From Lysobacter silvisoli (GTDB taxonomy: Bacteria > Pseudomonadota > Gammaproteobacteria > Xanthomonadales > Xanthomonadaceae): DNA of 64,000 bases. Location: positions 1,798,001-1,862,000 of the forward strand of contig NZ_QTSU01000001.1 in assembly GCF_003382365.1 (NCBI RefSeq). The letters run 5' to 3'. Within the stretch, counting starts at the first letter, position 1, and every line of letters starts with the position of its first letter. Positions 1-64,000 of this stretch are shown here, piece after piece. The notes beneath the pieces are model-generated. The model did no database searches, had not been told where the DNA came from, and saw nothing but the letters and a program-made list of their open reading frames with translations. A program made the translations under genes and the position numbers.

Positions 1-3
1 GCA

Positions 4-1020
4 CTAGCGGGTGGCGGCCTGCAGCACGATCTCGCGGTCGCCCACGCGCTGCGCCTGCAGCGACCAGCCGCGTTCCAGCGCCGCCAGCAGCGCCGCCTGG
101 TCGTCGATATGGAACACGCCGCTGACCTTGAGCGCGCCCAGCTCCGGCTGGGCCAGGCGCAGGCGGGTGCGCGAGTAGCGGTTCATCTCGTCCAGCAGCT
201 GGTCCAGGCGGCGGTTCTTGAACACCAGATCGCCCTGCGGCCAGGCCTGAGCCACGGCCAGGTCCAGCGGGCGCTTGTCGCCCAGGCCGCCGCCGGCGTC
301 GATGCGCAGTTGCTCGCCCGGGGCCAGGGTGCTGCGGCGCAGGGGCGCCGCCTGGCCGCCGGTCTCGACCTCGACCACGCCCTCGATCAGGCCCACGTCC
401 ACGGCGCTGCCGTCGCGGCTGACCTGGAAGGTGGTGCCGATGTCGCGGATGGTGCCGGCGCCGGCCTTGACCAGGAACGGCCGCGGCCCGCCGCTGCGGC
501 CGGGATCGCCGCCCACGTCGAACTGGACCCGGCCCTGCGCCACCTCGACCACGCGGCGCTCGCCGTCGAAACGCGCGACCACCGCGCTATGAGTGTCCAA
601 CAGCAAGGTGGTGCCGTCGGACAGGGCCACCGTGCGCTGCTCGCCGATGGCGGTGGCATACCGCTGCACCTCCGCCTGCGGAGCGGCGCGCAGCCAATAG
701 ACCGTGCCCACGGCCAGCGCCAGGGTCGCGGCCAGGGCCGCGCCGGGCAGCAGCCAGCGCGAGGGCCGGCGCGCGCTGTCGCGCCGCGCCGAACGCGCCG
801 CGGCGCGCAGCAGCTCGTCGTCGCCGAGCGCGGCGCACAGCTGGTGCAGGCGCTGCGCCTCGTCGAAATCCTGGGCATTGGCCGGCGACTGCCCGCGCCA
901 GCGCTCGAACGCGGCGCGGTCGGCCGCGTCGCTGTCGGGGGCGTGCAGCCGGGCCACCCAGGCCTCGGCTTCGCCGTCGTCCATTTCGTACCGATTCGAA
1001 TTCGCGCTCGCCATCATCAT
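4..1020 (-). CDS. FecR-type anti-sigma regulator
   Basis: A 338-residue inner-membrane signal transducer of the FecR family, expected to hold or activate the adjacent ECF sigma factor in response to a TonB-dependent receptor. An N-terminal DUF4880-like cytoplasmic segment (about residues 17-60) is followed by one membrane helix (about 90-110), a periplasmic FecR domain (about 115-220, including GTTFQVS) and a C-terminal STN/DUF4974-like part (about 265-330). The start is the ATG at 1020, which overlaps the sigma-factor stop (ATGA), so the pair is translationally coupled. Two more ATGs follow at once, so the exact start may be 3 or 6 nt later. The usual third gene, a TonB-dependent receptor, would lie outside the window to the left; that is inference. 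Confidence 0.9.
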   Translation of the reverse strand: MMMASANSNRYEMDDGEAEAWVARLHAPDSDAADRAAFERWRGQSPANAQDFDEAQRLHQLCAALGDDELLRAAARSARRDSARRPSRWLLPGAALAATLALAVGTVYWLRAAPQAEVQRYATAIGEQRTVALSDGTTLLLDTHSAVVARFDGERRVVEVAQGRVQFDVGGDPGRSGGPRPFLVKAGAGTIRDIGTTFQVSRDGSAVDVGLIEGVVEVETGGQAAPLRRSTLAPGEQLRIDAGGGLGDKRPLDLAVAQAWPQGDLVFKNRRLDQLLDEMNRYSRTRLRLAQPELGALKVSGVFHIDDQAALLAALERGWSLQAQRVGDREIVLQAATR

Positions 1021-1616
1021 GCGCCACCTTCCGTGTCGGCGAGATTTTCCCTCAGGCGCAAGCGCAACAGCACCAGCGCGCGACCGATATGTTTCTCCAC
1101 GGCTTTGACGGATATCCCACAATGGCGAGATATCTCGGTGTAGCTCATGCCTTCGATGCGGTTGAGCAGGTAGACCTGGCGGCACTTGTCCGGCAGGCGC
1201 AGGATCGCTTCACGCACGCGCGCCAGCTCCTGTTGGTTGGCCACGCGCTGCTCGTGGGCGAGGTCCGCCGACGGCAGGCCGTGGAAATGCTGGTCGAAGC
1301 TCACGTGCGCGGCCGCGTGCTGGCTCTGCTGGCGGCGGCCGCGGTCGTTGAACTCGTTCATCGCGATCCGGTACATCAGCAGCTTGAGCTGGTCGGCCGG
1401 CTGGCCGCGGTAACGCATCAGCCGCACCAGGCTTTCCTGGGCGATGTCCTTGGCGTCTTCCTCGCTGGTGCGCTTGCACAGGAACCGCACCAGCGGCTCG
1501 CGGTGCTCGCGCACGAAGCGCTCGAAACCGTCGCCTTCGCTGGCGGCGGCCGGCGCGCGCAGGCCGGTCGGCGCCTCGGGCGCCTCGATCTGGGTCTGGG
1601 GCAAGGTCCAAGCCAT
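1017..1616 (-). CDS. ECF RNA polymerase sigma factor, FecI-like
   Basis: A 199-residue extracytoplasmic-function sigma factor. Region 2 lies around residues 31-100 (FVREHREPLVRFL, then DIAQESLVRL) and region 4 around 130-185, with a helix-turn-helix (MSYTEISRHCGISVKAVEKH). Both regions needed for core binding and -10/-35 recognition are present, and the length suits group FecI. It is the first gene of the pair with the FecR regulator, overlapping it by 4 nt. In this family the regulated operon is usually a TonB-dependent transporter for siderophores or oligosaccharides, but nothing here shows the substrate. The alternative, a stand-alone RpoE-type factor, is less likely because the partner is FecR and not an RseA-like anti-sigma. 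Confidence 0.92.
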   Translation of the reverse strand: MAWTLPQTQIEAPEAPTGLRAPAAASEGDGFERFVREHREPLVRFLCKRTSEEDAKDIAQESLVRLMRYRGQPADQLKLLMYRIAMNEFNDRGRRQQSQHAAAHVSFDQHFHGLPSADLAHEQRVANQQELARVREAILRLPDKCRQVYLLNRIEGMSYTEISRHCGISVKAVEKHIGRALVLLRLRLRENLADTEGGA

Positions 1617-1867
1617 CGCTCAGATGGCTCCCATTGCGTTGGACATCGGCTGTGTCATCCCCCTGCTCCGGGCTGGCTGGAATCACTGGCTGGCGGGCCG
1701 CGGCCCCGATGGGCCTGGGCGGCAGGCCGGTCCCAGGCCCCGCGCTAGCTTTGTAACACGGATTTCGCTATGCCCAAGGCTGGCTCGCGACTTTGCCAAG
1801 GCTGGCGAACGCGACGGCCATCGCACTCCAGGGCCCGCCCCGGCTCGTGGAACCCGCCCGCCTCGGC

Positions 1868-1900
1868 TAGAATCCCAGAGTTTGCCCACGTAATCAGAGG
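1868..1900 (+). promoter_or_regulatory. Candidate -10 element and ribosome-binding site of pyrH
   Basis: TAGAAT at 1868-1873 is a good sigma-70 -10 hexamer. No convincing -35 is visible; TGGAAC at 1848 is only 14 nt away. AGAGG at 1896-1900 is a Shine-Dalgarno sequence 6 nt before the pyrH ATG and fixes that start. The rest of 1617-1867 is the divergent leader shared with the ECF sigma gene and shows no further gene. Confidence 0.4.
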
Positions 1901-1906
1901 TCGCCC

Positions 1907-2629
1907 ATGTCCCAGCTCGCCTGTCGCCGTGTCCTGCTCAAGTTGTCCGGCGAGGCGCTGATGGGGGACGAGGACTACGGCATCGACCCCAAGGTGATCG
2001 GCCGCCTGGCCCGCGAGGTGGTCGAGGCCCAGCAGGCCGGGGCCGAGGTGGCCCTGGTCATCGGCGGCGGCAACATCTTCCGCGGCGCCGGCCTGGCCGC
2101 CGGCGGCATGGACCGGGTCACCGGCGACCAGATGGGCATGCTGGCCACGGTCATCAACGCCCTGGCCATGCAGGACGCGCTGGAGAAGCTCGGCGCCAAG
2201 GCCCGGGTCATGAGCGCGATCAAGATCAACGACGTGTGCGAGGACTACATCCGCCGGCGCGCGATCCGTCACCTGGAAAAGGGCCGGCTGGTGATCTTCG
2301 CCGCCGGCACCGGCAACCCCTTCTTCACCACCGACTCGGGCGCGGCGCTGCGCGCGATCGAGATCGGCGCGGACCTGCTGCTGAAGGCGACCAAGGTCGA
2401 CGGGGTCTACGACAAGGATCCGAAGAAGCACGCCGACGCGGTGCGCTACGACAAGCTCAGCTACGACCAGGTCATCGCCCGCGACCTGCAGGTGATGGAC
2501 ACGGCCGCGTTCGCGCTGTGCCGCGACAGCGACCTGCCGCTGCGCATCTTCGACATGAGCCAGCCGGGCGTGCTGCTGCGCATTCTGCGCGGCGAGAACA
2601 TCGGCACCCTGGTGCAGGGACGCGGCTGA
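1907..2629 (+). CDS. pyrH: UMP kinase
   Basis: A 240-residue bacterial-type uridylate kinase (amino acid kinase fold). It phosphorylates UMP to UDP with ATP in the cytoplasm and feeds pyrimidine nucleotides and UDP-sugars. Visible motifs are [11 protein letters not shown] near the N-terminus, the glycine-rich IGGGNIFRG, and [16 protein letters not shown] followed by [16 protein letters not shown], the nucleotide and UMP sites typical of PyrH. Full length for the family. The start is set by AGAGG six nt upstream. Unusually, the next gene is not frr but a metal exporter, after 600 bp of repeats. The tsf gene that often precedes pyrH is not visible. Confidence 0.98.
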
Positions 2630-2640
2630 GCCGCCTGCAT

Positions 2641-2668
2641 GTAGGAGCGGCGCAAGCCGCGACCGCGA
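2641..2668. repeat. GTAG-type REP hairpin
   Basis: GTAGGAGCGG CGCAAGCCGC: a GTAG head followed by a GCGGC/GCCGC stem-loop, 11 nt after the pyrH stop. It is the same small palindromic repeat seen at 16693, 16840, 42871, 43069, 56733 and 56803. It matches the general form of GTAG-headed REPs known from Stenotrophomonas and relatives. Confidence 0.75.
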
Positions 2669-2715
2669 ATCCGCACCTACGCCGCAGCCCTCGCCCGCCT
2701 GCTTCCGCCTTTGCT

Positions 2716-2757
2716 TGTCTTCCCCCTTTGTTGAGGGGGATTGAGGGGGATTTGCTC
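2716..2757. repeat. Fragment of the TCCCCCT inverted-repeat element
   Basis: TTCCCCCTTTGTTGAGGGGG followed by ATTGAGGGGGATTTGCTC is one arm of the element found complete at 39595, 40555 and 46193. The other arm is missing, so this is a half copy. Confidence 0.6.
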
Positions 2758-2761
2758 TTGC

Positions 2762-3148
2762 CTTCAAGCAACAGCAACAGCTTCCGCATGCTACGCACGC
2801 GGGTCACTTTCTCTTGCTCGCCCAAGAGAAAGTGACCAAAGAGAAGGGCAGACTTAGTTCGACGCCGTGCGGCGCGAGAACGGAGCTTGCGCGGTGATTT
2901 TCCGATCGGGCCTCCTGCCCGAGCGAAAAACGGCGCACATCCTGTGCGCCGCCCCCCGCCTTCGCGGGGGCAGGCTCTTCGGGTCTTCCGATTGGGACCG
3001 CGAGGGCCGCAACGGCGTTGTAGGTCAAGAGCATTCGCTGCGCTCATCCCCTCACCCTAACCCTCTCCCGCAAGCGGGAGAGGGGATGCATACGGCGTTG
3101 CTGGTTTTAGCCCCTCTCCCGCTTGCGGGAGAGGGGTTGGGGTGAGGG
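2762..3148 (-). repeat. Composite hairpin repeat, copy 1 (inverted)
   Basis: Read on the minus strand this contains, in order: two palindromes CCCTCTCCCGC/GCGGGAGAGGG (3111-3136 and 3061-3084); a hairpin with a GGA loop and T-tract (2932-2950, then five T); a second AGGAG-loop hairpin (2906-2922); a 15-bp-arm hairpin (2802-2816 with 2823-2837); and a CGGAAGCTGTTGCTGTTGCT tail (2766-2788). The same modules in the same order occur at 16278 and 27220. It fills most of the pyrH to CDF gap. Open reading frames inside it simply follow the repeats and are not taken as genes. Confidence 0.85.
2926..2950 (-). terminator. Rho-independent terminator-like hairpin in composite repeat copy 1
   Basis: On the minus strand: arm GGCGCACA, loop GGA, arm TGTGCGCC, then GTTTTT. 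It faces away from pyrH, so it would stop transcription coming from the right and does not act as the pyrH terminator on the plus strand. Confidence 0.55.
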
Positions 3149-3226
3149 CACGCGGGGCAGCAATCTCGCGCCGCCACCAGCCCCTTGTAATAGTGTCCCC
3201 CACCCTCCCCATGCCAGCATCGCGGC

Positions 3227-4228
3227 ATGCACTCGCACAGCCATGACCATGCCGCGAACCCGACCCGGGCGTTCGCGGCGGTCACCCTGATCAATCTGGC
3301 CTATACGGCGCTGGAAGCCGGCTACGGTTTCGCCACCAATTCGCTGGCGCTGCTGTCCGACGCGCTGCACAACCTGGGCGACGTGCTCGGGCTGGCCCTG
3401 GCCTGGGGCGCGGCGGCGCTGGCGCGGCGCGCGCCGACCGGGCGCCACACCTACGGCTGGCGTCGCGCCACCCTGCTCTCGCCGCTGGCCAACGCCCTGC
3501 TGCTGGTCGCGTTCTCCGGCGCGCTGGGCTGGGAGGCGATCCGGCGCTTCAGCGCACCGCCGGACATTCCGGCGCTGCCGGTGATGCTGGTCGCGGCGCT
3601 GGGCATCGCGGTCAATCTGGGCGCGGCCTGGCTGGTGCGCGACGGCCACGAGCACGACCTCAACCGCCGCGGCGCCTACCTGCACCTGATGGCCGACGCG
3701 GCGGTGTCGCTGGCCGCGGTGGTGGCCGGCGCGGGCATGTGGTGGCTGGGCTGGACCTGGCTGGACCCGGTGACCGCGCTGCTGATCGGCGCGGTGGTGG
3801 CGGTGGGCGCGTTTGGCCTGCTGCGCGAGAGTTTCGACGCGGCCATGGACGCGGTGCCGCGCAGCATCGACCAGGCCCAGGTCGCCGAGTTCCTGGCCGG
3901 CCAGCCCGGCGTGACCGCCGTGCATCACCTGCACATCTGGTCGCTGGGCGCGGGCGAAATCGCGATGACCGCGCACCTGGTGCGGCCCGACGACCGCGAC
4001 CACGATCCGTTCCTGGACCGGCTCAACCGCGAGCTGGACCAGCGTTACGGCATCAACCACCCGACCCTGCAGATCGAGCACGGCGGCGCCTGCGAGCACG
4101 ACCGCCACCCGCGCGCGCCGCACGGCGGCCACGGCCATGCGGCGCATGCGCACGAAGAGGATCACGACCACGATCACGGCCATGAACATGGCCACGCGCA
4201 TCGCCCAGGCCATAGCCACCGCCACTGA
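3227..4228 (+). CDS. Cation diffusion facilitator (CzcD/ZitB-like metal exporter)
   Basis: A 333-residue inner-membrane divalent-metal/proton antiporter of the CDF family. Six hydrophobic helices precede a cytoplasmic domain. Metal-site residues are visible in TM2 (SDALHNLGD) and TM5 (HLMADAAVS), and the cytoplasmic part contains [10 protein letters not shown]. Both termini are histidine-rich: HSHSHDH at residues 2-8 and a His/Asp-rich tail over the last 50 residues, the usual sign of zinc, cobalt or cadmium handling. The start is the first ATG. No SD sequence is obvious. It sits alone between composite repeat copy 1 and the frr promoter, interrupting the usual pyrH-frr pair. Substrate metal cannot be fixed from sequence. 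Confidence 0.93.
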
Positions 4229-4280
4229 GGCGCGCCGGGCATGACTCCGGGCACGCGCCGCACGCCTGCCCCCGGCCCTA

Positions 4281-4286
4281 TATAAT
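4281..4286 (+). promoter_or_regulatory. Perfect -10 hexamer upstream of frr
   Basis: TATAAT stands 35 nt before the frr ATG in an otherwise GC-rich stretch. No good -35 is present at 16-18 nt. A GGAG Shine-Dalgarno follows at 4311-4314. This gives frr its own promoter, needed because the metal exporter separates it from pyrH. Confidence 0.6.
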
Positions 4287-4320
4287 CCCGCGATTACCGT
4301 ACACAGGACCGGAGCCGGCG

Positions 4321-4878
4321 ATGCTCAACGAGATCAAGAAAGACGCACAGACCCGCATGGCCAAGAGCATCGACGCGCTCCGCCACGACCTGGTCAAGGT
4401 GCGCACCGGCCGCGCCTCGACCGCCCTGGTCGACAGCATCAAGGTCAATTACTACGGTTCCGACATGCCGCTGTCGCAGGTCGCCAGCGTGGCCGTGTCC
4501 GACGCCCGCACCCTGACCATCACCCCCTGGGAAAAGCAGATGGTCGGCCCGGTGGAGAAGGCGATCCTGGCCTCGGACCTGGGCCTGACCCCCAACACCG
4601 CCGGCACCGTGATCCGCCTGAACCTGCCCGCGCTGACCGAGGAGCGCCGCAAGGAGCTGAGCAAGCACGTGCACGGCGAAGGCGAGAACGCCAAGGTCGC
4701 GGTGCGCAACATCCGCCGCGACGCCAACCACCAGGTCAAGGAACTGCTGAAGGACAAGCAGATCACCGAAGACGACGCCAGCCGCTGCGAAACCGACATC
4801 CAGAAGATCACCGACAGCGCGATCAAGGACGTGGACGAGGTGGTCAAGGCCAAGGAACAGGAACTGATGGCGATCTGA
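4321..4878 (+). CDS. frr: Ribosome recycling factor
   Basis: A 185-residue RRF, which with EF-G splits post-termination ribosomes. Characteristic stretches are [13 protein letters not shown] near residue 27, [14 protein letters not shown] near 100, and the long charged helices of domain I in the second half. The length equals that of the family. The start has GGAG 6 nt upstream and a TATAAT box 35 nt upstream. It is followed after 170 nt by uppS, the standard order in gammaproteobacteria. Confidence 0.98.
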
Positions 4879-4926
4879 CGTGGCCGGGTTCGCCCGCACG
4901 TCCGCGCGCCCCGACCGCGCCGCCGC

Positions 4927-4956
4927 GGAACTTCCGCCGGCGGCGCCGGTCCGCTA
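4927..4956 (+). promoter_or_regulatory. Possible sigma-E-type promoter before uppS
   Basis: GGAACTT (4927-4933) is the exact -35 of RpoE-type promoters. After a 15-nt spacer comes GTCCGCTA (4949-4956), a partial match to the GTC-AA/TCTGA -10. In Escherichia coli promoters of this class drive parts of the same rseP/bamA/lpxD block, so the placement makes sense. The weak -10 leaves this tentative. Confidence 0.35.
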
Positions 4957-5048
4957 CCGGTTCGCCACGGCCGCTCGCGGCAGTGGCGGGCGCTGATCGC
5001 GCCACGTTCCGAATCCGCCCCGCCCGTCACCCGATCCGCCGCCGGCCC

Positions 5049-5822
5049 ATGCCTTCCGACACCGCCACCGCCGCGCCGCGCGTCCCGCGCCACCTTGCCG
5101 TGATCATGGACGGCAACGGGCGTTGGGCCGAGCGCCGTCGCCGGCCGCGCATGATCGGTCACCGCGCCGGCGCGCGCGCGGTCGACGTGTGCATCGATTT
5201 CTGCATCGCCCGCGGCATCCACGCGCTGACCCTGTTCGCGTTTTCCAGCGAGAACTGGGGCCGGCCCGAGGAGGAAGTGGGCGCGCTGATGAAGCTGTTC
5301 CTGGGCGCGCTGGAGCGCGAGGTCGACGAGCTCGACCGGCGCGGCGTGCGGGTGCGCTTCATCGGCGAACGCGAGCGCTTCTCCGCGTCCATCCGCGAGC
5401 GCATGGACGCGGCCGAGGCGCAGACCCGCGGCAACGACGTGCTGCACCTGACCGTGGCCGCCAGCTACGGCGGCCGCTGGGACATCGCCCAGGCCGCGCG
5501 CTCGCTGGCCCAGGACGTGGCCGCCGGCCGGCTCACGCCGGAGGCCATCGACGAGGCCGCCCTGGCGTCGCGCATGGCCCTGGCCGACCTGCCCGCGCCG
5601 GACCTGTTCATCCGCACCGGCGGCGACACCCGGATCAGCAATTTCCTGCTCTGGCAGCTGGCCTACACCGAGCTGTGGTTCACCGAGGCGTTGTGGCCGG
5701 AACTGGATGCGGCCACACTCCAGCGCGCCCTGGACGATTTCGCCGGCCGCGAACGCCGTTACGGCCTGACCGCCGCGCAGATCGCAGCGCGCCCACTAGC
5801 ACCCGACGAGACCACCGAATGA
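5049..5822 (+). CDS. uppS: Isoprenyl (undecaprenyl) diphosphate synthase
   Basis: A 257-residue cis-prenyltransferase making undecaprenyl diphosphate, the lipid carrier for peptidoglycan and O-antigen. Signature motifs are present: IMDGNGRWA (catalytic Asp), the [12 protein letters not shown] segment, and the C-terminal [19 protein letters not shown]. The ATG at 5049 gives the usual family length. A GTG at 4983 in the same frame would add 22 unusual residues and is less likely. Its stop overlaps the cdsA start (ATGA), so the two are coupled. Confidence 0.96.
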
Positions 5823-6655
5823 CCCGAACCCGCCTGCTCGCCGCGTTGGTGATGGCCCCGATCGCGATCGCCGCGATCCTGCTGCTGCCCACGCCCTGGA
5901 TGATGGCGGCGGCGGCGGTGCTGTTCCTGGCGGGCCTGTGGGAATGGTTCGACCTGGCCGAGATCGAAGACACCCTGTCGCGCACCGTGCTGCTGGCGGC
6001 CAACCTGGCGCTGATGGTGGCCATCGTCTGGGCCTCGCGCTCCAGCACCGGCTACACCTACGTGCTGTTCCAGCTGGCCTCGGTGATCGGCGTGGTCTGG
6101 TGGCTGCTGGCCCTGCTGTGGCTGCAGCGCTACCAGTTCGCCAGCAACCACGAATCCTATGCGCGCGCGTTCAAGCTCGCCGCCGGCGCGCTCAGCGTGA
6201 TCCCGGCCTGGTGCGCGCTGGCCTGGATCCACGCCGCCCAGCCCAACGGCCACCGCTGGCTGCTGACCGCGCTGGCCATCGTCTGGGCCGCCGACAGCGG
6301 CGCCTATTTCGCCGGGCGCAAGTTCGGCCGGCTCAAGCTGGCGCCGCGGGTCAGCCCGAACAAGACCGTGGAAGGGCTGGCCGGCGGCGTGCTGGCCGGC
6401 GTCGCGGTGGGCGTGTCGTTCGCGGTGTTCGCTGGCGCCCGGCCCGAGCAGCTGTGGAAGGTGGGGCTGGTGGCGCTGGTGGCGGTGCTGTTCTCGGTGG
6501 TCGGCGACCTGTTCGAGAGCCTGCTCAAGCGCCATGTCGGGGTGAAGGATTCCGGCAACCTGATCCCCGGCCATGGCGGCATCCTCGACCGCGTCGACGG
6601 CGTACTGGCCGCGCTGCCGGTGTTCGCCCTCGGCAAGGCCGTGCTGGGCTTCTGA
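5819..6655 (+). CDS. cdsA: Phosphatidate cytidylyltransferase
   Basis: A 278-residue polytopic membrane enzyme that makes CDP-diacylglycerol from phosphatidic acid and CTP, the entry to phospholipid synthesis. About eight hydrophobic segments are visible. The family signature is complete near the C-terminus: [13 protein letters not shown], then [11 protein letters not shown], with the conserved Asp residues. The start overlaps the uppS stop by 4 nt, and dxr begins 2 nt after its stop. Confidence 0.97.
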
Positions 6656-6657
6656 AC

Positions 6658-7824
6658 ATGCAACGCATCGCCGTGCTCGGCGCCACCGGTTCGATCGGCA
6701 GCTCGGCGCTGGACGTGATCGCGCGCCATCCCGAGCGCCTGCAAGTCTGCGTGCTCGCCGCCGGCGGACGCGTGGACGCGTTGCTGGCGCTGTGCGAACG
6801 CCACCGCCCCGCGCATGCGGTCATCGCCGATCCCGAATGCTACGCGCCGCTGCGCGACGGCCTGCGCGCGCGCGGCCTGGACACCCAGGCCCACTGCGGC
6901 GACGCCGCGCTGGTGGACCTGGTCGCCAGCGACGCCTGCGACACCGTGGTCGCCGCGATCGTGGGCGCCGCCGGCCTGGATTCGACCCTGGCCGCGGCCG
7001 CGGCCGGCAAGCGCCTGTTGCTGGCCAACAAGGAATCGCTGGTGCTGGCCGGCGAACTGCTCATGCGCACCGCGCACGAGGCCGGCACCACCATCGTGCC
7101 GATCGACAGCGAGCACAACGCGATCTTCCAGTGTCTGCCCGATGCCCATGCCCATGCCGGCCTGGCGCGGATCGTGCTGACCGCCTCCGGCGGGCCGTTC
7201 CGCGGCCGCGCGCGCGAGGCGCTGGCCCAGGTCACCCCCGAACAGGCGGTGGCGCATCCGAAGTGGTCGATGGGGCCGAAGATCTCGGTCGACTCGGCCA
7301 CGCTGATGAACAAGGGCCTGGAAGTGATCGAGGCCCACCACCTCTTCGGTGTGCCCGGCGCGCGCATCGACGTGCTGGTGCACCCGCAGAGCCTGGTCCA
7401 CTCGCTGGTCGAATTCGTCGACGGCTCAACCCTGGCCCAGCTCGGCCTGCCCGACATGCGCACCGCGCTGGCGGTGGGTTTCGGCTGGCCCGAGCGCATC
7501 GCCTCGGGCGTGGCCGGCCTGGACCTGCTGGCCCACGGCCGCCTGGACTTCGAGGCGCCCGACCTGGACGCCTTCCCCTGCCTGCGCCTGGCCTTCGCCG
7601 CCCTGGCCGCCGGCGGCACCGCCCCGGCGGTGCTGAACGCCGCCAACGAAGTCGCCGTTTCAGCGTTTCTTCAGCGGCGGATCGGTTTCCTAGCGATACC
7701 GGCGCTGGTCGAGGACACCCTCGCCGCGCTGCCCTCCACCCCGGCCACCTCGCTGGCGGCCCTGCGCGATGCCGATGCGCAGGCCCGGCGCTACGCCGGC
7801 CAGGCCATCGACCACAAGGCGTAA
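6658..7824 (+). CDS. dxr: 1-deoxy-D-xylulose 5-phosphate reductoisomerase
   Basis: A 388-residue enzyme of the MEP isoprenoid pathway that converts DXP to MEP with NADPH. The N-terminal Rossmann motif is [29 protein letters not shown] and [11 protein letters not shown] carry the metal and substrate residues, and [18 protein letters not shown] the second part of the active site. Full length. It begins 2 nt after cdsA and supplies the isoprenoid precursors used by UppS and by IspA at 26283. Confidence 0.98.
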
Positions 7825-7865
7825 GGCATGAGCCCGGCCCGATCAGCGCACGAGAGCACCGCCTT

Positions 7866-9227
7866 ATGAGCGAATTCATCGGTTCGGTCTGGTGGCTGCT
7901 GGTCAGCCTGGGCGTGCTCGTGACCTTCCACGAGTTCGGCCACTACTGGGTGGCGCGCCGTTCCGGGGTCAAGGTGCTGCGTTTCTCGGTCGGCTTCGGC
8001 AAGCCGCTGTGGTCGCGCCGCGACCGCAACGGCACCGAGTTCGCGGTGGCCGCGATCCCGCTGGGCGGCTACGTCAAGATGCTCGACGAGCGCGAGGGCG
8101 ACGTGGCCCCGGGCGAGGAGGCGCAGGCCTTCAACCGCCAGCACGTGCTCAAGCGCATGGCCATCGTGGTCGCCGGCCCGGTCGCCAACCTGATCCTGTG
8201 CGTGGCCCTGTTCTGGCTGATGTTCGTGATCGGCCGCCCGGACTACGCGCCCGCGGTGGGCCTGGTCGAAGGCGTGGCCGCGCAATCGGGCCTGCAGCGC
8301 GGCGACCTGGTCCTGGCCGTGGGCGACCGCGCCACGCCCACCTCCACCGAAGCCAGCTTCGCCCTGCTCTCGGCCGCGCTGGACCGCAGCGACGTGCCGC
8401 TGCGCGTGCGCAGGGCCGACGGCGGCGAAGCCGTGCGCACCCTGCGCCTGTCGCAGCTGCCGGCCGGCATCGACGAACGCAAGCTGCTGCAGAGCACCGG
8501 CCTGACCTGGCGCTTCCTGCTGCCCGAGCCGGTGATCGGCCGGGTGACGCCGGAGTCCCCCGCCTGGCGGGTACTGGCCGAAGGCGACCGCCTGATCGCC
8601 ATCGACGGCGAGCCGGTCAGCGCCTGGTCGGACATTCCGCGCCTGGTCGACGCGCTGGGCCAGCGCGGCGGCGAGGCCATGGTCGAAGTCATCCGCGGCG
8701 GCGACCGCCTGGCCCTGCCGCTGGCGCCCAAGCGCATGAAGCACCCGCAGACCGGCGAAGCCTACTGGGGCCTGGGCCTGGAAGCGGTCAAGAGCGAGCC
8801 CCGCCACGACGCCGTGCTGCGCTACGGCCCGCTGGACGCGGTGCCGGCGGCGCTGCGCGAAAGCTGGCGCCAGACCCAGGACATGGTGGCGATGATCGGC
8901 CGTGCGTTCAGCGGGCGCCTGTCGGTGGAGAACACCGTGGCCGGCCCGATCACCATCGCCCGCGCCGCCAACGCCAATGCCGAGCGCGGTGCGGCCTGGT
9001 ACCTGCAGATGCTGGCCCTGCTGTCGCTGAGCCTGGGAATCCTGAACCTGCTGCCGATCCCGATCTTGGACGGCGGTCACCTGCTGTATTACCTTATCGA
9101 GCTGGTCAAAGGCAGCCCGGTCAGCGAGCGCGTGATGGCCGCCGGGCAGTACGTGGGCCTGGCGCTGATCGTCGCCCTGATGGGCCTGGCGTTCCACAAC
9201 GACATCGTCAACAACCTGGTGCGCTGA
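7866..9227 (+). CDS. rseP: Site-2 intramembrane protease RseP
   Basis: A 453-residue inner-membrane zinc protease that cuts anti-sigma factors within the membrane and releases sigma-E. The HEFGH zinc motif is at residues 22-26 in the first helix. Two PDZ-like domains fill the central periplasmic part, and the second metal site, NLLPIPILDGGH, lies near the C-terminus. The length matches gammaproteobacterial RseP. The start follows dxr by 41 nt. The next gene in this conserved order is bamA. Confidence 0.97.
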   Translation: MSEFIGSVWWLLVSLGVLVTFHEFGHYWVARRSGVKVLRFSVGFGKPLWSRRDRNGTEFAVAAIPLGGYVKMLDEREGDVAPGEEAQAFNRQHVLKRMAIVVAGPVANLILCVALFWLMFVIGRPDYAPAVGLVEGVAAQSGLQRGDLVLAVGDRATPTSTEASFALLSAALDRSDVPLRVRRADGGEAVRTLRLSQLPAGIDERKLLQSTGLTWRFLLPEPVIGRVTPESPAWRVLAEGDRLIAIDGEPVSAWSDIPRLVDALGQRGGEAMVEVIRGGDRLALPLAPKRMKHPQTGEAYWGLGLEAVKSEPRHDAVLRYGPLDAVPAALRESWRQTQDMVAMIGRAFSGRLSVENTVAGPITIARAANANAERGAAWYLQMLALLSLSLGILNLLPIPILDGGHLLYYLIELVKGSPVSERVMAAGQYVGLALIVALMGLAFHNDIVNNLVR

Positions 9228-9322
9228 TGCCGGCCCTGCCACTCGACCCGATGCCTCGATCGAAAGATGTCGAAGCCTCGAAACGGCGCCCCGCGGGCGC
9301 TAACGAACCCCAACCGGACGTA

Positions 9323-11788
9323 ATGATGACGCGAACCCCTACTCGCCGCCTGCTCGCACTCGCCCTCGCCACGGCGCTGACCTCGGCCGCGGCACCCGCG
9401 TTGGCGCAGTCGGCCGACCCGTTCGCACTGGCCGGCGCGCCGGTGCGCGAGCCGGGTTCGTTCACCGTCAGCGACATCCGCGTCGACGGCCTGCAGCGCA
9501 TCTCCGCCGGTACGGTGTTCACCTACCTGCCGATCGAGCGCGGCGACACCATGGACGGCGCCAAGGCCGGCGAGGCCATCCGCGCGCTGTACAAGACGGG
9601 CTTCTTCGAAGACGTGCAGGTCGGCCGCCAGGGCGACATCGTGGTGGTCACCGTGACCGAGCGTCCGGCGATCAACAAGCTGACCCTGACCGGCAACAAG
9701 GACATCAAGAGCGAAGACCTGCTGCGCGGCCTGAAGGAAGCCGGCCTGGCCGAAGGCGACACCTTCGACCGCCTGGCCCTGGACAAGGTCACCCAGGAGC
9801 TCACCAAGCAGTACAACAACCGCGGCAAGTACAACGTCGAGATCACCCCGACCGTGTCGCGCCTGGACCGCAACCGCGTCGACCTGACCATCACGGTCAA
9901 GGAAGGCAAGGCCGCCAAGATTCGCCACATCAATCTGATCGGCAACGAGAAGTTCGCCGAGGAAGACATCGTCGACAGCTGGGAGTCGCGCGAGCACAAC
10001 TGGCTGAGCTGGTACCGCCGCGACGACCAGTACTCGCGCGAAAAGCTCTCCGGCGACCTGGAAAAGCTCAACAACTACTACCTGGACCGCGGTTACGTCG
10101 ACTTCAACGTCGAGTCCACCCAGGTCGCCATCAGCGGCGACCGCCAGGACATGTTCATCACCGCCGGCGTCAGCGAAGGCGACCAGTACAAGATCTCCAA
10201 GGTCGAGGTCACCGGCGACACGGTGCTGCCCAAGGAGCAGATCGAGCGCCTGGTGATCGTCAAGGCCGACCAGGTGTTCTCGCGCCGCCTGCTGGAAATC
10301 AGCTCCGACGCCATCGTCGCCACCCTGGGCAACGTTGGCTACGCCTTCGCCCAGGTCAATCCGATCCCGGACGTGGACCGCGAGAACAAGACCGTCGGCA
10401 TCAACATGCAGGTGGTGCCGGGCCCGCGCGTGAACGTGCGCCGCGTGGTGTTCAAGGGCAACACCCGCACCGCCGACGAAGTGATGCGCCGCGAAATGCG
10501 CCAGTTCGAAGGCAGCTGGTTCTCGCAGGCCGCCATCGACCGCTCCAAGATCCGTCTGCAGGGCCTGGGCTACTTCGAGACCGTGGACGTGGAGACCCAG
10601 CCGGTGGCGGGCACCAACGACCAGGTCGACGTGGTCTACAACGTCAAGGAAACCACCTCGGGCAGCTTCGTGTTCGGCCTGGGCTTCTCCCAGCTGACCG
10701 GCCTGACCACGCAGATCCAGCTGTCGCAGGCCAACTTCCTGGGCAGCGGCAACCGCGTGTCGGTGCAGGCCAGCCGCAACGACTACCTGCAGCGTTACGA
10801 CTTCTCGTACACCAACCCGTACTTCACCGACGACGGCATGTCGCTGGGCTACAACCTGTGGTGGCGCGAGTTCGACAACTCCGACTACAACACCGCCCAG
10901 TACTCCACCACCAGCGGCGCGGCCCAGGTCGTGCTCGGCCTGCCGATCACCGAGACCGACACCGTCTCGGCCATGTTCGGCATCGACAGCAACGAGATCC
11001 TGGTCAGCCGCGGCGGCACCCCGCACAGCCTGGTCGACTACATCGACGCGCTGGGCCAGCGCACCTTCCACGCCTGGCGCGCCGAGTTCGGCTGGTCGCG
11101 CAACTCGCTGGACAACCTGCTCACGCCCACCCGCGGCATGCAGCAGCGCGTGTGGCTGGAAATGACCCTGCCCGGCTCCACCGTCGAGTACTACAAGCTC
11201 AACTACAACATCTCGAAGTTCTGGCCGATCTCGCGCCACTTCGTGCTCAACACCCGCGCCGAACTGGGCTACGGCGACAGCTACGGCGACGCCGTGACCC
11301 GCGTGCTGCCCGATCCGGACGGCGCCGGTCCCGGCTTCTCGCGCACGGTCACCGCCGACGGCCTGCCGTTCTTCGAGAACTTCTACGCCGGCGGCGTGCG
11401 CTCGGTGCGCGGCTTCACCGACAACACCCTGGGCCCGCGCGAAGGCGCCTTCGTCGGCGACACCTACACCCAGCCCATCGGCGGTTCGTTCAAGACCGTC
11501 GGCTCGCTGGAAATGTACTTCCCGACTCTGCTGGACACCCCGCAGGCGCGCGTGTCGGCGTTCATCGACGTGGGCAACGTGTACAAGGACTACGACGCCT
11601 TCGACGCCGGCGAACTGCGCGCGTCCACCGGCATCTCGCTGATGTGGCGTTCGCCGATGGGCCCGATCTCGATCAGCTACGCCTTCCCGATCAAGAAGGA
11701 GGACGCCAAGTACAACGCGTCCGGCCAGAAGATCATGGAAGGCGACGAAGTCGAGCGCCTGCAGTTCACCTTCGGCGGCACGTTCTGA
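9323..11788 (+). CDS. bamA: Outer membrane protein assembly factor BamA
   Basis: An 821-residue Omp85 protein, the central channel of the BAM complex that inserts beta-barrels. A signal peptide (RRLLALALATALTSAAAPALA) is followed by five POTRA repeats (about residues 40-440, the first opening FTVSDIRVDGLQR), then the barrel, ending in a C-terminal Phe (FTFGGTF) as expected for an outer-membrane barrel. The start is the paired ATG at 9323/9326, which puts the signal peptide at the N-terminus. An in-frame ATG at 9227 overlapping the rseP stop would add 32 residues ahead of it and is disfavoured. No skp gene lies between bamA and lpxD. Confidence 0.97.
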   Translation: MMTRTPTRRLLALALATALTSAAAPALAQSADPFALAGAPVREPGSFTVSDIRVDGLQRISAGTVFTYLPIERGDTMDGAKAGEAIRALYKTGFFEDVQVGRQGDIVVVTVTERPAINKLTLTGNKDIKSEDLLRGLKEAGLAEGDTFDRLALDKVTQELTKQYNNRGKYNVEITPTVSRLDRNRVDLTITVKEGKAAKIRHINLIGNEKFAEEDIVDSWESREHNWLSWYRRDDQYSREKLSGDLEKLNNYYLDRGYVDFNVESTQVAISGDRQDMFITAGVSEGDQYKISKVEVTGDTVLPKEQIERLVIVKADQVFSRRLLEISSDAIVATLGNVGYAFAQVNPIPDVDRENKTVGINMQVVPGPRVNVRRVVFKGNTRTADEVMRREMRQFEGSWFSQAAIDRSKIRLQGLGYFETVDVETQPVAGTNDQVDVVYNVKETTSGSFVFGLGFSQLTGLTTQIQLSQANFLGSGNRVSVQASRNDYLQRYDFSYTNPYFTDDGMSLGYNLWWREFDNSDYNTAQYSTTSGAAQVVLGLPITETDTVSAMFGIDSNEILVSRGGTPHSLVDYIDALGQRTFHAWRAEFGWSRNSLDNLLTPTRGMQQRVWLEMTLPGSTVEYYKLNYNISKFWPISRHFVLNTRAELGYGDSYGDAVTRVLPDPDGAGPGFSRTVTADGLPFFENFYAGGVRSVRGFTDNTLGPREGAFVGDTYTQPIGGSFKTVGSLEMYFPTLLDTPQARVSAFIDVGNVYKDYDAFDAGELRASTGISLMWRSPMGPISISYAFPIKKEDAKYNASGQKIMEGDEVERLQFTFGGTF

Positions 11789-11813
11789 CGGCCGCCGCCG
11801 CGTCGGGCGCGCC

Positions 11814-12866
11814 ATGCTGACACCGGATTTCACCGCGCCCGATTACACCGCGCGCGAACTGGCCGAGCGTTTCGCGCTCGGCCTGCGCGGCGACGGCGAA
11901 GTGCGGGTGCGCGGCGTGGGCACCCTGGCCCGCGCCGACAGCGGCCAGCTCGCGTTCCTGGCCAACCCCAAGTACCGCGGCCAGCTGGCCGACAGCGGCG
12001 CCTCGGTGGTGGTCATGCGCGAGGCCGATGCCGAGGGTTATGCCGGCACCGCGCTGATCGCCCGCGATCCTTACGCCGCGTTCGCGCGCCTGGCCGCGCT
12101 GTTCGAGCCGCGCCCGCTGCGCGAGCCCGGCATCCACCCGTCCGCCGCGATCGACCCCAGCGCCCAGGTCGCCGACGACGCCCACCTGGGCGCCTTCGTC
12201 AGCATCGGCGCGCGCAGCCGGATCGAGTCCGGCGCCGTGCTCGGCCCGGGCTGCATCGTCGGCGAGGACTGCGTGGTCGGCGCCGGCAGCGAACTGGTCG
12301 CGCGGGTCACCCTGGTCACCCGCGTGCGCCTGGGCCGGCGCGTGCTGATCCACCCCGGCGCGGTGCTGGGCGCCGACGGCTTCGGCCTCGCCCTGGCCCG
12401 CGACCCCGACAGCGAGCCGCACTGGATCAAGGTGCCGCAGCTGGGCGGGGTCAGCGTCGGCGACGACTGCGAGATCGGCGCCAACACCACCATCGACCGC
12501 GGCGCCATCGAGGACACCGTGCTCGAGGACGACGTGCGCCTGGACAACCAAATTCAGATTGGCCACAACGTCAAAATCGGTGCCCACACCGCCATGGCCG
12601 GCTGCTCGGCCGTGGCCGGCAGCGCCCGCATCGGCCGCTACTGCATGGTCGGCGGGGCCGCGGGCATCCTGGGGCACCTGGAGATCTGCGACCGGGTCAC
12701 GATCACCGCCATGAGCCTGGTGACCTCATCGATCCGCGAGCCCGGCGAGTATTCCTCGGGCACCCCGTTGATGGACAATCTGAGCTGGCGCAAGAACGCC
12801 GCCCGCTTCAAGCAGCTCGACGCGCTCGCACGGCGGGTGGCGGCTGCCGACAAGGAACCGAAATGA
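11814..12866 (+). CDS. lpxD: UDP-3-O-(3-hydroxyacyl)glucosamine N-acyltransferase
   Basis: A 350-residue trimeric left-handed beta-helix acyltransferase, the third step of lipid A synthesis. The N-terminal uridine-binding domain spans about residues 1-100. A run of hexapeptide repeats follows (for example [15 protein letters not shown]). The catalytic His lies in [17 protein letters not shown], and a C-terminal helical tail ends the protein. It starts 25 nt after bamA, and its stop overlaps fabZ by 4 nt (ATGA). Confidence 0.97.
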
Positions 12867-13315
12867 CCGACGTGCAACTCCCGATCGACGTGCCGGCAAT
12901 CCAGAACCTGCTGCCGCACCGCTACCCCTTCCTGCTGGTCGACCGCGTGGTCGAGTTCGAACCGTTCAAGCGCGTGCTGGCGTACAAGAACGTTACCGCC
13001 AACGAGCCGTTCTTCAACGGCCACTTCCCCGGCCACCCGGTGATGCCGGGCGTGCTGGTGGTGGAGGCGCTGGCCCAGGCCGGCGGCATCCTGACCCAGC
13101 TGTCCACCCAGTCCAGCGCCGACGGCCGCCTGTTCTATCTGGTCAAGATCGACGGCGCCAAGTTCGTGAAGATGGTCGTCCCCGGCGACCGCCTGGAACT
13201 GGACGTGACGGTCAAGCGGGTGATCCGCAACGTCGCCATCTACACCGGCGTGGCGCGCGTGGACGGCGAACAGGTCGCCTGCGCCGAGATCGTCTGCGCC
13301 GAGGCCAAGGCCTGA
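12863..13315 (+). CDS. fabZ: 3-hydroxyacyl-ACP dehydratase FabZ
   Basis: A 150-residue hot-dog dehydratase of fatty acid elongation. It competes with LpxA for 3-hydroxyacyl-ACP, which explains its position among the lpx genes. The active-site helix segment [20 protein letters not shown] carries the catalytic His (residue 54) and Glu (residue 68). Overlap with lpxD suggests translational coupling; lpxA follows 8 nt after its stop. Confidence 0.97.
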
Positions 13316-13323
13316 GCGGCACG

Positions 13324-14106
13324 ATGAGCGCACAGATCCATCCCAGCGCGGTCGTGGACACCGGCGCCACACTCGGCACCGGCGTGCGCGTGGGCGCTTT
13401 CAGCTATATCGGCCCCGACGTCGAGATCGGCGACGGCACCGAAATCGGCCCGCACTGCGTGATCCAGGGCCCGACCCGGATCGGCCGCGACAACCGCTTC
13501 ATCGCCCAATGCGCGATCGGCGGCGAGCCGCAGGACAAGAAGTTCGGCGGCGAACGCACCGAGCTGGTCATCGGCGACCGCAACACCTTCCGCGAATTCG
13601 TCACCGTCAACCGCGGCACCGGCAACGGCGGCGGCGTGACCACGGTCGGCGACGACAACTGGCTGCTGGCCTACGTGCACGTGGCCCACGACTGCCGTGT
13701 GGGCAACCAGTGCGTGTTCTCCAACAACGCCACCCTGGCCGGCCACGTCGAAGTGGGCGACCACGTGATCCTCAGCGGCTTCGCCGGCATCCACCAGTTC
13801 TGCCGCATCGGCGCGCACGCCTTCATCGGCATGGGCGCCTTCGTCAACGGCGACGTGCCGCCGTTCGTGATGGTGGCCCAGGACGGTTACGGCCGCCCGC
13901 GCGGCATCAACAGCGAAGGCCTCAAGCGCCGCGGTTTCGACGCCGAGCGCATCGCCGCGATCAAGCGCGCCTACCGCGCCCTGTACGTGTCCGGCGCCAC
14001 CCTGGACGACGCGCGCGCCAAGCTGGCCGAACTGGCCGGCGACAGCGACGACGTGCGCGCGCTGCTGGCCTTCATCGACGCCGGCGAGCGGCCGCTGCTG
14101 CGCTGA
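13324..14106 (+). CDS. lpxA: UDP-N-acetylglucosamine O-acyltransferase
   Basis: A 260-residue left-handed beta-helix enzyme, the first step of lipid A synthesis. Hexapeptide repeats run from residue 3 to about 190, interrupted by the EFVTVNRGT loop. The catalytic His is residue 122 in [13 protein letters not shown]-terminal helical domain follows. Full length, no anomalies. It ends 11 nt before a strong stem-loop, which separates it from lpxB. Confidence 0.97.
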
Positions 14107-14116
14107 AACCCAGACA

Positions 14117-14147
14117 GCCGATCCGGCGACATGCACGCCGGATCGGC
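14117..14147 (+). terminator. GC-rich stem-loop after lpxA
   Basis: Arms GCCGATCCGGC and GCCGGATCGGC (11 bp, perfect) with a 9-nt loop, 10 nt past the lpxA stop. It lacks a T-tract, so it may act as an attenuating or mRNA-stabilising hairpin within the lpxA-lpxB gap of 255 nt. Nothing else recognisable lies in that gap. Confidence 0.5.
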
Positions 14148-14361
14148 CGCTTTGGTGCCTTAATCGTGCCTACGACGCGACTCGTCGCCGCCCGAACCGC
14201 GATGGCGATCACGCGCTTTGGCAGGAAGTGACCGCCAAGGACGACGATGGCCGCGCGGCAAGGCACAATGCCGCAGGCAGCTCAGCCCCCGAGCTGACGT
14301 CCATGGCGCGCCGCTGTAGCGAACGCGCGGCGTGGGCACGAACCGGAGCCTCCCTTCGCCG

Positions 14362-15591
14362 ATGAACGCCACCGCCGCCCCCGATGCCGCCATCGACGAC
14401 ATCTTCCCCGCCCCGCCCCCGCCGCCGCGGCGCTTCGCCCTGGTCGCCGGCGAGGCCTCGGGCGACCTGCTCGGCGCCGGCCTGATCGCCGAACTCAAGC
14501 GCCGCCACCCGGGCGCGCTGTTCGTCGGCGTCGGCGGCGAGCAGATGCGCCAGGCCGGCCTGGACGCCTGGTACGACGCCTCGGAACTGGCGGTGATGGG
14601 CCTGTCGGAGGTGCTGCGCCACCTGCCGCGCCTGCTGCGCCTGCGCCGCGACCTGCGCAAGCGCGTGCTGGATTGGAAGCCCGACGTGTTCATCGGCATC
14701 GACGCGCCCGACTTCAACCTGGGCGTGGAGCGCTGGCTCAAGCAGCGCGGGGTCAAGACCGTGCACTACGTCAGCCCCTCGGTCTGGGCCTGGCGGGAGA
14801 AGCGCGCGGAGAAGATCGGCCGCAGCGCCGACCGCGTGCTGTGCCTGTTCCCGATGGAACCGGCGATCTACGAACGCCACGGCGTGGACGCGCGCTTCGT
14901 CGGCCACCCGCTGGCCGACGAGATGCCGCTGCAGCCCGACCGCGACGAAGCCCGCATGCGCCTGGGCCTGGACGACGAAGACCCGGTGCTGGCCTTGCTG
15001 CCGGGTTCGCGCGTGGGCGAGATCGAACGCCTGGCCGACGATTTCATCGGCGCCGCCGCGCGCCTGCGCGCGGCCGAGCCGCGCCTGAGCGTGGTCGCGC
15101 CCATGGCCAATGCCGGTGCGCGCGCCGCGTTCGAACGCAAGCTCGCCGCGCACCCCGACGCCGCCGCGCTGCGTCCGGCGCTGTACGTGACCGACGGCGG
15201 CGCGCGCACGGTGATGACCGCCAGCGACGTGGTCCTGCTGGCCTCCGGCACCGCGACCCTGGAGGCCATGCTGGCCAAGCGGCCGATGGTGGTGGCCTAC
15301 AAGGTCGCGCCGCTGACCTACACCCTGGTCAAGCGCCTGGGCATGCTCAAGGTCGATACCTATTCCCTGCCCAACGTGCTGGCCGGCGAACGCGTGGTGC
15401 CGGAACTGATGCAGCACGATTGCACGCCGGACAAACTCGCCGACGCCACCTTGGCCCTGCTGCGCGACCCGCAACGCGCGGCCGCATTGCCGACGCGCTT
15501 CGCCGCCATCCACCAGAGCCTGCGCCGCGACGCGTCCGCGCGCGCCGCCGATGCGGTCGCCGACCTGCTGCCCGCGCATGCGCACGCCTGA
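14362..15591 (+). CDS. lpxB: Lipid-A-disaccharide synthase
   Basis: A 409-residue GT19 glycosyltransferase joining UDP-2,3-diacylglucosamine and lipid X. The typical N-terminal block [18 protein letters not shown] is near residue 24. Further family motifs are [41 protein letters not shown] and [13 protein letters not shown]. The ATG at 14362 is chosen; a GTG at 14332 in frame would add ten residues. The 3' end overlaps rnhB by 14 nt. Confidence 0.95.
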
Positions 15592-16231
15592 GGGCCAACT
15601 CGCGCTGGACTTGGCCGTCGCTCGCGGCGCGCAGCGCATCGCCGGCGTGGACGAAGCCGGGCGCGGCCCGCTGGCCGGCCCGGTGGTGGTGGCCGCGGTG
15701 GTGCTCGGCCCCGGCCGCACCCCGATCAACGGCCTGGGCGATTCCAAGCAGCTCAGCGCCGAGCGCCGCGAAGCGCTGTACGCGCGCATCGTCGAACGCG
15801 CACTGGCCTGGAGCGTGGTGTTCGTCGAGGTCGAGGAAATCGACCGCCTCAACATCTTCCAGGCCACCATGGCCGGCATGCAGCGCGCGGTGAGCGCGGT
15901 GGCCCATCAAACCGAACTGGCGCGCATCGACGGCAATGCCCTGCCGCGCGGCCTGCCCTGCCCCGCCGAAGCGCTGATCGGCGGCGACGGCCGCGACCGC
16001 GCGATCATGGCCGCCTCGATCCTGGCGAAAGTCTCGCGCGACCGGCACATGCGCGAACTGCATGCGCAATGGCCGCAGTACGGCTTCGACGAACACAAGG
16101 GTTATGGCACGCCGGCGCATTTGGCTGCGCTGGCCGCGCATGGGCCGTGCCCGCAGCATAGACGCAGCTTCGCCCCGGTGCGCGCGGCGTTGGGCTTGGG
16201 TGCGGCAGAGGCCGAAGCGCTGGGCGCTTGA
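15578..16231 (+). CDS. rnhB: Ribonuclease HII
   Basis: A 217-residue type 2 RNase H removing ribonucleotides from DNA and RNA-DNA hybrids. The catalytic motif [16 protein letters not shown] holds the Asp-Glu pair. Two further acidic positions lie in RIDGNALP and [18 protein letters not shown], and [18 protein letters not shown] is diagnostic for RnhB. An ATG at 15551 would extend it by nine residues into lpxB; 15578 gives normal family length. Last gene of the lpx block, followed by 800 bp of repeats. Confidence 0.96.
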
Positions 16232-16277
16232 TCTGCGCGGAACGCAATCGACGACGCAAGACCGCAGCTCCGCGTGC

Positions 16278-16870
16278 CCTCACCCCAACCCCTCTCCCGC
16301 AAGCGGGAGAGGGGCTAAAGCAGCAAGCCGCGTCGAATGCATCCCCTCTCCCGCTTGCGGGAGAGGGTTAGGGTGAGGGGATGAGCGCAGCGAATGCTCT
16401 TGATCTTCGCTCGGGCACCGAACTCGCCATGCCAATAGAAGACCCGTAGAGCCTGCCCCCGCGAAGGTGGGGGGCGGCGCACAGGAGGTGCGCCGTTTTT
16501 CGCTGGCACAGGATGTGCCATCGAAAAATCCCCGCGCCAACTCCGCTCTCGCACGGGAGCTCTGGTGTAGCGTTTTTCTTTGGTTACTTTCTTTTGACGC
16601 TTATCAAAAGAAAGTAACCCGGCCGCTTGCGGACGGAAGCTGTTGCTGTTGCTTCAACCAACACACCCAAACACCTTCGCGCGTTCGGAGCTGGTCGCGG
16701 CTCACGCCGCTCCTACCCCAAGGCGCCAGAGCAGACCCCACGCTGATCTAGGGCTTGGTCGTAGCTGCGGATTCGCGGCCGCAGCGTGCGCAGCTTCTAC
16801 AGGGGGTGCTCGTGGGATTCGTCGTGATTTTGGATTCTCGGTCGCGGCTTACGCCGCTCCTACCCCAAGG
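16278..16870 (+). repeat. Composite hairpin repeat, copy 2, with REP tail
   Basis: The core at 16278-16660 repeats the modules of copy 1 in the opposite orientation: palindrome pair (16278-16380), GGA-loop hairpin with T-tract (16475-16500), second GGA-loop hairpin (16504-16520), a hairpin with two 16-bp arms (16582-16597 with 16604-16619), then the GGAAGCTGTTGCTGTTGCTT tail. GTAG-type REP units follow in inverted form at 16693-16716 and 16840-16863, with a decayed one around 16745-16795. Copy 3 at 27220-27786 is similar over the whole length. No gene is supported in 16232-17052. Confidence 0.85.
16475..16500 (+). terminator. Terminator-like hairpin in composite repeat copy 2
   Basis: Arm CGGCGCAC, loop AGGAG, arm GTGCGCCG, then TTTTT. 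It is oriented to end transcripts arriving from rnhB, 244 nt past its stop. Confidence 0.6.
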
Positions 16871-17052
16871 CAAAGCGCGGCGCGACCGCCCATCGGCTGA
16901 ACGGGCGCCGCGTGCCCTACGTCACAGCGACTTTCCGCCCGCGCGTCCAGGCTGAGCAACCAAGCATGCTGCCACGGCATCCAAAGGACTGGGTCGAGGC
17001 GCCACCGGCCGGTGCCCGACACCTGCCCCCTGGCCGGAGACGGAGGTGCTCC

Positions 17053-17697
17053 ATGCGCATGCCCCATCCGACCCCCACCGCGCAGCCCTTGCCGTTCGAG
17101 TCCGGCGCCGATTCCCCGCCTGCGACCGAACCGGCCATGGCCCTGCGCCCGGCCGCGATCGCCGCCTTCGACGCCCTGGTCCACGAGCTCTACCCCGACG
17201 CCGCGCGCGTCGACGCCACCCGCCTGCAGCGCCTGGCGGCCTGGCTCAGCGCGATGCCGCCGGCGCAGGCGCGTGCGACCGTGGACGAACGCTTGCAGCG
17301 CCTGCAGGAACTGCGCGCGATGGACGCCGATCCCGACTGGGACAGCACACCCCCGCTGCGCGCGCGCCTGGGCAAACTGCTGGCCTACGTCGACGACGGC
17401 GACGACCTGATCCCCGACCGGGTGCCGCTGCTGGGCCTGCTCGACGACGTGCTGCTGGTGGAACTGGCCTGGCCCGCGTTCGCCGAGGAAGCCGAGGACT
17501 ACCGCGACTTCTGCGCCTATCGCGACAGCCACCGCCCGCAGGAACCACACCTGCAGGAGCATGGCGAGCCGCTGCGCGCGGCCTGGCTGCGCGAGCGCCT
17601 GGACGAGATGGCCCTGGCGCAGCACCGCGTGCGCGTGCACGATCACCACTACGCCCCCAGCTTCCACGCCGCCGAGTCGCCGTTCCGGGTGACCTGA
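17053..17697 (+). CDS. DUF1232 (YkvA-like) domain protein
   Basis: A 214-residue protein of unknown function. The recognisable part is residues about 105-140: a short hydrophobic segment DLIPDRVPLLGLLDD followed by VLLVELAWPAF, which has the D-LIPD-P-LG-LDD pattern of DUF1232/YkvA proteins. The rest is acidic and helical, with a Pro-rich N-terminus and an HDHH stretch near the C-terminus. The start is supported by GGAGG six nt upstream of the ATG at 17053; upstream in-frame codons run into repeat sequence. It stands alone between composite repeat copy 2 and the dnaE promoter region. Confidence 0.75.
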   Translation: MRMPHPTPTAQPLPFESGADSPPATEPAMALRPAAIAAFDALVHELYPDAARVDATRLQRLAAWLSAMPPAQARATVDERLQRLQELRAMDADPDWDSTPPLRARLGKLLAYVDDGDDLIPDRVPLLGLLDDVLLVELAWPAFAEEAEDYRDFCAYRDSHRPQEPHLQEHGEPLRAAWLRERLDEMALAQHRVRVHDHHYAPSFHAAESPFRVT

Positions 17698-17819
17698 GCG
17701 GGCGACCGGACGCGGCCGGAAGGCGCCGGCAACACGCGGGCAAAGCCGGCGATCGCCGCGCAACGGCGGCGATCGGCGCGGCCGGTCGCGGCCGGCGCGG
17801 GCGCCGGGAAAGTCAAGCC

Positions 17820-17847
17820 TTGTTCCCTGCGGCCGGGCTGCTAACCT
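17820..17847 (+). promoter_or_regulatory. Candidate dnaE promoter
   Basis: TTGTTC (17820-17825), a 16-nt spacer and TAACCT (17842-17847), 25 nt before the dnaE ATG. Both hexamers are imperfect, so this is tentative. Confidence 0.35.
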
Positions 17848-17871
17848 GCGGACTGTCACGCCGGCCGTCGC

Positions 17872-20800
17872 ATGTCCGCTCGCTTCGTTCATCTCCACCT
17901 GCATAGCGAATACTCGCTAGCCGACTCGACGATCCGCATCGGCGAGTTGGTCAAACGCTGCGCGGCCCTGGGCCAGCCGGCGGTGGCGCTGACCGACCTG
18001 GACAACCTGTTCGCGGCGGTCAAGTTCTACAAGGCCGCCGAGGGCGCCGGCCTCAAGCCCATCATCGGCGCCGACGTCGGCCTGGCCGACGGCAACGAAA
18101 CGCCCTCGCAGATGACCCTGCTATGCCGCGACCGCGGCGGCTACCTGACCCTGTCGCGCCTGCTCAGCCGCGCCTGGCTGGAAGGCCACCGTGTCGATGG
18201 CGTGGTGCTGCGGCCGGAATGGTTGCGCGAGGACAACGGCGGCCTGTTCGCGATGGCCGGCCGCCACAGCCTGGCCGGGCGCCTGGCCGTGGCCGGCCGC
18301 CACGAGCTGGCCGAGGCCTGGATCGCCGACTGGCAGGGCGTGCTCGGCGACCGCCTGCACCTGGAACTCACCCGCACCCGCCGCGACGGCGAGGACGCGT
18401 TCAACGCCTTCGCCCTGCACGCCTCGAGCAAGCGCGGCCTGGCGGTGGTGGCCAGCAACGATGCCCGCTTCCTCGACGCCGAAGGCTTCGAAGCGCACGA
18501 GGCGCGCGTGTGCATCGCCTCCGGCCGCGTGCTCGACGATCCCAAGCGCCCGCGCGACTACAGCGCCGAGCAGTACCTCAAGTCCAGCGAGGAAATGGCG
18601 CAGCTGTTCGCCGACGTGCCCGACGCGATCGACAACGCGCTGGCCCTGGCCACGCGCTGCAACGTCGAGCTCAAGCTGGGCGAATACGCACTGCCGGCGT
18701 TCCCGGTGCCCAGCGAGCACACCATCGAAAGCTGGCTGCGCAACTCCGCGCGCGACGGCCTGGAACAGCGCTTGGAAAAGGCGCCGCTGGCGCCGGGCAA
18801 GACCCGCCAGGACTACGACGAGCGCCTGGACGTCGAGCTGGACGTCATCATCAAGATGGGCTTCCCCGGCTACTTCCTGATCGTGGCCGACTTCATCAAC
18901 TGGGCCAAGGACCACGGCATTCCGGTGGGCCCGGGCCGCGGTTCCGGCGCCGGTTCGCTGGTGGCCTGGGCGCTGGGCATCACCGACCTGGACCCGCTGC
19001 CCTACGACCTGCTGTTCGAGCGGTTCCTCAACCCGGAACGCGTGTCGATGCCCGACTTCGACATCGACTTCTGCATGGACCGCCGCGACGAGGTCATCGA
19101 CTACGTCGCCGGCAAGTACGGCCGCGACCGGGTCAGCCAGATCATCACCTACGGCACCATGGCGGCCAAGGCGGTGGTGCGCGACTCCGGCCGCGTGCTC
19201 GGCCACCCCTACGGCTTCGTCGACGGCATCGCCAAGCTGATCCCCAACACCCTGGGCATCAGCCTGGACGACGCGTTGGGCGAGTCCGAAGCCGCGCGCA
19301 AGGACAGCAACCTGGCCTCGGCCGACCTGATCCAGCGCTACCACAACGAAGAGGACGTGCGCGACCTGCTCGACCTGGCGCGCAGCCTGGAAGACCTGAC
19401 CCGCAACGCCGGCAAGCACGCCGGCGGCGTGGTCATCGCGCCCTCGCCGCTGTCGGACTTCTGCCCGCTGTTCGCCGAACACGACGGCGAGGGCCGCGGC
19501 CGCAACCCGGTCACCCAGTTCGACAAGGACGACGTCGAAGCCGTCGGCCTGGTCAAGTTCGACTTCCTCGGCCTGCGCACGCTGACCATCATCGATTGGG
19601 CGGTGAAGGCGATCAACGAACGCCGCGCCGGCGCCGGCGAGGCGCCGCTGGACATCACCGCACTGGAGCTGGGCGACGTGCCCACCTACGAGCTGTTCGC
19701 GCGCGGCGACACCGTGGCCGTGTTCCAGTTCGAATCGCGCGGCATGCGCGAACTGCTCAAGCGCGCCAAGCCCGACACCTTCGAAGACATCATCGCGCTG
19801 GCCGCGCTGTTCCGCCCCGGCCCGCTGGGCTCGGGGATGGACCGCGAATGGGTCGACCGCAAGCACGGCCATACCGAAGTCACCTACCCGCACGATTCGC
19901 TGGAACCGGTGCTGTCGCCGACCTACGGCGTCATCGTGTACCAGGAACAGGTGATGCAGATCGCCCAGGTGCTGGCCGGCTACACGCTGGGCGGCGCCGA
20001 CATGCTGCGCCGCGCGATGGGCAAGAAAAAGCCCGAGGAAATGGCGAAGGAGCGCGCCAAGTTCGAGGCCGGTTGCGAAGAGCGCGGCATTCCGCCCAAA
20101 CAGGCGACGCCGATCTTCGACCTGATGGAGAAGTTCGCCGAGTACGGCTTCAACAAGTCGCACTCGGCCGCCTACGCCCTGGTCGCCTACCAGACCGCGT
20201 GGCTGAAGGTGCACTACCCGGCCGAGTTCATGGCCGCGACCTGCTCGTCGGACATGGACAACACCGACAAGGTGGTGAACTTCCTCGACGAAGCACGGGT
20301 GATGGGCCTGACCGTGCTGCCGCCGCACGTCAACGCCTCGGCCTACATGTTCGAGGCCATCGGCGACAACGAGCCGGGCAAGCCCGCGCGCGGCGACACC
20401 ATCCGCTACGGCCTGGGCGCGGTGAAGGGCGTGGGCCGCGGCGTGTGCGAGGCCATCGTCGAGGCGCGCCGCGCCGGCCCGTACGACGACCTCATGGATT
20501 TCTGCAAGCGCGTGGACAGCGGCAAGCTCAACCGCCGCGCGCTGGAAGCGCTGATCAACGCCGGTGCGCTCGATGGCCTGGGCAAGAACCGCGCGAGCCT
20601 GATGCTGCAGGTGCCCGAGGCGCTGCGCGCGACCGACCAGTTGGCCAAGGAGCGCGAGGCCGGCCAGGTCTCGCTGTTCGGCGGCTTCGAAGCCGCGGCG
20701 CCGGCGCTGCACCTGGACCTGCCCGAGACCGAGGAGTGGCCACTGGCGCAGCTGCTGTCGGGCGAGCGCGACACCCTGGGCCATTACCTCAGCGGCCACC

Positions 20801-21429
20801 CCTTCGATCCCTACCGCGAAGAACTGCGCGCGCTGGTCGGTTCCGACCTGGGCGAATTGGACCGGATCTGGGAGAAGCGCCCGGAAAGCGCGCGCGGCGG
20901 CTGGCGCCCGGAACTGGAAGTGATCGTCGCCGGCCAGGTCGTGGGCCTGCGCAAGAAGGGCGACAGCCAGATGTTCGTGCAGATCGAGGACGGCCGCGGC
21001 CGCCTGGAGTGCGCGTTCTTCTCCGAAACCTATAGCGAGTTCGCCTCGCTGCTCGCGCGCGACCGCCTGCTGATCGTGCAGGGCGGTCTGCGCGAGGACG
21101 CCTTCAGCGGCGGCTTCGCCCTACGCGCGCAGCGCTGCTGGGACTACGCCCAGGTTTGCGCGCGCCACGCCCAGCGCCTGTCGCTGCGCCTGGACCTGCG
21201 CGTGCCCGGCACCTGGCAGCGCGTGGACGCGCTGCTGACCAAGAACCGCCCCGGCCAGACCCCGATCCGCCTGGACCTGCTGCGCGCCGGCGCGGCCGGC
21301 ATGCTCGACCTCAACGGCAACCAGTCGGTGCGCGTGGACGCCGACCTGGTCGGGATCCTGCGTGCCCAGCCCGGCGTGCGCGCGGTCAAGCTGGCGCTGT
21401 CCAAGCCCTGGGCCAAGGCCCAGGAGTGA
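17872..21429 (+). CDS. dnaE: DNA polymerase III subunit alpha
   Basis: An 1185-residue C-family replicative polymerase. The N-terminal PHP domain opens HLHLHSEYSLADSTI. The palm carries GPGRGSGAGSLVAW and PDFDIDFCMDRRDEVI, with the catalytic aspartates. GKHAGGVVIAPSPL and FRPGPLGSGM are typical of DnaE1. Helix-hairpin-helix sequence lies near residue 860, and an OB-fold (VIVAGQVVGLRKKGDSQMF) near 1020. The length fits gammaproteobacterial DnaE. It replicates the chromosome with epsilon and theta. The delta subunit gene holA is also in this window, at 44435. Confidence 0.98.
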   Translation: MSARFVHLHLHSEYSLADSTIRIGELVKRCAALGQPAVALTDLDNLFAAVKFYKAAEGAGLKPIIGADVGLADGNETPSQMTLLCRDRGGYLTLSRLLSRAWLEGHRVDGVVLRPEWLREDNGGLFAMAGRHSLAGRLAVAGRHELAEAWIADWQGVLGDRLHLELTRTRRDGEDAFNAFALHASSKRGLAVVASNDARFLDAEGFEAHEARVCIASGRVLDDPKRPRDYSAEQYLKSSEEMAQLFADVPDAIDNALALATRCNVELKLGEYALPAFPVPSEHTIESWLRNSARDGLEQRLEKAPLAPGKTRQDYDERLDVELDVIIKMGFPGYFLIVADFINWAKDHGIPVGPGRGSGAGSLVAWALGITDLDPLPYDLLFERFLNPERVSMPDFDIDFCMDRRDEVIDYVAGKYGRDRVSQIITYGTMAAKAVVRDSGRVLGHPYGFVDGIAKLIPNTLGISLDDALGESEAARKDSNLASADLIQRYHNEEDVRDLLDLARSLEDLTRNAGKHAGGVVIAPSPLSDFCPLFAEHDGEGRGRNPVTQFDKDDVEAVGLVKFDFLGLRTLTIIDWAVKAINERRAGAGEAPLDITALELGDVPTYELFARGDTVAVFQFESRGMRELLKRAKPDTFEDIIALAALFRPGPLGSGMDREWVDRKHGHTEVTYPHDSLEPVLSPTYGVIVYQEQVMQIAQVLAGYTLGGADMLRRAMGKKKPEEMAKERAKFEAGCEERGIPPKQATPIFDLMEKFAEYGFNKSHSAAYALVAYQTAWLKVHYPAEFMAATCSSDMDNTDKVVNFLDEARVMGLTVLPPHVNASAYMFEAIGDNEPGKPARGDTIRYGLGAVKGVGRGVCEAIVEARRAGPYDDLMDFCKRVDSGKLNRRALEALINAGALDGLGKNRASLMLQVPEALRATDQLAKEREAGQVSLFGGFEAAAPALHLDLPETEEWPLAQLLSGERDTLGHYLSGHPFDPYREELRALVGSDLGELDRIWEKRPESARGGWRPELEVIVAGQVVGLRKKGDSQMFVQIEDGRGRLECAFFSETYSEFASLLARDRLLIVQGGLREDAFSGGFALRAQRCWDYAQVCARHAQRLSLRLDLRVPGTWQRVDALLTKNRPGQTPIRLDLLRAGAAGMLDLNGNQSVRVDADLVGILRAQPGVRAVKLALSKPWAKAQE

Positions 21430-21541
21430 GTTACCGGGCCGTCGCGCGCGTCGCGGCCGCCGATCCCATTCCCAGCCCTACCACTCGGTACGGTCCCCGC
21501 CCCTGGGCTAGACTGTGCCCCTTTACGGCCCCGGCCCGAGC

Positions 21542-22501
<960 letters not shown>

Positions 22502-22518
22502 GCGCAGGATCGCCATCG

Positions 22519-23229
22519 GTGAGCGCTTGGCCGAAATGGGTGATCGGCGCGGCGTTGGCGCTCGTTTTCGCGTTCGTGGCTTTCATCTACGGCCTGTACT
22601 GGTACGGCGCGGCTGCGCTGCCTGCCGAGTTGCCGCGCCCGCGATATGCCTATACCGATGCAGTCCGGGCCGACTACTGGGCCTCCCTGGGTGGCCGCGG
22701 CCCTATCGTCGTGGAGCGATGGAATCCGCTGACGCTCTGTTGGCATGTGTACACCGAAGTCCAAGAGCCCGGCCCTCATCCACGCCGCCCCGATTTCCTG
22801 ATGGTGCAGTCTGTCGCCCGCCAGATTTCGGCCGACCACCAACTTCACCAGCTACGTTCGCGCCGCCCCCTTGCCGAAATCGCCGCGTTGATCCGGGTGA
22901 GCAGGGAACGATCCCCGGAACAAATCGTCGATCTAGTACTAGACGAGGGATGGATGGGACTTAATACGCGAGGTCTGCGCGAGGCCGCTCCCGCATACTT
23001 TGGCGTGACGCATGAACGGCTCACACGAGCGGAACGTCTCGCGCTGTTCGGCCTGATGAAAGGCCCGTCGTACTTCGACCCGAACCGCGATCTGGAACGT
23101 TTTCGTACTCGCTATGCCTACGTAGCCCAGGTTGCCGGCACCCCACCCGACCGCATCGACCCTGAGCGCGATCTCGCACGATTGATCCTGACTCCGCCAA
23201 CGACATCGCCGACCGAGCAACGGCCATGA
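22519..23229 (+). CDS. Membrane-anchored protein with degenerate GT51 transglycosylase-like domain
   Basis: A 236-residue protein with a GTG start at 22519. One N-terminal membrane helix (about residues 7-32) precedes a domain that resembles the second half of the peptidoglycan glycosyltransferase family (GT51). VQSVARQIS stands where STITQQLA is usual, and EQIVDLVLDEGWMGLNTRG, then REAAPAYFG, LTRAERLALFGLMKGPSYF and DP follow the GT51 pattern. The expected catalytic Glu in an EDxxFxxHxG motif is absent, so it is probably not an active polymerase. Base composition is visibly less GC-rich than neighbours. Its stop overlaps the next gene by 4 nt. The fold call is by eye and not certain. Confidence 0.7.
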   Translation: MSAWPKWVIGAALALVFAFVAFIYGLYWYGAAALPAELPRPRYAYTDAVRADYWASLGGRGPIVVERWNPLTLCWHVYTEVQEPGPHPRRPDFLMVQSVARQISADHQLHQLRSRRPLAEIAALIRVSRERSPEQIVDLVLDEGWMGLNTRGLREAAPAYFGVTHERLTRAERLALFGLMKGPSYFDPNRDLERFRTRYAYVAQVAGTPPDRIDPERDLARLILTPPTTSPTEQRP

Positions 23230-23498
23230 CCACCCCCGCCGACCTCGAACACCTGCGCGACGGCCTCAAGCGCAAACTCAGCGAGGCCGACATCGTCGCG
23301 CAAGCGCATAAGATCAAGGACCGCGTCATTCGCGAGGAATGGACGCAACTGATAGGCAAACGCCATCCCGGCGACGAAATCTGGGAATACGCCTGGATTG
23401 CCGAGCCGCGCGCAAATATGAGCGCGTCCTACTCGCTAGGCTGGTGCCTGCTGCGCGGCGACCGCATCGTCGACGCGTACATGCACTCCACGTCCTGA
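23226..23498 (+). CDS. Small hypothetical protein coupled to the GT51-like gene
   Basis: A 90-residue soluble protein of unknown function. No signal peptide or membrane segment. The N-terminal 45 residues look helical and charged (DLEHLRDGLKRKLSEADIV); the C-terminal half has aromatic beta-like sequence (EIWEYAWIAEP, YSLGWCLLRG). It overlaps the upstream gene by ATGA, so the pair is co-translated. Both are lower in GC than accA and the OYE gene, suggesting they travelled together. It could be an accessory or cognate partner of the membrane protein; nothing in the sequence proves a role. Confidence 0.7.
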   Translation: MTTPADLEHLRDGLKRKLSEADIVAQAHKIKDRVIREEWTQLIGKRHPGDEIWEYAWIAEPRANMSASYSLGWCLLRGDRIVDAYMHSTS

Positions 23499-23508
23499 GA
23501 CCACGCTA

Positions 23509-25969
<2,461 letters not shown>

Positions 25970-26017
25970 ACGCCCGCGCGCGTTGACCCGGCGCACCCCG
26001 CGCCGCACACTTGTCGC

Positions 26018-26290
26018 ATGCCCCGCAAAGCCGCCGATACCGCCGCCAACCCCTCGCCCGTGGCCGACTTCGAACAGTCGCTGGACGCGCTCGAGCAACT
26101 GGTGGAAAAGATGGAACACGGCGAGATGAGCCTGGAAGACTCGCTGGCCGCCTACGAACGCGGCGTGGGCCTGTACCGCCGCTGCCAGACCGCGCTGGAA
26201 CAGGCCGAGCTGCGCGTGCGCCTGCTCAGCGACCCGCAGGATCCGGACAGCGCCCAACCCTACGGCGCGCTCCCGCCCGCCGATGCGTGA
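26018..26290 (+). CDS. xseB: Exodeoxyribonuclease VII small subunit
   Basis: A 90-residue all-helical subunit that regulates the XseA nuclease. The family core [20 protein letters not shown] is at residues 17-36, followed by [20 protein letters not shown]. Its 3' end overlaps ispA by 8 nt, the standard xseB-ispA arrangement. xseA is not in the window. Confidence 0.95.
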
Positions 26291-27164
26291 TCCGCGCCTG
26301 GCCGGCTGGCGCGAACGCGCCGATGCCGCGCTCGCGCGCGCGCTGCCCGACCCCGCCGCCTCGCCGCAGGCTCTGCACGCGGCCATGCGCCACGCCGTGC
26401 TGCTCGGCGGAAAGCGCATGCGCCCGCTGCTGGTCTACGCCGCCGGCACCCTGTTCGATGCCGACGAGGCCGCGCTGGACGCGCCCGCGGCGGCGGTGGA
26501 GCTGATTCACGCCTATTCCCTGGTCCACGACGACCTGCCGGCCATGGACGACGACGCCCTGCGCCGCGGCCAGCCCACCGTGCACGTGGCCTACGACGAA
26601 GCCACCGCGATCCTCGCCGGCGACGCGCTGCAGTCGCTGGCCTTCGCCGTGCTGGCCGACACGCCCGTGGCCGACGGCGTCCGCGTCGCCCTGCTGCGCA
26701 CGCTGGCCGAGGCCGCCGGCGCAGCCGGCATGTGCGGCGGCCAGGCCCTGGACCTCGCCGCCACCGGCGGCGGCGCCTCGCTGGACCTGGCCGCGCTGGA
26801 ACGCCTGCACGCGCTCAAGACCGGCGCCCTGATCCGCGCGGCCGTGCGCATGGGCGCGTTGTGCGGCCACGCCGGCAGCGGCGCGCTGGCCGCGCTGGAC
26901 CGCTACGCGCAAGCGCTGGGCCTGGCCTTCCAGGTCCGCGACGACATCCTCGACGTGGAAGGCGACAGCGACACGCTGGGCAAGACCGCGGGCAAGGATC
27001 AGGCCCAGGCCAAGGCTACGTTCCCGGCGCTGATCGGCTTGGAGGGTTCGCGCGAGCGCCTGCGCACGCTGGCCGCCGAGATGCGCGATGCGCTGGCGCC
27101 GTTCGGCGACAAGGCGAGCGTGCTGCAGGAATTGGGCGAGTTCGCGGCGCAGCGGGATCATTGA
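26283..27164 (+). CDS. ispA: Farnesyl diphosphate synthase
   Basis: A 293-residue trans-prenyltransferase condensing IPP with DMAPP and GPP. First Asp-rich motif DDLPAMDDD (with LVHDD before it), [14 protein letters not shown] near the N-terminus, and the second Asp motif [12 protein letters not shown]. Length and short spacing between Asp residues fit IspA. Overlap with xseB shows an operon. The dxs gene that commonly follows is missing; composite repeat copy 3 begins 55 nt after the stop. The product feeds UppS at 5049. Confidence 0.96.
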
Positions 27165-27219
27165 TTCGCGGTTGAAGCTTGGGCTCACGAGCATGCGCCG
27201 CGACCAGTTACTTCGCGCG

Positions 27220-27786
27220 CCCTCACCCCAACCCCTCTCCCGCAAGCGGGAGAGGGCTAACAACAGCAAGCAGCTTCGGATGGATCCCCTCTCCCGTTTA
27301 CGGGAGAGGGCTAGGTGAGGGGATGAGCGCGCAGCGCGAAGGCTCTTGATCCTCGCTCGGGCACCGAACTCGCCGCGCCAACAGCAGACCCGGAGGGCGG
27401 CGCACAGGATGTGCGCCGTTTTTCGCTCGGGCAGGGATGCCCGATCGGAAAATCCCCGCGCATGCATCGATCTCGCAGGGGAGCTCTGGGGAAGCGTTTT
27501 TCTTTGGTTACTTTCTTTTGACGCTTATCAAAAGAAAGTGACCCGGCCGTTTACGGACGGAAGCTGTTGTTGTTGCTTCAACCAACCCACCCACACACTT
27601 TCGCGAGTTCGGAGCGGATCGCGGCTCACGCTCCTACAGAAGGCGCAGACCCGACAGAGATCGAAGCTTTCGTCGTAGTTGCGGGTTCGCGGTCGCAGCT
27701 TGCGCAGCTCCTACGGGGGGCTCGTAGGATTCGTCGTGATTGTGGAGGCGCGGTCGCGGCTCACGCCGCTGCCACCCCAAGGCGTG
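27220..27786 (+). repeat. Composite hairpin repeat, copy 3, with REP tail
   Basis: Direct repeat of 16278-16870. The palindrome pair is at 27220-27320 (the second with CCCGT/ACGGG instead of CCCGC/GCGGG). The GGA-loop hairpin and T-tract are at 27398-27423, the second GGGA-loop hairpin at 27427-27444, and a hairpin with two 16-nt arms at 27506-27521 with 27528-27543. The tail ends near 27582, then come decayed GTAG-type REP units around 27618, 27680-27716 and 27752-27775. No gene is supported between 27165 and 27848. Confidence 0.85.
27398..27423 (+). terminator. Terminator-like hairpin in composite repeat copy 3
   Basis: Arm CGGCGCACA, loop GGA, arm TGTGCGCCG, then TTTTT. Oriented to end xseB-ispA transcripts, about 230 nt downstream of ispA. 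Confidence 0.6.
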
Positions 27787-27792
27787 CCGACC

Positions 27793-27825
27793 AAAACGAA
27801 ACGGGCCCGGCGATGCCGGGCCCGT
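27793..27825 (-). terminator. Rho-independent terminator of the DUF4870 gene
   Basis: On the minus strand: arm ACGGGCCCGGC, loop ATC, arm GCCGGGCCCGT, followed by TTCGTTTT. It starts 24 nt past the stop at 27849. The T-rich run is interrupted but the 11-bp stem is perfect. Confidence 0.75.
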
Positions 27826-27848
27826 TCGGTGTAGCTATGCCGCTGCGA

Positions 27849-28211
27849 TCACTTGATCAGGCGCAGCGCGAACGGATAGCGATAACGCTCGCCGCCATTG
27901 GCCTTGATGCCGGCGATGATGTAGAACACGATCGACGCCAGCCACAGCAGCATCGTCAGGATGCCGGCCAGGCCGAAGGTGATCACCGTCAGGATGAACA
28001 GCGCCACGTAGGCGATCAGCAGCGTGATGTTGAAGTTCAGCGCTTCCTTCGACTGATCGATCAGGAACGCCTTGTCGGCCTTGTCCTTGTTGATCAACCA
28101 GATGATCAGCGGGACGATGAAGCCGGCGATGATGCCCGACAGATGGGTGATCAGCGCCAGGGTCCGATCTTCGGAGTTTCCGCTATCGGACGTTTCGTTG
28201 ATATCGCTCAT
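27849..28211 (-). CDS. DUF4870 membrane protein
   Basis: A 120-residue inner-membrane protein of the DUF4870 (YtcF/Tic20-like) family, function unknown. Three hydrophobic helices: ALITHLSGIIAGFIVPLIIW, a paired segment around residues 63-85, and AGILTMLLWLASIVFYIIAG. The family-typical DQSKEALNFNI lies between the first and second. An acidic 15-residue N-terminus precedes them. The ATG at 28211 has AAGGA five nt upstream. Monocistronic, with its own terminator. Confidence 0.88.
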   Translation of the reverse strand: MSDINETSDSGNSEDRTLALITHLSGIIAGFIVPLIIWLINKDKADKAFLIDQSKEALNFNITLLIAYVALFILTVITFGLAGILTMLLWLASIVFYIIAGIKANGGERYRYPFALRLIK

Positions 28212-28399
28212 TCCTTGTTTCCCCTTTCCGTAAATCCGTTGGATGGACATGGATCCGGCCCTTGCGGCCGCCCCCAGCCGGCCCACTCTCGGCCGCGTCG
28301 CCTGCGCTGTCAAGAACGCAGTTGCGCGGCCCACGGGCGCGTTTCCCAGACAACGGCACCGGCGCCGCGCGGCGGCCAGCCGGCATCGCCGGGCAGGAT

Positions 28400-28426
28400 G
28401 ACGCGCGCCGATGACAGGCGCGCGTC
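28400..28426 (-). terminator. Stem-loop after pmbA
   Basis: Perfect 10-bp arms GACGCGCGCC / GGCGCGCGTC with a 7-nt loop, 9 nt after the pmbA stop on the minus strand. Few T residues follow, so termination is probable but not sure. The remaining 28212-28399 is the DUF4870 leader. Confidence 0.5.
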
Positions 28427-28434
28427 GGCGCGGC

Positions 28435-29844
28435 TCAGGCCTCGTCGCCGCCGCTGTCGCCGGCCACGGTCATGCGGCCGATCAGGATCGAACCGGTGCG
28501 CACCTGCGAGCGCGTTTCCACGTCGTCGCCCACCGCCTCGATCGCCGCGTACATCTGCTTGAGGTTGCCGGCCACGGTGATGCCGTCCACCGGGTACTGG
28601 ATCTGTCCGTTCTCGACCCAGAAGCCCGACGCGCCGCGCGAATAGTCGCCGGTGATGGTGTTGACGCCCTGCCCCATCAGATCGGTGACCAGCACGCCGC
28701 GGCCCATGCCGCGCATCAGCTCGTCCAGGCCGCCGGCGTTGGCCGCGACCTGCACGTTGTGCACGCCGCCGGCGTTGCCGGTGCTGGCCAGGCCCAGCTT
28801 GCGCGCCGAGTAGCTGCCCAGCAGGTAGCGCTGCAGCACGCCGCCGAGCACGATCGGCGCCTCGCGCGTGGCTACGCCCTCGGCGTCGAAGGCCGAGGAA
28901 TGCAGGCCGCGTGGCAGGAACGGCTTTTCTTCGATCGCGAACCAGTCCGGGAACAGCTGGGTGCCGGCGGCATCGAGCAGGAAGCTCGCGCGCCGGTACA
29001 GGGCGCCACCAGAGATCGCGCCCAGCAGGTGACCAATCAGCGCGCGCGCGGCCTCGGCCGCGTACAGCACTGGGTACTCGCCGGTAGCGACCGGGCGCGG
29101 GGCCAGGCGCGCCACCGCGCGCTCGGCGGCGCGGCGGCCGATGGACGCGGCCGATTCCAAGTCCTCGGCGGCCAGGGCGATGCTGTACCAGCCCTCGCGC
29201 TGCATGGCCTCGCCGCGGCCGGCGATCAGGGCGCAGCTGACGCTGTGCTGGGTGCCGCCCTCGCGGCCGACGAAGCCGTGCGAATTGGCGTACACGCCCA
29301 GGCTGCCGCCGGTGCCGACCGAGGCGCCGTCGGAGTTCTCGATGCGGCCGTCGAACTCGCGCCCGGCCTGCTCGCAGGCCAGGGCCAGGTCCACCGCTCG
29401 GTCCGCTTCCAGCATCCAGGGGTGCCAGCCGTCGTAGGCGCGCCAGTCGGCGGCGGCCTGGGCCGAGGCCATGAGCTCGGGGTCGGCGAGGCCGGCGGCC
29501 GGGTCGTCCTCGGTGTAGCGGGCGATGGCGCAGGCCTGCTCCACCGTGGCCTCCAGGCTGTCGTCGCGCAGGTCGGCGGTGCTGGCGCTGCCCTTGCGCT
29601 GGCCGAAGTAGACGGTGACGGCGATGCCGCGGTCGCGGGTGGCCTCGACCGTCTCGACCTCGCCCATGCGCACGTTGACGTTCAGGCCGGTCTCCTCCGA
29701 GCACGACACCTCGGCCTGGCTGGCGCCGCGGCGGCGCGCGGAGGCCAGCAGGCGCTGGGACAGCTCGGACAGCGCGTCCAGGCGCGTTTCCGGGTCGGCG
29801 ATGACGTGGGCCGGCAGGACGTTACGGGGGGCGACTGCGTTCAA
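28435..29844 (-). CDS. pmbA: Metalloprotease PmbA/TldE
   Basis: A 469-residue subunit of the TldD/TldE protease, which processes modified peptides such as microcin precursors and degrades CcdA in E. coli. TldE lacks the zinc motif and pairs with TldD (encoded at 30644). Family segments are [18 protein letters not shown] near the N-terminus, [19 protein letters not shown], and the C-terminal [19 protein letters not shown] with [16 protein letters not shown]. Divergent from darP over 75 nt, a common arrangement. Confidence 0.95.
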
Positions 29845-29919
29845 TGGCTTATCCTTGGCTGCCCGCGGCGCGACGCGCCGCCGGTCTGTTCAGTTCGTAA
29901 GGGTAACGAGGTCGTAGCG

Positions 29920-30483
29920 ATGCGCGGTAGAGACGAAGAAACCGGCGAGTTTTTCAGCCCCAGCCGCAGCCAGAACCGGCGCGAAGCGCTGGAGGTGCTG
30001 GCCCTGGGCGAGCAGTTGTCCAAGCTCACCGATGCGCAGTTGGCGCGGCTGCCGGTGCCGGAGTCGCTGCTGCCGCACATCCGCGAGTGCCGCCGCATCA
30101 CCGCGCACATCGCCCACAAGCGCCAACTGGCGTATCTGGCCAAGCAGATGCGGCGCGAGGACGACGCCACGCTGGAAGCGATCCGCGACGCGCTGGACGT
30201 CAACGGCGAGGCCTCGCGGCGCGAGGTGGCGGCCATGCACCGGGTCGAGGCCTGGCGCGAGCGCCTGCTCGAGGGCGGCGACGCGGCGCTGGCCGAACTG
30301 ATCGACGAATACCCGCAGGCCGACCGCCAGCGCCTGCGCCAGCTGGTGCGCAACACCCTGGAAGAGCGCAAGCGCAACAAGCCGCCGCATTCGTTCCGCG
30401 AGCTGTACCGCGAGCTGCGCACGTTGGTGCTGGGCAGCGCGGAAACCGGCGACGACGACCTGACGGCCGACGACGAGGCGTAA
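29920..30483 (+). CDS. darP: Ribosome biogenesis factor DarP (YjgA, DUF615)
   Basis: A 187-residue, highly charged, helical protein associated with late 50S subunit assembly. The family signature is visible: [19 protein letters not shown] near residue 15 and [20 protein letters not shown] followed by [10 protein letters not shown] near the C-terminus. The ATG at 29920 follows a leader with AACGAGG. Flanked by pmbA (divergent) and tldD (convergent). Confidence 0.94.
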
Positions 30484-30512
30484 GCGCGCCTCACCACGTC
30501 AGTTCTCCCACC

Positions 30513-30609
30513 GTCATTCCGGCGAAAGCCGGAACCCATTTTGATCTTCGTTCCACTTCAAGTACGAAGAGCGAAAGCAACATGGGTTCCGGCTTTCGCC
30601 GGAATGACG
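30513..30609. repeat. Paired ATTCCGGC-GAAA-GCCGGAA palindromes between convergent genes
   Basis: GTCATTCCGGCGAAAGCCGG at 30513 and its inverted partner ending CCGGCTTTCGCCGGAATGAC at about 30609 bracket a 43-nt spacer. Each unit is itself a GAAA-loop hairpin, and the pair can form a long cruciform. The same pair occurs at 53760-53868. It lies between the convergent darP and tldD and may act as a bidirectional terminator. Confidence 0.75.
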
Positions 30610-30643
30610 GTTGTGAAACTGCGGCTCGCCAAACCCAGCCGCC

Positions 30644-32086
30644 TCACGCGCTGGTGCCGCCCACGGTCAATCCGTCGATCAGCAACGACGGCTGGCCCAC
30701 GCCCACCGGCACGCTCTGCCCGTCCTTGCCGCACACGCCCACGCCCTCGTCCAGGGCCAGGTCGTGTCCGATCATGCGCACCTTCTGCATGGTCTCCGGG
30801 CCGTTGCCGATCAGGGTCGCGCCCTTCACCGGCGCGGTGATCCTGCCGTCTTCGATCAGATAGGCCTCGGTGGCCGAGAACACGTACTTGCCGTTGGTGA
30901 TGTCGACCTGGCCGCCGCCGAAGTTGACCGCGTACAGGCCCTTCTTGACCGAGCGGATCATCTCTTCCGGATCGTGCTGGCCGGCGAGCATGTAGGTGTT
31001 GGTCATGCGCGGCATCGGCAGGTGGGCGAAGGACTCGCGGCGGCCGTTGCCGGTGGGCGCCATGCCCATCAGGCGGGCGTTGAGCGTGTCCTGCATGTAG
31101 CCCACCAGCACACCGTCCTCGATCAGGGTGGTGCAGTTGGTGGGCGTGCCTTCGTCGTCGATGTTGAGCGAACCGCGCCGGCCCGGCAGGGTGCCGTCGT
31201 CGACGATGGTGACGCCGGGCGAGGCCACGCGCTGGCCCATGCGGCCGGCGTAGGTCGAGGTGCCCTTGCGGTTGAAGTCGCCTTCCAGGCCGTGGCCCAC
31301 GGCCTCGTGCAGCAGCACGCCCGGCCAGCCGCTGCCCAGCACCACCGGCATCACCCCGGCCGGCGCGTCGACCGCGTCCAGGTTGACCAGGGCCTGGCGC
31401 AGCGCTTCGCGCGCCAGCGCCTCGGGCTTGCCGCCGGCGAACAGCTCGGCGTAACCGTAGCGGCCGCCGCCGCCGGCGTAGCCGCTCTCGCGGCGGCCGT
31501 TGTGCTCCACGATCACCTGCACGTTCAAGCGCACCAGCGGCCGCACGTCGGCGGCGAGCACGCCGTCGCTGCGCGCCACCAGCACGGTGTCGACGCCGCC
31601 GGACAGGCTGACCATGACCTGGCGCACGCGCGGGTCGGCGGCGCGCAGCAGCTGGTCCAGCTTGCGCAGCGCCTCGACCTTGTCCTCGTTGGCCAGTTCG
31701 TCGATCGGGTCCTGCGCCGGGTACAGCGAGCGGCCGCCGCCGCGCACCAGCGCGCGCGCGTTATGCGCGGCGCCGTCGCGGGCGATCGCGCGCGCGGATT
31801 TCGACGCCGCCAGCAGGGCGTCGCCGTTGATCTCGTCGGAATAGGCGAAGCCGGTCTTCTCGCCGCTGATCGCGCGCACGCCCACGCCCTGCTCGATCGA
31901 GTGCGAACCGTCCTTGACGATGCCGTCCTCCACCGACCAGCTCTCGCGGCGCGCGTGCTGGAAATACAGGTCGCCGAAATCGATGCCCGGCCCCAGCAGG
32001 GTGCCGAAGGTGCGTTCCAGGCCGCCGGCGTCCAGCCCAGCGGGCAGCAGCAGGCGGGATTCGGCGAGTTGCAGGGGCAGCGTCAT
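30644..32086 (-). CDS. tldD: Metalloprotease TldD
   Basis: A 480-residue zinc peptidase subunit of the TldD/E complex. The zinc motif [11 protein letters not shown] (HExxxH) is near residue 260, preceded by [11 protein letters not shown]. The N-terminal [20 protein letters not shown] and the C-terminal [12 protein letters not shown] with [20 protein letters not shown] are family hallmarks. It completes the protease with PmbA; the two genes are separated only by darP. yhdP lies 166 nt upstream in the same direction. Confidence 0.96.
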
Positions 32087-32224
32087 GGGGCGTCCGGGCG
32101 GGAGTCAGGGGGACATGCTAACCGGCGCCGGGCGGCGGCGTTCGGGGGAGGCCGGCGGCGCGGGATCAAGCAATAGGTGGCGCCGGGGCGGCCGCGATTC
32201 AAGCCGGTGCCGGCCGCACGGTCG

Positions 32225-32245
32225 CCCCCTTTTGAAAATGGGGGA
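32225..32245. repeat. CCCCCT inverted-repeat fragment after yhdP
   Basis: CCCCCTTTTGAAAATGGGGG just past the yhdP stop: a short hairpin that is a remnant of the element seen at 39595, 40555 and 46193. Confidence 0.5.
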
Positions 32246-32252
32246 ACAGAAG

Positions 32253-35200
32253 CTACAGCGCCGTGCGTACCGCCGAGCCGCCGGAGGCCGCCGCGTCGGC
32301 CGCGCGGCTCTGCTCGCGCGTCATCACCTCGACCTTGGGCTCCTTCCAGGGCCCGGTCACGCGGTAGGTCTTGGCGCCGATATTGCTCAGCGGCTTCTGC
32401 AGCACGGTGCCGGCCGCCGCGCCGATGGCCGCGCCAACCGGGCCGGCGGCGATCGCGCCCACCGCGGTCAGCAGGTTGCCGGTCTTGGGCCGCACTTCCA
32501 CGGTCTGGTCGTAGCTTTGCGCGCGCAGGTTGGTCGAACCGCGGATGTTGATGGCCGCGGCCGGGCCGTCGATCACCAGGTCGTCGCTGCGCGCGCTGCC
32601 GGCGCCGAAACGCACGTTGCCGGCGACCTTGTTGAAGGCGAAGCCCTTGGAGAAGAAGTCGCGGAAGTCCAGGGTCAGGCGGCGCGGCAGCTGGGCGATG
32701 CTGAGCAGGCCGATGACCCGGCCGGTGCCGGGTTCCACCTCGAGCAGACGGCCGTCGCGCGCGTCCAGGTGCAGGTTGCCTTCCATGGTGCCCAGCGCGA
32801 ACGCGGCCGGACTGCCCGGCCAGGCGGCGTCGAAGCGCACCTTGGCCTTGCCGCCGCCGACGCGCCCGCCGAAACCGAAGCCGTCCAGCAGCGCGCCGGC
32901 ATCGCCGGTGTCGATGGTCATCAGCAGGTGGGTGCGCGCGCTGGCGCCGCGCCCGGTCCAGTCGCCACTGAGATCGATGGCCTGTTTGTCGGCGCGGGTC
33001 TGGATCTGTTCGATGCGCATGCCCGTGGCGGTGGGCCGGGTGCGCACGCGCGCGCTGCCCATGCGCGCATCGCCCAGACGCAGGTCGGCGATGTCGATGG
33101 TCAGCGGCGGCACCTGCGACGGCGCGATGCCGTTGTCGACCGCGGCCGCGGCCGGCACGGCGATGCCGTTGGAGGTCGCGCTCGCTGCGGGCGCTGCGGT
33201 GGATGCGGCCGCTGCGGCCGGTGCCGCCGGCACGCGCCAATAAACCCGGTCGAAGCGCCCGGCGAGCGGCTCGCGGGTATCGGCCGCGATCAGTACCGCC
33301 CCTTGCAGCGACGGGCCTTCGGCGCGCACCGCCAGCGCGCCGCGCGGCGCCGGCGCGATCACCAGGCGGGTATCGGCGAACACACCGCCCAGCAGCTGCA
33401 GTTTCTGCGCGCTCACGTCGATGCGCTGCAGCGGCATGCCGCCGCCGTCGCGGTCGTCGCCGTGCGCCAGCGTTACCCATTCGATCGCATCCAGCGCGCC
33501 GACCTTGCCGGTGGCGATCAGGCCGTGCGCGGGCGGCGCCTCGTCCACGCGCGAGGCGCCCAGCACCACGCGCACGCCGGTGCGGCCGTTGCCGCTGCGC
33601 GCGCGCAGCGCCATCACGTTGCCGAAGCCCACGCGGATGTCGCCGCTGCCCACCGGCAACGGCGTTTCCACCGTGGTCGGCAGCACCGCGGCCGCGGGCT
33701 TGTGCAGCGGCGCGGGCAGGCTCAGCGCGGTGCCGGCCAGGTTGGAGCGCAGTTGCAGCAGGGTCGGCGCGCTGGCGCCGGGCGCCGAGCGCGGGATCGA
33801 GATGCCCACGGTCCAGTTGGAGCGGCCGTCGACATAGGGCTTGAGCCAGGCCATCTCGGGCGCGCGATCCAGCAAGGATTGCGCGCCGACGCTGGCGTCC
33901 ATTGCGGCCTCGAACACGTTGCCGCGGTCGCGCACGTAATCGCCGGCGCGCAGCGACAGCTTGCCGGCCTGGCCCTCGTGGCGCACGTCCAGGTCGTCGG
34001 CGCCGAAGCCGCCGCGCGCGTACTCGGCACGGCCACGCACGTCGTCGAAGGCGAGTTTCCAGCGCGCGTCGGCGAGCTTGGCGCCCTGCAGCTCCACCGC
34101 GCCTGAAATCGCGGTGACGCTGCCGCGGCGCAGCGGCAGGTTCATGTCGAAATCGACCCGGGCCGGGCCGCTGGCGGTGAGGTTGGCGAAGGTGTCGGCG
34201 TGCTGCTTCTGCAAGGGACTCTGGCGCAGCATGCTCAGCAGTTGCGCGGCATCGGACGCGGCCTGCGCGCGCACGGTCAGCGCGCCGTCGCGGTAGTGGT
34301 CGATGCCGGCCTGGATGTGCTGGATGCCCACGCCGCCCATCTTGGCGGTGCCGTCGACGCTGAAGCCGTCGGCGATGAAGGCCACGTCCGCATCCAGGTT
34401 TTCGGCCGCGGGCCAATCGGACTGGAACTTGACCACGGCCTGATGCAGTTTGGCGGTGGCTTCGAAACGGCCGTTGCGGTCGCGGAACGGCCAGTCGTCG
34501 AGGTCGCCGGAGACGATCGCGCGGCCACCGCGCACGCTGCCGCCCTGCAGCGCCGAGTCCAGCCATTTCACCACCGTCGGCGGCATCTGGTGACGGATCC
34601 AGAAGCCCTTGGCCGCGGGCACCGAGGCCTCGTCCAGATCGGCGGCGATGTCGATCCACGGCCGGCTGCCGTCGCCCTGCCACCACAGGCCACCGCGCGC
34701 ATGCGCGCCGTAACCCTCGCCCTTCACCGCCAGCGAGTGGGTGCCGATGCGCCAGCCCGCGCCTTCGCGCCAGCCGGCGACGGTGCCGTCCAGGTCGATG
34801 TTGTGGACCACGCCGAAACCGGCGGGCCAGTCGAAACGGAATTTGGAGGCCGGGTCCAGGCGCAGGCTGAAACCGTCGCCGTCGGCCTCGATGTCGCCAG
34901 CCAGGCCGCTCAGGCCCGGCGCGGTGCCGACCGCGGCGAAGCCCAGGCCGTCGATGCGCGCGCTGGCGCGCAGCGGGCCGTCGCGGCGGCCGCTGACCGC
35001 GATGCGCTGCAGCGACAGCTGCGGCTGGGTGTTGCGCAGCCAGCGGCGCAGGCCGGCCGGCACGCGATCGCTGAGCGCGGCCGCCTGCAGCAGCGGGCCG
35101 GCGTCGATGCGGTCGGCCAGCAACGCATAGCGTTCGCCGCCGGCCACGACCAGGCCGTCCATCACCTGCTCCTTAGGCGCGCCGCCGATGCGCAGGCGCG

Positions 35201-36146
35201 GCGCGTCCAGGCGCCAGCCGCCGCGGTCCAGGCGCCAGCGCGCGCGGGTTTCCACGCGTTCGAACGCGACCCGCGGCACGCTGCCGTCGGCCAGCGCGGC
35301 GCCGCGCAGCGCCACCCGGTCCAGCGCCGCGTCCACGGTGACCATGTCCACGCGATGACCGCGCAATTCGGCCCAGGCCTCGGCCCGGCCCTGCCCGCTT
35401 TCGGCGCCGATGCCGGCCACCTGCAGCAAGGCGGTCCAGGCGCTGAGGTCGGCGCGGCGCGCGCCGGCGTAGGCGCGGCCGTCGCCGCGCTTGCGGTCGA
35501 AATCCAGGGCCGCGTCCAGCGGCGAGGTCGGCGCGCCGGCCACGCCGGTGCCGGGCCAGGCGCGCAGGCCCGCGCGCACGCGGTCGCCGTCCACGCGCAG
35601 GCGCAGGTTGATGCGCGGGATGCGCGCGTCCACGCCCAGCTTGGGCGCGATCACCGCGAGCTTGCCGTCGATGACCTGCAACTCGCCCAAGCCTTCCAGC
35701 GCCGACAGCGGATCGCGCGCGGGTTGCTCCTGGCCCGGCAGTCCGCGCACTTTCCAGCGGCCGTCGTCGGCGCGCTCCAGGGTCAGGTCCAGGCCGCGCA
35801 GGCGCAGCTCGGAAAACGAATGCCCGGGCAGCAGGCCGGCGTAGATCGACACCAGCATCTCGGTGTCGCCGACCACGAAGGCTTGCGCGCCCTCGCCCAC
35901 GCGCAGGTTGTCCAGGCGCAGCAGCGGACCGCGCCGGGTCCATTGCGTTTCCACCTTGTCGAACGCGACCGGCCGCCCCGCGCGCTGGCTCAACCAGGCG
36001 GCGATGCGCTCGGGATTGCGCTCGGCCATGGGCAGCACCTGGCTGGCCACGCCCAGCGCGACCGCCAGCAGCACCAGCAGCACCGCGCCGGAATAGGCGA
36101 CGGTGCGGCGGGCGAAACGCAGGCGGCGGCGCAGCGGGGTCGGCAT
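32253..36146 (-). CDS. yhdP: YhdP family AsmA-like envelope protein
   Basis: A 1297-residue inner-membrane-anchored periplasmic protein of the YhdP/TamB/AsmA superfamily, implicated in moving phospholipids to the outer membrane. One N-terminal helix (about residues 17-37, VAYSGAVLLVLLAVALGVAS) is followed by a long repetitive beta-rich region. A C-terminal DUF3971/AsmA-like part contains GNVRFGAGSARSDDLVIDGP and GPWKEPKVEVM. The ATG at 36146 is chosen because the upstream ATG at 36236 lies across a palindromic repeat. Placed downstream of rng, as is common in gammaproteobacteria. Confidence 0.9.
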   Translation of the reverse strand: MPTPLRRRLRFARRTVAYSGAVLLVLLAVALGVASQVLPMAERNPERIAAWLSQRAGRPVAFDKVETQWTRRGPLLRLDNLRVGEGAQAFVVGDTEMLVSIYAGLLPGHSFSELRLRGLDLTLERADDGRWKVRGLPGQEQPARDPLSALEGLGELQVIDGKLAVIAPKLGVDARIPRINLRLRVDGDRVRAGLRAWPGTGVAGAPTSPLDAALDFDRKRGDGRAYAGARRADLSAWTALLQVAGIGAESGQGRAEAWAELRGHRVDMVTVDAALDRVALRGAALADGSVPRVAFERVETRARWRLDRGGWRLDAPRLRIGGAPKEQVMDGLVVAGGERYALLADRIDAGPLLQAAALSDRVPAGLRRWLRNTQPQLSLQRIAVSGRRDGPLRASARIDGLGFAAVGTAPGLSGLAGDIEADGDGFSLRLDPASKFRFDWPAGFGVVHNIDLDGTVAGWREGAGWRIGTHSLAVKGEGYGAHARGGLWWQGDGSRPWIDIAADLDEASVPAAKGFWIRHQMPPTVVKWLDSALQGGSVRGGRAIVSGDLDDWPFRDRNGRFEATAKLHQAVVKFQSDWPAAENLDADVAFIADGFSVDGTAKMGGVGIQHIQAGIDHYRDGALTVRAQAASDAAQLLSMLRQSPLQKQHADTFANLTASGPARVDFDMNLPLRRGSVTAISGAVELQGAKLADARWKLAFDDVRGRAEYARGGFGADDLDVRHEGQAGKLSLRAGDYVRDRGNVFEAAMDASVGAQSLLDRAPEMAWLKPYVDGRSNWTVGISIPRSAPGASAPTLLQLRSNLAGTALSLPAPLHKPAAAVLPTTVETPLPVGSGDIRVGFGNVMALRARSGNGRTGVRVVLGASRVDEAPPAHGLIATGKVGALDAIEWVTLAHGDDRDGGGMPLQRIDVSAQKLQLLGGVFADTRLVIAPAPRGALAVRAEGPSLQGAVLIAADTREPLAGRFDRVYWRVPAAPAAAAASTAAPAASATSNGIAVPAAAAVDNGIAPSQVPPLTIDIADLRLGDARMGSARVRTRPTATGMRIEQIQTRADKQAIDLSGDWTGRGASARTHLLMTIDTGDAGALLDGFGFGGRVGGGKAKVRFDAAWPGSPAAFALGTMEGNLHLDARDGRLLEVEPGTGRVIGLLSIAQLPRRLTLDFRDFFSKGFAFNKVAGNVRFGAGSARSDDLVIDGPAAAINIRGSTNLRAQSYDQTVEVRPKTGNLLTAVGAIAAGPVGAAIGAAAGTVLQKPLSNIGAKTYRVTGPWKEPKVEVMTREQSRAADAAASGGSAVRTAL

Positions 36147-36167
36147 CGGCCTACAGCGCGCACGGCT

Positions 36168-36297
36168 CCCTCTCCCGCTTGCGGGAGAGGGTTGGGGTGA
36201 GGGCGCGCGGGGTAGCGGGTTGCGGCGCACGCTCACTGGCGCGCGCCCTCATCCGGCCCTGCGGGCCACCTCCTCCCGCTAGCGGGAGAAGGGGCGT
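36168..36297. repeat. CCCTCTCCCGC palindrome pair, diverged
   Basis: CCCTCTCCCGCTTGCGGGAG at 36168 followed by TTGGGGTGAGGG, and a variant CTCCCGCTAGCGGGAG near 36274. This is the first module of the composite repeat without the downstream hairpins, filling the rng-yhdP gap. Confidence 0.65.
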
Positions 36298-36313
36298 TAC
36301 GAACAGCGTGTTT

Positions 36314-37801
36314 TTAAAGCAGCACGACATCGAACTGCTCCTGCGCATACTGATCGTCGGCCTGGAAGCGGATCGACTTGCCCAGGAACTCCTCCAGCTC
36401 CGCCACCGCCGCCGATTCCTCGTCGGTGATGCGCGCCACCACCTTGGGCGAGGCGATCACCAGCAGCCGCTGCGCGTCGAACTGGCGCACCTGCCGGACC
36501 ACGTCGCGGAAGATTTCGTAGGTCACCGTTTCCGGCGTCTTCAGGGTGCCACGGCCGCCGCATTCGTGGCAGGGCTCGCTGAGCTGGCGCTCCAGGCTTT
36601 CGGTGGTGCGCTTGCGGGTCATCTCGACCAGGCCCAGCGGCGAGAACTCGTACACCGTGGTCTTGGCGTGGTCGCGCGCCAGCGATTTCTCCAGCTGCCG
36701 CAGCACCTGGCGCTTGTGCTCGGCGTCGGTCATGTCGATGAAGTCGATGATGATGATCCCGCCCAGATTGCGCAGCCGCAGCTGCCGGGCCACCGACTGC
36801 GCCGCTTCCAGGTTGGTCCGGTAAACGGTCTCCTCCAGGTTGCGTTGACCCAGGAACGAGCCGGTGTTGATGTCCACCGTGGTCATCGCCTCGGTCTGGT
36901 CGATCACCAGATACCCGCCGGACTTCAGCGGCACCTGCTTGTCCAGCGCGCGCTGGATCTCGTCCTCCACCCCGTACAGGTCGAAGATCGGCCGCGCGCC
37001 GGTGTAATGCTCGATTTTTTCGTCCAGGCCCGGCATGTACTGCGCGGCGAACACGCGCAGGCGCTCGCAGGTTTCGCGCGAGTCCACCTTGACCTTCTCC
37101 ACGTCGCGGCGCATCAGGTCGCGCACCGCGCGCAGCGGCAGGCTCAGGTCCTCGTACACGCGCTCGCCCACGCGCGAGCTTTGCGACTTCTCGGCGATCA
37201 GCGCCCAGGCGCGGCTCAGGTAGGCCACGTCCTCGGCCAGGGCCTCGGCCGGCTGGCCTTCGGCGTTGGTGCGCACGATGTAGCCGTGCGATTCGCCCGC
37301 CGGCGCCAGCGCGGTCACGTGCGCCTTCAGACGCTGGCGCTCGGCCTCGTCCTCGATCCGCGCCGACACGCCGACCACGCGCGTGCGCGGCAGCAGCACC
37401 AGGTAGCGCGAGGGAATGCTGAGCTGGGTGGTCAGGCGCGCGCCCTTGCTGCCGATCGGGTCCTTGACCACCTGGACGATGATCTCCTGCCCCTCGCGCA
37501 GCAGTTCGGCGATCGGCCGGGTCGGCGTGGGCGGCAGCGGCGCTTCGTCGCCCTCGCCTTCGCTGACCGGCGCCGGCTTGACGATGTCGGCCGCGTGCAG
37601 GAACGCCGCGCGCTCCAGGCCGATCTCGACGAAGGCGGCCTGCATGCCGGGCATCACCCGCTGCACCTTGCCCTTGTAGATGTTGCCGACCACACCGCGG
37701 CGCCAGCCGCGTTCGATGTGCAGCTCCTGCAGCATGCCGTTCTCGACCACGGCGACGCGGGTTTCGCGTGGGGTCACGTTGACGAGGATTTCTTCGGTCA
37801 T
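36314..37801 (-). CDS. rng: Ribonuclease G
   Basis: A 495-residue endoribonuclease maturing 16S rRNA 5' ends and degrading some mRNAs. An S1-like RNA-binding domain spans about residues 38-125 (GNIYKGKVQRVMPGMQAAFV). The catalytic metal site sits in GGIIIIDFIDMTDAEHKRQV. The zinc-link is CHECGGRGT rather than the more usual CPxC form but keeps both Cys. There is no long RNase E-type C-terminal scaffold, so this is RNase G. maf lies 81 nt upstream, yhdP 167 nt downstream, all on the minus strand. Confidence 0.96.
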   Translation of the reverse strand: MTEEILVNVTPRETRVAVVENGMLQELHIERGWRRGVVGNIYKGKVQRVMPGMQAAFVEIGLERAAFLHAADIVKPAPVSEGEGDEAPLPPTPTRPIAELLREGQEIIVQVVKDPIGSKGARLTTQLSIPSRYLVLLPRTRVVGVSARIEDEAERQRLKAHVTALAPAGESHGYIVRTNAEGQPAEALAEDVAYLSRAWALIAEKSQSSRVGERVYEDLSLPLRAVRDLMRRDVEKVKVDSRETCERLRVFAAQYMPGLDEKIEHYTGARPIFDLYGVEDEIQRALDKQVPLKSGGYLVIDQTEAMTTVDINTGSFLGQRNLEETVYRTNLEAAQSVARQLRLRNLGGIIIIDFIDMTDAEHKRQVLRQLEKSLARDHAKTTVYEFSPLGLVEMTRKRTTESLERQLSEPCHECGGRGTLKTPETVTYEIFRDVVRQVRQFDAQRLLVIASPKVVARITDEESAAVAELEEFLGKSIRFQADDQYAQEQFDVVLL

Positions 37802-37882
37802 GGCCTGCGGTGCGGCGCGCGGCCGCCAACGGAAAGGGAGGAGACTGACAGGAGCTGGGGCGCGGCCACCGCCGCGCGACGG

Positions 37883-38464
37883 TCACGCATCCAGACCGGC
37901 CTCGCGCAGCAGGCGCGCGGTCTCGTGCAGGGGCAGGCCCATGACCCCGGAATAGCTGCCTTCCAGCCGGCTCACGAAGGCCTCGGCGCGACCCTGGATG
38001 GCGTAGGCGCCGGCCTTGCCCTGCCACTCGCCGCCGGCCAGGTAGGCCTGGATGCGGGCCTCCTCCAGCGCGGTGAAGGTCACCTCGGACACCGACACGG
38101 CCATGCTTTCGCGCGCCGGGGACACCAGCGACACCACCGAGATCACCCGGTGCCGGCGCCCGGACAGGCGCCGCAGCATGTCGCCGGCGTCGGCCTCGTC
38201 GCGCGGCTTGCCGAACACCTCGTCGTCCAGCACCACCTCGGTGTCGGCGCCCAGCACCAGCGCGCTGGGGTTGCCGATCACGCTCAGCAGGCCGGCGCCG
38301 GCCTTCTCGCGGGCGACCCGGCGCACGTATTCTTCGGCCGGTTCGCCCGGCTGGCGCTGTTCCGGTATGTCCAGGTCCAGTACCCCGAACGGCAGGCCCA
38401 GACGGGTCAGCAATTCGTGCCGGCGCGGCGATTTGGAGGCGAGGTAGAGCATCGGCGAAAGCAT
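37883..38464 (-). CDS. maf: Maf-family nucleotide pyrophosphatase
   Basis: A 193-residue house-cleaning NTPase that hydrolyses non-canonical or pyrimidine nucleoside triphosphates (YhdE type). Motifs: [16 protein letters not shown] at the N-terminus, [18 protein letters not shown], and [20 protein letters not shown]. The first ATG at 38464 is used; a second at 38452 is possible. It heads the maf-rng-yhdP-tldD series. Confidence 0.95.
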
Positions 38465-38576
38465 AACCCGCGCTGACTGAGCGCCGGCCTACACGCCGCG
38501 CCGCAACCCCGCCCTGGATCACGGTTCGTTCACCGGAACGGCAACACCCTAACCCCCATCGCTACAGGAGTTGAAC

Positions 38577-39359
38577 ATGCTCTCGCCAAGCCGGCCCGCC
38601 CCCCTGTCCACCCGCCGCTCCGTCCTGCGCCCGCTGGTGCTGGCCGTCACCCTCGCCTTCGGAACCGCCGCCGCCATGACCGCCACCGCCCAGACCAGCC
38701 CGGCCTACGTGGCCACCGACGGCACCCTGCTCTCGGTCTCGGCCCAGGCCGAGGTCAAGCGCGTGCCCGACATCGCCACCGTGTCCACCGGCGTGGTCAC
38801 CCAGGCCACCGACGCCAATGCCGCCATGCGCGCCAACGCCGACCAGATGGCCAAGGTGGTGGCCGCGATCAAGGCCGCCGGCATCGCCGAGCGCGACATC
38901 CAGACCAGCGGCATCAACCTCAACCCCCAGTACCGCTACGCCGAGAACCAGCCGCCGCAAATCACCGGCTACCAGGCCAGCAACAACGTCAACGTGGTGA
39001 TCCGCGATATCGCCAAGGTCGGCAAGATCCTCGACGCCCTGGTCGCCACCGGCGCCAACCAGATCAACGGCCCGACCTTCGACATCGACGAGAAGATCAA
39101 GGAAGTGGCCTACGACGAGGCCCGCCAGGCCGCGGTGGCCAAGGCGCAGGCGCGCGCGGAGATGTACGCCAAGACCCTGGGCCTGAAGGTGCGCCGCATC
39201 GTCAGCGTCAGCGAGGGCGGCCGCTTCAACCCGCCCATGCCGGTGCCGATGATGGCCATGCGCATGGAGAAGGCCGGCGCCGCCGCCGACACCTCGGTCT
39301 CGCCGGGCGAAAGCGCGCTGTCGATCGACCTGGACGTGGTGTTCGAGCTGGGCAAGTGA
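38577..39359 (+). CDS. SIMPL domain (DUF541) periplasmic protein
   Basis: A 260-residue exported protein of the SIMPL/YggE family. An N-terminal signal sequence is visible (VLRPLVLAVTLAFGTAAAMT, ending near TATAQ). The SIMPL domain includes VSAQAEVKRVPDIATVSTGV, then DIQTSGINLNPQY and GYQASNNVNVVIRD. YggE relatives are linked to oxidative-stress tolerance, but the mechanism is unknown. ATG at 38577 has AGGAG six nt upstream. The next small gene overlaps its stop (TGATG shared at 39357-39361). Confidence 0.9.
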   Translation: MLSPSRPAPLSTRRSVLRPLVLAVTLAFGTAAAMTATAQTSPAYVATDGTLLSVSAQAEVKRVPDIATVSTGVVTQATDANAAMRANADQMAKVVAAIKAAGIAERDIQTSGINLNPQYRYAENQPPQITGYQASNNVNVVIRDIAKVGKILDALVATGANQINGPTFDIDEKIKEVAYDEARQAAVAKAQARAEMYAKTLGLKVRRIVSVSEGGRFNPPMPVPMMAMRMEKAGAAADTSVSPGESALSIDLDVVFELGK

Positions 39360-39529
39360 TGAGCGCCCCCCGCGTCCCCGACCCGCGCCGCCCGGACCCC
39401 GGCTATTCCGAGCCGGAGCCGCGCAACCCGGACGACGCGCGCCAGCCGCATCCCAAGCGGCCGCCCAATCCCGACGAGGGCGGGCTGGAGCGCGAACCGG
39501 AGACGGATCCGGACCCGGCGGACGAGTGA
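39359..39529 (+). CDS. 56-residue Pro/Asp/Glu-rich small protein
   Basis: ATG at 39359 shares its A with the SIMPL gene stop. The reading frame of 56 codons ends at TGA 39527 and is followed 16 nt later by a strong terminator. The product is very acidic, about a quarter proline, with no hydrophobic segment (MSAPRVPDPRRPDPGYSEPE start). The TGATG overlap and the terminator directly after it argue for a real gene in one operon with the SIMPL protein. Function unknown; intrinsically disordered by composition. Confidence 0.6.
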   Translation: MSAPRVPDPRRPDPGYSEPEPRNPDDARQPHPKRPPNPDEGGLEREPETDPDPADE

Positions 39530-39545
39530 GCCGGTAGCTGTGTGG

Positions 39546-39574
39546 AAGGCCCGCATTCGCGGGCCTTCTTTTTT
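39546..39574 (+). terminator. Rho-independent terminator after the SIMPL operon
   Basis: Arm AAGGCCCGC, loop ATTC, arm GCGGGCCTT, then CTTTTTT. 16 nt past the small-protein stop. Confidence 0.9.
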
Positions 39575-39594
39575 GGGCGCGGCCAAGAGCAAAA

Positions 39595-39715
39595 GCAAAT
39601 CCCCCTAACCCCCCTTTTTCAAAGGGGGAACCAAGCGGCTTTCGAAGGGATACATACGCTCGCCCCTTTGCACTGCAGTTCCCCCTTTGAAAAAGGGGAC
39701 TAGGGGGGATTTGCT
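39595..39715. repeat. 115-bp TCCCCCT inverted-repeat element, copy left of tonB
   Basis: Ends AAATCCCCCTAACCCCC at the left and TAGGGGGGATTT at the right, with inner arms (CTTTTTCAAAGGGGGAAC and GTTCCCCCTTTGAAAAAGG). The middle (CCAAGCGGCTTTCGAAGGG) is nearly identical, in inverted orientation, to the copy at 40555. No coding capacity; MITE-like in form. Confidence 0.8.
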
Positions 39716-39812
39716 CTTACCCGCAGAGCACCGAAAAAAATTTCTCGGCGCCTAACCCCACCCGCGATCCGGGCACGTTTGCATTCGTGCAGACCACTCC
39801 AGGAGAGCTTCC

Positions 39813-40481
39813 ATGGCGCACGCGATCCCGCACCCCGAACGCCCGCAGCTGGACTACAACCGCATCGCCGGCAATGCCGGAGCGATCGCGGTCAACGCCG
39901 TGCTGCTGATGCTGCTGTTGGTGCCGCTGTCGGCGCCGCATCTGATCGAAAAGCCCGAAGAGATCATCACCAACGTGTTCGAGCTGGAACGGCCCAAGAA
40001 GAAGGAGCCCGACCCCATCGTCGAACGCAAGATCGAAAAGGTCACCAAGCCGCAGCCGAGCATCACGCCCAAGCCGGTGCTGGTGGAAACGCCGCCGCAG
40101 CCGGTCGTCGATCCGATCGAAACCGACAGCATCTACGTGCCTGAATCGCCGCCGCAGCCGGAGACCTTCGCCAGCAACACCATCGGCCGAGGCGAGGTGC
40201 TGATGGGCGCGACCTTGCAGGTGATCAACAACCCGCCGCCCAGCTATCCGGGCGAGGCGGTGCGCAACGGCCTGACCGGCACGGTGATGCTGGAAATCCT
40301 GGTCGGCGTGGACGGCAAGCCGCTGGAAGTCAGCGTGGTCAAGAGCAGCGGCCACCGCGTGCTGGACCAGGCGGCCAAGCGCGTGGTGCTGTCGCGCTGG
40401 ACCTTCCAGCCGGCGCTGGAGAACGGCCAGCCGGTGCAGGCGCGCGGCCGGGTGCCGATCGAGTTCACCCTGGACCGTTGA
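39813..40481 (+). CDS. Energy transducer TonB
   Basis: A 222-residue TonB-family protein that couples the proton-motive force to outer-membrane receptors. One N-terminal membrane helix (about residues 22-42, AGAIAVNAVLLMLLLVPLS). A periplasmic stretch rich in Pro, Lys and Glu follows (ERPKKKEPDPIVERK). The C-terminal TonB domain is at about 140-222 (SYPGEAVRNGLTGTVMLEIL, then RWTFQPALENGQPV). AGGAG lies 7 nt before the ATG. No exbB or exbD is adjacent. The gene is bracketed by two inverted copies of a 115-bp repeat and has its own terminator. Confidence 0.93.
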   Translation: MAHAIPHPERPQLDYNRIAGNAGAIAVNAVLLMLLLVPLSAPHLIEKPEEIITNVFELERPKKKEPDPIVERKIEKVTKPQPSITPKPVLVETPPQPVVDPIETDSIYVPESPPQPETFASNTIGRGEVLMGATLQVINNPPPSYPGEAVRNGLTGTVMLEILVGVDGKPLEVSVVKSSGHRVLDQAAKRVVLSRWTFQPALENGQPVQARGRVPIEFTLDR

Positions 40482-40499
40482 GAGACCCTTGGCGAGGGG

Positions 40500-40535
40500 G
40501 CGGCCCGTGCCGGTAAGGGCGGGCCGCTTTTTTTT
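40500..40535 (+). terminator. Rho-independent terminator of tonB
   Basis: Arm GCGGCCCG, 12-nt loop, arm CGGGCCGC, then eight T. It begins 19 nt after the tonB stop. Confidence 0.9.
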
Positions 40536-40554
40536 GGGCTAAGCGAAAGCAAAA

Positions 40555-40671
40555 GCAAATCCCCCTAACCCCCTCTACAAAGGGGGGAACAGCAGTGCGA
40601 AGGGGCGAGCGTACGCATCCCTTCGAAAGCCGCTTGGTTCCCCCTTTGTAGAGGGGGCTAGGGGGATTTGC
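40555..40671. repeat. 115-bp TCCCCCT inverted-repeat element, copy right of tonB
   Basis: Same element as 39595-39715 in inverted orientation: the middle reads CCCTTCGAAAGCCGCTTGG. Its inner arms are CTCTACAAAGGGG and CCCCTTTGTAGAG, different from the left copy yet still complementary. Confidence 0.8.
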
Positions 40672-40679
40672 CTTTGCCG

Positions 40680-41150
40680 TCACGCCCGGTGATACGGATG
40701 ATTGGCCAGCAACGCAGCCGCCCGATACAACTGCTCGGCCGCCACCAGCCGCACCAGCATGTGCGGCAGCGTCAGCGGCCCCAGCGACCAGGTCTCGTCG
40801 GCGCGCGCCAGCACCTCCGGCGCATGCCCTTCCGGCCCGCCGATCAGGAACGCCAGGTCCCGGCCCTGCCCGCGCCAGTGCTCCAGCCGCTGCGCCAGCT
40901 GCTCGGAACTCCACGGCTTGCCGCGCCCGTCCAACGCGACCACGCAGGCGTTGCGCGGCAGTGCCGCGAGCACGCGCGCGCCCTCGTCCGCGGTCGCGCG
41001 CACGGCGTCGCGGCCCTTGCCGCGCAGGCCCGGCTCCACTTCCACCAATTCCAGCGGCAGCCAGTGCGAGAGCCGTTTCTGGTACTCGGCATAGCCCTCG
41101 GCCACCCAGCGCGGGGCGCGTTCGCCCACGGCGATCAGTTTCGCTTTCAT
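40680..41150 (-). CDS. rlmH: 23S rRNA (pseudouridine1915-N3)-methyltransferase
   Basis: A 156-residue SPOUT-fold methyltransferase acting on assembled 70S ribosomes. The SAM-binding knot is clear in FLIGGPEGHAPEVLARAD and SLGPLTLPHMLVRLVAAEQL. The N-terminal MKAKLIAVGERAPRWVAEGY is typical. Its usual partner rsfS lies upstream at 43167, but here an unrelated Tat-exported gene on the other strand separates them. Confidence 0.97.
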   Translation of the reverse strand: MKAKLIAVGERAPRWVAEGYAEYQKRLSHWLPLELVEVEPGLRGKGRDAVRATADEGARVLAALPRNACVVALDGRGKPWSSEQLAQRLEHWRGQGRDLAFLIGGPEGHAPEVLARADETWSLGPLTLPHMLVRLVAAEQLYRAAALLANHPYHRA

Positions 41151-41292
41151 CGCGCCATGGTAACGGGCTGTGACGCGCGCACGGCGCGAACGCCGTCTGC
41201 GTCGCGTTAAGGCGCGATGACATGGCGGCGTCATAGAACCGTTACCGCGGCGACCTAGCGTGCAGGTTCCCCCAGCCAGCAGGAGCCGCACC

Positions 41293-42846
41293 ATGGATGC
41301 TTTCGATCCCTCCCGCCGCCAGGTCCTCAAGGGCAGCGCCGCCGCGATGGCGGTCGGCGCGATGGGCACGCTGAGCGCGCTGTACTCGCGCCAGTCGCTC
41401 GCCGCCCAAGACCCGACCCGGCTTGCCCCCGTCCCCAGCCGCTACGGCCCGCTCGCCCCGGTGGCCGACCGCAGTACCGGCTTGCCGCTGCTGATGCTGC
41501 CGCCGGGCTTCAGCTACCGCTCCTTCGGTTGGAGCGGCGACCGCATGGACGACGGCCGGCCCTGCCCCGACCGTCACGACGGCATGGCCGTGGTCGCGGT
41601 CGGCAACGGCGGCCGCGGGCCGCATGCGCACGGCGCCGGTTTCGGCCGCGGCCGCCCGCGCGGCCCCGAATACGTGTTGATCCGCAACCACGAGCGCGGC
41701 GCCGCCGAGCCCATCGCCGCGCCGGCCGTGTACGACCGCGGCGAACTGCCGGGCGGCGGCGTCGCCGGCGGCGGCACCACCACGCTGAGCTACCGCGACG
41801 GCCAGTGGCGCCGGCTGGAACCCAGCCTGGGCGGCACCCTGGTCAACTGCGCCGGCGGCCCCACGCCCTGGGGCACCTGGCTGAGCTGCGAGGAGATCAA
41901 GAGCGACGCGGTCTCCGGCGCCGGCCGCAAGCACGGCTACGTGTTCGAAGTGGATCCGCGCGAAGGCCGCACCAGCGGCCGCCCGCTGATCGGCCTGGGC
42001 CGTTTCAGCCACGAGGCGGTGGCGGTGGATCCGCGCACCGGCATCGTCTATCTGACCGAGGACGACCGCAACAAGGCCGGCCTGTATCGCTTCATTCCCA
42101 ACGACCGCGCCGGCCGCAACGGCTCGCTGGAACACGGCGGCCGCCTGCAGGCCGCACGCGTGCGCGGCCGCCGCAACGCCGACCTCACCGTGGCCGCGAT
42201 CGGCACCGAGTACGCGCTGGAATGGGTGGACGTGCCCGATCCGGACCTGGACAGCATCGCCGCGCCCGCCGGTTATCCCGACATCTCCGCCGGCGAAACC
42301 CTCAGCGGCCCGTTCGCGCAGGCCTGGAGCGAAGGCGCGCTGCGCATGAGCCGCGGCGAGGGCATCTGGTACAGCTACGGCAAGATGTTCATCGTCGACA
42401 CCAGCACCGGCACCGACGCGCAAGGCCGCAAGGGCCGCGGCAACGGTTCGGTGTGGGTGCTGGACCTGGCCAGCCAGCGCCTGCGCGCGCTGTTCGTCAG
42501 CGGCAACCAGCTCGCCGCGCACAACCCCGACAACGTCAGCGTGAGCGCGCGCGGCGGCGTGATCCTGTGCGAGGACGGCGGCGAAAGTCCGGATAGCTAT
42601 GGTCCCGGCGCGCGCCTGATCGGCCTGACCCGCGCGGGCGAATCGTTCTACTTCGCCAAGAACAACGTGCAGCTGAGCTCGCAGCAGTTGGCCGACGCAG
42701 GCAAGACCGTGGCCGAAGGCGATTACCGCGACAGCGAGTTCTGCGGCGCCTGCTGGGATCCGTTCGGCCGCACCCTGTTCGTGAACATCCAGACCCCGGG
42801 CATCACCTTGGCGATCACCGGGCCGTGGGAGCGCGGGCCGCTGTAA
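41293..42846 (+). CDS. PhoX-family (DUF839) Tat-exported protein
   Basis: A 517-residue periplasmic protein of the PhoX-like family; PhoX members are calcium/iron-dependent alkaline phosphatases, but the activity of this branch is not established. The N-terminus carries a twin-arginine signal, SRRQVLKGSAAAMAVGAMG. Beta-propeller family features are YVLIRNHERG, PWGTWLSCEEI, GRFSHEAVAVDPRTGIVYLT split over the second blade, and HNPDNVSVSARGGVILCEDG. The start ATG at 41293 has AGGAG 8 nt upstream. It lies between rlmH and rsfS on the opposite strand, followed by 320 nt of REP sequences. Confidence 0.85.
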   Translation: MDAFDPSRRQVLKGSAAAMAVGAMGTLSALYSRQSLAAQDPTRLAPVPSRYGPLAPVADRSTGLPLLMLPPGFSYRSFGWSGDRMDDGRPCPDRHDGMAVVAVGNGGRGPHAHGAGFGRGRPRGPEYVLIRNHERGAAEPIAAPAVYDRGELPGGGVAGGGTTTLSYRDGQWRRLEPSLGGTLVNCAGGPTPWGTWLSCEEIKSDAVSGAGRKHGYVFEVDPREGRTSGRPLIGLGRFSHEAVAVDPRTGIVYLTEDDRNKAGLYRFIPNDRAGRNGSLEHGGRLQAARVRGRRNADLTVAAIGTEYALEWVDVPDPDLDSIAAPAGYPDISAGETLSGPFAQAWSEGALRMSRGEGIWYSYGKMFIVDTSTGTDAQGRKGRGNGSVWVLDLASQRLRALFVSGNQLAAHNPDNVSVSARGGVILCEDGGESPDSYGPGARLIGLTRAGESFYFAKNNVQLSSQQLADAGKTVAEGDYRDSEFCGACWDPFGRTLFVNIQTPGITLAITGPWERGPL

Positions 42847-42870
42847 GCCGTCTGCGTTTGAGGCTTTGGG

Positions 42871-43092
42871 GTAGGAGCGGCGTAAGCCGCGACCGGCAAA
42901 CAGCCGCAGCGATGCGCTTGCCCGGCGCGTCGCCTACCCCGAAGCGATGCCGTCGATCTCTGTGGGAGCGGCGTAAACCGCGATTTCGTGGCCGCGTGGG
43001 GCTGGGTTAGCGCGACTTACGTCGCTCCTGCAGCTGCAACGATGGGTTTGTCGTTGGTGAAGGTTCGCGGTCGCGGCTTACGCCGCTCCTAC
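42871..43092. repeat. Cluster of GTAG-type REP hairpins
   Basis: Forward units GTAGGAGCGGCGTAAGCCGC at 42871 and a variant at 42963, then inverted units at about 43009-43030 (decayed) and 43069-43092 (GCGGCTTACGCCGCTCCTAC). They fill the 320-nt gap between the PhoX-like gene and rsfS; no gene is seen there. Confidence 0.8.
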
Positions 43093-43120
43093 CCCTAGGC
43101 AAGGAGCGGGGGGCGGAACG

Positions 43121-43147
43121 GAAAACGGCGCCGTGGGCGCCGTTTTC
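43121..43147 (-). terminator. Terminator-like hairpin after rsfS
   Basis: Arms GAAAACGGCGCC and GGCGCCGTTTTC with loop CAC on the minus strand. Symmetric A/T flanks let it work in both directions, between rsfS and the convergent REP region. Confidence 0.7.
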
Positions 43148-43166
43148 GTTTGCCGCGGGGAGCCGA

Positions 43167-43601
43167 TCAGAGACGGTCTTCGTCGTCGGTTTCCAGCGCG
43201 TCGTCGAACTCGGGCGGCTGGTCGCCGACCGTCCACAGGCGCTCCAGCGCGTAGAACTCGCGCACGCGCGGCAGCATGACGTGCACGACGACATCGCCCA
43301 GGTCGACCAGCACCCATTCGGCTTCGCGCTCGCCTTCCACGCCCAGCGGCATCACGTCCAGGTTCTTGGCGAACTTGACCACTTCGTCGGCGATCGACTT
43401 GACGTGGCGGGTGGAGGTGCCGGACGCGACGACCATGTAGTCGGTGACGCTGCTCTTGCCGCGCACATCGATCTCGACGACGTCCTTGGCTTTGAGTTCC
43501 TCGACCGCGGCATGGACCGTGCGCAACAGGGCGTCTACGGACGGCGGCGGGTTCGGCAGGCGGGTCTTGATGACGTGGGCTTGGCTGGTCAAGGGAAGCA
43601 C
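43167..43601 (-). CDS. rsfS: Ribosomal silencing factor RsfS
   Basis: A 144-residue factor that binds L14 and blocks subunit joining when nutrients are scarce. Core motifs: DVVEIDVRGKSSVTDYMVVA, then SGTSTRHVKSIADEVV and EWVLVDLGDVVVHVMLP. An acidic tail ends the protein. ATG at 43601 is the first start; a shorter one at the in-frame GTG of residue 10 is possible. nadD lies 162 nt upstream on the same strand. Confidence 0.96.
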   Translation of the reverse strand: MLPLTSQAHVIKTRLPNPPPSVDALLRTVHAAVEELKAKDVVEIDVRGKSSVTDYMVVASGTSTRHVKSIADEVVKFAKNLDVMPLGVEGEREAEWVLVDLGDVVVHVMLPRVREFYALERLWTVGDQPPEFDDALETDDEDRL

Positions 43602-43696
43602 GCTCTGGGGGTTGCGGGGGCATTATAGCGGAGCGCCGGTGAGGGCCTGGTCCGCGGATCGGCGGAGGCTGCGTACCTGAACGTCGCGCGCATCTG

Positions 43697-43719
43697 AAAG
43701 CCCTGCCGGGCCCGGCTTT
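43697..43719 (-). terminator. Short stem-loop after nadD
   Basis: AAAGCC and GGCTTT enclose CTGCCGGGCCC, with a GCCGGGCCCGGC inner palindrome, 45 nt downstream of the nadD stop. The T-tract is short. It may separate nadD from rsfS. Confidence 0.4.
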
Positions 43720-43763
43720 GCGGGTACCTAAGGGACGCCGGCATGCGCAGGCGGCCGCGTGCC

Positions 43764-44438
43764 TCAGGGCCGGACGTACAGGCCGTGGCGCTGGATATAG
43801 GCGGCCACGGCCAGCGGCACCAGGTCCTGCCAGGGCTGGCCGGCAGCGATGCGCAGGCGCACCTGGCTGGCCGATTCGGCGTGCAGCGGCTGATGCAGGC
43901 GCAGCACGCGGCCCGCGGGCGCGGCGCGCAGCGCGGCCGCGTCCGCAGCCTCGCGCCCGTCCAGGGCCGCGGCCAGCTCCGGCGCCAGGTCCTCGTCCAG
44001 CGGGCTGCCGGGACGGTCGGCGACGACGAAATGGGCCAGGTCGAACAAGGCCCGCCAGTCGCGCCACTGCGGCAGGCCCAGAAAACTGTCGGCGCCGACC
44101 ACCAGCGCCACCGGCACCTGCATGCCGACCTGCGCGCGCAACTCGCGCAAGGTGTCGACGGTGTAGGAACGCCCGGCGCGCGCGAGTTCGCGCGTGTCCA
44201 CGCGCAGGCCGGGTTCGCCGGCCACGGCCAGGTCGAGCATGCGCGCGCGGTGCGCGGCGTTGGCGCCGGGCGGCGCGCGATGCGGCGGATCGGCCGCGGG
44301 CATCAGGCGCACCGTCGCCTGCAGCGCGTCGCGCGCGGCGCGGGCGATGGCCAGGTGGCCGTCGTGCACGGGGTCGAAGGTGCCGCCGTAGAACACCCAG
44401 AAACCGGGACGCTCGCCGGCGTCGGATTCCGCGCTCAC
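43764..44438 (-). CDS. nadD: Nicotinate-nucleotide adenylyltransferase
   Basis: A 224-residue enzyme making deamido-NAD from NaMN and ATP. The nucleotidyltransferase motif VFYGGTFDPVHDGHLAIARA is at residues 15-34. VVGADSFLGLPQWRDW is typical of NadD. The C-terminal ISSTxxR-like site is present as ESASQVRLRI. The start is GTG at 44438, overlapping the holA stop (GTGA), which fixes it and shows coupling. Confidence 0.95.
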   Translation of the reverse strand: MSAESDAGERPGFWVFYGGTFDPVHDGHLAIARAARDALQATVRLMPAADPPHRAPPGANAAHRARMLDLAVAGEPGLRVDTRELARAGRSYTVDTLRELRAQVGMQVPVALVVGADSFLGLPQWRDWRALFDLAHFVVADRPGSPLDEDLAPELAAALDGREAADAAALRAAPAGRVLRLHQPLHAESASQVRLRIAAGQPWQDLVPLAVAAYIQRHGLYVRP

Positions 44439-45478
44439 GCGCCGGCCGCCAGCAGGCGCGCGGCGCGGGTTTCGGCCACCGCCAGCAGCAGCCGCTCCAG
44501 CGCGATCCAGGCGTCGCCGGACTCGCGGCCCTTGGCCATGCGGTCGACGCGGCCGGCCTGGGCCACGAACGCGTCCCAGCGGCGCGCGTCGTGGCGCTGC
44601 AGCGCGCGCCGGTACATGGGCTGCTTGGATTCCCACACCCGCTGCGCCTTGAACTCGGCGGCCAGATTGCCGCCGCGCGCGTGCACGCGCGCCAGCGCGG
44701 CGCCGCGTTGCAGTTCCAGCACCACCATGCCGAGCAGGCCGGGCACGGCCTCGCCTTCGGCGCGCAGGCCGGCGAGCATGCGCGAGACCTGCGCGCCCTG
44801 CCCGTTCATGGCCGCGTCGACCAGACGGAACACGTCGTAGCGCGCGGCGTCGGCCACCAGCGACTGCATGCGCGCCAGATCGATGGGCTCGCCGTCGGAC
44901 AGCAAGGCCAGCTTGTCCACTTCCTGCGCCGCGGCCAGCAGATTGCCTTCGACCCGTTCGGCCAGGCTCTGCACCGCGTCGCGGTCGGCGCGCAGGCCGC
45001 GCGCGCGCAGGCGGCGCTCGATCCATTCGGACAGCTCGTGCGGCTTGACCTGCCAGGCGATGGCGACCTTGCCCACGCGCGCGATCGCCTCGCTCCACTT
45101 GCCGCCGTGCTGCTTGCTCCATTCGCCGCAGGTGATGAGCAGGCTCACGTCCTGCGGCGGATCGGCGCAGAAACCGGAAATGACCTCGGCGCCGTCCTTG
45201 CCTGGCTTGCCGCCGGGCAGTCGCAGCTCGACCAGGCGCCGGGAGGCGAACAGGCTGGGCGCGCGGAAACTGGCTTCCAGCGCGTTCCAGTCCGGCTCGC
45301 GCTGGTTGCCTTCGGCTTCGAATACTTCGCGCTCGGCGATGCCCTGCGCGCGCGCGGCCGCGCGCACCGCATCGGCGGCTTCGAGCACGCGCAGCGGTTC
45401 GGGGCCTGCGATCAGATACGCCGGACGCAACGGCTCGGACGCGACCTGCGCGGCCAGCTGTTCCGGCTTGAGTTCCAT
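44435..45478 (-). CDS. holA: DNA polymerase III subunit delta
   Basis: A 347-residue clamp-loader subunit that opens the beta clamp. The N-terminal MELKPEQLAAQ and PAYLIAGPEPLRVLEAADA match HolA. LLITCGEWSKQ and LAERVEGNLLAAAQEVDKL lie in the AAA-like lid and collar region. Full length. It starts 2 nt after the lptE stop and overlaps nadD, the conserved lptE-holA-nadD order. Confidence 0.95.
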   Translation of the reverse strand: MELKPEQLAAQVASEPLRPAYLIAGPEPLRVLEAADAVRAAARAQGIAEREVFEAEGNQREPDWNALEASFRAPSLFASRRLVELRLPGGKPGKDGAEVISGFCADPPQDVSLLITCGEWSKQHGGKWSEAIARVGKVAIAWQVKPHELSEWIERRLRARGLRADRDAVQSLAERVEGNLLAAAQEVDKLALLSDGEPIDLARMQSLVADAARYDVFRLVDAAMNGQGAQVSRMLAGLRAEGEAVPGLLGMVVLELQRGAALARVHARGGNLAAEFKAQRVWESKQPMYRRALQRHDARRWDAFVAQAGRVDRMAKGRESGDAWIALERLLLAVAETRAARLLAAGA

Positions 45479-45480
45479 GC

Positions 45481-46122
45481 TCAGGGCGGGGTCGGCGTCG
45501 CCGGCTCGGTCTTGGCCGGCTCGCTGGGCGCGACCGATTCGGCCGCCTGCATCGCCGCCTGCGCGGCGTCGGTGGCGATCGGGCGCGCGGCGGCGGGCGC
45601 GGCGGCGCTGCCGCCGCCGACGTTCTTCACCACCGCGTCGATGCGGCGCAGCACCGCGGCGCTCATCTCGCGGCGCATTTCGCGCTGCAGCACTTCGCGC
45701 TCGCCTTCGGTGCCGATCGAGTTGGTCGGGTTGGACACGTAGTCGCGCGCCAGTTCGATGGTCTGGCGCGGCACCAGCGGGGTGCCGTCGGACTTGCGCA
45801 GTTCGAAGATCACCGCGTAGCGCAGGCTGTATTCCTGGGTGCGGCCCAACTGGTCCAGCGCCACCGGGGTGTCGCCCCAGCGTTCGGACAGCAGGTCCAG
45901 CACCGCCGCCGACTCGGTTTCCGGCGTGGCCGGCACCGCGCCGGCGCGGGTCAGCGCCTGGGCCAGGCTTTCGGCCAGCGGGCTGTAACGATCCACCGAG
46001 ACCACGCGCACCGGACCCAGGTCCGGCGGCAGCGTCATCGCGCTGCGCAGATGGAAACCGCAGGCCGACAGGGTCAGCGCGAGCGCGGCGGTGGCGAGGA
46101 CGATCAGCGGACGACGGGTCAT
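45481..46122 (-). CDS. lptE: LPS-assembly lipoprotein LptE
   Basis: A 213-residue outer-membrane lipoprotein that plugs the LptD barrel and helps insert LPS. The signal peptide ends in the lipobox LSAC, followed by GFHLRSAMTLPPDLG, the LptE opening motif. The C-terminal 50 residues are Ala/Pro-rich and longer than usual. In operon with leuS upstream, although 205 nt and a repeat element separate them. Confidence 0.93.
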   Translation of the reverse strand: MTRRPLIVLATAALALTLSACGFHLRSAMTLPPDLGPVRVVSVDRYSPLAESLAQALTRAGAVPATPETESAAVLDLLSERWGDTPVALDQLGRTQEYSLRYAVIFELRKSDGTPLVPRQTIELARDYVSNPTNSIGTEGEREVLQREMRREMSAAVLRRIDAVVKNVGGGSAAAPAAARPIATDAAQAAMQAAESVAPSEPAKTEPATPTPP

Positions 46123-46192
46123 GCGCGAAGTCTGGACGAGGCGGCGGCGCGCAGCAATAGCGGGGGCTGAACGAGCCAGGGCGTGTGGAGCG

Positions 46193-46303
46193 AATCCCCC
46201 TCAATCCGCCTTTTCCAAAGGGGGAAGACAAGCGGTTGCGTCGCAGCCGCTACTTCAGCGCCATCCGCCTCCCCCTTTGAAAAGGGGGGATTGAGGGGGA
46301 TTT
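46193..46303. repeat. TCCCCCT inverted-repeat element between leuS and lptE
   Basis: AATCCCCCTCAATCC at the left and GGATTGAGGGGGATTT at the right, inner arms CCTTTTCCAAAGGGGG and CCCCCTTTGAAAAGG. The centre (GACAAGCGGTTGCG) is only loosely like the tonB-flanking copies. Confidence 0.75.
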
Positions 46304-46327
46304 GCCTTTACCCCACCACGTCGCGGC

Positions 46328-49117
<2,790 letters not shown>

Positions 49118-49230
49118 CTACCGCAGCGCACAAAAGGCCGCCACGGCGGCGTGGCGAGGTCCGGGCGCGCGATGGCCCGGGCGTACGCCGCCGCGGCCGG
49201 CTCCCGTGCCGGGCCGCGGCGGTGTCCGGG

Positions 49231-49407
49231 TCAGCGTTTCATGCACACCCAACTGATCAACTTGCCGTTGGCGTCGTAGACCGGCGTCGCTTTCTGGCCC
49301 ATGGGGCACATCATCAGCGGCGGACTGGTGGTGCCGGTCGCGCCCGCCGGAGCCGGCGCGAGCGCGGTCGCGACGAAGGCGGCGAGCAGACAGAGCGTCA
49401 ACTTCAT
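49231..49407 (-). CDS. 58-residue exported small protein with paired cysteines
   Basis: A small reading frame with a textbook AGGAGG six nt before its ATG at 49407. The N-terminal signal peptide (MKLTLCLLAAFVATALAPAP, then AGA) leaves a mature peptide of about 35 residues. The mature part has two Cys (MMCPMGQK and SWVCMKR) that could form a disulfide, and VYDANGKLISWV, which resembles small periplasmic proteins of Xanthomonadaceae. Transcribed divergently from the amidohydrolase. Function unknown. Confidence 0.7.
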   Translation of the reverse strand: MKLTLCLLAAFVATALAPAPAGATGTTSPPLMMCPMGQKATPVYDANGKLISWVCMKR

Positions 49408-49583
49408 GGACGTCCTCCTGTTGATTTCCGCAAAGGTTCGCTTGCATGCTGCGGCGGCCCATCCCGGGGCCGCGCGGCGATTGTTACCGCATTCGGGCCG
49501 GCATGTGCGAAACCCGTCGCATTCTCCGCCGGTGCGCCAGCGTATGGCGCGCGGCGCCGTCCACGCCCAATGCCGGAATCCCG

Positions 49584-50900
49584 ATGACCCGCACCTGCGC
49601 CCTGCCCTTCGCCCTCGCCGCCGCCCTGCTGGCCCCGCCCGCCCTTGCCGCCGACGCCGCGCCCGCCGCCACCGCGCTGCACTGCGGCAAGCTGTTCGAC
49701 GCCCGCAGCGGCCAGTTGCTGGATGCGCGCACCGTGGTGGTACGCGACGGCAAGATCGCCGAGGTGTTGCCCGGCCGCGCCGAGGTCGCCGGCGCCACCG
49801 CCATCGATCTGGGCGGACACACCTGCACCCCGGGCTGGACCGACCTGCACGTGCACCTGGGCTCGCAGTCCAGCCCGCAGAGCTATTCCGAAGGCTTCCG
49901 CCTGGATCCCACCGATTTCGCCTTCCGTTCGGTGGGCTACGCGCGCAAGACCTTGCTGGCCGGCTTCACCAGCGTGCGCGACCTGGGCGGCGAAGTCAGC
50001 CCGCACCTGCGCGACGCGATCAACCAGGGCCTGGTCGACGGGCCGCGCATCTGGGCGGCGGGCAAGTCCATCGCCACCACCGGCGGCCACGCCGACCCCA
50101 CCAACGGCTACAACGACGCGCTGTCGCACCTGATCGGCCCGCCCGGTCCCACCGACGGCGTGATCAACTCCATCGACGACGCCCGCCAGGCCGTGCGCCA
50201 GCGCTACAAGGACGGCAGCGACGTGATCAAGATCACCGCCACCGGCGGCGTGCTGTCCTACGCCAAGTCCGGCGACGCGCCGCAGTTCACCGTCGAGGAG
50301 GTCAAGGCCATCGTCGACACCGCCAAGGACTACGGCTACCGCGTGGCCGCGCACGCGCACGGCGAGGAAGGCATGAAGCGCGCGGTGCTGGGCGGCGTGA
50401 CCAGCATCGAGCACGGCACCTACATGAGCCCCGAGGTCATGTCGCTGATGAAGCAGAAGGGCACCTGGTACGTGCCCACCATCTACGCCGGCCGCTTCGT
50501 CGCCGACAAGGCGAAGATCGACGGCTATTTCCCCGAAATGGTGCGGCCCAAGGCCGCGCGCATCGGCGCGCAGATCCAGGACACCGCCGGCCGCGCCTAC
50601 CGCGGCGGGGTCAAGATCGCCTTCGGCACCGACATGGGCGTGGGCCCGCACGGCGACAACGCGCGCGAGTTCCTGTACATGGTCGAAGCCGGCATTCCGG
50701 CCGCGACCGCGCTGCAGGCCGCGACCATTCGCGCCGCCGAGGTGCTGGGCGTGGACGACCAGGGCGTGATCGAGGCCGGCAAGCGCGCCGACATCGTCGC
50801 CGTGCCGGGCGATCCGATCGCCGACATCAACGCGGTGATGAAGGTCGACTTCGTGATGAAGGACGGCAAGGTCTACGCCCAGCCCGGCCGCGCGCTGTAA
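49584..50900 (+). CDS. Exported amidohydrolase (prolidase/imidazolonepropionase-like)
   Basis: A 438-residue metal-dependent hydrolase of the amidohydrolase superfamily. A signal peptide ends near ALAADA. Metal ligands are visible in [11 protein letters not shown] (HxH), [16 protein letters not shown] (candidate carbamylated Lys), [21 protein letters not shown] and [12 protein letters not shown]. This set matches the Xaa-Pro/imidazolonepropionase-like branch, so an exported dipeptidase role is likely but unproven. ATG at 49584 puts the signal peptide first; earlier in-frame ATGs do not. Confidence 0.88.
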
Positions 50901-50922
50901 TCGCAGCCGGCAGGCGTCCAAG

Positions 50923-50945
50923 GGCCCGTGCCGCGCGCACGGGCC
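50923..50945 (+). terminator. Weak stem-loop between amidohydrolase and SemiSWEET gene
   Basis: GGCCCGTG and CACGGGCC with a 7-nt loop, 22 nt after the amidohydrolase stop; no T-tract. Confidence 0.4.
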
Positions 50946-50967
50946 TCACCCGGCGAGGAACGCGGCT

Positions 50968-51219
50968 ATGGATCTGGAATGGATGGGCTACGTGGCCGCC
51001 ACGCTGACCACGCTGTCGTTCGTGCCGCAGGCGATCAAGACCATACGCAGCCGCGACACCCGCGGCATTTCGCTGGGCATGTACGTGGTGTTCACCGTCG
51101 GCGTGGCCTGTTGGTTCGGCTACGGCTGGGCCCTGGATTCCTGGCCGATGATGGTGTCCAACACCATCACCTTCGCCCTGGCCGCGACGATATTGGGCTT
51201 GAAGCTCAAATACGGCTGA
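50968..51219 (+). CDS. SemiSWEET sugar transporter
   Basis: An 83-residue three-helix membrane protein of the SemiSWEET (MtN3/PQ-loop) family, which works as a dimer to pass sugars. The PQ motif is in TLSFVPQAIKTIRSRDTRGI. The third helix is VSNTITFALAATILGLKLKY. GAGGA lies 9 nt upstream of the ATG. Its last 14 nt overlap the 3' end of the convergent DUF998 gene. Confidence 0.92.
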   Translation: MDLEWMGYVAATLTTLSFVPQAIKTIRSRDTRGISLGMYVVFTVGVACWFGYGWALDSWPMMVSNTITFALAATILGLKLKYG

Positions 51220-51811
51220 CGCCGGCGCGCGCCGCGTACCACCACCACAGCAGCCAGGCGCCGAACGCGGCGCGCTGGGCCAGCCCGGCCGGCAGCAGCG
51301 AAGGCAGCACCAGCACGCACAGCAGCACCGCCAGCGCGGCGATCAGGCTGGCGCGGCTCAGCGCCTGCAGGCCGGCGCGGCCGTGCGTGCCGAAGGCGAT
51401 CGCCAGCGCGCCGGCGGCATAGGCCAGCCACCACAGCAGCCACACCGTGGCGTGCAGGCGGCTGGCGTGCGCGTCCAGATCCTGCGCGTCCAAGGGCAGC
51501 AGGCCCTGCGCGGCGAAGGCCAGCGCCGACAGCAGCGTCAGCTGCGCGCCCACGCGCGCGCTCCACGCGCCCTCGCCCAGCACCTGGCGCAGCCGCAGCG
51601 CGATCGCCGCAGCCAGCGCGCCCGGCAGCACAAAAGCCAGCAGGTTGAAGCCCAGCGCGTAGGCCACGCCGGTCGCGCCCAGCCAGGCCACCGGATGCTG
51701 GGCATGGGTGTAGCCGCCCAGCTGCGCGCCGAAGCCGGCCAGCGCGGCGGCGAAGCACAGCAGCGCGGCCAGCGCCGCATACGAACTCCAGCCCATCGCG
51801 GTCTTGCCCAT
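51206..51811 (-). CDS. DUF998 multi-helix membrane protein
   Basis: A 201-residue inner-membrane protein with five to six hydrophobic helices, of the DUF998 type; function unknown. The ATG at 51811 shares its A-side with the stop of the XRE gene (TGATG) and has AAGG upstream, so it is chosen over 51826. Third gene of an operon (membrane protein, XRE regulator, DUF998). It converges with and overlaps SemiSWEET by 14 nt. Confidence 0.8.
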   Translation of the reverse strand: MGKTAMGWSSYAALAALLCFAAALAGFGAQLGGYTHAQHPVAWLGATGVAYALGFNLLAFVLPGALAAAIALRLRQVLGEGAWSARVGAQLTLLSALAFAAQGLLPLDAQDLDAHASRLHATVWLLWWLAYAAGALAIAFGTHGRAGLQALSRASLIAALAVLLCVLVLPSLLPAGLAQRAAFGAWLLWWWYAARAGVSRI

Positions 51812-52026
51812 CACTTGCCTTCCCATTCGAATACGTCCTCCACGCCCAGCCCGAACGCGCGCGCGATCCGGAACGCCAGTTCCAGCGACGGCGCGTAGCG
51901 GCCGGCCTCCAGCGCGATGATGGTCTGCCGGGTCACCCCGCAGGCCTCGGCCAGCGCCTGCTGGGTCATTTCGCCGCGCTCGAAACGCAGGCGGCGGATA
52001 CGGTTGGCGATCGGTGCGGCGCCCAT
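51811..52026 (-). CDS. XRE-family transcriptional regulator (short HTH)
   Basis: A 71-residue single-domain helix-turn-helix protein. The recognition region is [20 protein letters not shown] followed by [19 protein letters not shown], ending [13 protein letters not shown], very like the YgzD/YozG-type regulators that sit beside membrane-protein genes. TGATG overlap with the DUF998 gene and a 5-nt gap after the upstream membrane gene show an operon. The paired TGTAAA operators upstream are the likely binding sites for autoregulation. Confidence 0.92.
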
Positions 52027-52031
52027 GCCGC

Positions 52032-52661
52032 TCAACGCCGGTCGCGCCAGTAGTAGACCGCGCTGGCCGCGTACTCGCACAGCCAGCCCCACATCAGCGC
52101 GAAGATCAGCAGGCTGGACACCATCGCCGGCGTGGCCCAGGCCAGACGCGACTGCGGCGACAGCCCCAGGGTCACGGCGATGGCGATCACGCCGAAGGTC
52201 AGCGCGCCGCGGCCCCAGCCGGCGGCGCCCTGGGCGATCTCGCGATCGCGTTCGTCCTCGCTCACCGCGCCGCGCCAGCGCGAAGCCAGCACCTGCGAGA
52301 TCACCGTCCAGGCCACCAACAGCAGCACCAGCTGGCGCGCCACCGCGGAGGCCGCCGGATTGCGCCACAACTCCGCGCCCTGGAACAGGTGCAGCTTGCT
52401 CAGGTAGAAGGCGATGCTGACCGCCATGAAGCCCAGGCCGATCCAGGCCTGCCATTCGCCCAGCGCCGCGCGGCCTTCGAACTCGCTGCGCGGAATCCGG
52501 TACAGCAGGTACAGGCTGACCCAGGCCGTGCCGGCCAGCAGCGCCACGCCCAATTGGCCGGTGTCGAAACCCAACGGCAGTCCCTGCCCCGAAATCAGCA
52601 GCCACAAGGCCAAACCGGCAACCGCGACCACCGCGGCCAATCCCCCGCCACGCAATGCCAT
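52032..52661 (-). CDS. Multi-helix membrane protein of the XRE operon
   Basis: A 209-residue inner-membrane protein with about six hydrophobic helices (for example [18 protein letters not shown] and [20 protein letters not shown]). A charged loop [12 protein letters not shown] lies between helices four and five. This pairing with a short XRE gene resembles DUF2975/DUF2178-type systems, but I cannot assign a family. GGGGGTG precedes the ATG. First gene of the operon and directly downstream of the twin operators. Confidence 0.8.
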
Positions 52662-52683
52662 GATGTCACCCCCACACGACAGT

Positions 52684-52703
52684 ATGTAAAGTTCACATTA
52701 CAC
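52684..52703. promoter_or_regulatory. Candidate operator O1
   Basis: ATGTAAAGTTCACATTACAC, an imperfect version of O2 (seven of nine symmetric positions), 22 nt before the start of the XRE operon. Likely bound by the XRE regulator. Confidence 0.55.
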
Positions 52704-52716
52704 AGGACGCCGACCA

Positions 52717-52736
52717 ATGTAAAGCACGCTTTACAT
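52717..52736. promoter_or_regulatory. Candidate operator O2
   Basis: ATGTAAAGCACGCTTTACAT: perfect 9-bp arms around a 2-bp centre. Its centre is 33 bp from that of O1, three helical turns, so two dimers would bind on one face of the DNA. It lies between the XRE operon and the cnoX-like gene and could control both. Confidence 0.65.
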
Positions 52737-52794
52737 GACTTGGATTCCCCCGCGGCCGGCACCATGTCCGGCTGATCGCCTTACAGGACTGCCC

Positions 52795-53670
52795 ATGACC
52801 GCCTCCACCGCCCCGAAGCCGCACGTATTCGACGCCACCGCCGACCGCTTCGAAGCCGACGTGATCCAGAAGTCGCTGCAGACCCCGGTGCTGGTGGATT
52901 TCTGGGCCGAGTGGTGCGAGCCCTGCAAGACCCTGGGCCCGGTGCTGGAAAAGCTGGCCGGGGAATACAACGGCGCTTTCGAGCTGGCCAAGGTCGACGT
53001 GGACGCCGAGCAGCAATTGGCCGGCATGTTCCAGATCCGTTCCATCCCCACCGTCTACCTGGTCAAGGACGGGCAATTGGTGGACGGCTTCCCCGGCGCG
53101 CTGCCGGAAGGCCAGCTGCGCGAATTCCTCAAGCATCACGGCATCGAGCCGGCCGCCGCGGCCGAGCCCGAGGCGGTGGCCGCCGAGCCCGAAGCGGTCG
53201 ACCCGCATGTGGACGTGCTGCGCCTGCGCGCCGAAGTGGCCGCGCAGCCGGAGCAGGACGAACTCAAGCTCGACCTGGCGCTGGCGCTGCTGCGCACCGG
53301 CGCCGCGCACGAGGCCGAGCAACTGCTGGACGCGCTGCCGGCCAACCTGGCCACCGACGACCGCGCGATCCGCGCCCGCGCGCGCCTGGGCTTCGCCGCC
53401 CTGCTCAAGGACGCGCCGCCGCCGCAGGTGCTGCAGGCCGCCCTGGCCAGCGACGAAGGCGACCTGCGCGCGCGTCACCTGCTGGGCGCGCACCTGCTGG
53501 TCGCCGGCGATTCCGAGGCCGCGCTGGAGCAGTTCCTGGAGATGCTGCGCCGCGATCGCGCCTACGAGGACGGCCTGCCGCGCAAGGCCCTGATCGACGC
53601 GTTCCGCGTGGTCGAAGACGAAGACCTGGTCGGCCGCTACCGCCGCAAGATGTCGTCGCTGCTGTTCTGA
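52795..53670 (+). CDS. cnoX: Thioredoxin-TPR chaperone-like protein (CnoX/YbbN)
   Basis: A 291-residue cytoplasmic protein. The N-terminal thioredoxin domain covers about residues 10-110 with active site WAEWCEPCKT and the cis-Pro SIPTVYLVKDG. The C-terminal TPR-like helical region covers 140-290 (ALALLRTGAAHEAEQLLDAL). CnoX proteins protect and hand over clients to GroEL. E. coli CnoX lacks the CxxC but this one keeps it, so it may be redox-active. ATG at 52795 has AGGA seven nt upstream. Confidence 0.92.
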   Translation: MTASTAPKPHVFDATADRFEADVIQKSLQTPVLVDFWAEWCEPCKTLGPVLEKLAGEYNGAFELAKVDVDAEQQLAGMFQIRSIPTVYLVKDGQLVDGFPGALPEGQLREFLKHHGIEPAAAAEPEAVAAEPEAVDPHVDVLRLRAEVAAQPEQDELKLDLALALLRTGAAHEAEQLLDALPANLATDDRAIRARARLGFAALLKDAPPPQVLQAALASDEGDLRARHLLGAHLLVAGDSEAALEQFLEMLRRDRAYEDGLPRKALIDAFRVVEDEDLVGRYRRKMSSLLF

Positions 53671-53759
53671 GCGCAGTGCGGGAGCACCGCTTCCCGCATG
53701 TCGCCGCCATAGCGCCGATCGGCCTACGCCTGCCTCAGCCGCGCAGCGCACTCCACCCC

Positions 53760-53868
53760 GTCATTCCGGCGAAAGCCGGAACCCATGTTGATCCGGCTTT
53801 TTGCTCTGGGGATCAACGAGCAGACGGAGCAAAGTCAAAATGGGTTCCGGCTTTCGCCGGAATGACGG
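53760..53868. repeat. Paired ATTCCGGC palindromes
   Basis: GTCATTCCGGCGAAAGCCGG at 53760 and its inverted partner at 53840-53868, same as 30513-30609 but with an unrelated 55-nt spacer. It lies in the 314-nt gap after cnoX; no gene is seen in the gap. Confidence 0.75.
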
Positions 53869-53929
53869 GGCGTGGATATGTAACGCGCCATGGAATGCGC
53901 GACGCAGCATTGTCCAGCACCGCCGCCGC

Positions 53930-53949
53930 TTGACTATACGCATGCGTAT
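53930..53949 (+). promoter_or_regulatory. -35-like hexamer followed by perfect palindrome
   Basis: TTGACT (53930-53935) abuts ATACGCATGCGTAT (53936-53949), a perfect 14-bp palindrome, 36 nt before the DUF4442 ATG. No strong -10 follows at 17 nt. A palindrome right after a -35 is the layout of MerR-type or repressor-controlled promoters. Confidence 0.45.
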
Positions 53950-53984
53950 GGCAGGCTAGGCACCCCACTCCGCCGCACCCGCGC

Positions 53985-54434
53985 ATGAAAGCCAGCACCC
54001 TGAAACTCGGCCTCAACCTGTGGCCGCCGTTCCTGTTCAGCGGCGTGCGCGTGCGCGAGATCGCCGCCGACTACCGCCGCGCCCACGTCGAGCTGCGCAT
54101 GCGGCCGTGGAACCGCAACTACGTCGGCACCCACTTCGGCGGCAGCCTGTTCGCGATGACCGATCCGTTCTGGATGCTGCTCGCGCTCAACGCGCTGGGT
54201 CGCGACTACATCGTCTGGGACAAGGCCGGCAGCATCGAATTCGTGAAGCCCGGCCGCGGCACCGTGCATGCGCACTTCGAACTGGGCGACGCGGTGCTGG
54301 ACGAGTTGCGCTTGGCCACGCAGGACGGCGACAAGACGCTGCGCTGGTTCGACACCGACGTGATCGACGGCCAGGGCGAGGTGGTGGCGCGGGTGCGCAA
54401 GCAGCTGTACGTGCGGCGCAAACCCGGCCGCTGA
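53985..54434 (+). CDS. DUF4442 hot-dog thioesterase-like protein
   Basis: A 149-residue protein of the DUF4442 family, hot-dog fold, related to acyl-CoA thioesterases. Family features are LGLNLWPPFLFSGVRV at the N-terminus and NRNYVGTHFGGSLFAMTDPF in the core, where HFGGSL corresponds to the thioesterase helix. VARVRKQLYVRRK ends the sheet. A cytoplasmic acyl-CoA hydrolase is the likely role; the substrate is unknown. Monocistronic. Confidence 0.88.
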   Translation: MKASTLKLGLNLWPPFLFSGVRVREIAADYRRAHVELRMRPWNRNYVGTHFGGSLFAMTDPFWMLLALNALGRDYIVWDKAGSIEFVKPGRGTVHAHFELGDAVLDELRLATQDGDKTLRWFDTDVIDGQGEVVARVRKQLYVRRKPGR

Positions 54435-54702
54435 CGCCGTTACAGCGCCGCCGCCATCGCGCGCTGTCACAGATGTGAAGACCGACGGCGGCGCAATCTG
54501 ACGCTGCGGGTCCAATGCCGACACGGCCACCGCGGTAAAACTGCGGAACCTCTGTGCCTACTGTGTCGAATTGCCGCCTAAGCAAGGCACAATAGGCGTA
54601 CGCACCAATGGATGGGGCGTCTTCACGTATTTTGCGTGACGAATGTGTGGTCAGTCCCGGCGCGCGCGAGCGTATGCTGGGCACTCGCGACAGGGGGCCG
54701 CG

Positions 54703-56712
54703 ATGTCCAGGTCTACATCGAACCAGCACGAGAACGAGGCGCCGTTGCCGGAGATCGCCGGCTATCGCCTGCGCCGCGTCATCAATCACGGCGGCATGTC
54801 CACCGTGTATCTGGGCGAGCAGATCGGGCTGGCGCGCGAAGTCGCGATCAAGGTGATGCTGCCCACCGCGCTGTCCGACGAGGTCAGCCGCCGCCGCTTC
54901 GAAAACGAAGTGCGCACCATCGCCCGCCTCGAACACCCGCACGTGGTGGTGATCCACGAAGTCGGCCGCACCCGCGAAGGCCTGCCCTACTACGCCATGC
55001 CCTACCTCTCGCGCGGCCACCTGGGCCAGCGCGATCTGAGCAAGGACGAGCCGCGCGTGGTGTCCATCATGGAGACGCTGCTGTCGGCGCTGGACTACGC
55101 GCATTCGCGCGGCGTCGTGCACCGCGACGTCAAGGCCGAGAACGTGCTGTTCGACGACAGCGAACGGCCGCTGCTGGCCGACTTCGGCATCGCCCTGCGC
55201 CGCGGCTTCGGCCCGCGCGTGACCGCCGCCGGCCTGGCCGTGGGCAGCACCGCCTACATGGCACCCGAGCAGGCGCGCGGCGAAGACGTGGACGGCCGCG
55301 CCGATCTCTACAGCCTGGGCGTGCTGGGCTGGGAAATGCTCACCGGCCGGCTGCCGTTCGAGGCGCCCGACGCGCTGTCCATGGCGGTGATGCACGCGCA
55401 AGACCCGATTCCCAAGCTGCCGCAGCACCTGCGCCATTGGCAGCGTTTCATGAACCGCGCCCTGTCCAAGCAGCCCGGCCACCGCTTCCAGGACGCGGCC
55501 GAGATGCGCCAGTGGCTGGCCGACATCCACCGCAGCGGCGTGGTCCACGCGATCAAGCGGCTGATCCCGCGCGGCGGCAAGCTGCGGCAGTGGGCGATGC
55601 CGCTGTGGGCCGGCCTGGCCGTGGTCGCGGTGGCCGTGGTCACCGTCGGTTTCGGCCTGAGCAGCGCCAAGGACGACGGCTTCTTCCGTGTCGAGGGCGC
55701 GCCCGTCGCTACCCCGGCCGCCGGCGGCGACGACCCCACCACGGCGATGATGGCGCCGCTGCCGGAAGCGCCGCTGCAGCGCTCGCTGGAAGAAGCGCGC
55801 CGCTACCTGCGCCAGGGCAAGCTGACCGCGCCCGCCGACGGCAACGCCTACAACAGCCTGCTCACCGCCTGGCATGCCGACAGCACCAGCCCCGAGGTGC
55901 ACACCGCGGTGGCCGAACTCACCCAGGCCTTCGCCGAGCAGATCGCGCTGGCCGTGCGCGAACGCAACGACCAGCGTGCGCGCGAACACCTGGTCAACGC
56001 CACCGCGCTGGCGCAGCAGACCGGCAACGCCGATTCGTCCGCGATGCGCGCGTTGCGCGAACGCGCCGGCACCGCGCTGCAGGCGCGCATCGAACTGGAC
56101 GCCAAGCGCAACGACCGCGCCGACGCCGAACGCGCCGCCGCCCTGGCCGCCGAACTGGGCCTGCCCAAGGCCAACACCGCCAAGCTGCTGGCGCAGGCGC
56201 GCGCGATCGGCGGCGGCCTGCCCGGCCAGCCCGTGGCCGTGGGCAGCCTGAGCCAGGACAACGGCCGCATCACCGTGGCCCTGAGTCCGCGCCCGGTCAG
56301 CCGCGCCGAGTACGCGCGCTTCGCCAGCGCCAGCAACCGCGAACCGGCGCTGTGCCGCGAACGCGCCTCGCTGCTGCGCGTGCTGGCGCCGCGCAACTGG
56401 CAGAGCCCGGGCTTCAAGCAGTCCGACGGCGAGCCGGTGGTGTGCGTGTCGCAGGCCGACGCCGAGGCCTATGCGCAGTGGTACAGCCAACAGACCGGCC
56501 GCCGCTACCGCCTGCCCACCGCAGCCGAAGCCGAGGCGCAGAGCGCCGAAGCCGGCGGCCGCGCGCTGTCGATGTGGCTGCGCGACTGCGGCCGCAACTG
56601 CCTGCAGCGCCAGGCTGCCGGCGCTTCCTGGCGCAGCGCCCAGGGCCAGCGCCCGCTGACCGCCGCGCGCGGCTACGACGACGTCGGCTTCCGCCTGGTG
56701 CGCGAACGCTAG
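54703..56712 (+). CDS. Serine/threonine protein kinase with C-terminal FGE-like domain
   Basis: A 669-residue bacterial eukaryotic-like kinase. Kinase domain about residues 21-275: glycine loop NHGGMSTVY, catalytic Lys50 (VAIK), HRD at 140-142 (VVHRDVKAEN), DFG at 160-162, and APE at 187-189, all intact. One membrane helix is at 301-320. A helical, Ala-rich periplasmic region (about 370-510) precedes a domain resembling the formylglycine-generating-enzyme/sulfatase-modifying fold (about 525-669: SPRPVSRAEYARFA, RRYRLPTAAEAEAQ, YDDVGFRLV). This layout suggests an outside sensor controlling an inside kinase. Start ATG at 54703; an ATG at 54643 lacks support. The 268-nt leader (54435-54702) shows no other gene. 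Confidence 0.93.
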   Translation: MSRSTSNQHENEAPLPEIAGYRLRRVINHGGMSTVYLGEQIGLAREVAIKVMLPTALSDEVSRRRFENEVRTIARLEHPHVVVIHEVGRTREGLPYYAMPYLSRGHLGQRDLSKDEPRVVSIMETLLSALDYAHSRGVVHRDVKAENVLFDDSERPLLADFGIALRRGFGPRVTAAGLAVGSTAYMAPEQARGEDVDGRADLYSLGVLGWEMLTGRLPFEAPDALSMAVMHAQDPIPKLPQHLRHWQRFMNRALSKQPGHRFQDAAEMRQWLADIHRSGVVHAIKRLIPRGGKLRQWAMPLWAGLAVVAVAVVTVGFGLSSAKDDGFFRVEGAPVATPAAGGDDPTTAMMAPLPEAPLQRSLEEARRYLRQGKLTAPADGNAYNSLLTAWHADSTSPEVHTAVAELTQAFAEQIALAVRERNDQRAREHLVNATALAQQTGNADSSAMRALRERAGTALQARIELDAKRNDRADAERAAALAAELGLPKANTAKLLAQARAIGGGLPGQPVAVGSLSQDNGRITVALSPRPVSRAEYARFASASNREPALCRERASLLRVLAPRNWQSPGFKQSDGEPVVCVSQADAEAYAQWYSQQTGRRYRLPTAAEAEAQSAEAGGRALSMWLRDCGRNCLQRQAAGASWRSAQGQRPLTAARGYDDVGFRLVRER

Positions 56713-56732
56713 GCCGCCGCTCCGGCCTTGGG

Positions 56733-56826
56733 GTAGGAGCGGCGTAATCCGCGACCGCGAACCAACGACCTGCGCGTCGACAACGAAGTCTGGCCGTCCA
56801 TCGGTCGCGGCTTGCGCCGCTCCTAC
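56733..56826. repeat. Head-to-head pair of GTAG-type REP hairpins
   Basis: GTAGGAGCGGCGTAATCCGC at 56733 and the inverted GGTCGCGGCTTGCGCCGCTC at 56803, separated by about 45 nt, between the kinase gene and the DUF502 gene. Confidence 0.8.
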
Positions 56827-56883
56827 CCCAAAGTCCGATCGTCAAGCCGCACCGCCGCCCGCGCTCGCCTACAATCTGGCGCC

Positions 56884-57555
56884 ATGCGCATGTCCAACCT
56901 GCAACGCCTGTTCCTCACCGGCCTGCTCACCCTGCTGCCGATCTGGCTGACCTGGGTGGTGGTCAAGTTCGTCTTCGTGCTGCTGTCCGACACCAGCCGG
57001 CCGCTGATCGACCCGCTGCTGGCCAACCTGGCCGCGACCAATCCGCAGGCGCTGGGCTGGCTGACCGAATCCTGGGTCGCCACCGGCATCGCCCTGGCCG
57101 CGACCCTGGGCGTGATCCTGCTGTCGGGCGTGATGGCCCGGCGCGTGTTCGGCCAGACCGTGTTGCGCGGCTTCGAAGCGCTGATCAAGCGCATCCCGCT
57201 GGCCAGCACCATCTACTCCAGCGCGCGCCAGTTGCTGGACATCCTGCAGACCAAGCCCGACGGCACCCAGCGCGTGGTGCTGATCGACTTCCCGCACACC
57301 CAGATGAAGTCGATCGGCTTCGTCACCCGCGTGCTCAAGGAACAAGGCACCGGCCGCGAACTCGCGGCGGTCTATGTGCCGACCACGCCCAACCCCACCT
57401 CCGGCTACCTGGAAATCGTGCCGGTGGAACTGATCACGCCCACCGACTGGACCGTGGACCAGGCGATGAGCTTCATCATCTCCGGCGGCGCGGTGTCGCC
57501 CGAGAGCATTCCCTTCTCCGTTCCCGTCGCCAACGACGCCCAGCCCGCGAACTGA
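56884..57555 (+). CDS. DUF502 membrane protein
   Basis: A 223-residue inner-membrane protein of the DUF502 family (related to plant COV proteins), function unknown. Two hydrophobic helices (LFLTGLLTLLPIWLTWVVVK and the segment around residues 65-87) precede a soluble domain with IPLASTIYSSARQLLDIL, GRELAAVYVPTTPNPTSGYL and SFIISGGAVSPE, the conserved DUF502 blocks. ATG at 56884 begins at the conserved N-terminus. The next gene starts 4 nt after its stop. Confidence 0.92.
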   Translation: MRMSNLQRLFLTGLLTLLPIWLTWVVVKFVFVLLSDTSRPLIDPLLANLAATNPQALGWLTESWVATGIALAATLGVILLSGVMARRVFGQTVLRGFEALIKRIPLASTIYSSARQLLDILQTKPDGTQRVVLIDFPHTQMKSIGFVTRVLKEQGTGRELAAVYVPTTPNPTSGYLEIVPVELITPTDWTVDQAMSFIISGGAVSPESIPFSVPVANDAQPAN

Positions 57556-57559
57556 TCCC

Positions 57560-58765
57560 ATGAACCTGCACGGACGCACGCCGCTTTCTCTGTTCCGCCG
57601 CACCGCCTGCGCGCTGCTGGTCGCGCTGCTGGCCCTGCCCGCTACGGCGACCGAAGCCGTGGCCCTGCTGCCGCAGACGGTCAAGCTCGACGACGGCCGC
57701 AGCTTCAAGCTGACCCTGCCGGCGAACCTGGAAGTACTGCCGGTGGCGCAGGGCTACAAGCGCATCCGCTTCTTCGCCCGCAGCCCCGACGGCCGCATCT
57801 TCCTCACCGACATGCGCGACCTCAGCGACAACCGCAAGGGCCGGGTGCTGATCCTGGACGGCTGGGACGAGAAAAAAGCCAAGTTCGCCCGCGTCCACAC
57901 CTACCTCAGCGAGCAGCGCAACCCCAACAACCTGGCTTTCTACACCGACGCGCAAGGCCAGCAATGGCTGTACCTGGCGCTGACCGACAAGCTCGTGCGT
58001 TACCGCTACCAGGCCGGCGACGTGGCGCCGTCCTCGCCGGCGCAGGTGCTGGCCACCTATCCGGACTACGGCCTGAGCTACAAGTACGGCGGCTGGCACC
58101 TCACCCGCACCGTGGCCTTCAACAACGGCAAGATGTACGTGTCGGTGGGCAGCAGCTGCAACGCCTGCATCGAGAAGGAAGCGGTGCGCGCGACGGTGAT
58201 GGAATACAACCCCGACGGCAGCGGCGCGCGCGTGTACGCGCGCGGCCTGCGCAACGCGGTGGGCCTGATCGCCCACGACGGCCGCCTGATCGCGACCAAC
58301 CAGGGCTCCGACCACCTGGGCAACGACAAGCCCGACGAAACCTTCTTCAAGCTCGAGGACGGCGCCGACTACGGCTGGCCGCACTGCTACCACAGCCAGG
58401 GCAAGGTCTACGCCGATCCCAAGTTCCCGCGCAAGGCCGGCTGCGGCAAGGTGCCGCGCGCGTTCGGCTGGTTTCCCGCGCACGCCTCGGCGCTGGGCGT
58501 GGACTGGTTCCCGGCCGGCGGCGACGCCTTGAGCGAGCAGTACGTGGTCGCCCTGCACGGCTCCACCAACGCCAAGATCGGCCACGGCTACAAGCTGGTG
58601 CGCGTGAACGCCGACGGTCGCTACAGCGCCGACCTGATCACCGGCTTCCTCGACGGCGGCAAGGTCAACGGCCGCCCCTGCGGCGTGCTGCGCATGGGCC
58701 GGGACGCGTTCCTGTTCACCGACGACAAGTACGGCGTGATCTATTACGTGAGGCCCAAGCGATGA
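57560..58765 (+). CDS. Exported PQQ-type sugar dehydrogenase-like protein
   Basis: A 401-residue periplasmic beta-propeller of the sorbosone/soluble glucose dehydrogenase family. A signal peptide ends near LPATATEA. Propeller blades show DGRIFLTDMRD, GQQWLYLALTDKLVRYRY and RGLRNAVGLIAHDGRLIATN; the last has the GLRN-G pattern of PQQ glucose dehydrogenases. DGADYGWPHCYHSQGK and an extra Cys pair (SSCNACIEKE) are notable. Cofactor use is inferred from family only. It overlaps yhhQ by 4 nt (ATGA). Confidence 0.88.
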   Translation: MNLHGRTPLSLFRRTACALLVALLALPATATEAVALLPQTVKLDDGRSFKLTLPANLEVLPVAQGYKRIRFFARSPDGRIFLTDMRDLSDNRKGRVLILDGWDEKKAKFARVHTYLSEQRNPNNLAFYTDAQGQQWLYLALTDKLVRYRYQAGDVAPSSPAQVLATYPDYGLSYKYGGWHLTRTVAFNNGKMYVSVGSSCNACIEKEAVRATVMEYNPDGSGARVYARGLRNAVGLIAHDGRLIATNQGSDHLGNDKPDETFFKLEDGADYGWPHCYHSQGKVYADPKFPRKAGCGKVPRAFGWFPAHASALGVDWFPAGGDALSEQYVVALHGSTNAKIGHGYKLVRVNADGRYSADLITGFLDGGKVNGRPCGVLRMGRDAFLFTDDKYGVIYYVRPKR

Positions 58766-59553
58766 ACCCACCGGTGGCCGGCATCGGCGCACGTACCCTG
58801 GACGACCGCGCGCTGCGCTTGTTCATCGTGCTGTCGGCGTTCTTCTGCGTGAACGCGGTGCTGGCCGAGTTCATCGGGGTCAAGATCTTCGCCCTGGAAG
58901 ACACTCTGGGCATCGCGCCGCTGCAATGGAACCTGTTCGGCCAGAGCGGCTCGCTGAGCTTCACCGCCGGCACCCTGCTGTGGCCGGTGGTGTTCCTGAT
59001 GACCGACGTGATCAACGAGTTCTTCGGCCGCCGCGGCGTGCGCACGATCTCGTGGCTGGCGGCCATGCTGATCGTGTACGGCTTCGTCTTCGCCTTCGCG
59101 GCGATCTCCCTGGCGCCGGCCGGCTGGTGGGTCAAGGCCGCCGAATCCCAGGGCGTGGCCGACTACCAGGCCGCGTTCGCCGCGGTGTTCGGCCAGGGCC
59201 TGTGGACCATCGCCGGTTCGCTGGTGGCCTTCATGCTGGGCCAGCTCATCGACGTCGCCGTGTTCCACCGCATCCGCAACGCCACCGGCGAAAAGCACAT
59301 CTGGCTGCGCGCCACCGGCTCCACCGCGGTATCGCAGCTGGTCGACAGTTTCGTGGTGCTGTACATCGCCTTCGTGCTGGGCCCGCAGAAGTGGCCAACC
59401 TCGCTGTTCCTGGCCGTGAGCACGGTCAACTACGCCTACAAGATGCTGGCCGCCTTCGCGATGATCCCGCTGATCTACTTGGTGCGGGCGGCGATCGTGC
59501 GCTACTTGGGTGAGGCGCGTGCGCATCAGTTGCGTGAGGAAGCGGCGGCCTAA
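58762..59553 (+). CDS. yhhQ: Queuosine precursor transporter (YhhQ/VUT family)
   Basis: A 263-residue inner-membrane transporter, six or more helices, of the vitamin-uptake-like family that imports 7-cyano-7-deazaguanine. Typical segments are LAEFIGVKIF, LLWPVVFLMTDVINEFFGRR, GSTAVSQLVDSFVVLYIAF and STVNYAYKMLAAFAMIPLIY. ATG overlaps the stop of the dehydrogenase-like gene. A local link between the two functions is not evident. Confidence 0.92.
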   Translation: MNPPVAGIGARTLDDRALRLFIVLSAFFCVNAVLAEFIGVKIFALEDTLGIAPLQWNLFGQSGSLSFTAGTLLWPVVFLMTDVINEFFGRRGVRTISWLAAMLIVYGFVFAFAAISLAPAGWWVKAAESQGVADYQAAFAAVFGQGLWTIAGSLVAFMLGQLIDVAVFHRIRNATGEKHIWLRATGSTAVSQLVDSFVVLYIAFVLGPQKWPTSLFLAVSTVNYAYKMLAAFAMIPLIYLVRAAIVRYLGEARAHQLREEAAA

Positions 59554-59588
59554 GTGAGAGTCGCGGCGCGAGGTTGGCGCTGCGCGTG

Positions 59589-59689
59589 CCCTCACCCCAA
59601 CCCCTCTCCCGCAAGCGGGAGAGGGGCTAAGACCAGCGGCGTCGGATGGGTTCCCTCTCCCGTTCACGGGAGAGGGCTAGGGTGAGGGG
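59589..59689. repeat. Solo first module of the composite repeat
   Basis: Palindromes CCCTCTCCCGC/GCGGGAGAGGG (about 59602) and CCCTCTCCCGT/ACGGGAGAGGG (about 59653) between CCCTCACCCC and GGGTGAGGG. The hairpins that follow in the full element are missing; only GATGAGCGCGCAGCGCGAATG at 59690 continues the homology. Confidence 0.8.
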
Positions 59690-59811
59690 ATGAGCGCGCA
59701 GCGCGAATGCCCTTAGATTTGCAGCACACGCCCATTCACCCGTGACTTCCGACCGGGGCGGGCGGCAAGCCCCTCGGCCATGCTGGCGGCTTCATCCTCC
59801 GGGGAACCCCC

Positions 59812-61617
59812 ATGACCTTGCGTCCGCTCGCCCTAGCACTCGCCCTGACCCTGGCCGCCGCGACGGCCGCGCCCGCCGTGGCCGCCGACGCGCCCAAGGC
59901 GGTCGCTTCCGATTCCGCCAAGGCCGCCAAGCTCACCGCGCTGTACGCGCAGTACTGGGAAGAGACGCTCAAGCTCAACCCGGTGCAGGCCACCTTCCAG
60001 GGCGACAACCGCTACAACGACCAGCTGCCCGATTTCGGCAGCGCCGAATATCGCAAGCAGTCGCACGACTTCACCGTGCGCTGGCTCAAGACCGTGCAGG
60101 ACATCGGCCCGGCCGGCCTGCAGGGCCAGGATCTGCTGAGCTTCGAGACGTTCGTGCGCGAAGCCAAGAGCTCGCTGGAAGGCGAGCAGTTCCCCGACTG
60201 GATGATGCCCGTCAACCAGATGGGCAGCATCCCCAGCTTCGCCGCGCAGATGGGTTCGGGCACCAGCGCGCAGCCGTTCAAGACCGTGCAGGACTACGAC
60301 AACTGGCTGGCACGCGGCAACAAGTTGCCGGTGCTGTTCGACACCTCCATCGCCAACATGCGCGAAGGCATGAAGGCCGGCGTGGTCCAGCCGCGCGCGC
60401 TGATGGTCAAGGTGATCCCGCAGTTGGACGCGCTGATCAAGGACAAGCCCGAAGACACCCTGTTCTGGGGCCCGATCAAGGACCTGCCCAAGGACTTCTC
60501 CGACGCCGACAAGCAGCGCCTGACCGCGGCCTACCGCGAGATGATCGCCAACCGGCTGATGCCGGCCTACAAGAAGCTGCGCGCCTTCATCAACGACGAA
60601 TACCTGCCGGCCACGCGCGACAGCGTGGGCCTGGACAAGCTGCCCAACGGCCAGGCCTGGTACGCCTTCAACGCGCGGCAGCGCACCACCACCGATCTGA
60701 GCCCGGCGCAGATCCACCAGATCGGCCTGGACGAGGTCGCGCGCATCCACGGCGAGATCCGCAAGATCATGGCCCAGGTGGGCTTCAAGGGTTCGCTGCA
60801 GGACTTCTTCAAGTTCATGCAGACCGACCCGCGCTTCAGCTTCAAGAGCGAGGAAGCGCTGCTGGAGCACTACCGCGCGCTGGAGGCCAAGATCAACCTC
60901 AAGGTGCCGCAGCAGTTCTCGCTGCTGCCCAAGGCGCCGTTCGAGATCCGCGCGGTCGAGCCCTTCCGCGCCCAGTCCGCGGCCGGCGGCGAATACCGCT
61001 CGCCCAGCGAGGACGGCAGCCGTCCGGGCGTGTTCTACGTCAACACCTACGACCTGCCCACGCGCAAGACCTGGGACGCCGAGGACCTGTACCTGCACGA
61101 AGCCATCCCCGGCCACCACTTCCAGCTGGCCCTGCAGCAGGAACTGACCGGTATCCCGGCCTTCCGCCGCTTCGGCGGCGAAACCGCCTTCATCGAAGGC
61201 TGGGGCCTGTACGCCGAGTCGCTGGGCAAGGACCTGGGCGTGTACACCGATCCCTACAACTACTTCGGCTATCTCCAGAACGAGCTGTGGCGCGCGATTC
61301 GCCTGGTCACCGACACCGGTCTGCACAGCAAGGGGTGGACCCGCGAGCAGGTGATCAAGTACATGCTCGACAACTCGGCCGAGAGCGAGACCCAGTCCAC
61401 CGCCGAAGCCGAGCGCTACATCGCCTGGCCGGGCCAGGCCCTGGCCTACAAGATCGGCGAGCTGAAGATCCAGGAGCTGCGCCGCAAGGCCCAGCAGGAA
61501 CTGGGCGCCAAGTTCGACGTGCGCGAGTTCCACGCCGAAGTGCTTAAGGACGGCTCGGTGCCGCTGGAAGTGCTGCAGCAGAAGATCGACCGCTGGATCG
61601 CCAGCAAGAAGGGCTGA
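59812..61617 (+). CDS. DUF885 exported metallopeptidase
   Basis: A 601-residue protein with a signal peptide (LALALALTLAAATAAPAVAA). The DUF885 domain is nearly full length. The metal motif HEAIPGHH is at residues 429-436, with a downstream Glu in FIEGWGLYAESLG, and QRTTTDLSPAQIHQIGLDEV before it. These make it a likely zinc-dependent peptidase of the periplasm or cell surface. Substrate unknown. It is followed by a strong bidirectional terminator. Confidence 0.93.
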   Translation: MTLRPLALALALTLAAATAAPAVAADAPKAVASDSAKAAKLTALYAQYWEETLKLNPVQATFQGDNRYNDQLPDFGSAEYRKQSHDFTVRWLKTVQDIGPAGLQGQDLLSFETFVREAKSSLEGEQFPDWMMPVNQMGSIPSFAAQMGSGTSAQPFKTVQDYDNWLARGNKLPVLFDTSIANMREGMKAGVVQPRALMVKVIPQLDALIKDKPEDTLFWGPIKDLPKDFSDADKQRLTAAYREMIANRLMPAYKKLRAFINDEYLPATRDSVGLDKLPNGQAWYAFNARQRTTTDLSPAQIHQIGLDEVARIHGEIRKIMAQVGFKGSLQDFFKFMQTDPRFSFKSEEALLEHYRALEAKINLKVPQQFSLLPKAPFEIRAVEPFRAQSAAGGEYRSPSEDGSRPGVFYVNTYDLPTRKTWDAEDLYLHEAIPGHHFQLALQQELTGIPAFRRFGGETAFIEGWGLYAESLGKDLGVYTDPYNYFGYLQNELWRAIRLVTDTGLHSKGWTREQVIKYMLDNSAESETQSTAEAERYIAWPGQALAYKIGELKIQELRRKAQQELGAKFDVREFHAEVLKDGSVPLEVLQQKIDRWIASKKG

Positions 61618-61637
61618 GCGCATAGCGCAGCCTGATG

Positions 61638-61664
61638 AAAAAGCCGGGCGATGCCCGGCTTTTT
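61638..61664 (+). terminator. Bidirectional rho-independent terminator
   Basis: Arms AAAAAGCCGGGC and GCCCGGCTTTTT with loop GAT, between the convergent DUF885 and PPC-like genes. Works on both strands because both flanks are A/T runs. Confidence 0.92.
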
Positions 61665-61686
61665 CTTTGCCCGTTGCCGCCGCGGC

Positions 61687-62094
61687 TTACTTGATCGAAA
61701 AACTGATCGTGTAGTTCGACTTCTTGCCCTGACGCGTGGCCGCGCGCATCTGATAGACGCGCACCGTGTAGTCGCCGCTGGCCGGCAGGCGCCCGCTCCA
61801 GCGGTTTTCGCCGCTGATGGAACTGTTGACCAGCGCTTCCTGGCTGCCGGGCGGCAGCACGTTGAAATAGGCGTTGGTGGACCCCTTGAGGCTGACCGTG
61901 AGCGTCTGCCCGGCCTTGGCCGCGAGCACGTAGTCGCGGCTGTCGCCGAGGCTGCCGCTGAGGGTGGCGGCGTTGGCGCCGGGCTTGAACGCGACGCGTT
62001 CGGCCAGGGCGCTGCCAGCGAGCAGCAGGCCGGCGCAGAGCGCGGCGGCCAGGGCCGCGCGGCGTGGGAAGGGCATGAGAGCGGTTGCGGACAT
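61687..62094 (-). CDS. Exported PPC-like beta-sandwich protein
   Basis: A 135-residue secreted protein of unknown function. Signal peptide ALAAALCAGLLLAGSALA, then a single domain resembling the bacterial pre-peptidase C-terminal (PPC) fold: SGSLGDSRDYVLAAKAGQTL, TNAYFNVLPPGSQEAL, WSGRLPASGDYTVRVYQM, ending SNYTISFSIK. PPC domains normally hang on secreted proteases; here it stands alone. ATG at 62094 has GGAG 12 nt upstream; the start could be the ATG six codons later. Confidence 0.75.
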   Translation of the reverse strand: MSATALMPFPRRAALAAALCAGLLLAGSALAERVAFKPGANAATLSGSLGDSRDYVLAAKAGQTLTVSLKGSTNAYFNVLPPGSQEALVNSSISGENRWSGRLPASGDYTVRVYQMRAATRQGKKSNYTISFSIK

Positions 62095-62356
62095 GAGGAA
62101 AGACTCCGTGTGAGAGGCGGCAACGCATGGGCGCGCATGCGCCAGCAGCCTCTCGGCCACCGCCGTGGCCACAGCATAGGCAGGCCAGGCCCGCCTCCAG
62201 CCTGAACGGATGCTGGCGCGCTCGTCCATCACATTGCTGAATCGGCGAAAAAATCGCCAATTGGCACACCCAGGCCTCATAATTACTGCTTAACGCGTCA
62301 CAAATCGTGTCGCACTACGCCTACCTCAGCCCGCCATCGCCAGCCACGGAAGACGG

Positions 62357-64000
62357 ATGTTCGACTTAGCAGTGCCGCCCCATCACGCCCGTCGCTGGCG
62401 TGCAGCGGGCCGTTTCTTCGCCGCCTTCCTGCTCCTAGTCGCAGTGTCCGTTCCCGCCTATGCGCAGGAATGGAGCTACCGCGTGCGCCCGGGCGACAAC
62501 CTCTGGGATCTGAGCGCGCGCCATCTGCGCCCGGACGTGGACTGGCGCCGCCTGCAGCGGCTCAATCGCGTCGACGATCCCTATCGCCTGCCGCCGGGCA
62601 GCCTGCTGCGCTTTCCGGTGTCGTGGCTGCGCATCGAGCCTGCCAAGGCGACCCTGGTCGCACTGCGCGGCCAGGTGCGCGCGCAGGTGTCGGCACGCGG
62701 CGACGTGGCCGCGGCCAGCGAAGGCCTGCGCCTGGGCATCGGAGGCTGGATCGAAACCGGCGCCGGCGCCAGCGCCACCCTGGAATTCGCCGACGGTTCG
62801 CGCCTGCTGCTGATGGCCAACAGCCGCATCGTCTTCGACCGGCTCAGCACCTACGGCCGCACCGGCATGGTCGACACGCGCATGCGCCTGCAGCGCGGCC
62901 GCGCGACCAACCGGGTGATCCCGGCGCGCGGTCCCGCATCGCGCTACATCATCGAAACCCCGTCGGCGACCTCCAGCGTGCGCGGCACCCACTTCCGCGT
63001 GAGCGCCGGCGAAAACGAAGAGCCCGCCGCCACCGAGGTGCTGGAAGGCAAGGTGCAGGTGGACGGCAGCCAGGGCGCCGGCGTGCTGCTGCGTCCCGGC
63101 TACGGCAGCATCGCCCGCGCCGGCGCCGCGACCTCGGCGCCCGTGCCGCTGCTGCCCGCGCCGACCCTGGATGCGGCACGCAGCCGCCTGGACGCGCTGC
63201 CGCTGACCCTGGCCTGGGCGCGCACCGACGGCGCGGTCGCCTACCGCGTGGAGGTGGTGCGCGACGATGCGCCCGAAGTGCAGCTGTTCGAAGCACGCAC
63301 CCAGGACACCCAACTGCGCATTCCCGCCCTGCCCGCCGGCCGCCACCGCGTACTGCTGCACGCCATCGCCGGCAACGGCCTGGGCGGCAGCGACGCGCAG
63401 CACGTGTTCGAACTGGCCGCGCTGCCGCCGCCGCTGACCATCCGCCCGCTGGACGGCGAAACCCTGTACGCGCCGCGTCCGCGTTTCGAATGGACGCTGA
63501 GCCCGGGCGCCGCCGACACACTGTTGCAGTTGGCCGACGATCCCGGGTTCGAACGCCTGCGCGCGGAGACCGCAGTGTCAGGCACGCGCTACCGCGCCGC
63601 GCAGGACCTGCCGCCGGGTCGCTACTACTGGCGCGTGGCCGCGCGCGACGCCGCCGGCCGCGGCGGCGCCTACGGCGATGCCCTGCCCTTCGACGTCAGC
63701 GACGCCCCGCCCGATCCGGGCCTGCAACCGCCGCAGGCCGAACAGGGCCAGCTCACCCTGCGCTGGAAGGACGCCGCGCCGGGCCAGCGCTTCCAGGTGC
63801 AGATCGCGCGCAAGCGCGACTTCGCCCAGCCGCTGCTGGACCGCGAAGTCGACACGCCGCAGGTGAGCCTGGACCGCCCCGGCGGTGGCCGCTGGTACGT
63901 GCGGGTGCGCCCGATCGAGGACGATGGCTACGCCGGGCCCTACGGTCCGGTGCAGGAAATCCGCCTGCCCTGCCGCGTCTGCTATGCCGGTGCCGGCGCG
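62357..64000 (+). CDS. LysM-FecR domain exported protein (partial, runs off window)
   Basis: An open frame of 548 codons to the window end without a stop. Signal peptide at residues about 18-36 (FFAAFLLLVAVSVPAYAQ). LysM-like motif YRVRPGDNLWDLSARHL at about 41-57. FecR domain at about 95-235 (LRLGIGGWIETGAGASATLE, then SSVRGTHFRVSAG). Two or more fibronectin-III-like repeats follow (PRFEWTLSPGAADTLLQLAD, RYYWRVAARDAAGR). GGAAG precedes the ATG. No ECF sigma is next to it, so FecR here may be a structural or peptidoglycan-linked sensor rather than an anti-sigma factor. 62095-62356 is a shared leader with no other gene. Confidence 0.88.
   Translation, partial: MFDLAVPPHHARRWRAAGRFFAAFLLLVAVSVPAYAQEWSYRVRPGDNLWDLSARHLRPDVDWRRLQRLNRVDDPYRLPPGSLLRFPVSWLRIEPAKATLVALRGQVRAQVSARGDVAAASEGLRLGIGGWIETGAGASATLEFADGSRLLLMANSRIVFDRLSTYGRTGMVDTRMRLQRGRATNRVIPARGPASRYIIETPSATSSVRGTHFRVSAGENEEPAATEVLEGKVQVDGSQGAGVLLRPGYGSIARAGAATSAPVPLLPAPTLDAARSRLDALPLTLAWARTDGAVAYRVEVVRDDAPEVQLFEARTQDTQLRIPALPAGRHRVLLHAIAGNGLGGSDAQHVFELAALPPPLTIRPLDGETLYAPRPRFEWTLSPGAADTLLQLADDPGFERLRAETAVSGTRYRAAQDLPPGRYYWRVAARDAAGRGGAYGDALPFDVSDAPPDPGLQPPQAEQGQLTLRWKDAAPGQRFQVQIARKRDFAQPLLDREVDTPQVSLDRPGGGRWYVRVRPIEDDGYAGPYGPVQEIRLPCRVCYAGAGA

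What the first reader, a model, noticed from the sequence alone, without database searches (positions are those of the whole stretch)
27398..27444. Tandem GGA-loop hairpins in every copy resemble CsrA/RsmA-binding RNA
All six hairpins (2932-2950, 2906-2922 on minus; 16475-16495, 16504-16520; 27398-27418, 27427-27444) place GGA in or at the edge of the loop: GCACAGGATGTGC, GGGCAGGAGGCCC, GCACAGGAGGTGC, GGCACAGGATGTGCC, GGGCAGGGATGCCC. Stem bases differ but pairing and the GGA are kept. CARGGAUG-type hairpin loops are the established CsrA/RsmA target, and pairs spaced like this bind one dimer. If transcribed from the upstream operon, the 3' UTRs could titrate RsmA.
Basis: partly seen in the sequence, partly recalled or inferred. 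Interest (0 to 1): 0.72.

Follow-up and report, generated by a model that had tools for sequence, protein, structure and literature searches.

The report
Repeated twin hairpins resembling CsrA-binding RNA
A small twin-hairpin element, repeated about a hundred times between genes of this Lysobacter-like bacterium and found in many relatives, keeps the loop letters that the global regulator CsrA/RsmA recognises while its stems change, so it may be a missing partner of that regulator in this bacterial family.

Summary
The six hairpins are the only perfect A(N)GGAN-loop hairpins (stem 6 bp or more, loop 5-6 nt) in the window; order-2 Markov sequence gives 0.7 hairpins and 0.0 pairs. They belong to a 69-nt element with 109 places in this genome by a loop-agnostic anchor. 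A covariance model finds it in 88 of 159 family genomes (40 of 54 genera) and 40 of 369 class genomes. Stems covary. With loops masked, GGA is kept in 101 of 107 (H1) and 106 of 107 (H2) hits. At one orthologous locus in nine species 65 of 68 positions are invariant; the three exceptions are free loop positions. That is the published RsmE/CsrA signature, and the host has a canonical CsrA. The nearest known family, Rfam TwoAYGGAY, was already predicted to bind CsrA, but window copies miss its threshold. Binding and transcription are untested. Orientation does not favour the sense strand of neighbouring genes, so the 3'-UTR sponge step is unproven.

The parts
27388..27457 (+). element E, copy 3 (H0-H1-H2)
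   Evidence: R1 92.8 bits, E 2.8e-22 at 27389-27457; loop-blind R2 65.8 bits, E 6.2e-15 at 27398-27454
27389..27397 (+). H0 mini-hairpin CCC-GGA-GGG (loop GNA in most other copies)
   Evidence: sequence; variable loop base
27398..27418 (+). H1, 8-bp stem, loop AGGAT
27419..27452 (+). H2, inner 6-bp stem 27427-27444 with loop AGGGAT, extended by UUUUUCG/CGGAAAA (extension from comparison)
27506..27543 (+). Y hairpin GGTTACTTTCTTTTGA...TCAAAAGAAAGT(G/A)ACC; bases after 27540 placed from the copy consensus
   Evidence: Y start found within 110 nt of 70 of 74 anchored own copies
27209..27574 (+). approximate core of the larger repeat unit that carries E (about -210 to +155 around the start of H2; about half of copy pairs align to about +300)
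   Evidence: pairwise coverage of 103 own copies, consensus
16464..16533 (+). element E, copy 2 (H1 16475-16495 loop AGGAG; H2 inner 16504-16520 loop AGGAT)
   Evidence: R1 80.2 bits, E 5.5e-19
16582..16619 (+). Y hairpin of copy 2
2891..2962 (-). element E, copy 1 (H1 2931-2951 loop AGGAT; H2 inner 2906-2922 loop AGGAG)
   Evidence: R1 78 bits, E 2e-18
2802..2837 (-). Y hairpin of copy 1

Best explanation
E is a structured RNA element whose two A(N)GGAN hairpins are binding sites for one dimer of the host CsrA/RsmA. In this genome it is carried in about a hundred intergenic copies of a composite repeat that also holds a second conserved hairpin (Y). When a copy is transcribed on the GGA strand, the RNA would bind CsrA. 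In numbers this could titrate CsrA; singly it would mark or stabilise the transcript that carries it. Shown: covarying structure, loop conservation with loops masked, constraint in place at two orthologous loci, presence of a canonical CsrA. Inferred: transcription, binding and the effect of binding.
For: Twenty-seven sequences from seven genera: 99.1% of cells paired, 10 of 21 pairs with changes on both sides, covariation score 0.463 against 0.128 shuffled (0 of 500), falling to 0.122 or less when slid. Loop-agnostic anchor over genome contigs: 86 distinct matches in the 80 listed loci (of 111 stretches); four are chance matches in other organisms without GGA; of the other 82, 81 have A(N)GGAN in H2 and 77 in H1. 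Loop-blind model: 101 of 107 (H1) and 106 of 107 (H2) (20 of the 99 loci searched had been fetched with the loop-aware model). H1 loops of 105 relatives: A 103, G 101, G 103, A 102, while N (T, A, G, C or absent) and X vary; 104 own copies: X is G43, C31, T26, A4. Nine orthologous Pseudoxanthomonas loci: 65 of 68 invariant, pairwise identity 0.980 against 0.816 and 0.837 at the fastest codon phase of the flanking genes; the three variable columns are free loop positions (chance about 2e-4). Published rule: ANGGAX hexaloop on a stem is high affinity, N and X variable (PMC4005645, passages). Host CsrA is canonical and has Arg44. TwoAYGGAY, which the same model reaches, was independently predicted to bind CsrA (PMC4333381, passages).
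Against: No transcript or binding data. In tandem gene pairs the GGA strand is antisense more often than sense (56 v 34, p 0.026), although copies are not independent. Young copies in this genome show no strand bias in stem changes (12 G-U v 9 C-A), so copy-by-copy selection as RNA is not shown here. H1 in nearly all own copies is a pentaloop without N, the class reported as weaker. Single-sequence folding closes the loop A with U where X is U, and in copies 1 and 3 pairs the U-tract with the H1 side. A shared outer frame in other Gammaproteobacteria also carries a cargo without GGA hairpins. CsrA is also present in three genomes with no match to the model. In RsmU, an RsmA-binding RNA of Xanthomonas, changing all four predicted GGAs did not abolish binding (PMC7694677, passages).
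Confidence: 0.55

Rival explanations
1. The hairpins belong to a mobile intergenic repeat and are kept for its own propagation, recognised as folded single-stranded DNA or RNA by a mobilising enzyme. The loop letters then mark that enzyme, not CsrA.
For: About a hundred copies in one genome inside a repeat unit of roughly 370 bp or more. Divergent inverted pairs about 280-350 bp apart in several genera. No strand bias in own-copy stem changes. Both orientations next to genes.
Against: Orthologous copies stay in place across nine Pseudoxanthomonas and at least seven of eight Xanthomonas species with 65 of 68 and 66 of 70 invariant positions, although gene conversion is not excluded. A frame with the same outer ends lacks the GGA hairpins in 13 of 28 distinct interiors, so GGA is not needed for the frame to occur in several copies. 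No match of copy 3 in plasmids or phages.
Confidence: 0.23
2. E is an intrinsic terminator or 3'-end stabiliser: H1 is the GC-rich hairpin followed by a U-tract. The GGA loop is incidental or structural.
For: H1 is followed by GTTTT[T/C]CG in the 27 aligned family sequences. Copies sit beside gene 3' ends: 69 of 101 placed own copies lie between convergent genes and 1 in a divergent gap; 64 of 126 and 3 of 126 in relatives.
Against: The U-tract pairs with a conserved A-tract in H2, one of whose pairs covaries. Outside the family only 2 of 25 loci (L180, L190) have four or more T directly after H1, while all 25 keep GGA in both loops (these loci were fetched with the loop-aware model). A terminator needs no fixed A(N)GGA loop. 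In six of nine Pseudoxanthomonas loci another terminator-like hairpin precedes E.
Confidence: 0.15
3. The functional strand is the opposite one: UCC-containing loops pair with Shine-Dalgarno sequences as an antisense sRNA.
For: Antisense excess in tandem gene pairs (56 v 34).
Against: Only GGA and one A are fixed; no C-run as in known anti-SD loops (recalled). Conservation matches the CsrA rule base by base.
Confidence: 0.04

Closest known systems
TwoAYGGAY RNA (Rfam RF01731, clan CL00106)
   Same: Two adjacent hairpins with A-N-GGA-N loops on C-G pairs, a shorter first and a longer second stem, an enclosing helix in relatives. R1 and RF01731 both find places in L177 and L181, where RF01731 scores 51.5-58.2 bits (gathering 43). 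Predicted CsrA binder.
   Different: Window copies do not reach the gathering score, and a local scan of copy 3 gave no RF01731 row. Own loops lack N or have G there. The family has a U-tract/A-tract helix in H2, and here the element is a high-copy repeat with a downstream Y hairpin.
CsrB/RsmX/Y/Z/W sponge RNAs
   Same: GGA in hairpin loops; weak sub-threshold scores (RsmZ 20 v 44 bits on L122; RsmW 17.9 v 52 on the window).
   Different: Two sites per copy rather than many in one RNA; dispersed; whether it has its own promoter was not tested.
RsmU (sRX061) of Xanthomonas campestris
   Same: 3'-end-derived RNA with GGA motifs, bound by RsmA (PMC7694677, passages).
   Different: Not E: R1 gives 16.1 bits at best downstream of comEA in three Xanthomonas genomes against 78-92.8 for window copies. 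Single locus after comEA.
REP/BIME and MITE-type intergenic repeats
   Same: High copy number, intergenic, inverted pairs.
   Different: Stems replaced by compensatory change while loops stay fixed. GTAGGAGCGG-type repeats are separate neighbours in the window (the REP label is recalled).

Membership tests
CsrA/RsmA-binding hairpin | A(N)GGAX loop placed directly on a stem, A-G-G-A fixed, N and X free | tested here: met
   rule in PMC4005645 (passages)
CsrA/RsmA-binding hairpin | two sites close enough for one dimer | tested here: met
   25 nt between GGAs in 77 of 102 and 24-26 nt in 99 of 102 loop-blind hits; the workable distance range is recalled
CsrA/RsmA-binding hairpin | host has CsrA with its RNA-binding residue | tested here: met
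   PF02599 in 8 of 8 genomes asked; Arg44 present in the host protein, match to RsmE and RsmA/CsrA structures, role of Arg44 in PMC3791407 (passages)
CsrA/RsmA-binding hairpin | physical binding | not testable with these tools
   no binding data
TwoAYGGAY RNA RF01731 | score at or above the gathering threshold | tested here: not met
   no window match; best locus of the window's family 38.9 v 43 bits; met only in L177 and L181 of other families
TwoAYGGAY RNA RF01731 | two adjacent ANGGAN hairpins inside an enclosing helix | tested here: inconclusive
   two hairpins met; the enclosing helix is read in relatives but is not clear in the window copies
CsrB/RsmZ-type sponge sRNA | Rfam family score | tested here: not met
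   RsmZ 20 v 44, RsmW 17.9 v 52
CsrB/RsmZ-type sponge sRNA | free-standing transcript with its own promoter | not tested
   no transcript data; no promoter analysis of E was made
RsmU | same sequence and structure at the comEA 3' UTR | tested here: not met
intrinsic terminator | GC hairpin followed by an unpaired U-run, kept across relatives | tested here: not met
   U-run pairs in H2 in the comparative structure; outside the family present directly after H1 in 2 of 25 loci; read-through not tested
mobile intergenic repeat | many near-identical dispersed copies | tested here: met
mobile intergenic repeat | a mobilising enzyme | not tested
   no transposase search made

The most novel reading that the evidence does not exclude
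Xanthomonadaceae, in which RsmB/X/Y/Z homologues were not found in Xanthomonas, hold CsrA/RsmA in check with a dispersed sponge: up to about a hundred repeat-borne twin hairpins at gene ends, spread as a mobile repeat and kept because their transcripts bind CsrA.
Probability: 0.22. Interest if true: 0.87.

Novelty: new variant of a known kind. Interest (0 to 1): 0.62.

Why it matters
RsmA controls virulence and secretion in Xanthomonas, but rsmB homologues have not been found there and the regulation of RsmA was called an as-yet-undiscovered mechanism (PMC3937308, passages). A family-wide element with the exact recognition loops is a directly testable candidate. It also links the little-studied Rfam family TwoAYGGAY to a multi-copy repeat, and shows a repeat class whose loops, more than its stems, are what is kept.

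Tried and rejected
Chance hairpins: rejected. RsmU as the same RNA: rejected. Terminator as the conserved function: disfavoured, not excluded. Sense 3' UTR of the upstream gene as a rule: not supported. G-U against C-A asymmetry as a test of RNA-level selection: no bias in own copies (12 v 9). In relatives the simple parser mis-registered H2 (stems with an asymmetric internal loop), so those H2 counts and the relatives' G-U/C-A counts are not used. Plasmid and phage homologues of copy 3: none. A first CsrA translation used the wrong strand and found nothing; corrected. Paper searches for an earlier description of the element or of Y: I saw listings only, at most 20 papers each (20 of 63; 52: 20 of 59; 91: 20 of 137; one found none), and recognised no such description; only open-licence papers are held. 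Limits: matches per genome were scored up to 32 and 13, so they are lower bounds; 26 of the genomes or more may hold unlisted copies. In one search the 150 best of 203 matches were aligned; 109 were distinct and full length, and I dropped two wrong-strand hits (L165 +, L152 -). In one search I set aside four matches in unrelated organisms. Gene calls are from my own codon-usage caller; 2 own and 19 other copies at locus ends were left out of the context counts. One notebook entry gives 78 of 82 for H1; the recount is 77.

Full report
Observation. The three elements were read directly. A systematic scan finds exactly the six reported A(N)GGAN hairpins in 64 kb on both strands, as exactly three tandem pairs; 40 order-2 Markov controls average 0.7 hairpins and 0.0 pairs. 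Folding z-scores of the three window copies are -3.7 to -4.7. For copies 1 and 3 the minimum-energy fold pairs the U-tract with the H1 side rather than with the A-tract of H2, and where X is U the loop A pairs with it; the H2 extension and the open A(N)GGAN loop therefore rest on comparison, not on single-sequence folding.

Extent. The window lies in a 4.54-Mb genome. These names are inferences from contig lengths. Loop-agnostic patterns give 79 and 109 places in the genome, reversed controls 0; 130 places match H1 with up to two mismatches, reversed control 13. Aligning 103 copies shows that E sits in a larger repeat, conserved from about -210 to +155, with about half of the copy pairs aligning to about +300. 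Its other parts include a CCCTCTCCCGC/GCGGGAGAGGG inverted repeat upstream and, downstream, a hairpin Y (GGTTACTTTCTTTTGA/TCAAAAGAAAGTAACC) that starts within 110 nt of 70 of 74 anchored copies.

Structure and loops. In 27 sequences from seven genera, H1 (8 bp) and H2 (7+6 bp) are 99.1% paired and 10 of 21 pairs show changes on both sides; in these 27 both loops are closed by C-G. To limit circularity I used three loop-agnostic tests. (b): 86 distinct matches in the 80 listed loci; four lie in unrelated organisms and have neither the element nor GGA; of the other 82, A(N)GGAN is in H2 of 81 and in H1 of 77 (exceptions L230, L244, L256 and two in L267). (c) A covariance model with loops masked as N was run on 99 loci, 20 of them fetched earlier with the loop-aware model. 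It gives 109 distinct full-length hits among the 150 best; two are on the wrong strand, and of the other 107 GGA is in H1 of 101 and in H2 of 106. The distance between the two GGAs is 25 nt in 77 of 102 and 24-26 nt in 99 of 102.

In-place selection. Nine Pseudoxanthomonas loci are orthologous by their flanks; of eight Xanthomonas loci six align with L128 on both flanks and L130 only around the element. In Pseudoxanthomonas E is 65/68 invariant (pairwise identity 0.980), against 0.724 for the 100 nt upstream and 0.816 and 0.837 at the fastest codon phase of the flanking genes. The three variable columns are the free base of the H0 loop, N of the H1 loop and X of the H2 loop. In Xanthomonas 66/70 are invariant; the variable columns are the H0 loop base, the two sides of one H1 pair (not always a standard pair) and the base opposite C in H2; GGA does not vary. 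There the flanking codon phases showed no clear pattern (0.76-0.86). Gene conversion between copies is not excluded. Young copies within the window's genome show no strand-specific bias (12 G-U v 9 C-A), so selection on each of the hundred copies is not shown.

Breadth. The loop-aware model finds 88 of 159 family genomes and 40 of 54 genera, and 40 of 369 genomes of the class, two of them of the window's family and some with only short, weak matches. In 25 class loci outside the family both hairpins contain GGA in all 25, and A(N)GGAN in H1 of 24 (exception L190); a few H1 loops are closed by G-C (L169, L174, L176) or are longer (L186, L187, L191). A run of four or more T directly after H1 is seen in 2 of the 25 (L180, L190). 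Many of these loci have an outer frame (GAGCAUCGCAG ... GAAGCGCAGGG), an enclosing helix, H0 and often Y. Searching only for that frame (15 of 369 genomes) shows two cargoes among 28 distinct interiors: 15 with twin GGA hairpins, GGA in both, and 13 with a different interior without them (sorted by eye from the printed sequences). Y was recognised by a narrow pattern after 9 of the 15 and 5 of the 13.

Known relatives. Rfam gives no gathering-level match in the window. RF01731 TwoAYGGAY is sub-threshold (gathering 43) at L108 38.9, L158 36.5, L138 33.4, L183 39.0, a second place in L181 39.0 and L325 33.9 bits, and above threshold at L181 (58.2) and at two places in L177 (53.1, 51.5), places that R1 also finds. 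TwoAYGGAY was listed as a probable RNA, probably not cis-regulatory (PMC2864571, passage), and later predicted to bind CsrA (PMC4333381, passages). E is best seen as a diverged, amplified relative; it is not filed as a member because window copies fail the threshold.

Mechanism. The CsrA family recognises A(N)GGAX on a stem, with N and X looped out and variable, and loops without N bind more weakly (PMC4005645, passages; PMC3791407, passages). E shows that pattern of constraint. The host CsrA is canonical, and csrA was found in 8 of 8 genomes asked, three of which had no R1 match. rsmB homologues were not identified in Xanthomonas (PMC3937308, passages), nor those of RsmX, Y, Z and others (PMC7694677, passages); RsmU is a different RNA.

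Context. None of 103 own copies overlaps a called gene. Of 101 placed, 69 lie between convergent genes, 10 are sense and 21 antisense in tandem pairs, 1 is divergent. Of 126 placed copies in relatives the numbers are 64, 24, 35 and 3, against 41 divergent gaps among 257 gaps of 150 bases or more in the same loci. Copies thus lie beside gene 3' ends, but the GGA strand is not preferentially sense (34 v 56 in tandem pairs, p 0.026; copies are not independent). This weakens the claim of routine 3'-UTR expression and leaves open own promoters, read-through or DNA-level roles.

Verdict. A real, conserved, CsrA-like twin-hairpin element of a known but uncharacterised kind, in a high-copy setting that I did not find described. 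Binding is likely but untested; the dispersed-sponge role is a bold, open hypothesis.

Noticed in passing
L314-L318, L327-L331, L337, L339, L341: The outer frame GAGCATCGCAG...GAAGCGCAGGG carries a second cargo without GGA hairpins (CUGUUUGAGC...GCGAGUUU-like) in other Gammaproteobacteria, followed by Y in 5 of 13 by a narrow pattern. Five of these loci were among the eight scanned and gave no Rfam match at E 0.1.
   Followed up: partly
L144, L148, L177; G013: Elements in divergent inverted pairs with E pointing outward and Y on the outside, exact inverted repeats of 46, 46 and 34 bp; eight such pairs 279-284 bp apart in G013. Convergent pairs also occur (G029).
   Followed up: partly
27506-27543, 16582-16619, 2802-2837: Y hairpin, very similar across genera and conserved in place at orthologous loci; function unknown.
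   Followed up: partly
window 16252-16372, 27195-27331, 59564-59697, 3040-3177: Paired CCCTCTCCCGC/GCGGGAGAGGG inverted repeats; three of the four lie upstream of E, while at 59564-59697 the E model found no copy.
   Followed up: no
window 2632-2693, 16740-16872, 27654-27784, 42862-43101, 56724-56835: GTAGGAGCGGCG..-type palindromic repeats, some beside E units.
   Followed up: no
24 of the 86 matches, e.g. L204, L209, L213, L261, L264: H2 stems of the type ACCGAGCC/GGCGAGT with an asymmetric internal loop that looks like tandem G-A; a tandem G-A is also noted for TwoAYGGAY in the literature.
   Followed up: no
L114, L117, L118, L119, L121, L122, upstream of E: Terminator-like hairpin AACGGCCGC..GCGGCCGTTTGCTTTT between the upstream gene and E in six of nine Pseudoxanthomonas loci.
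   Followed up: no
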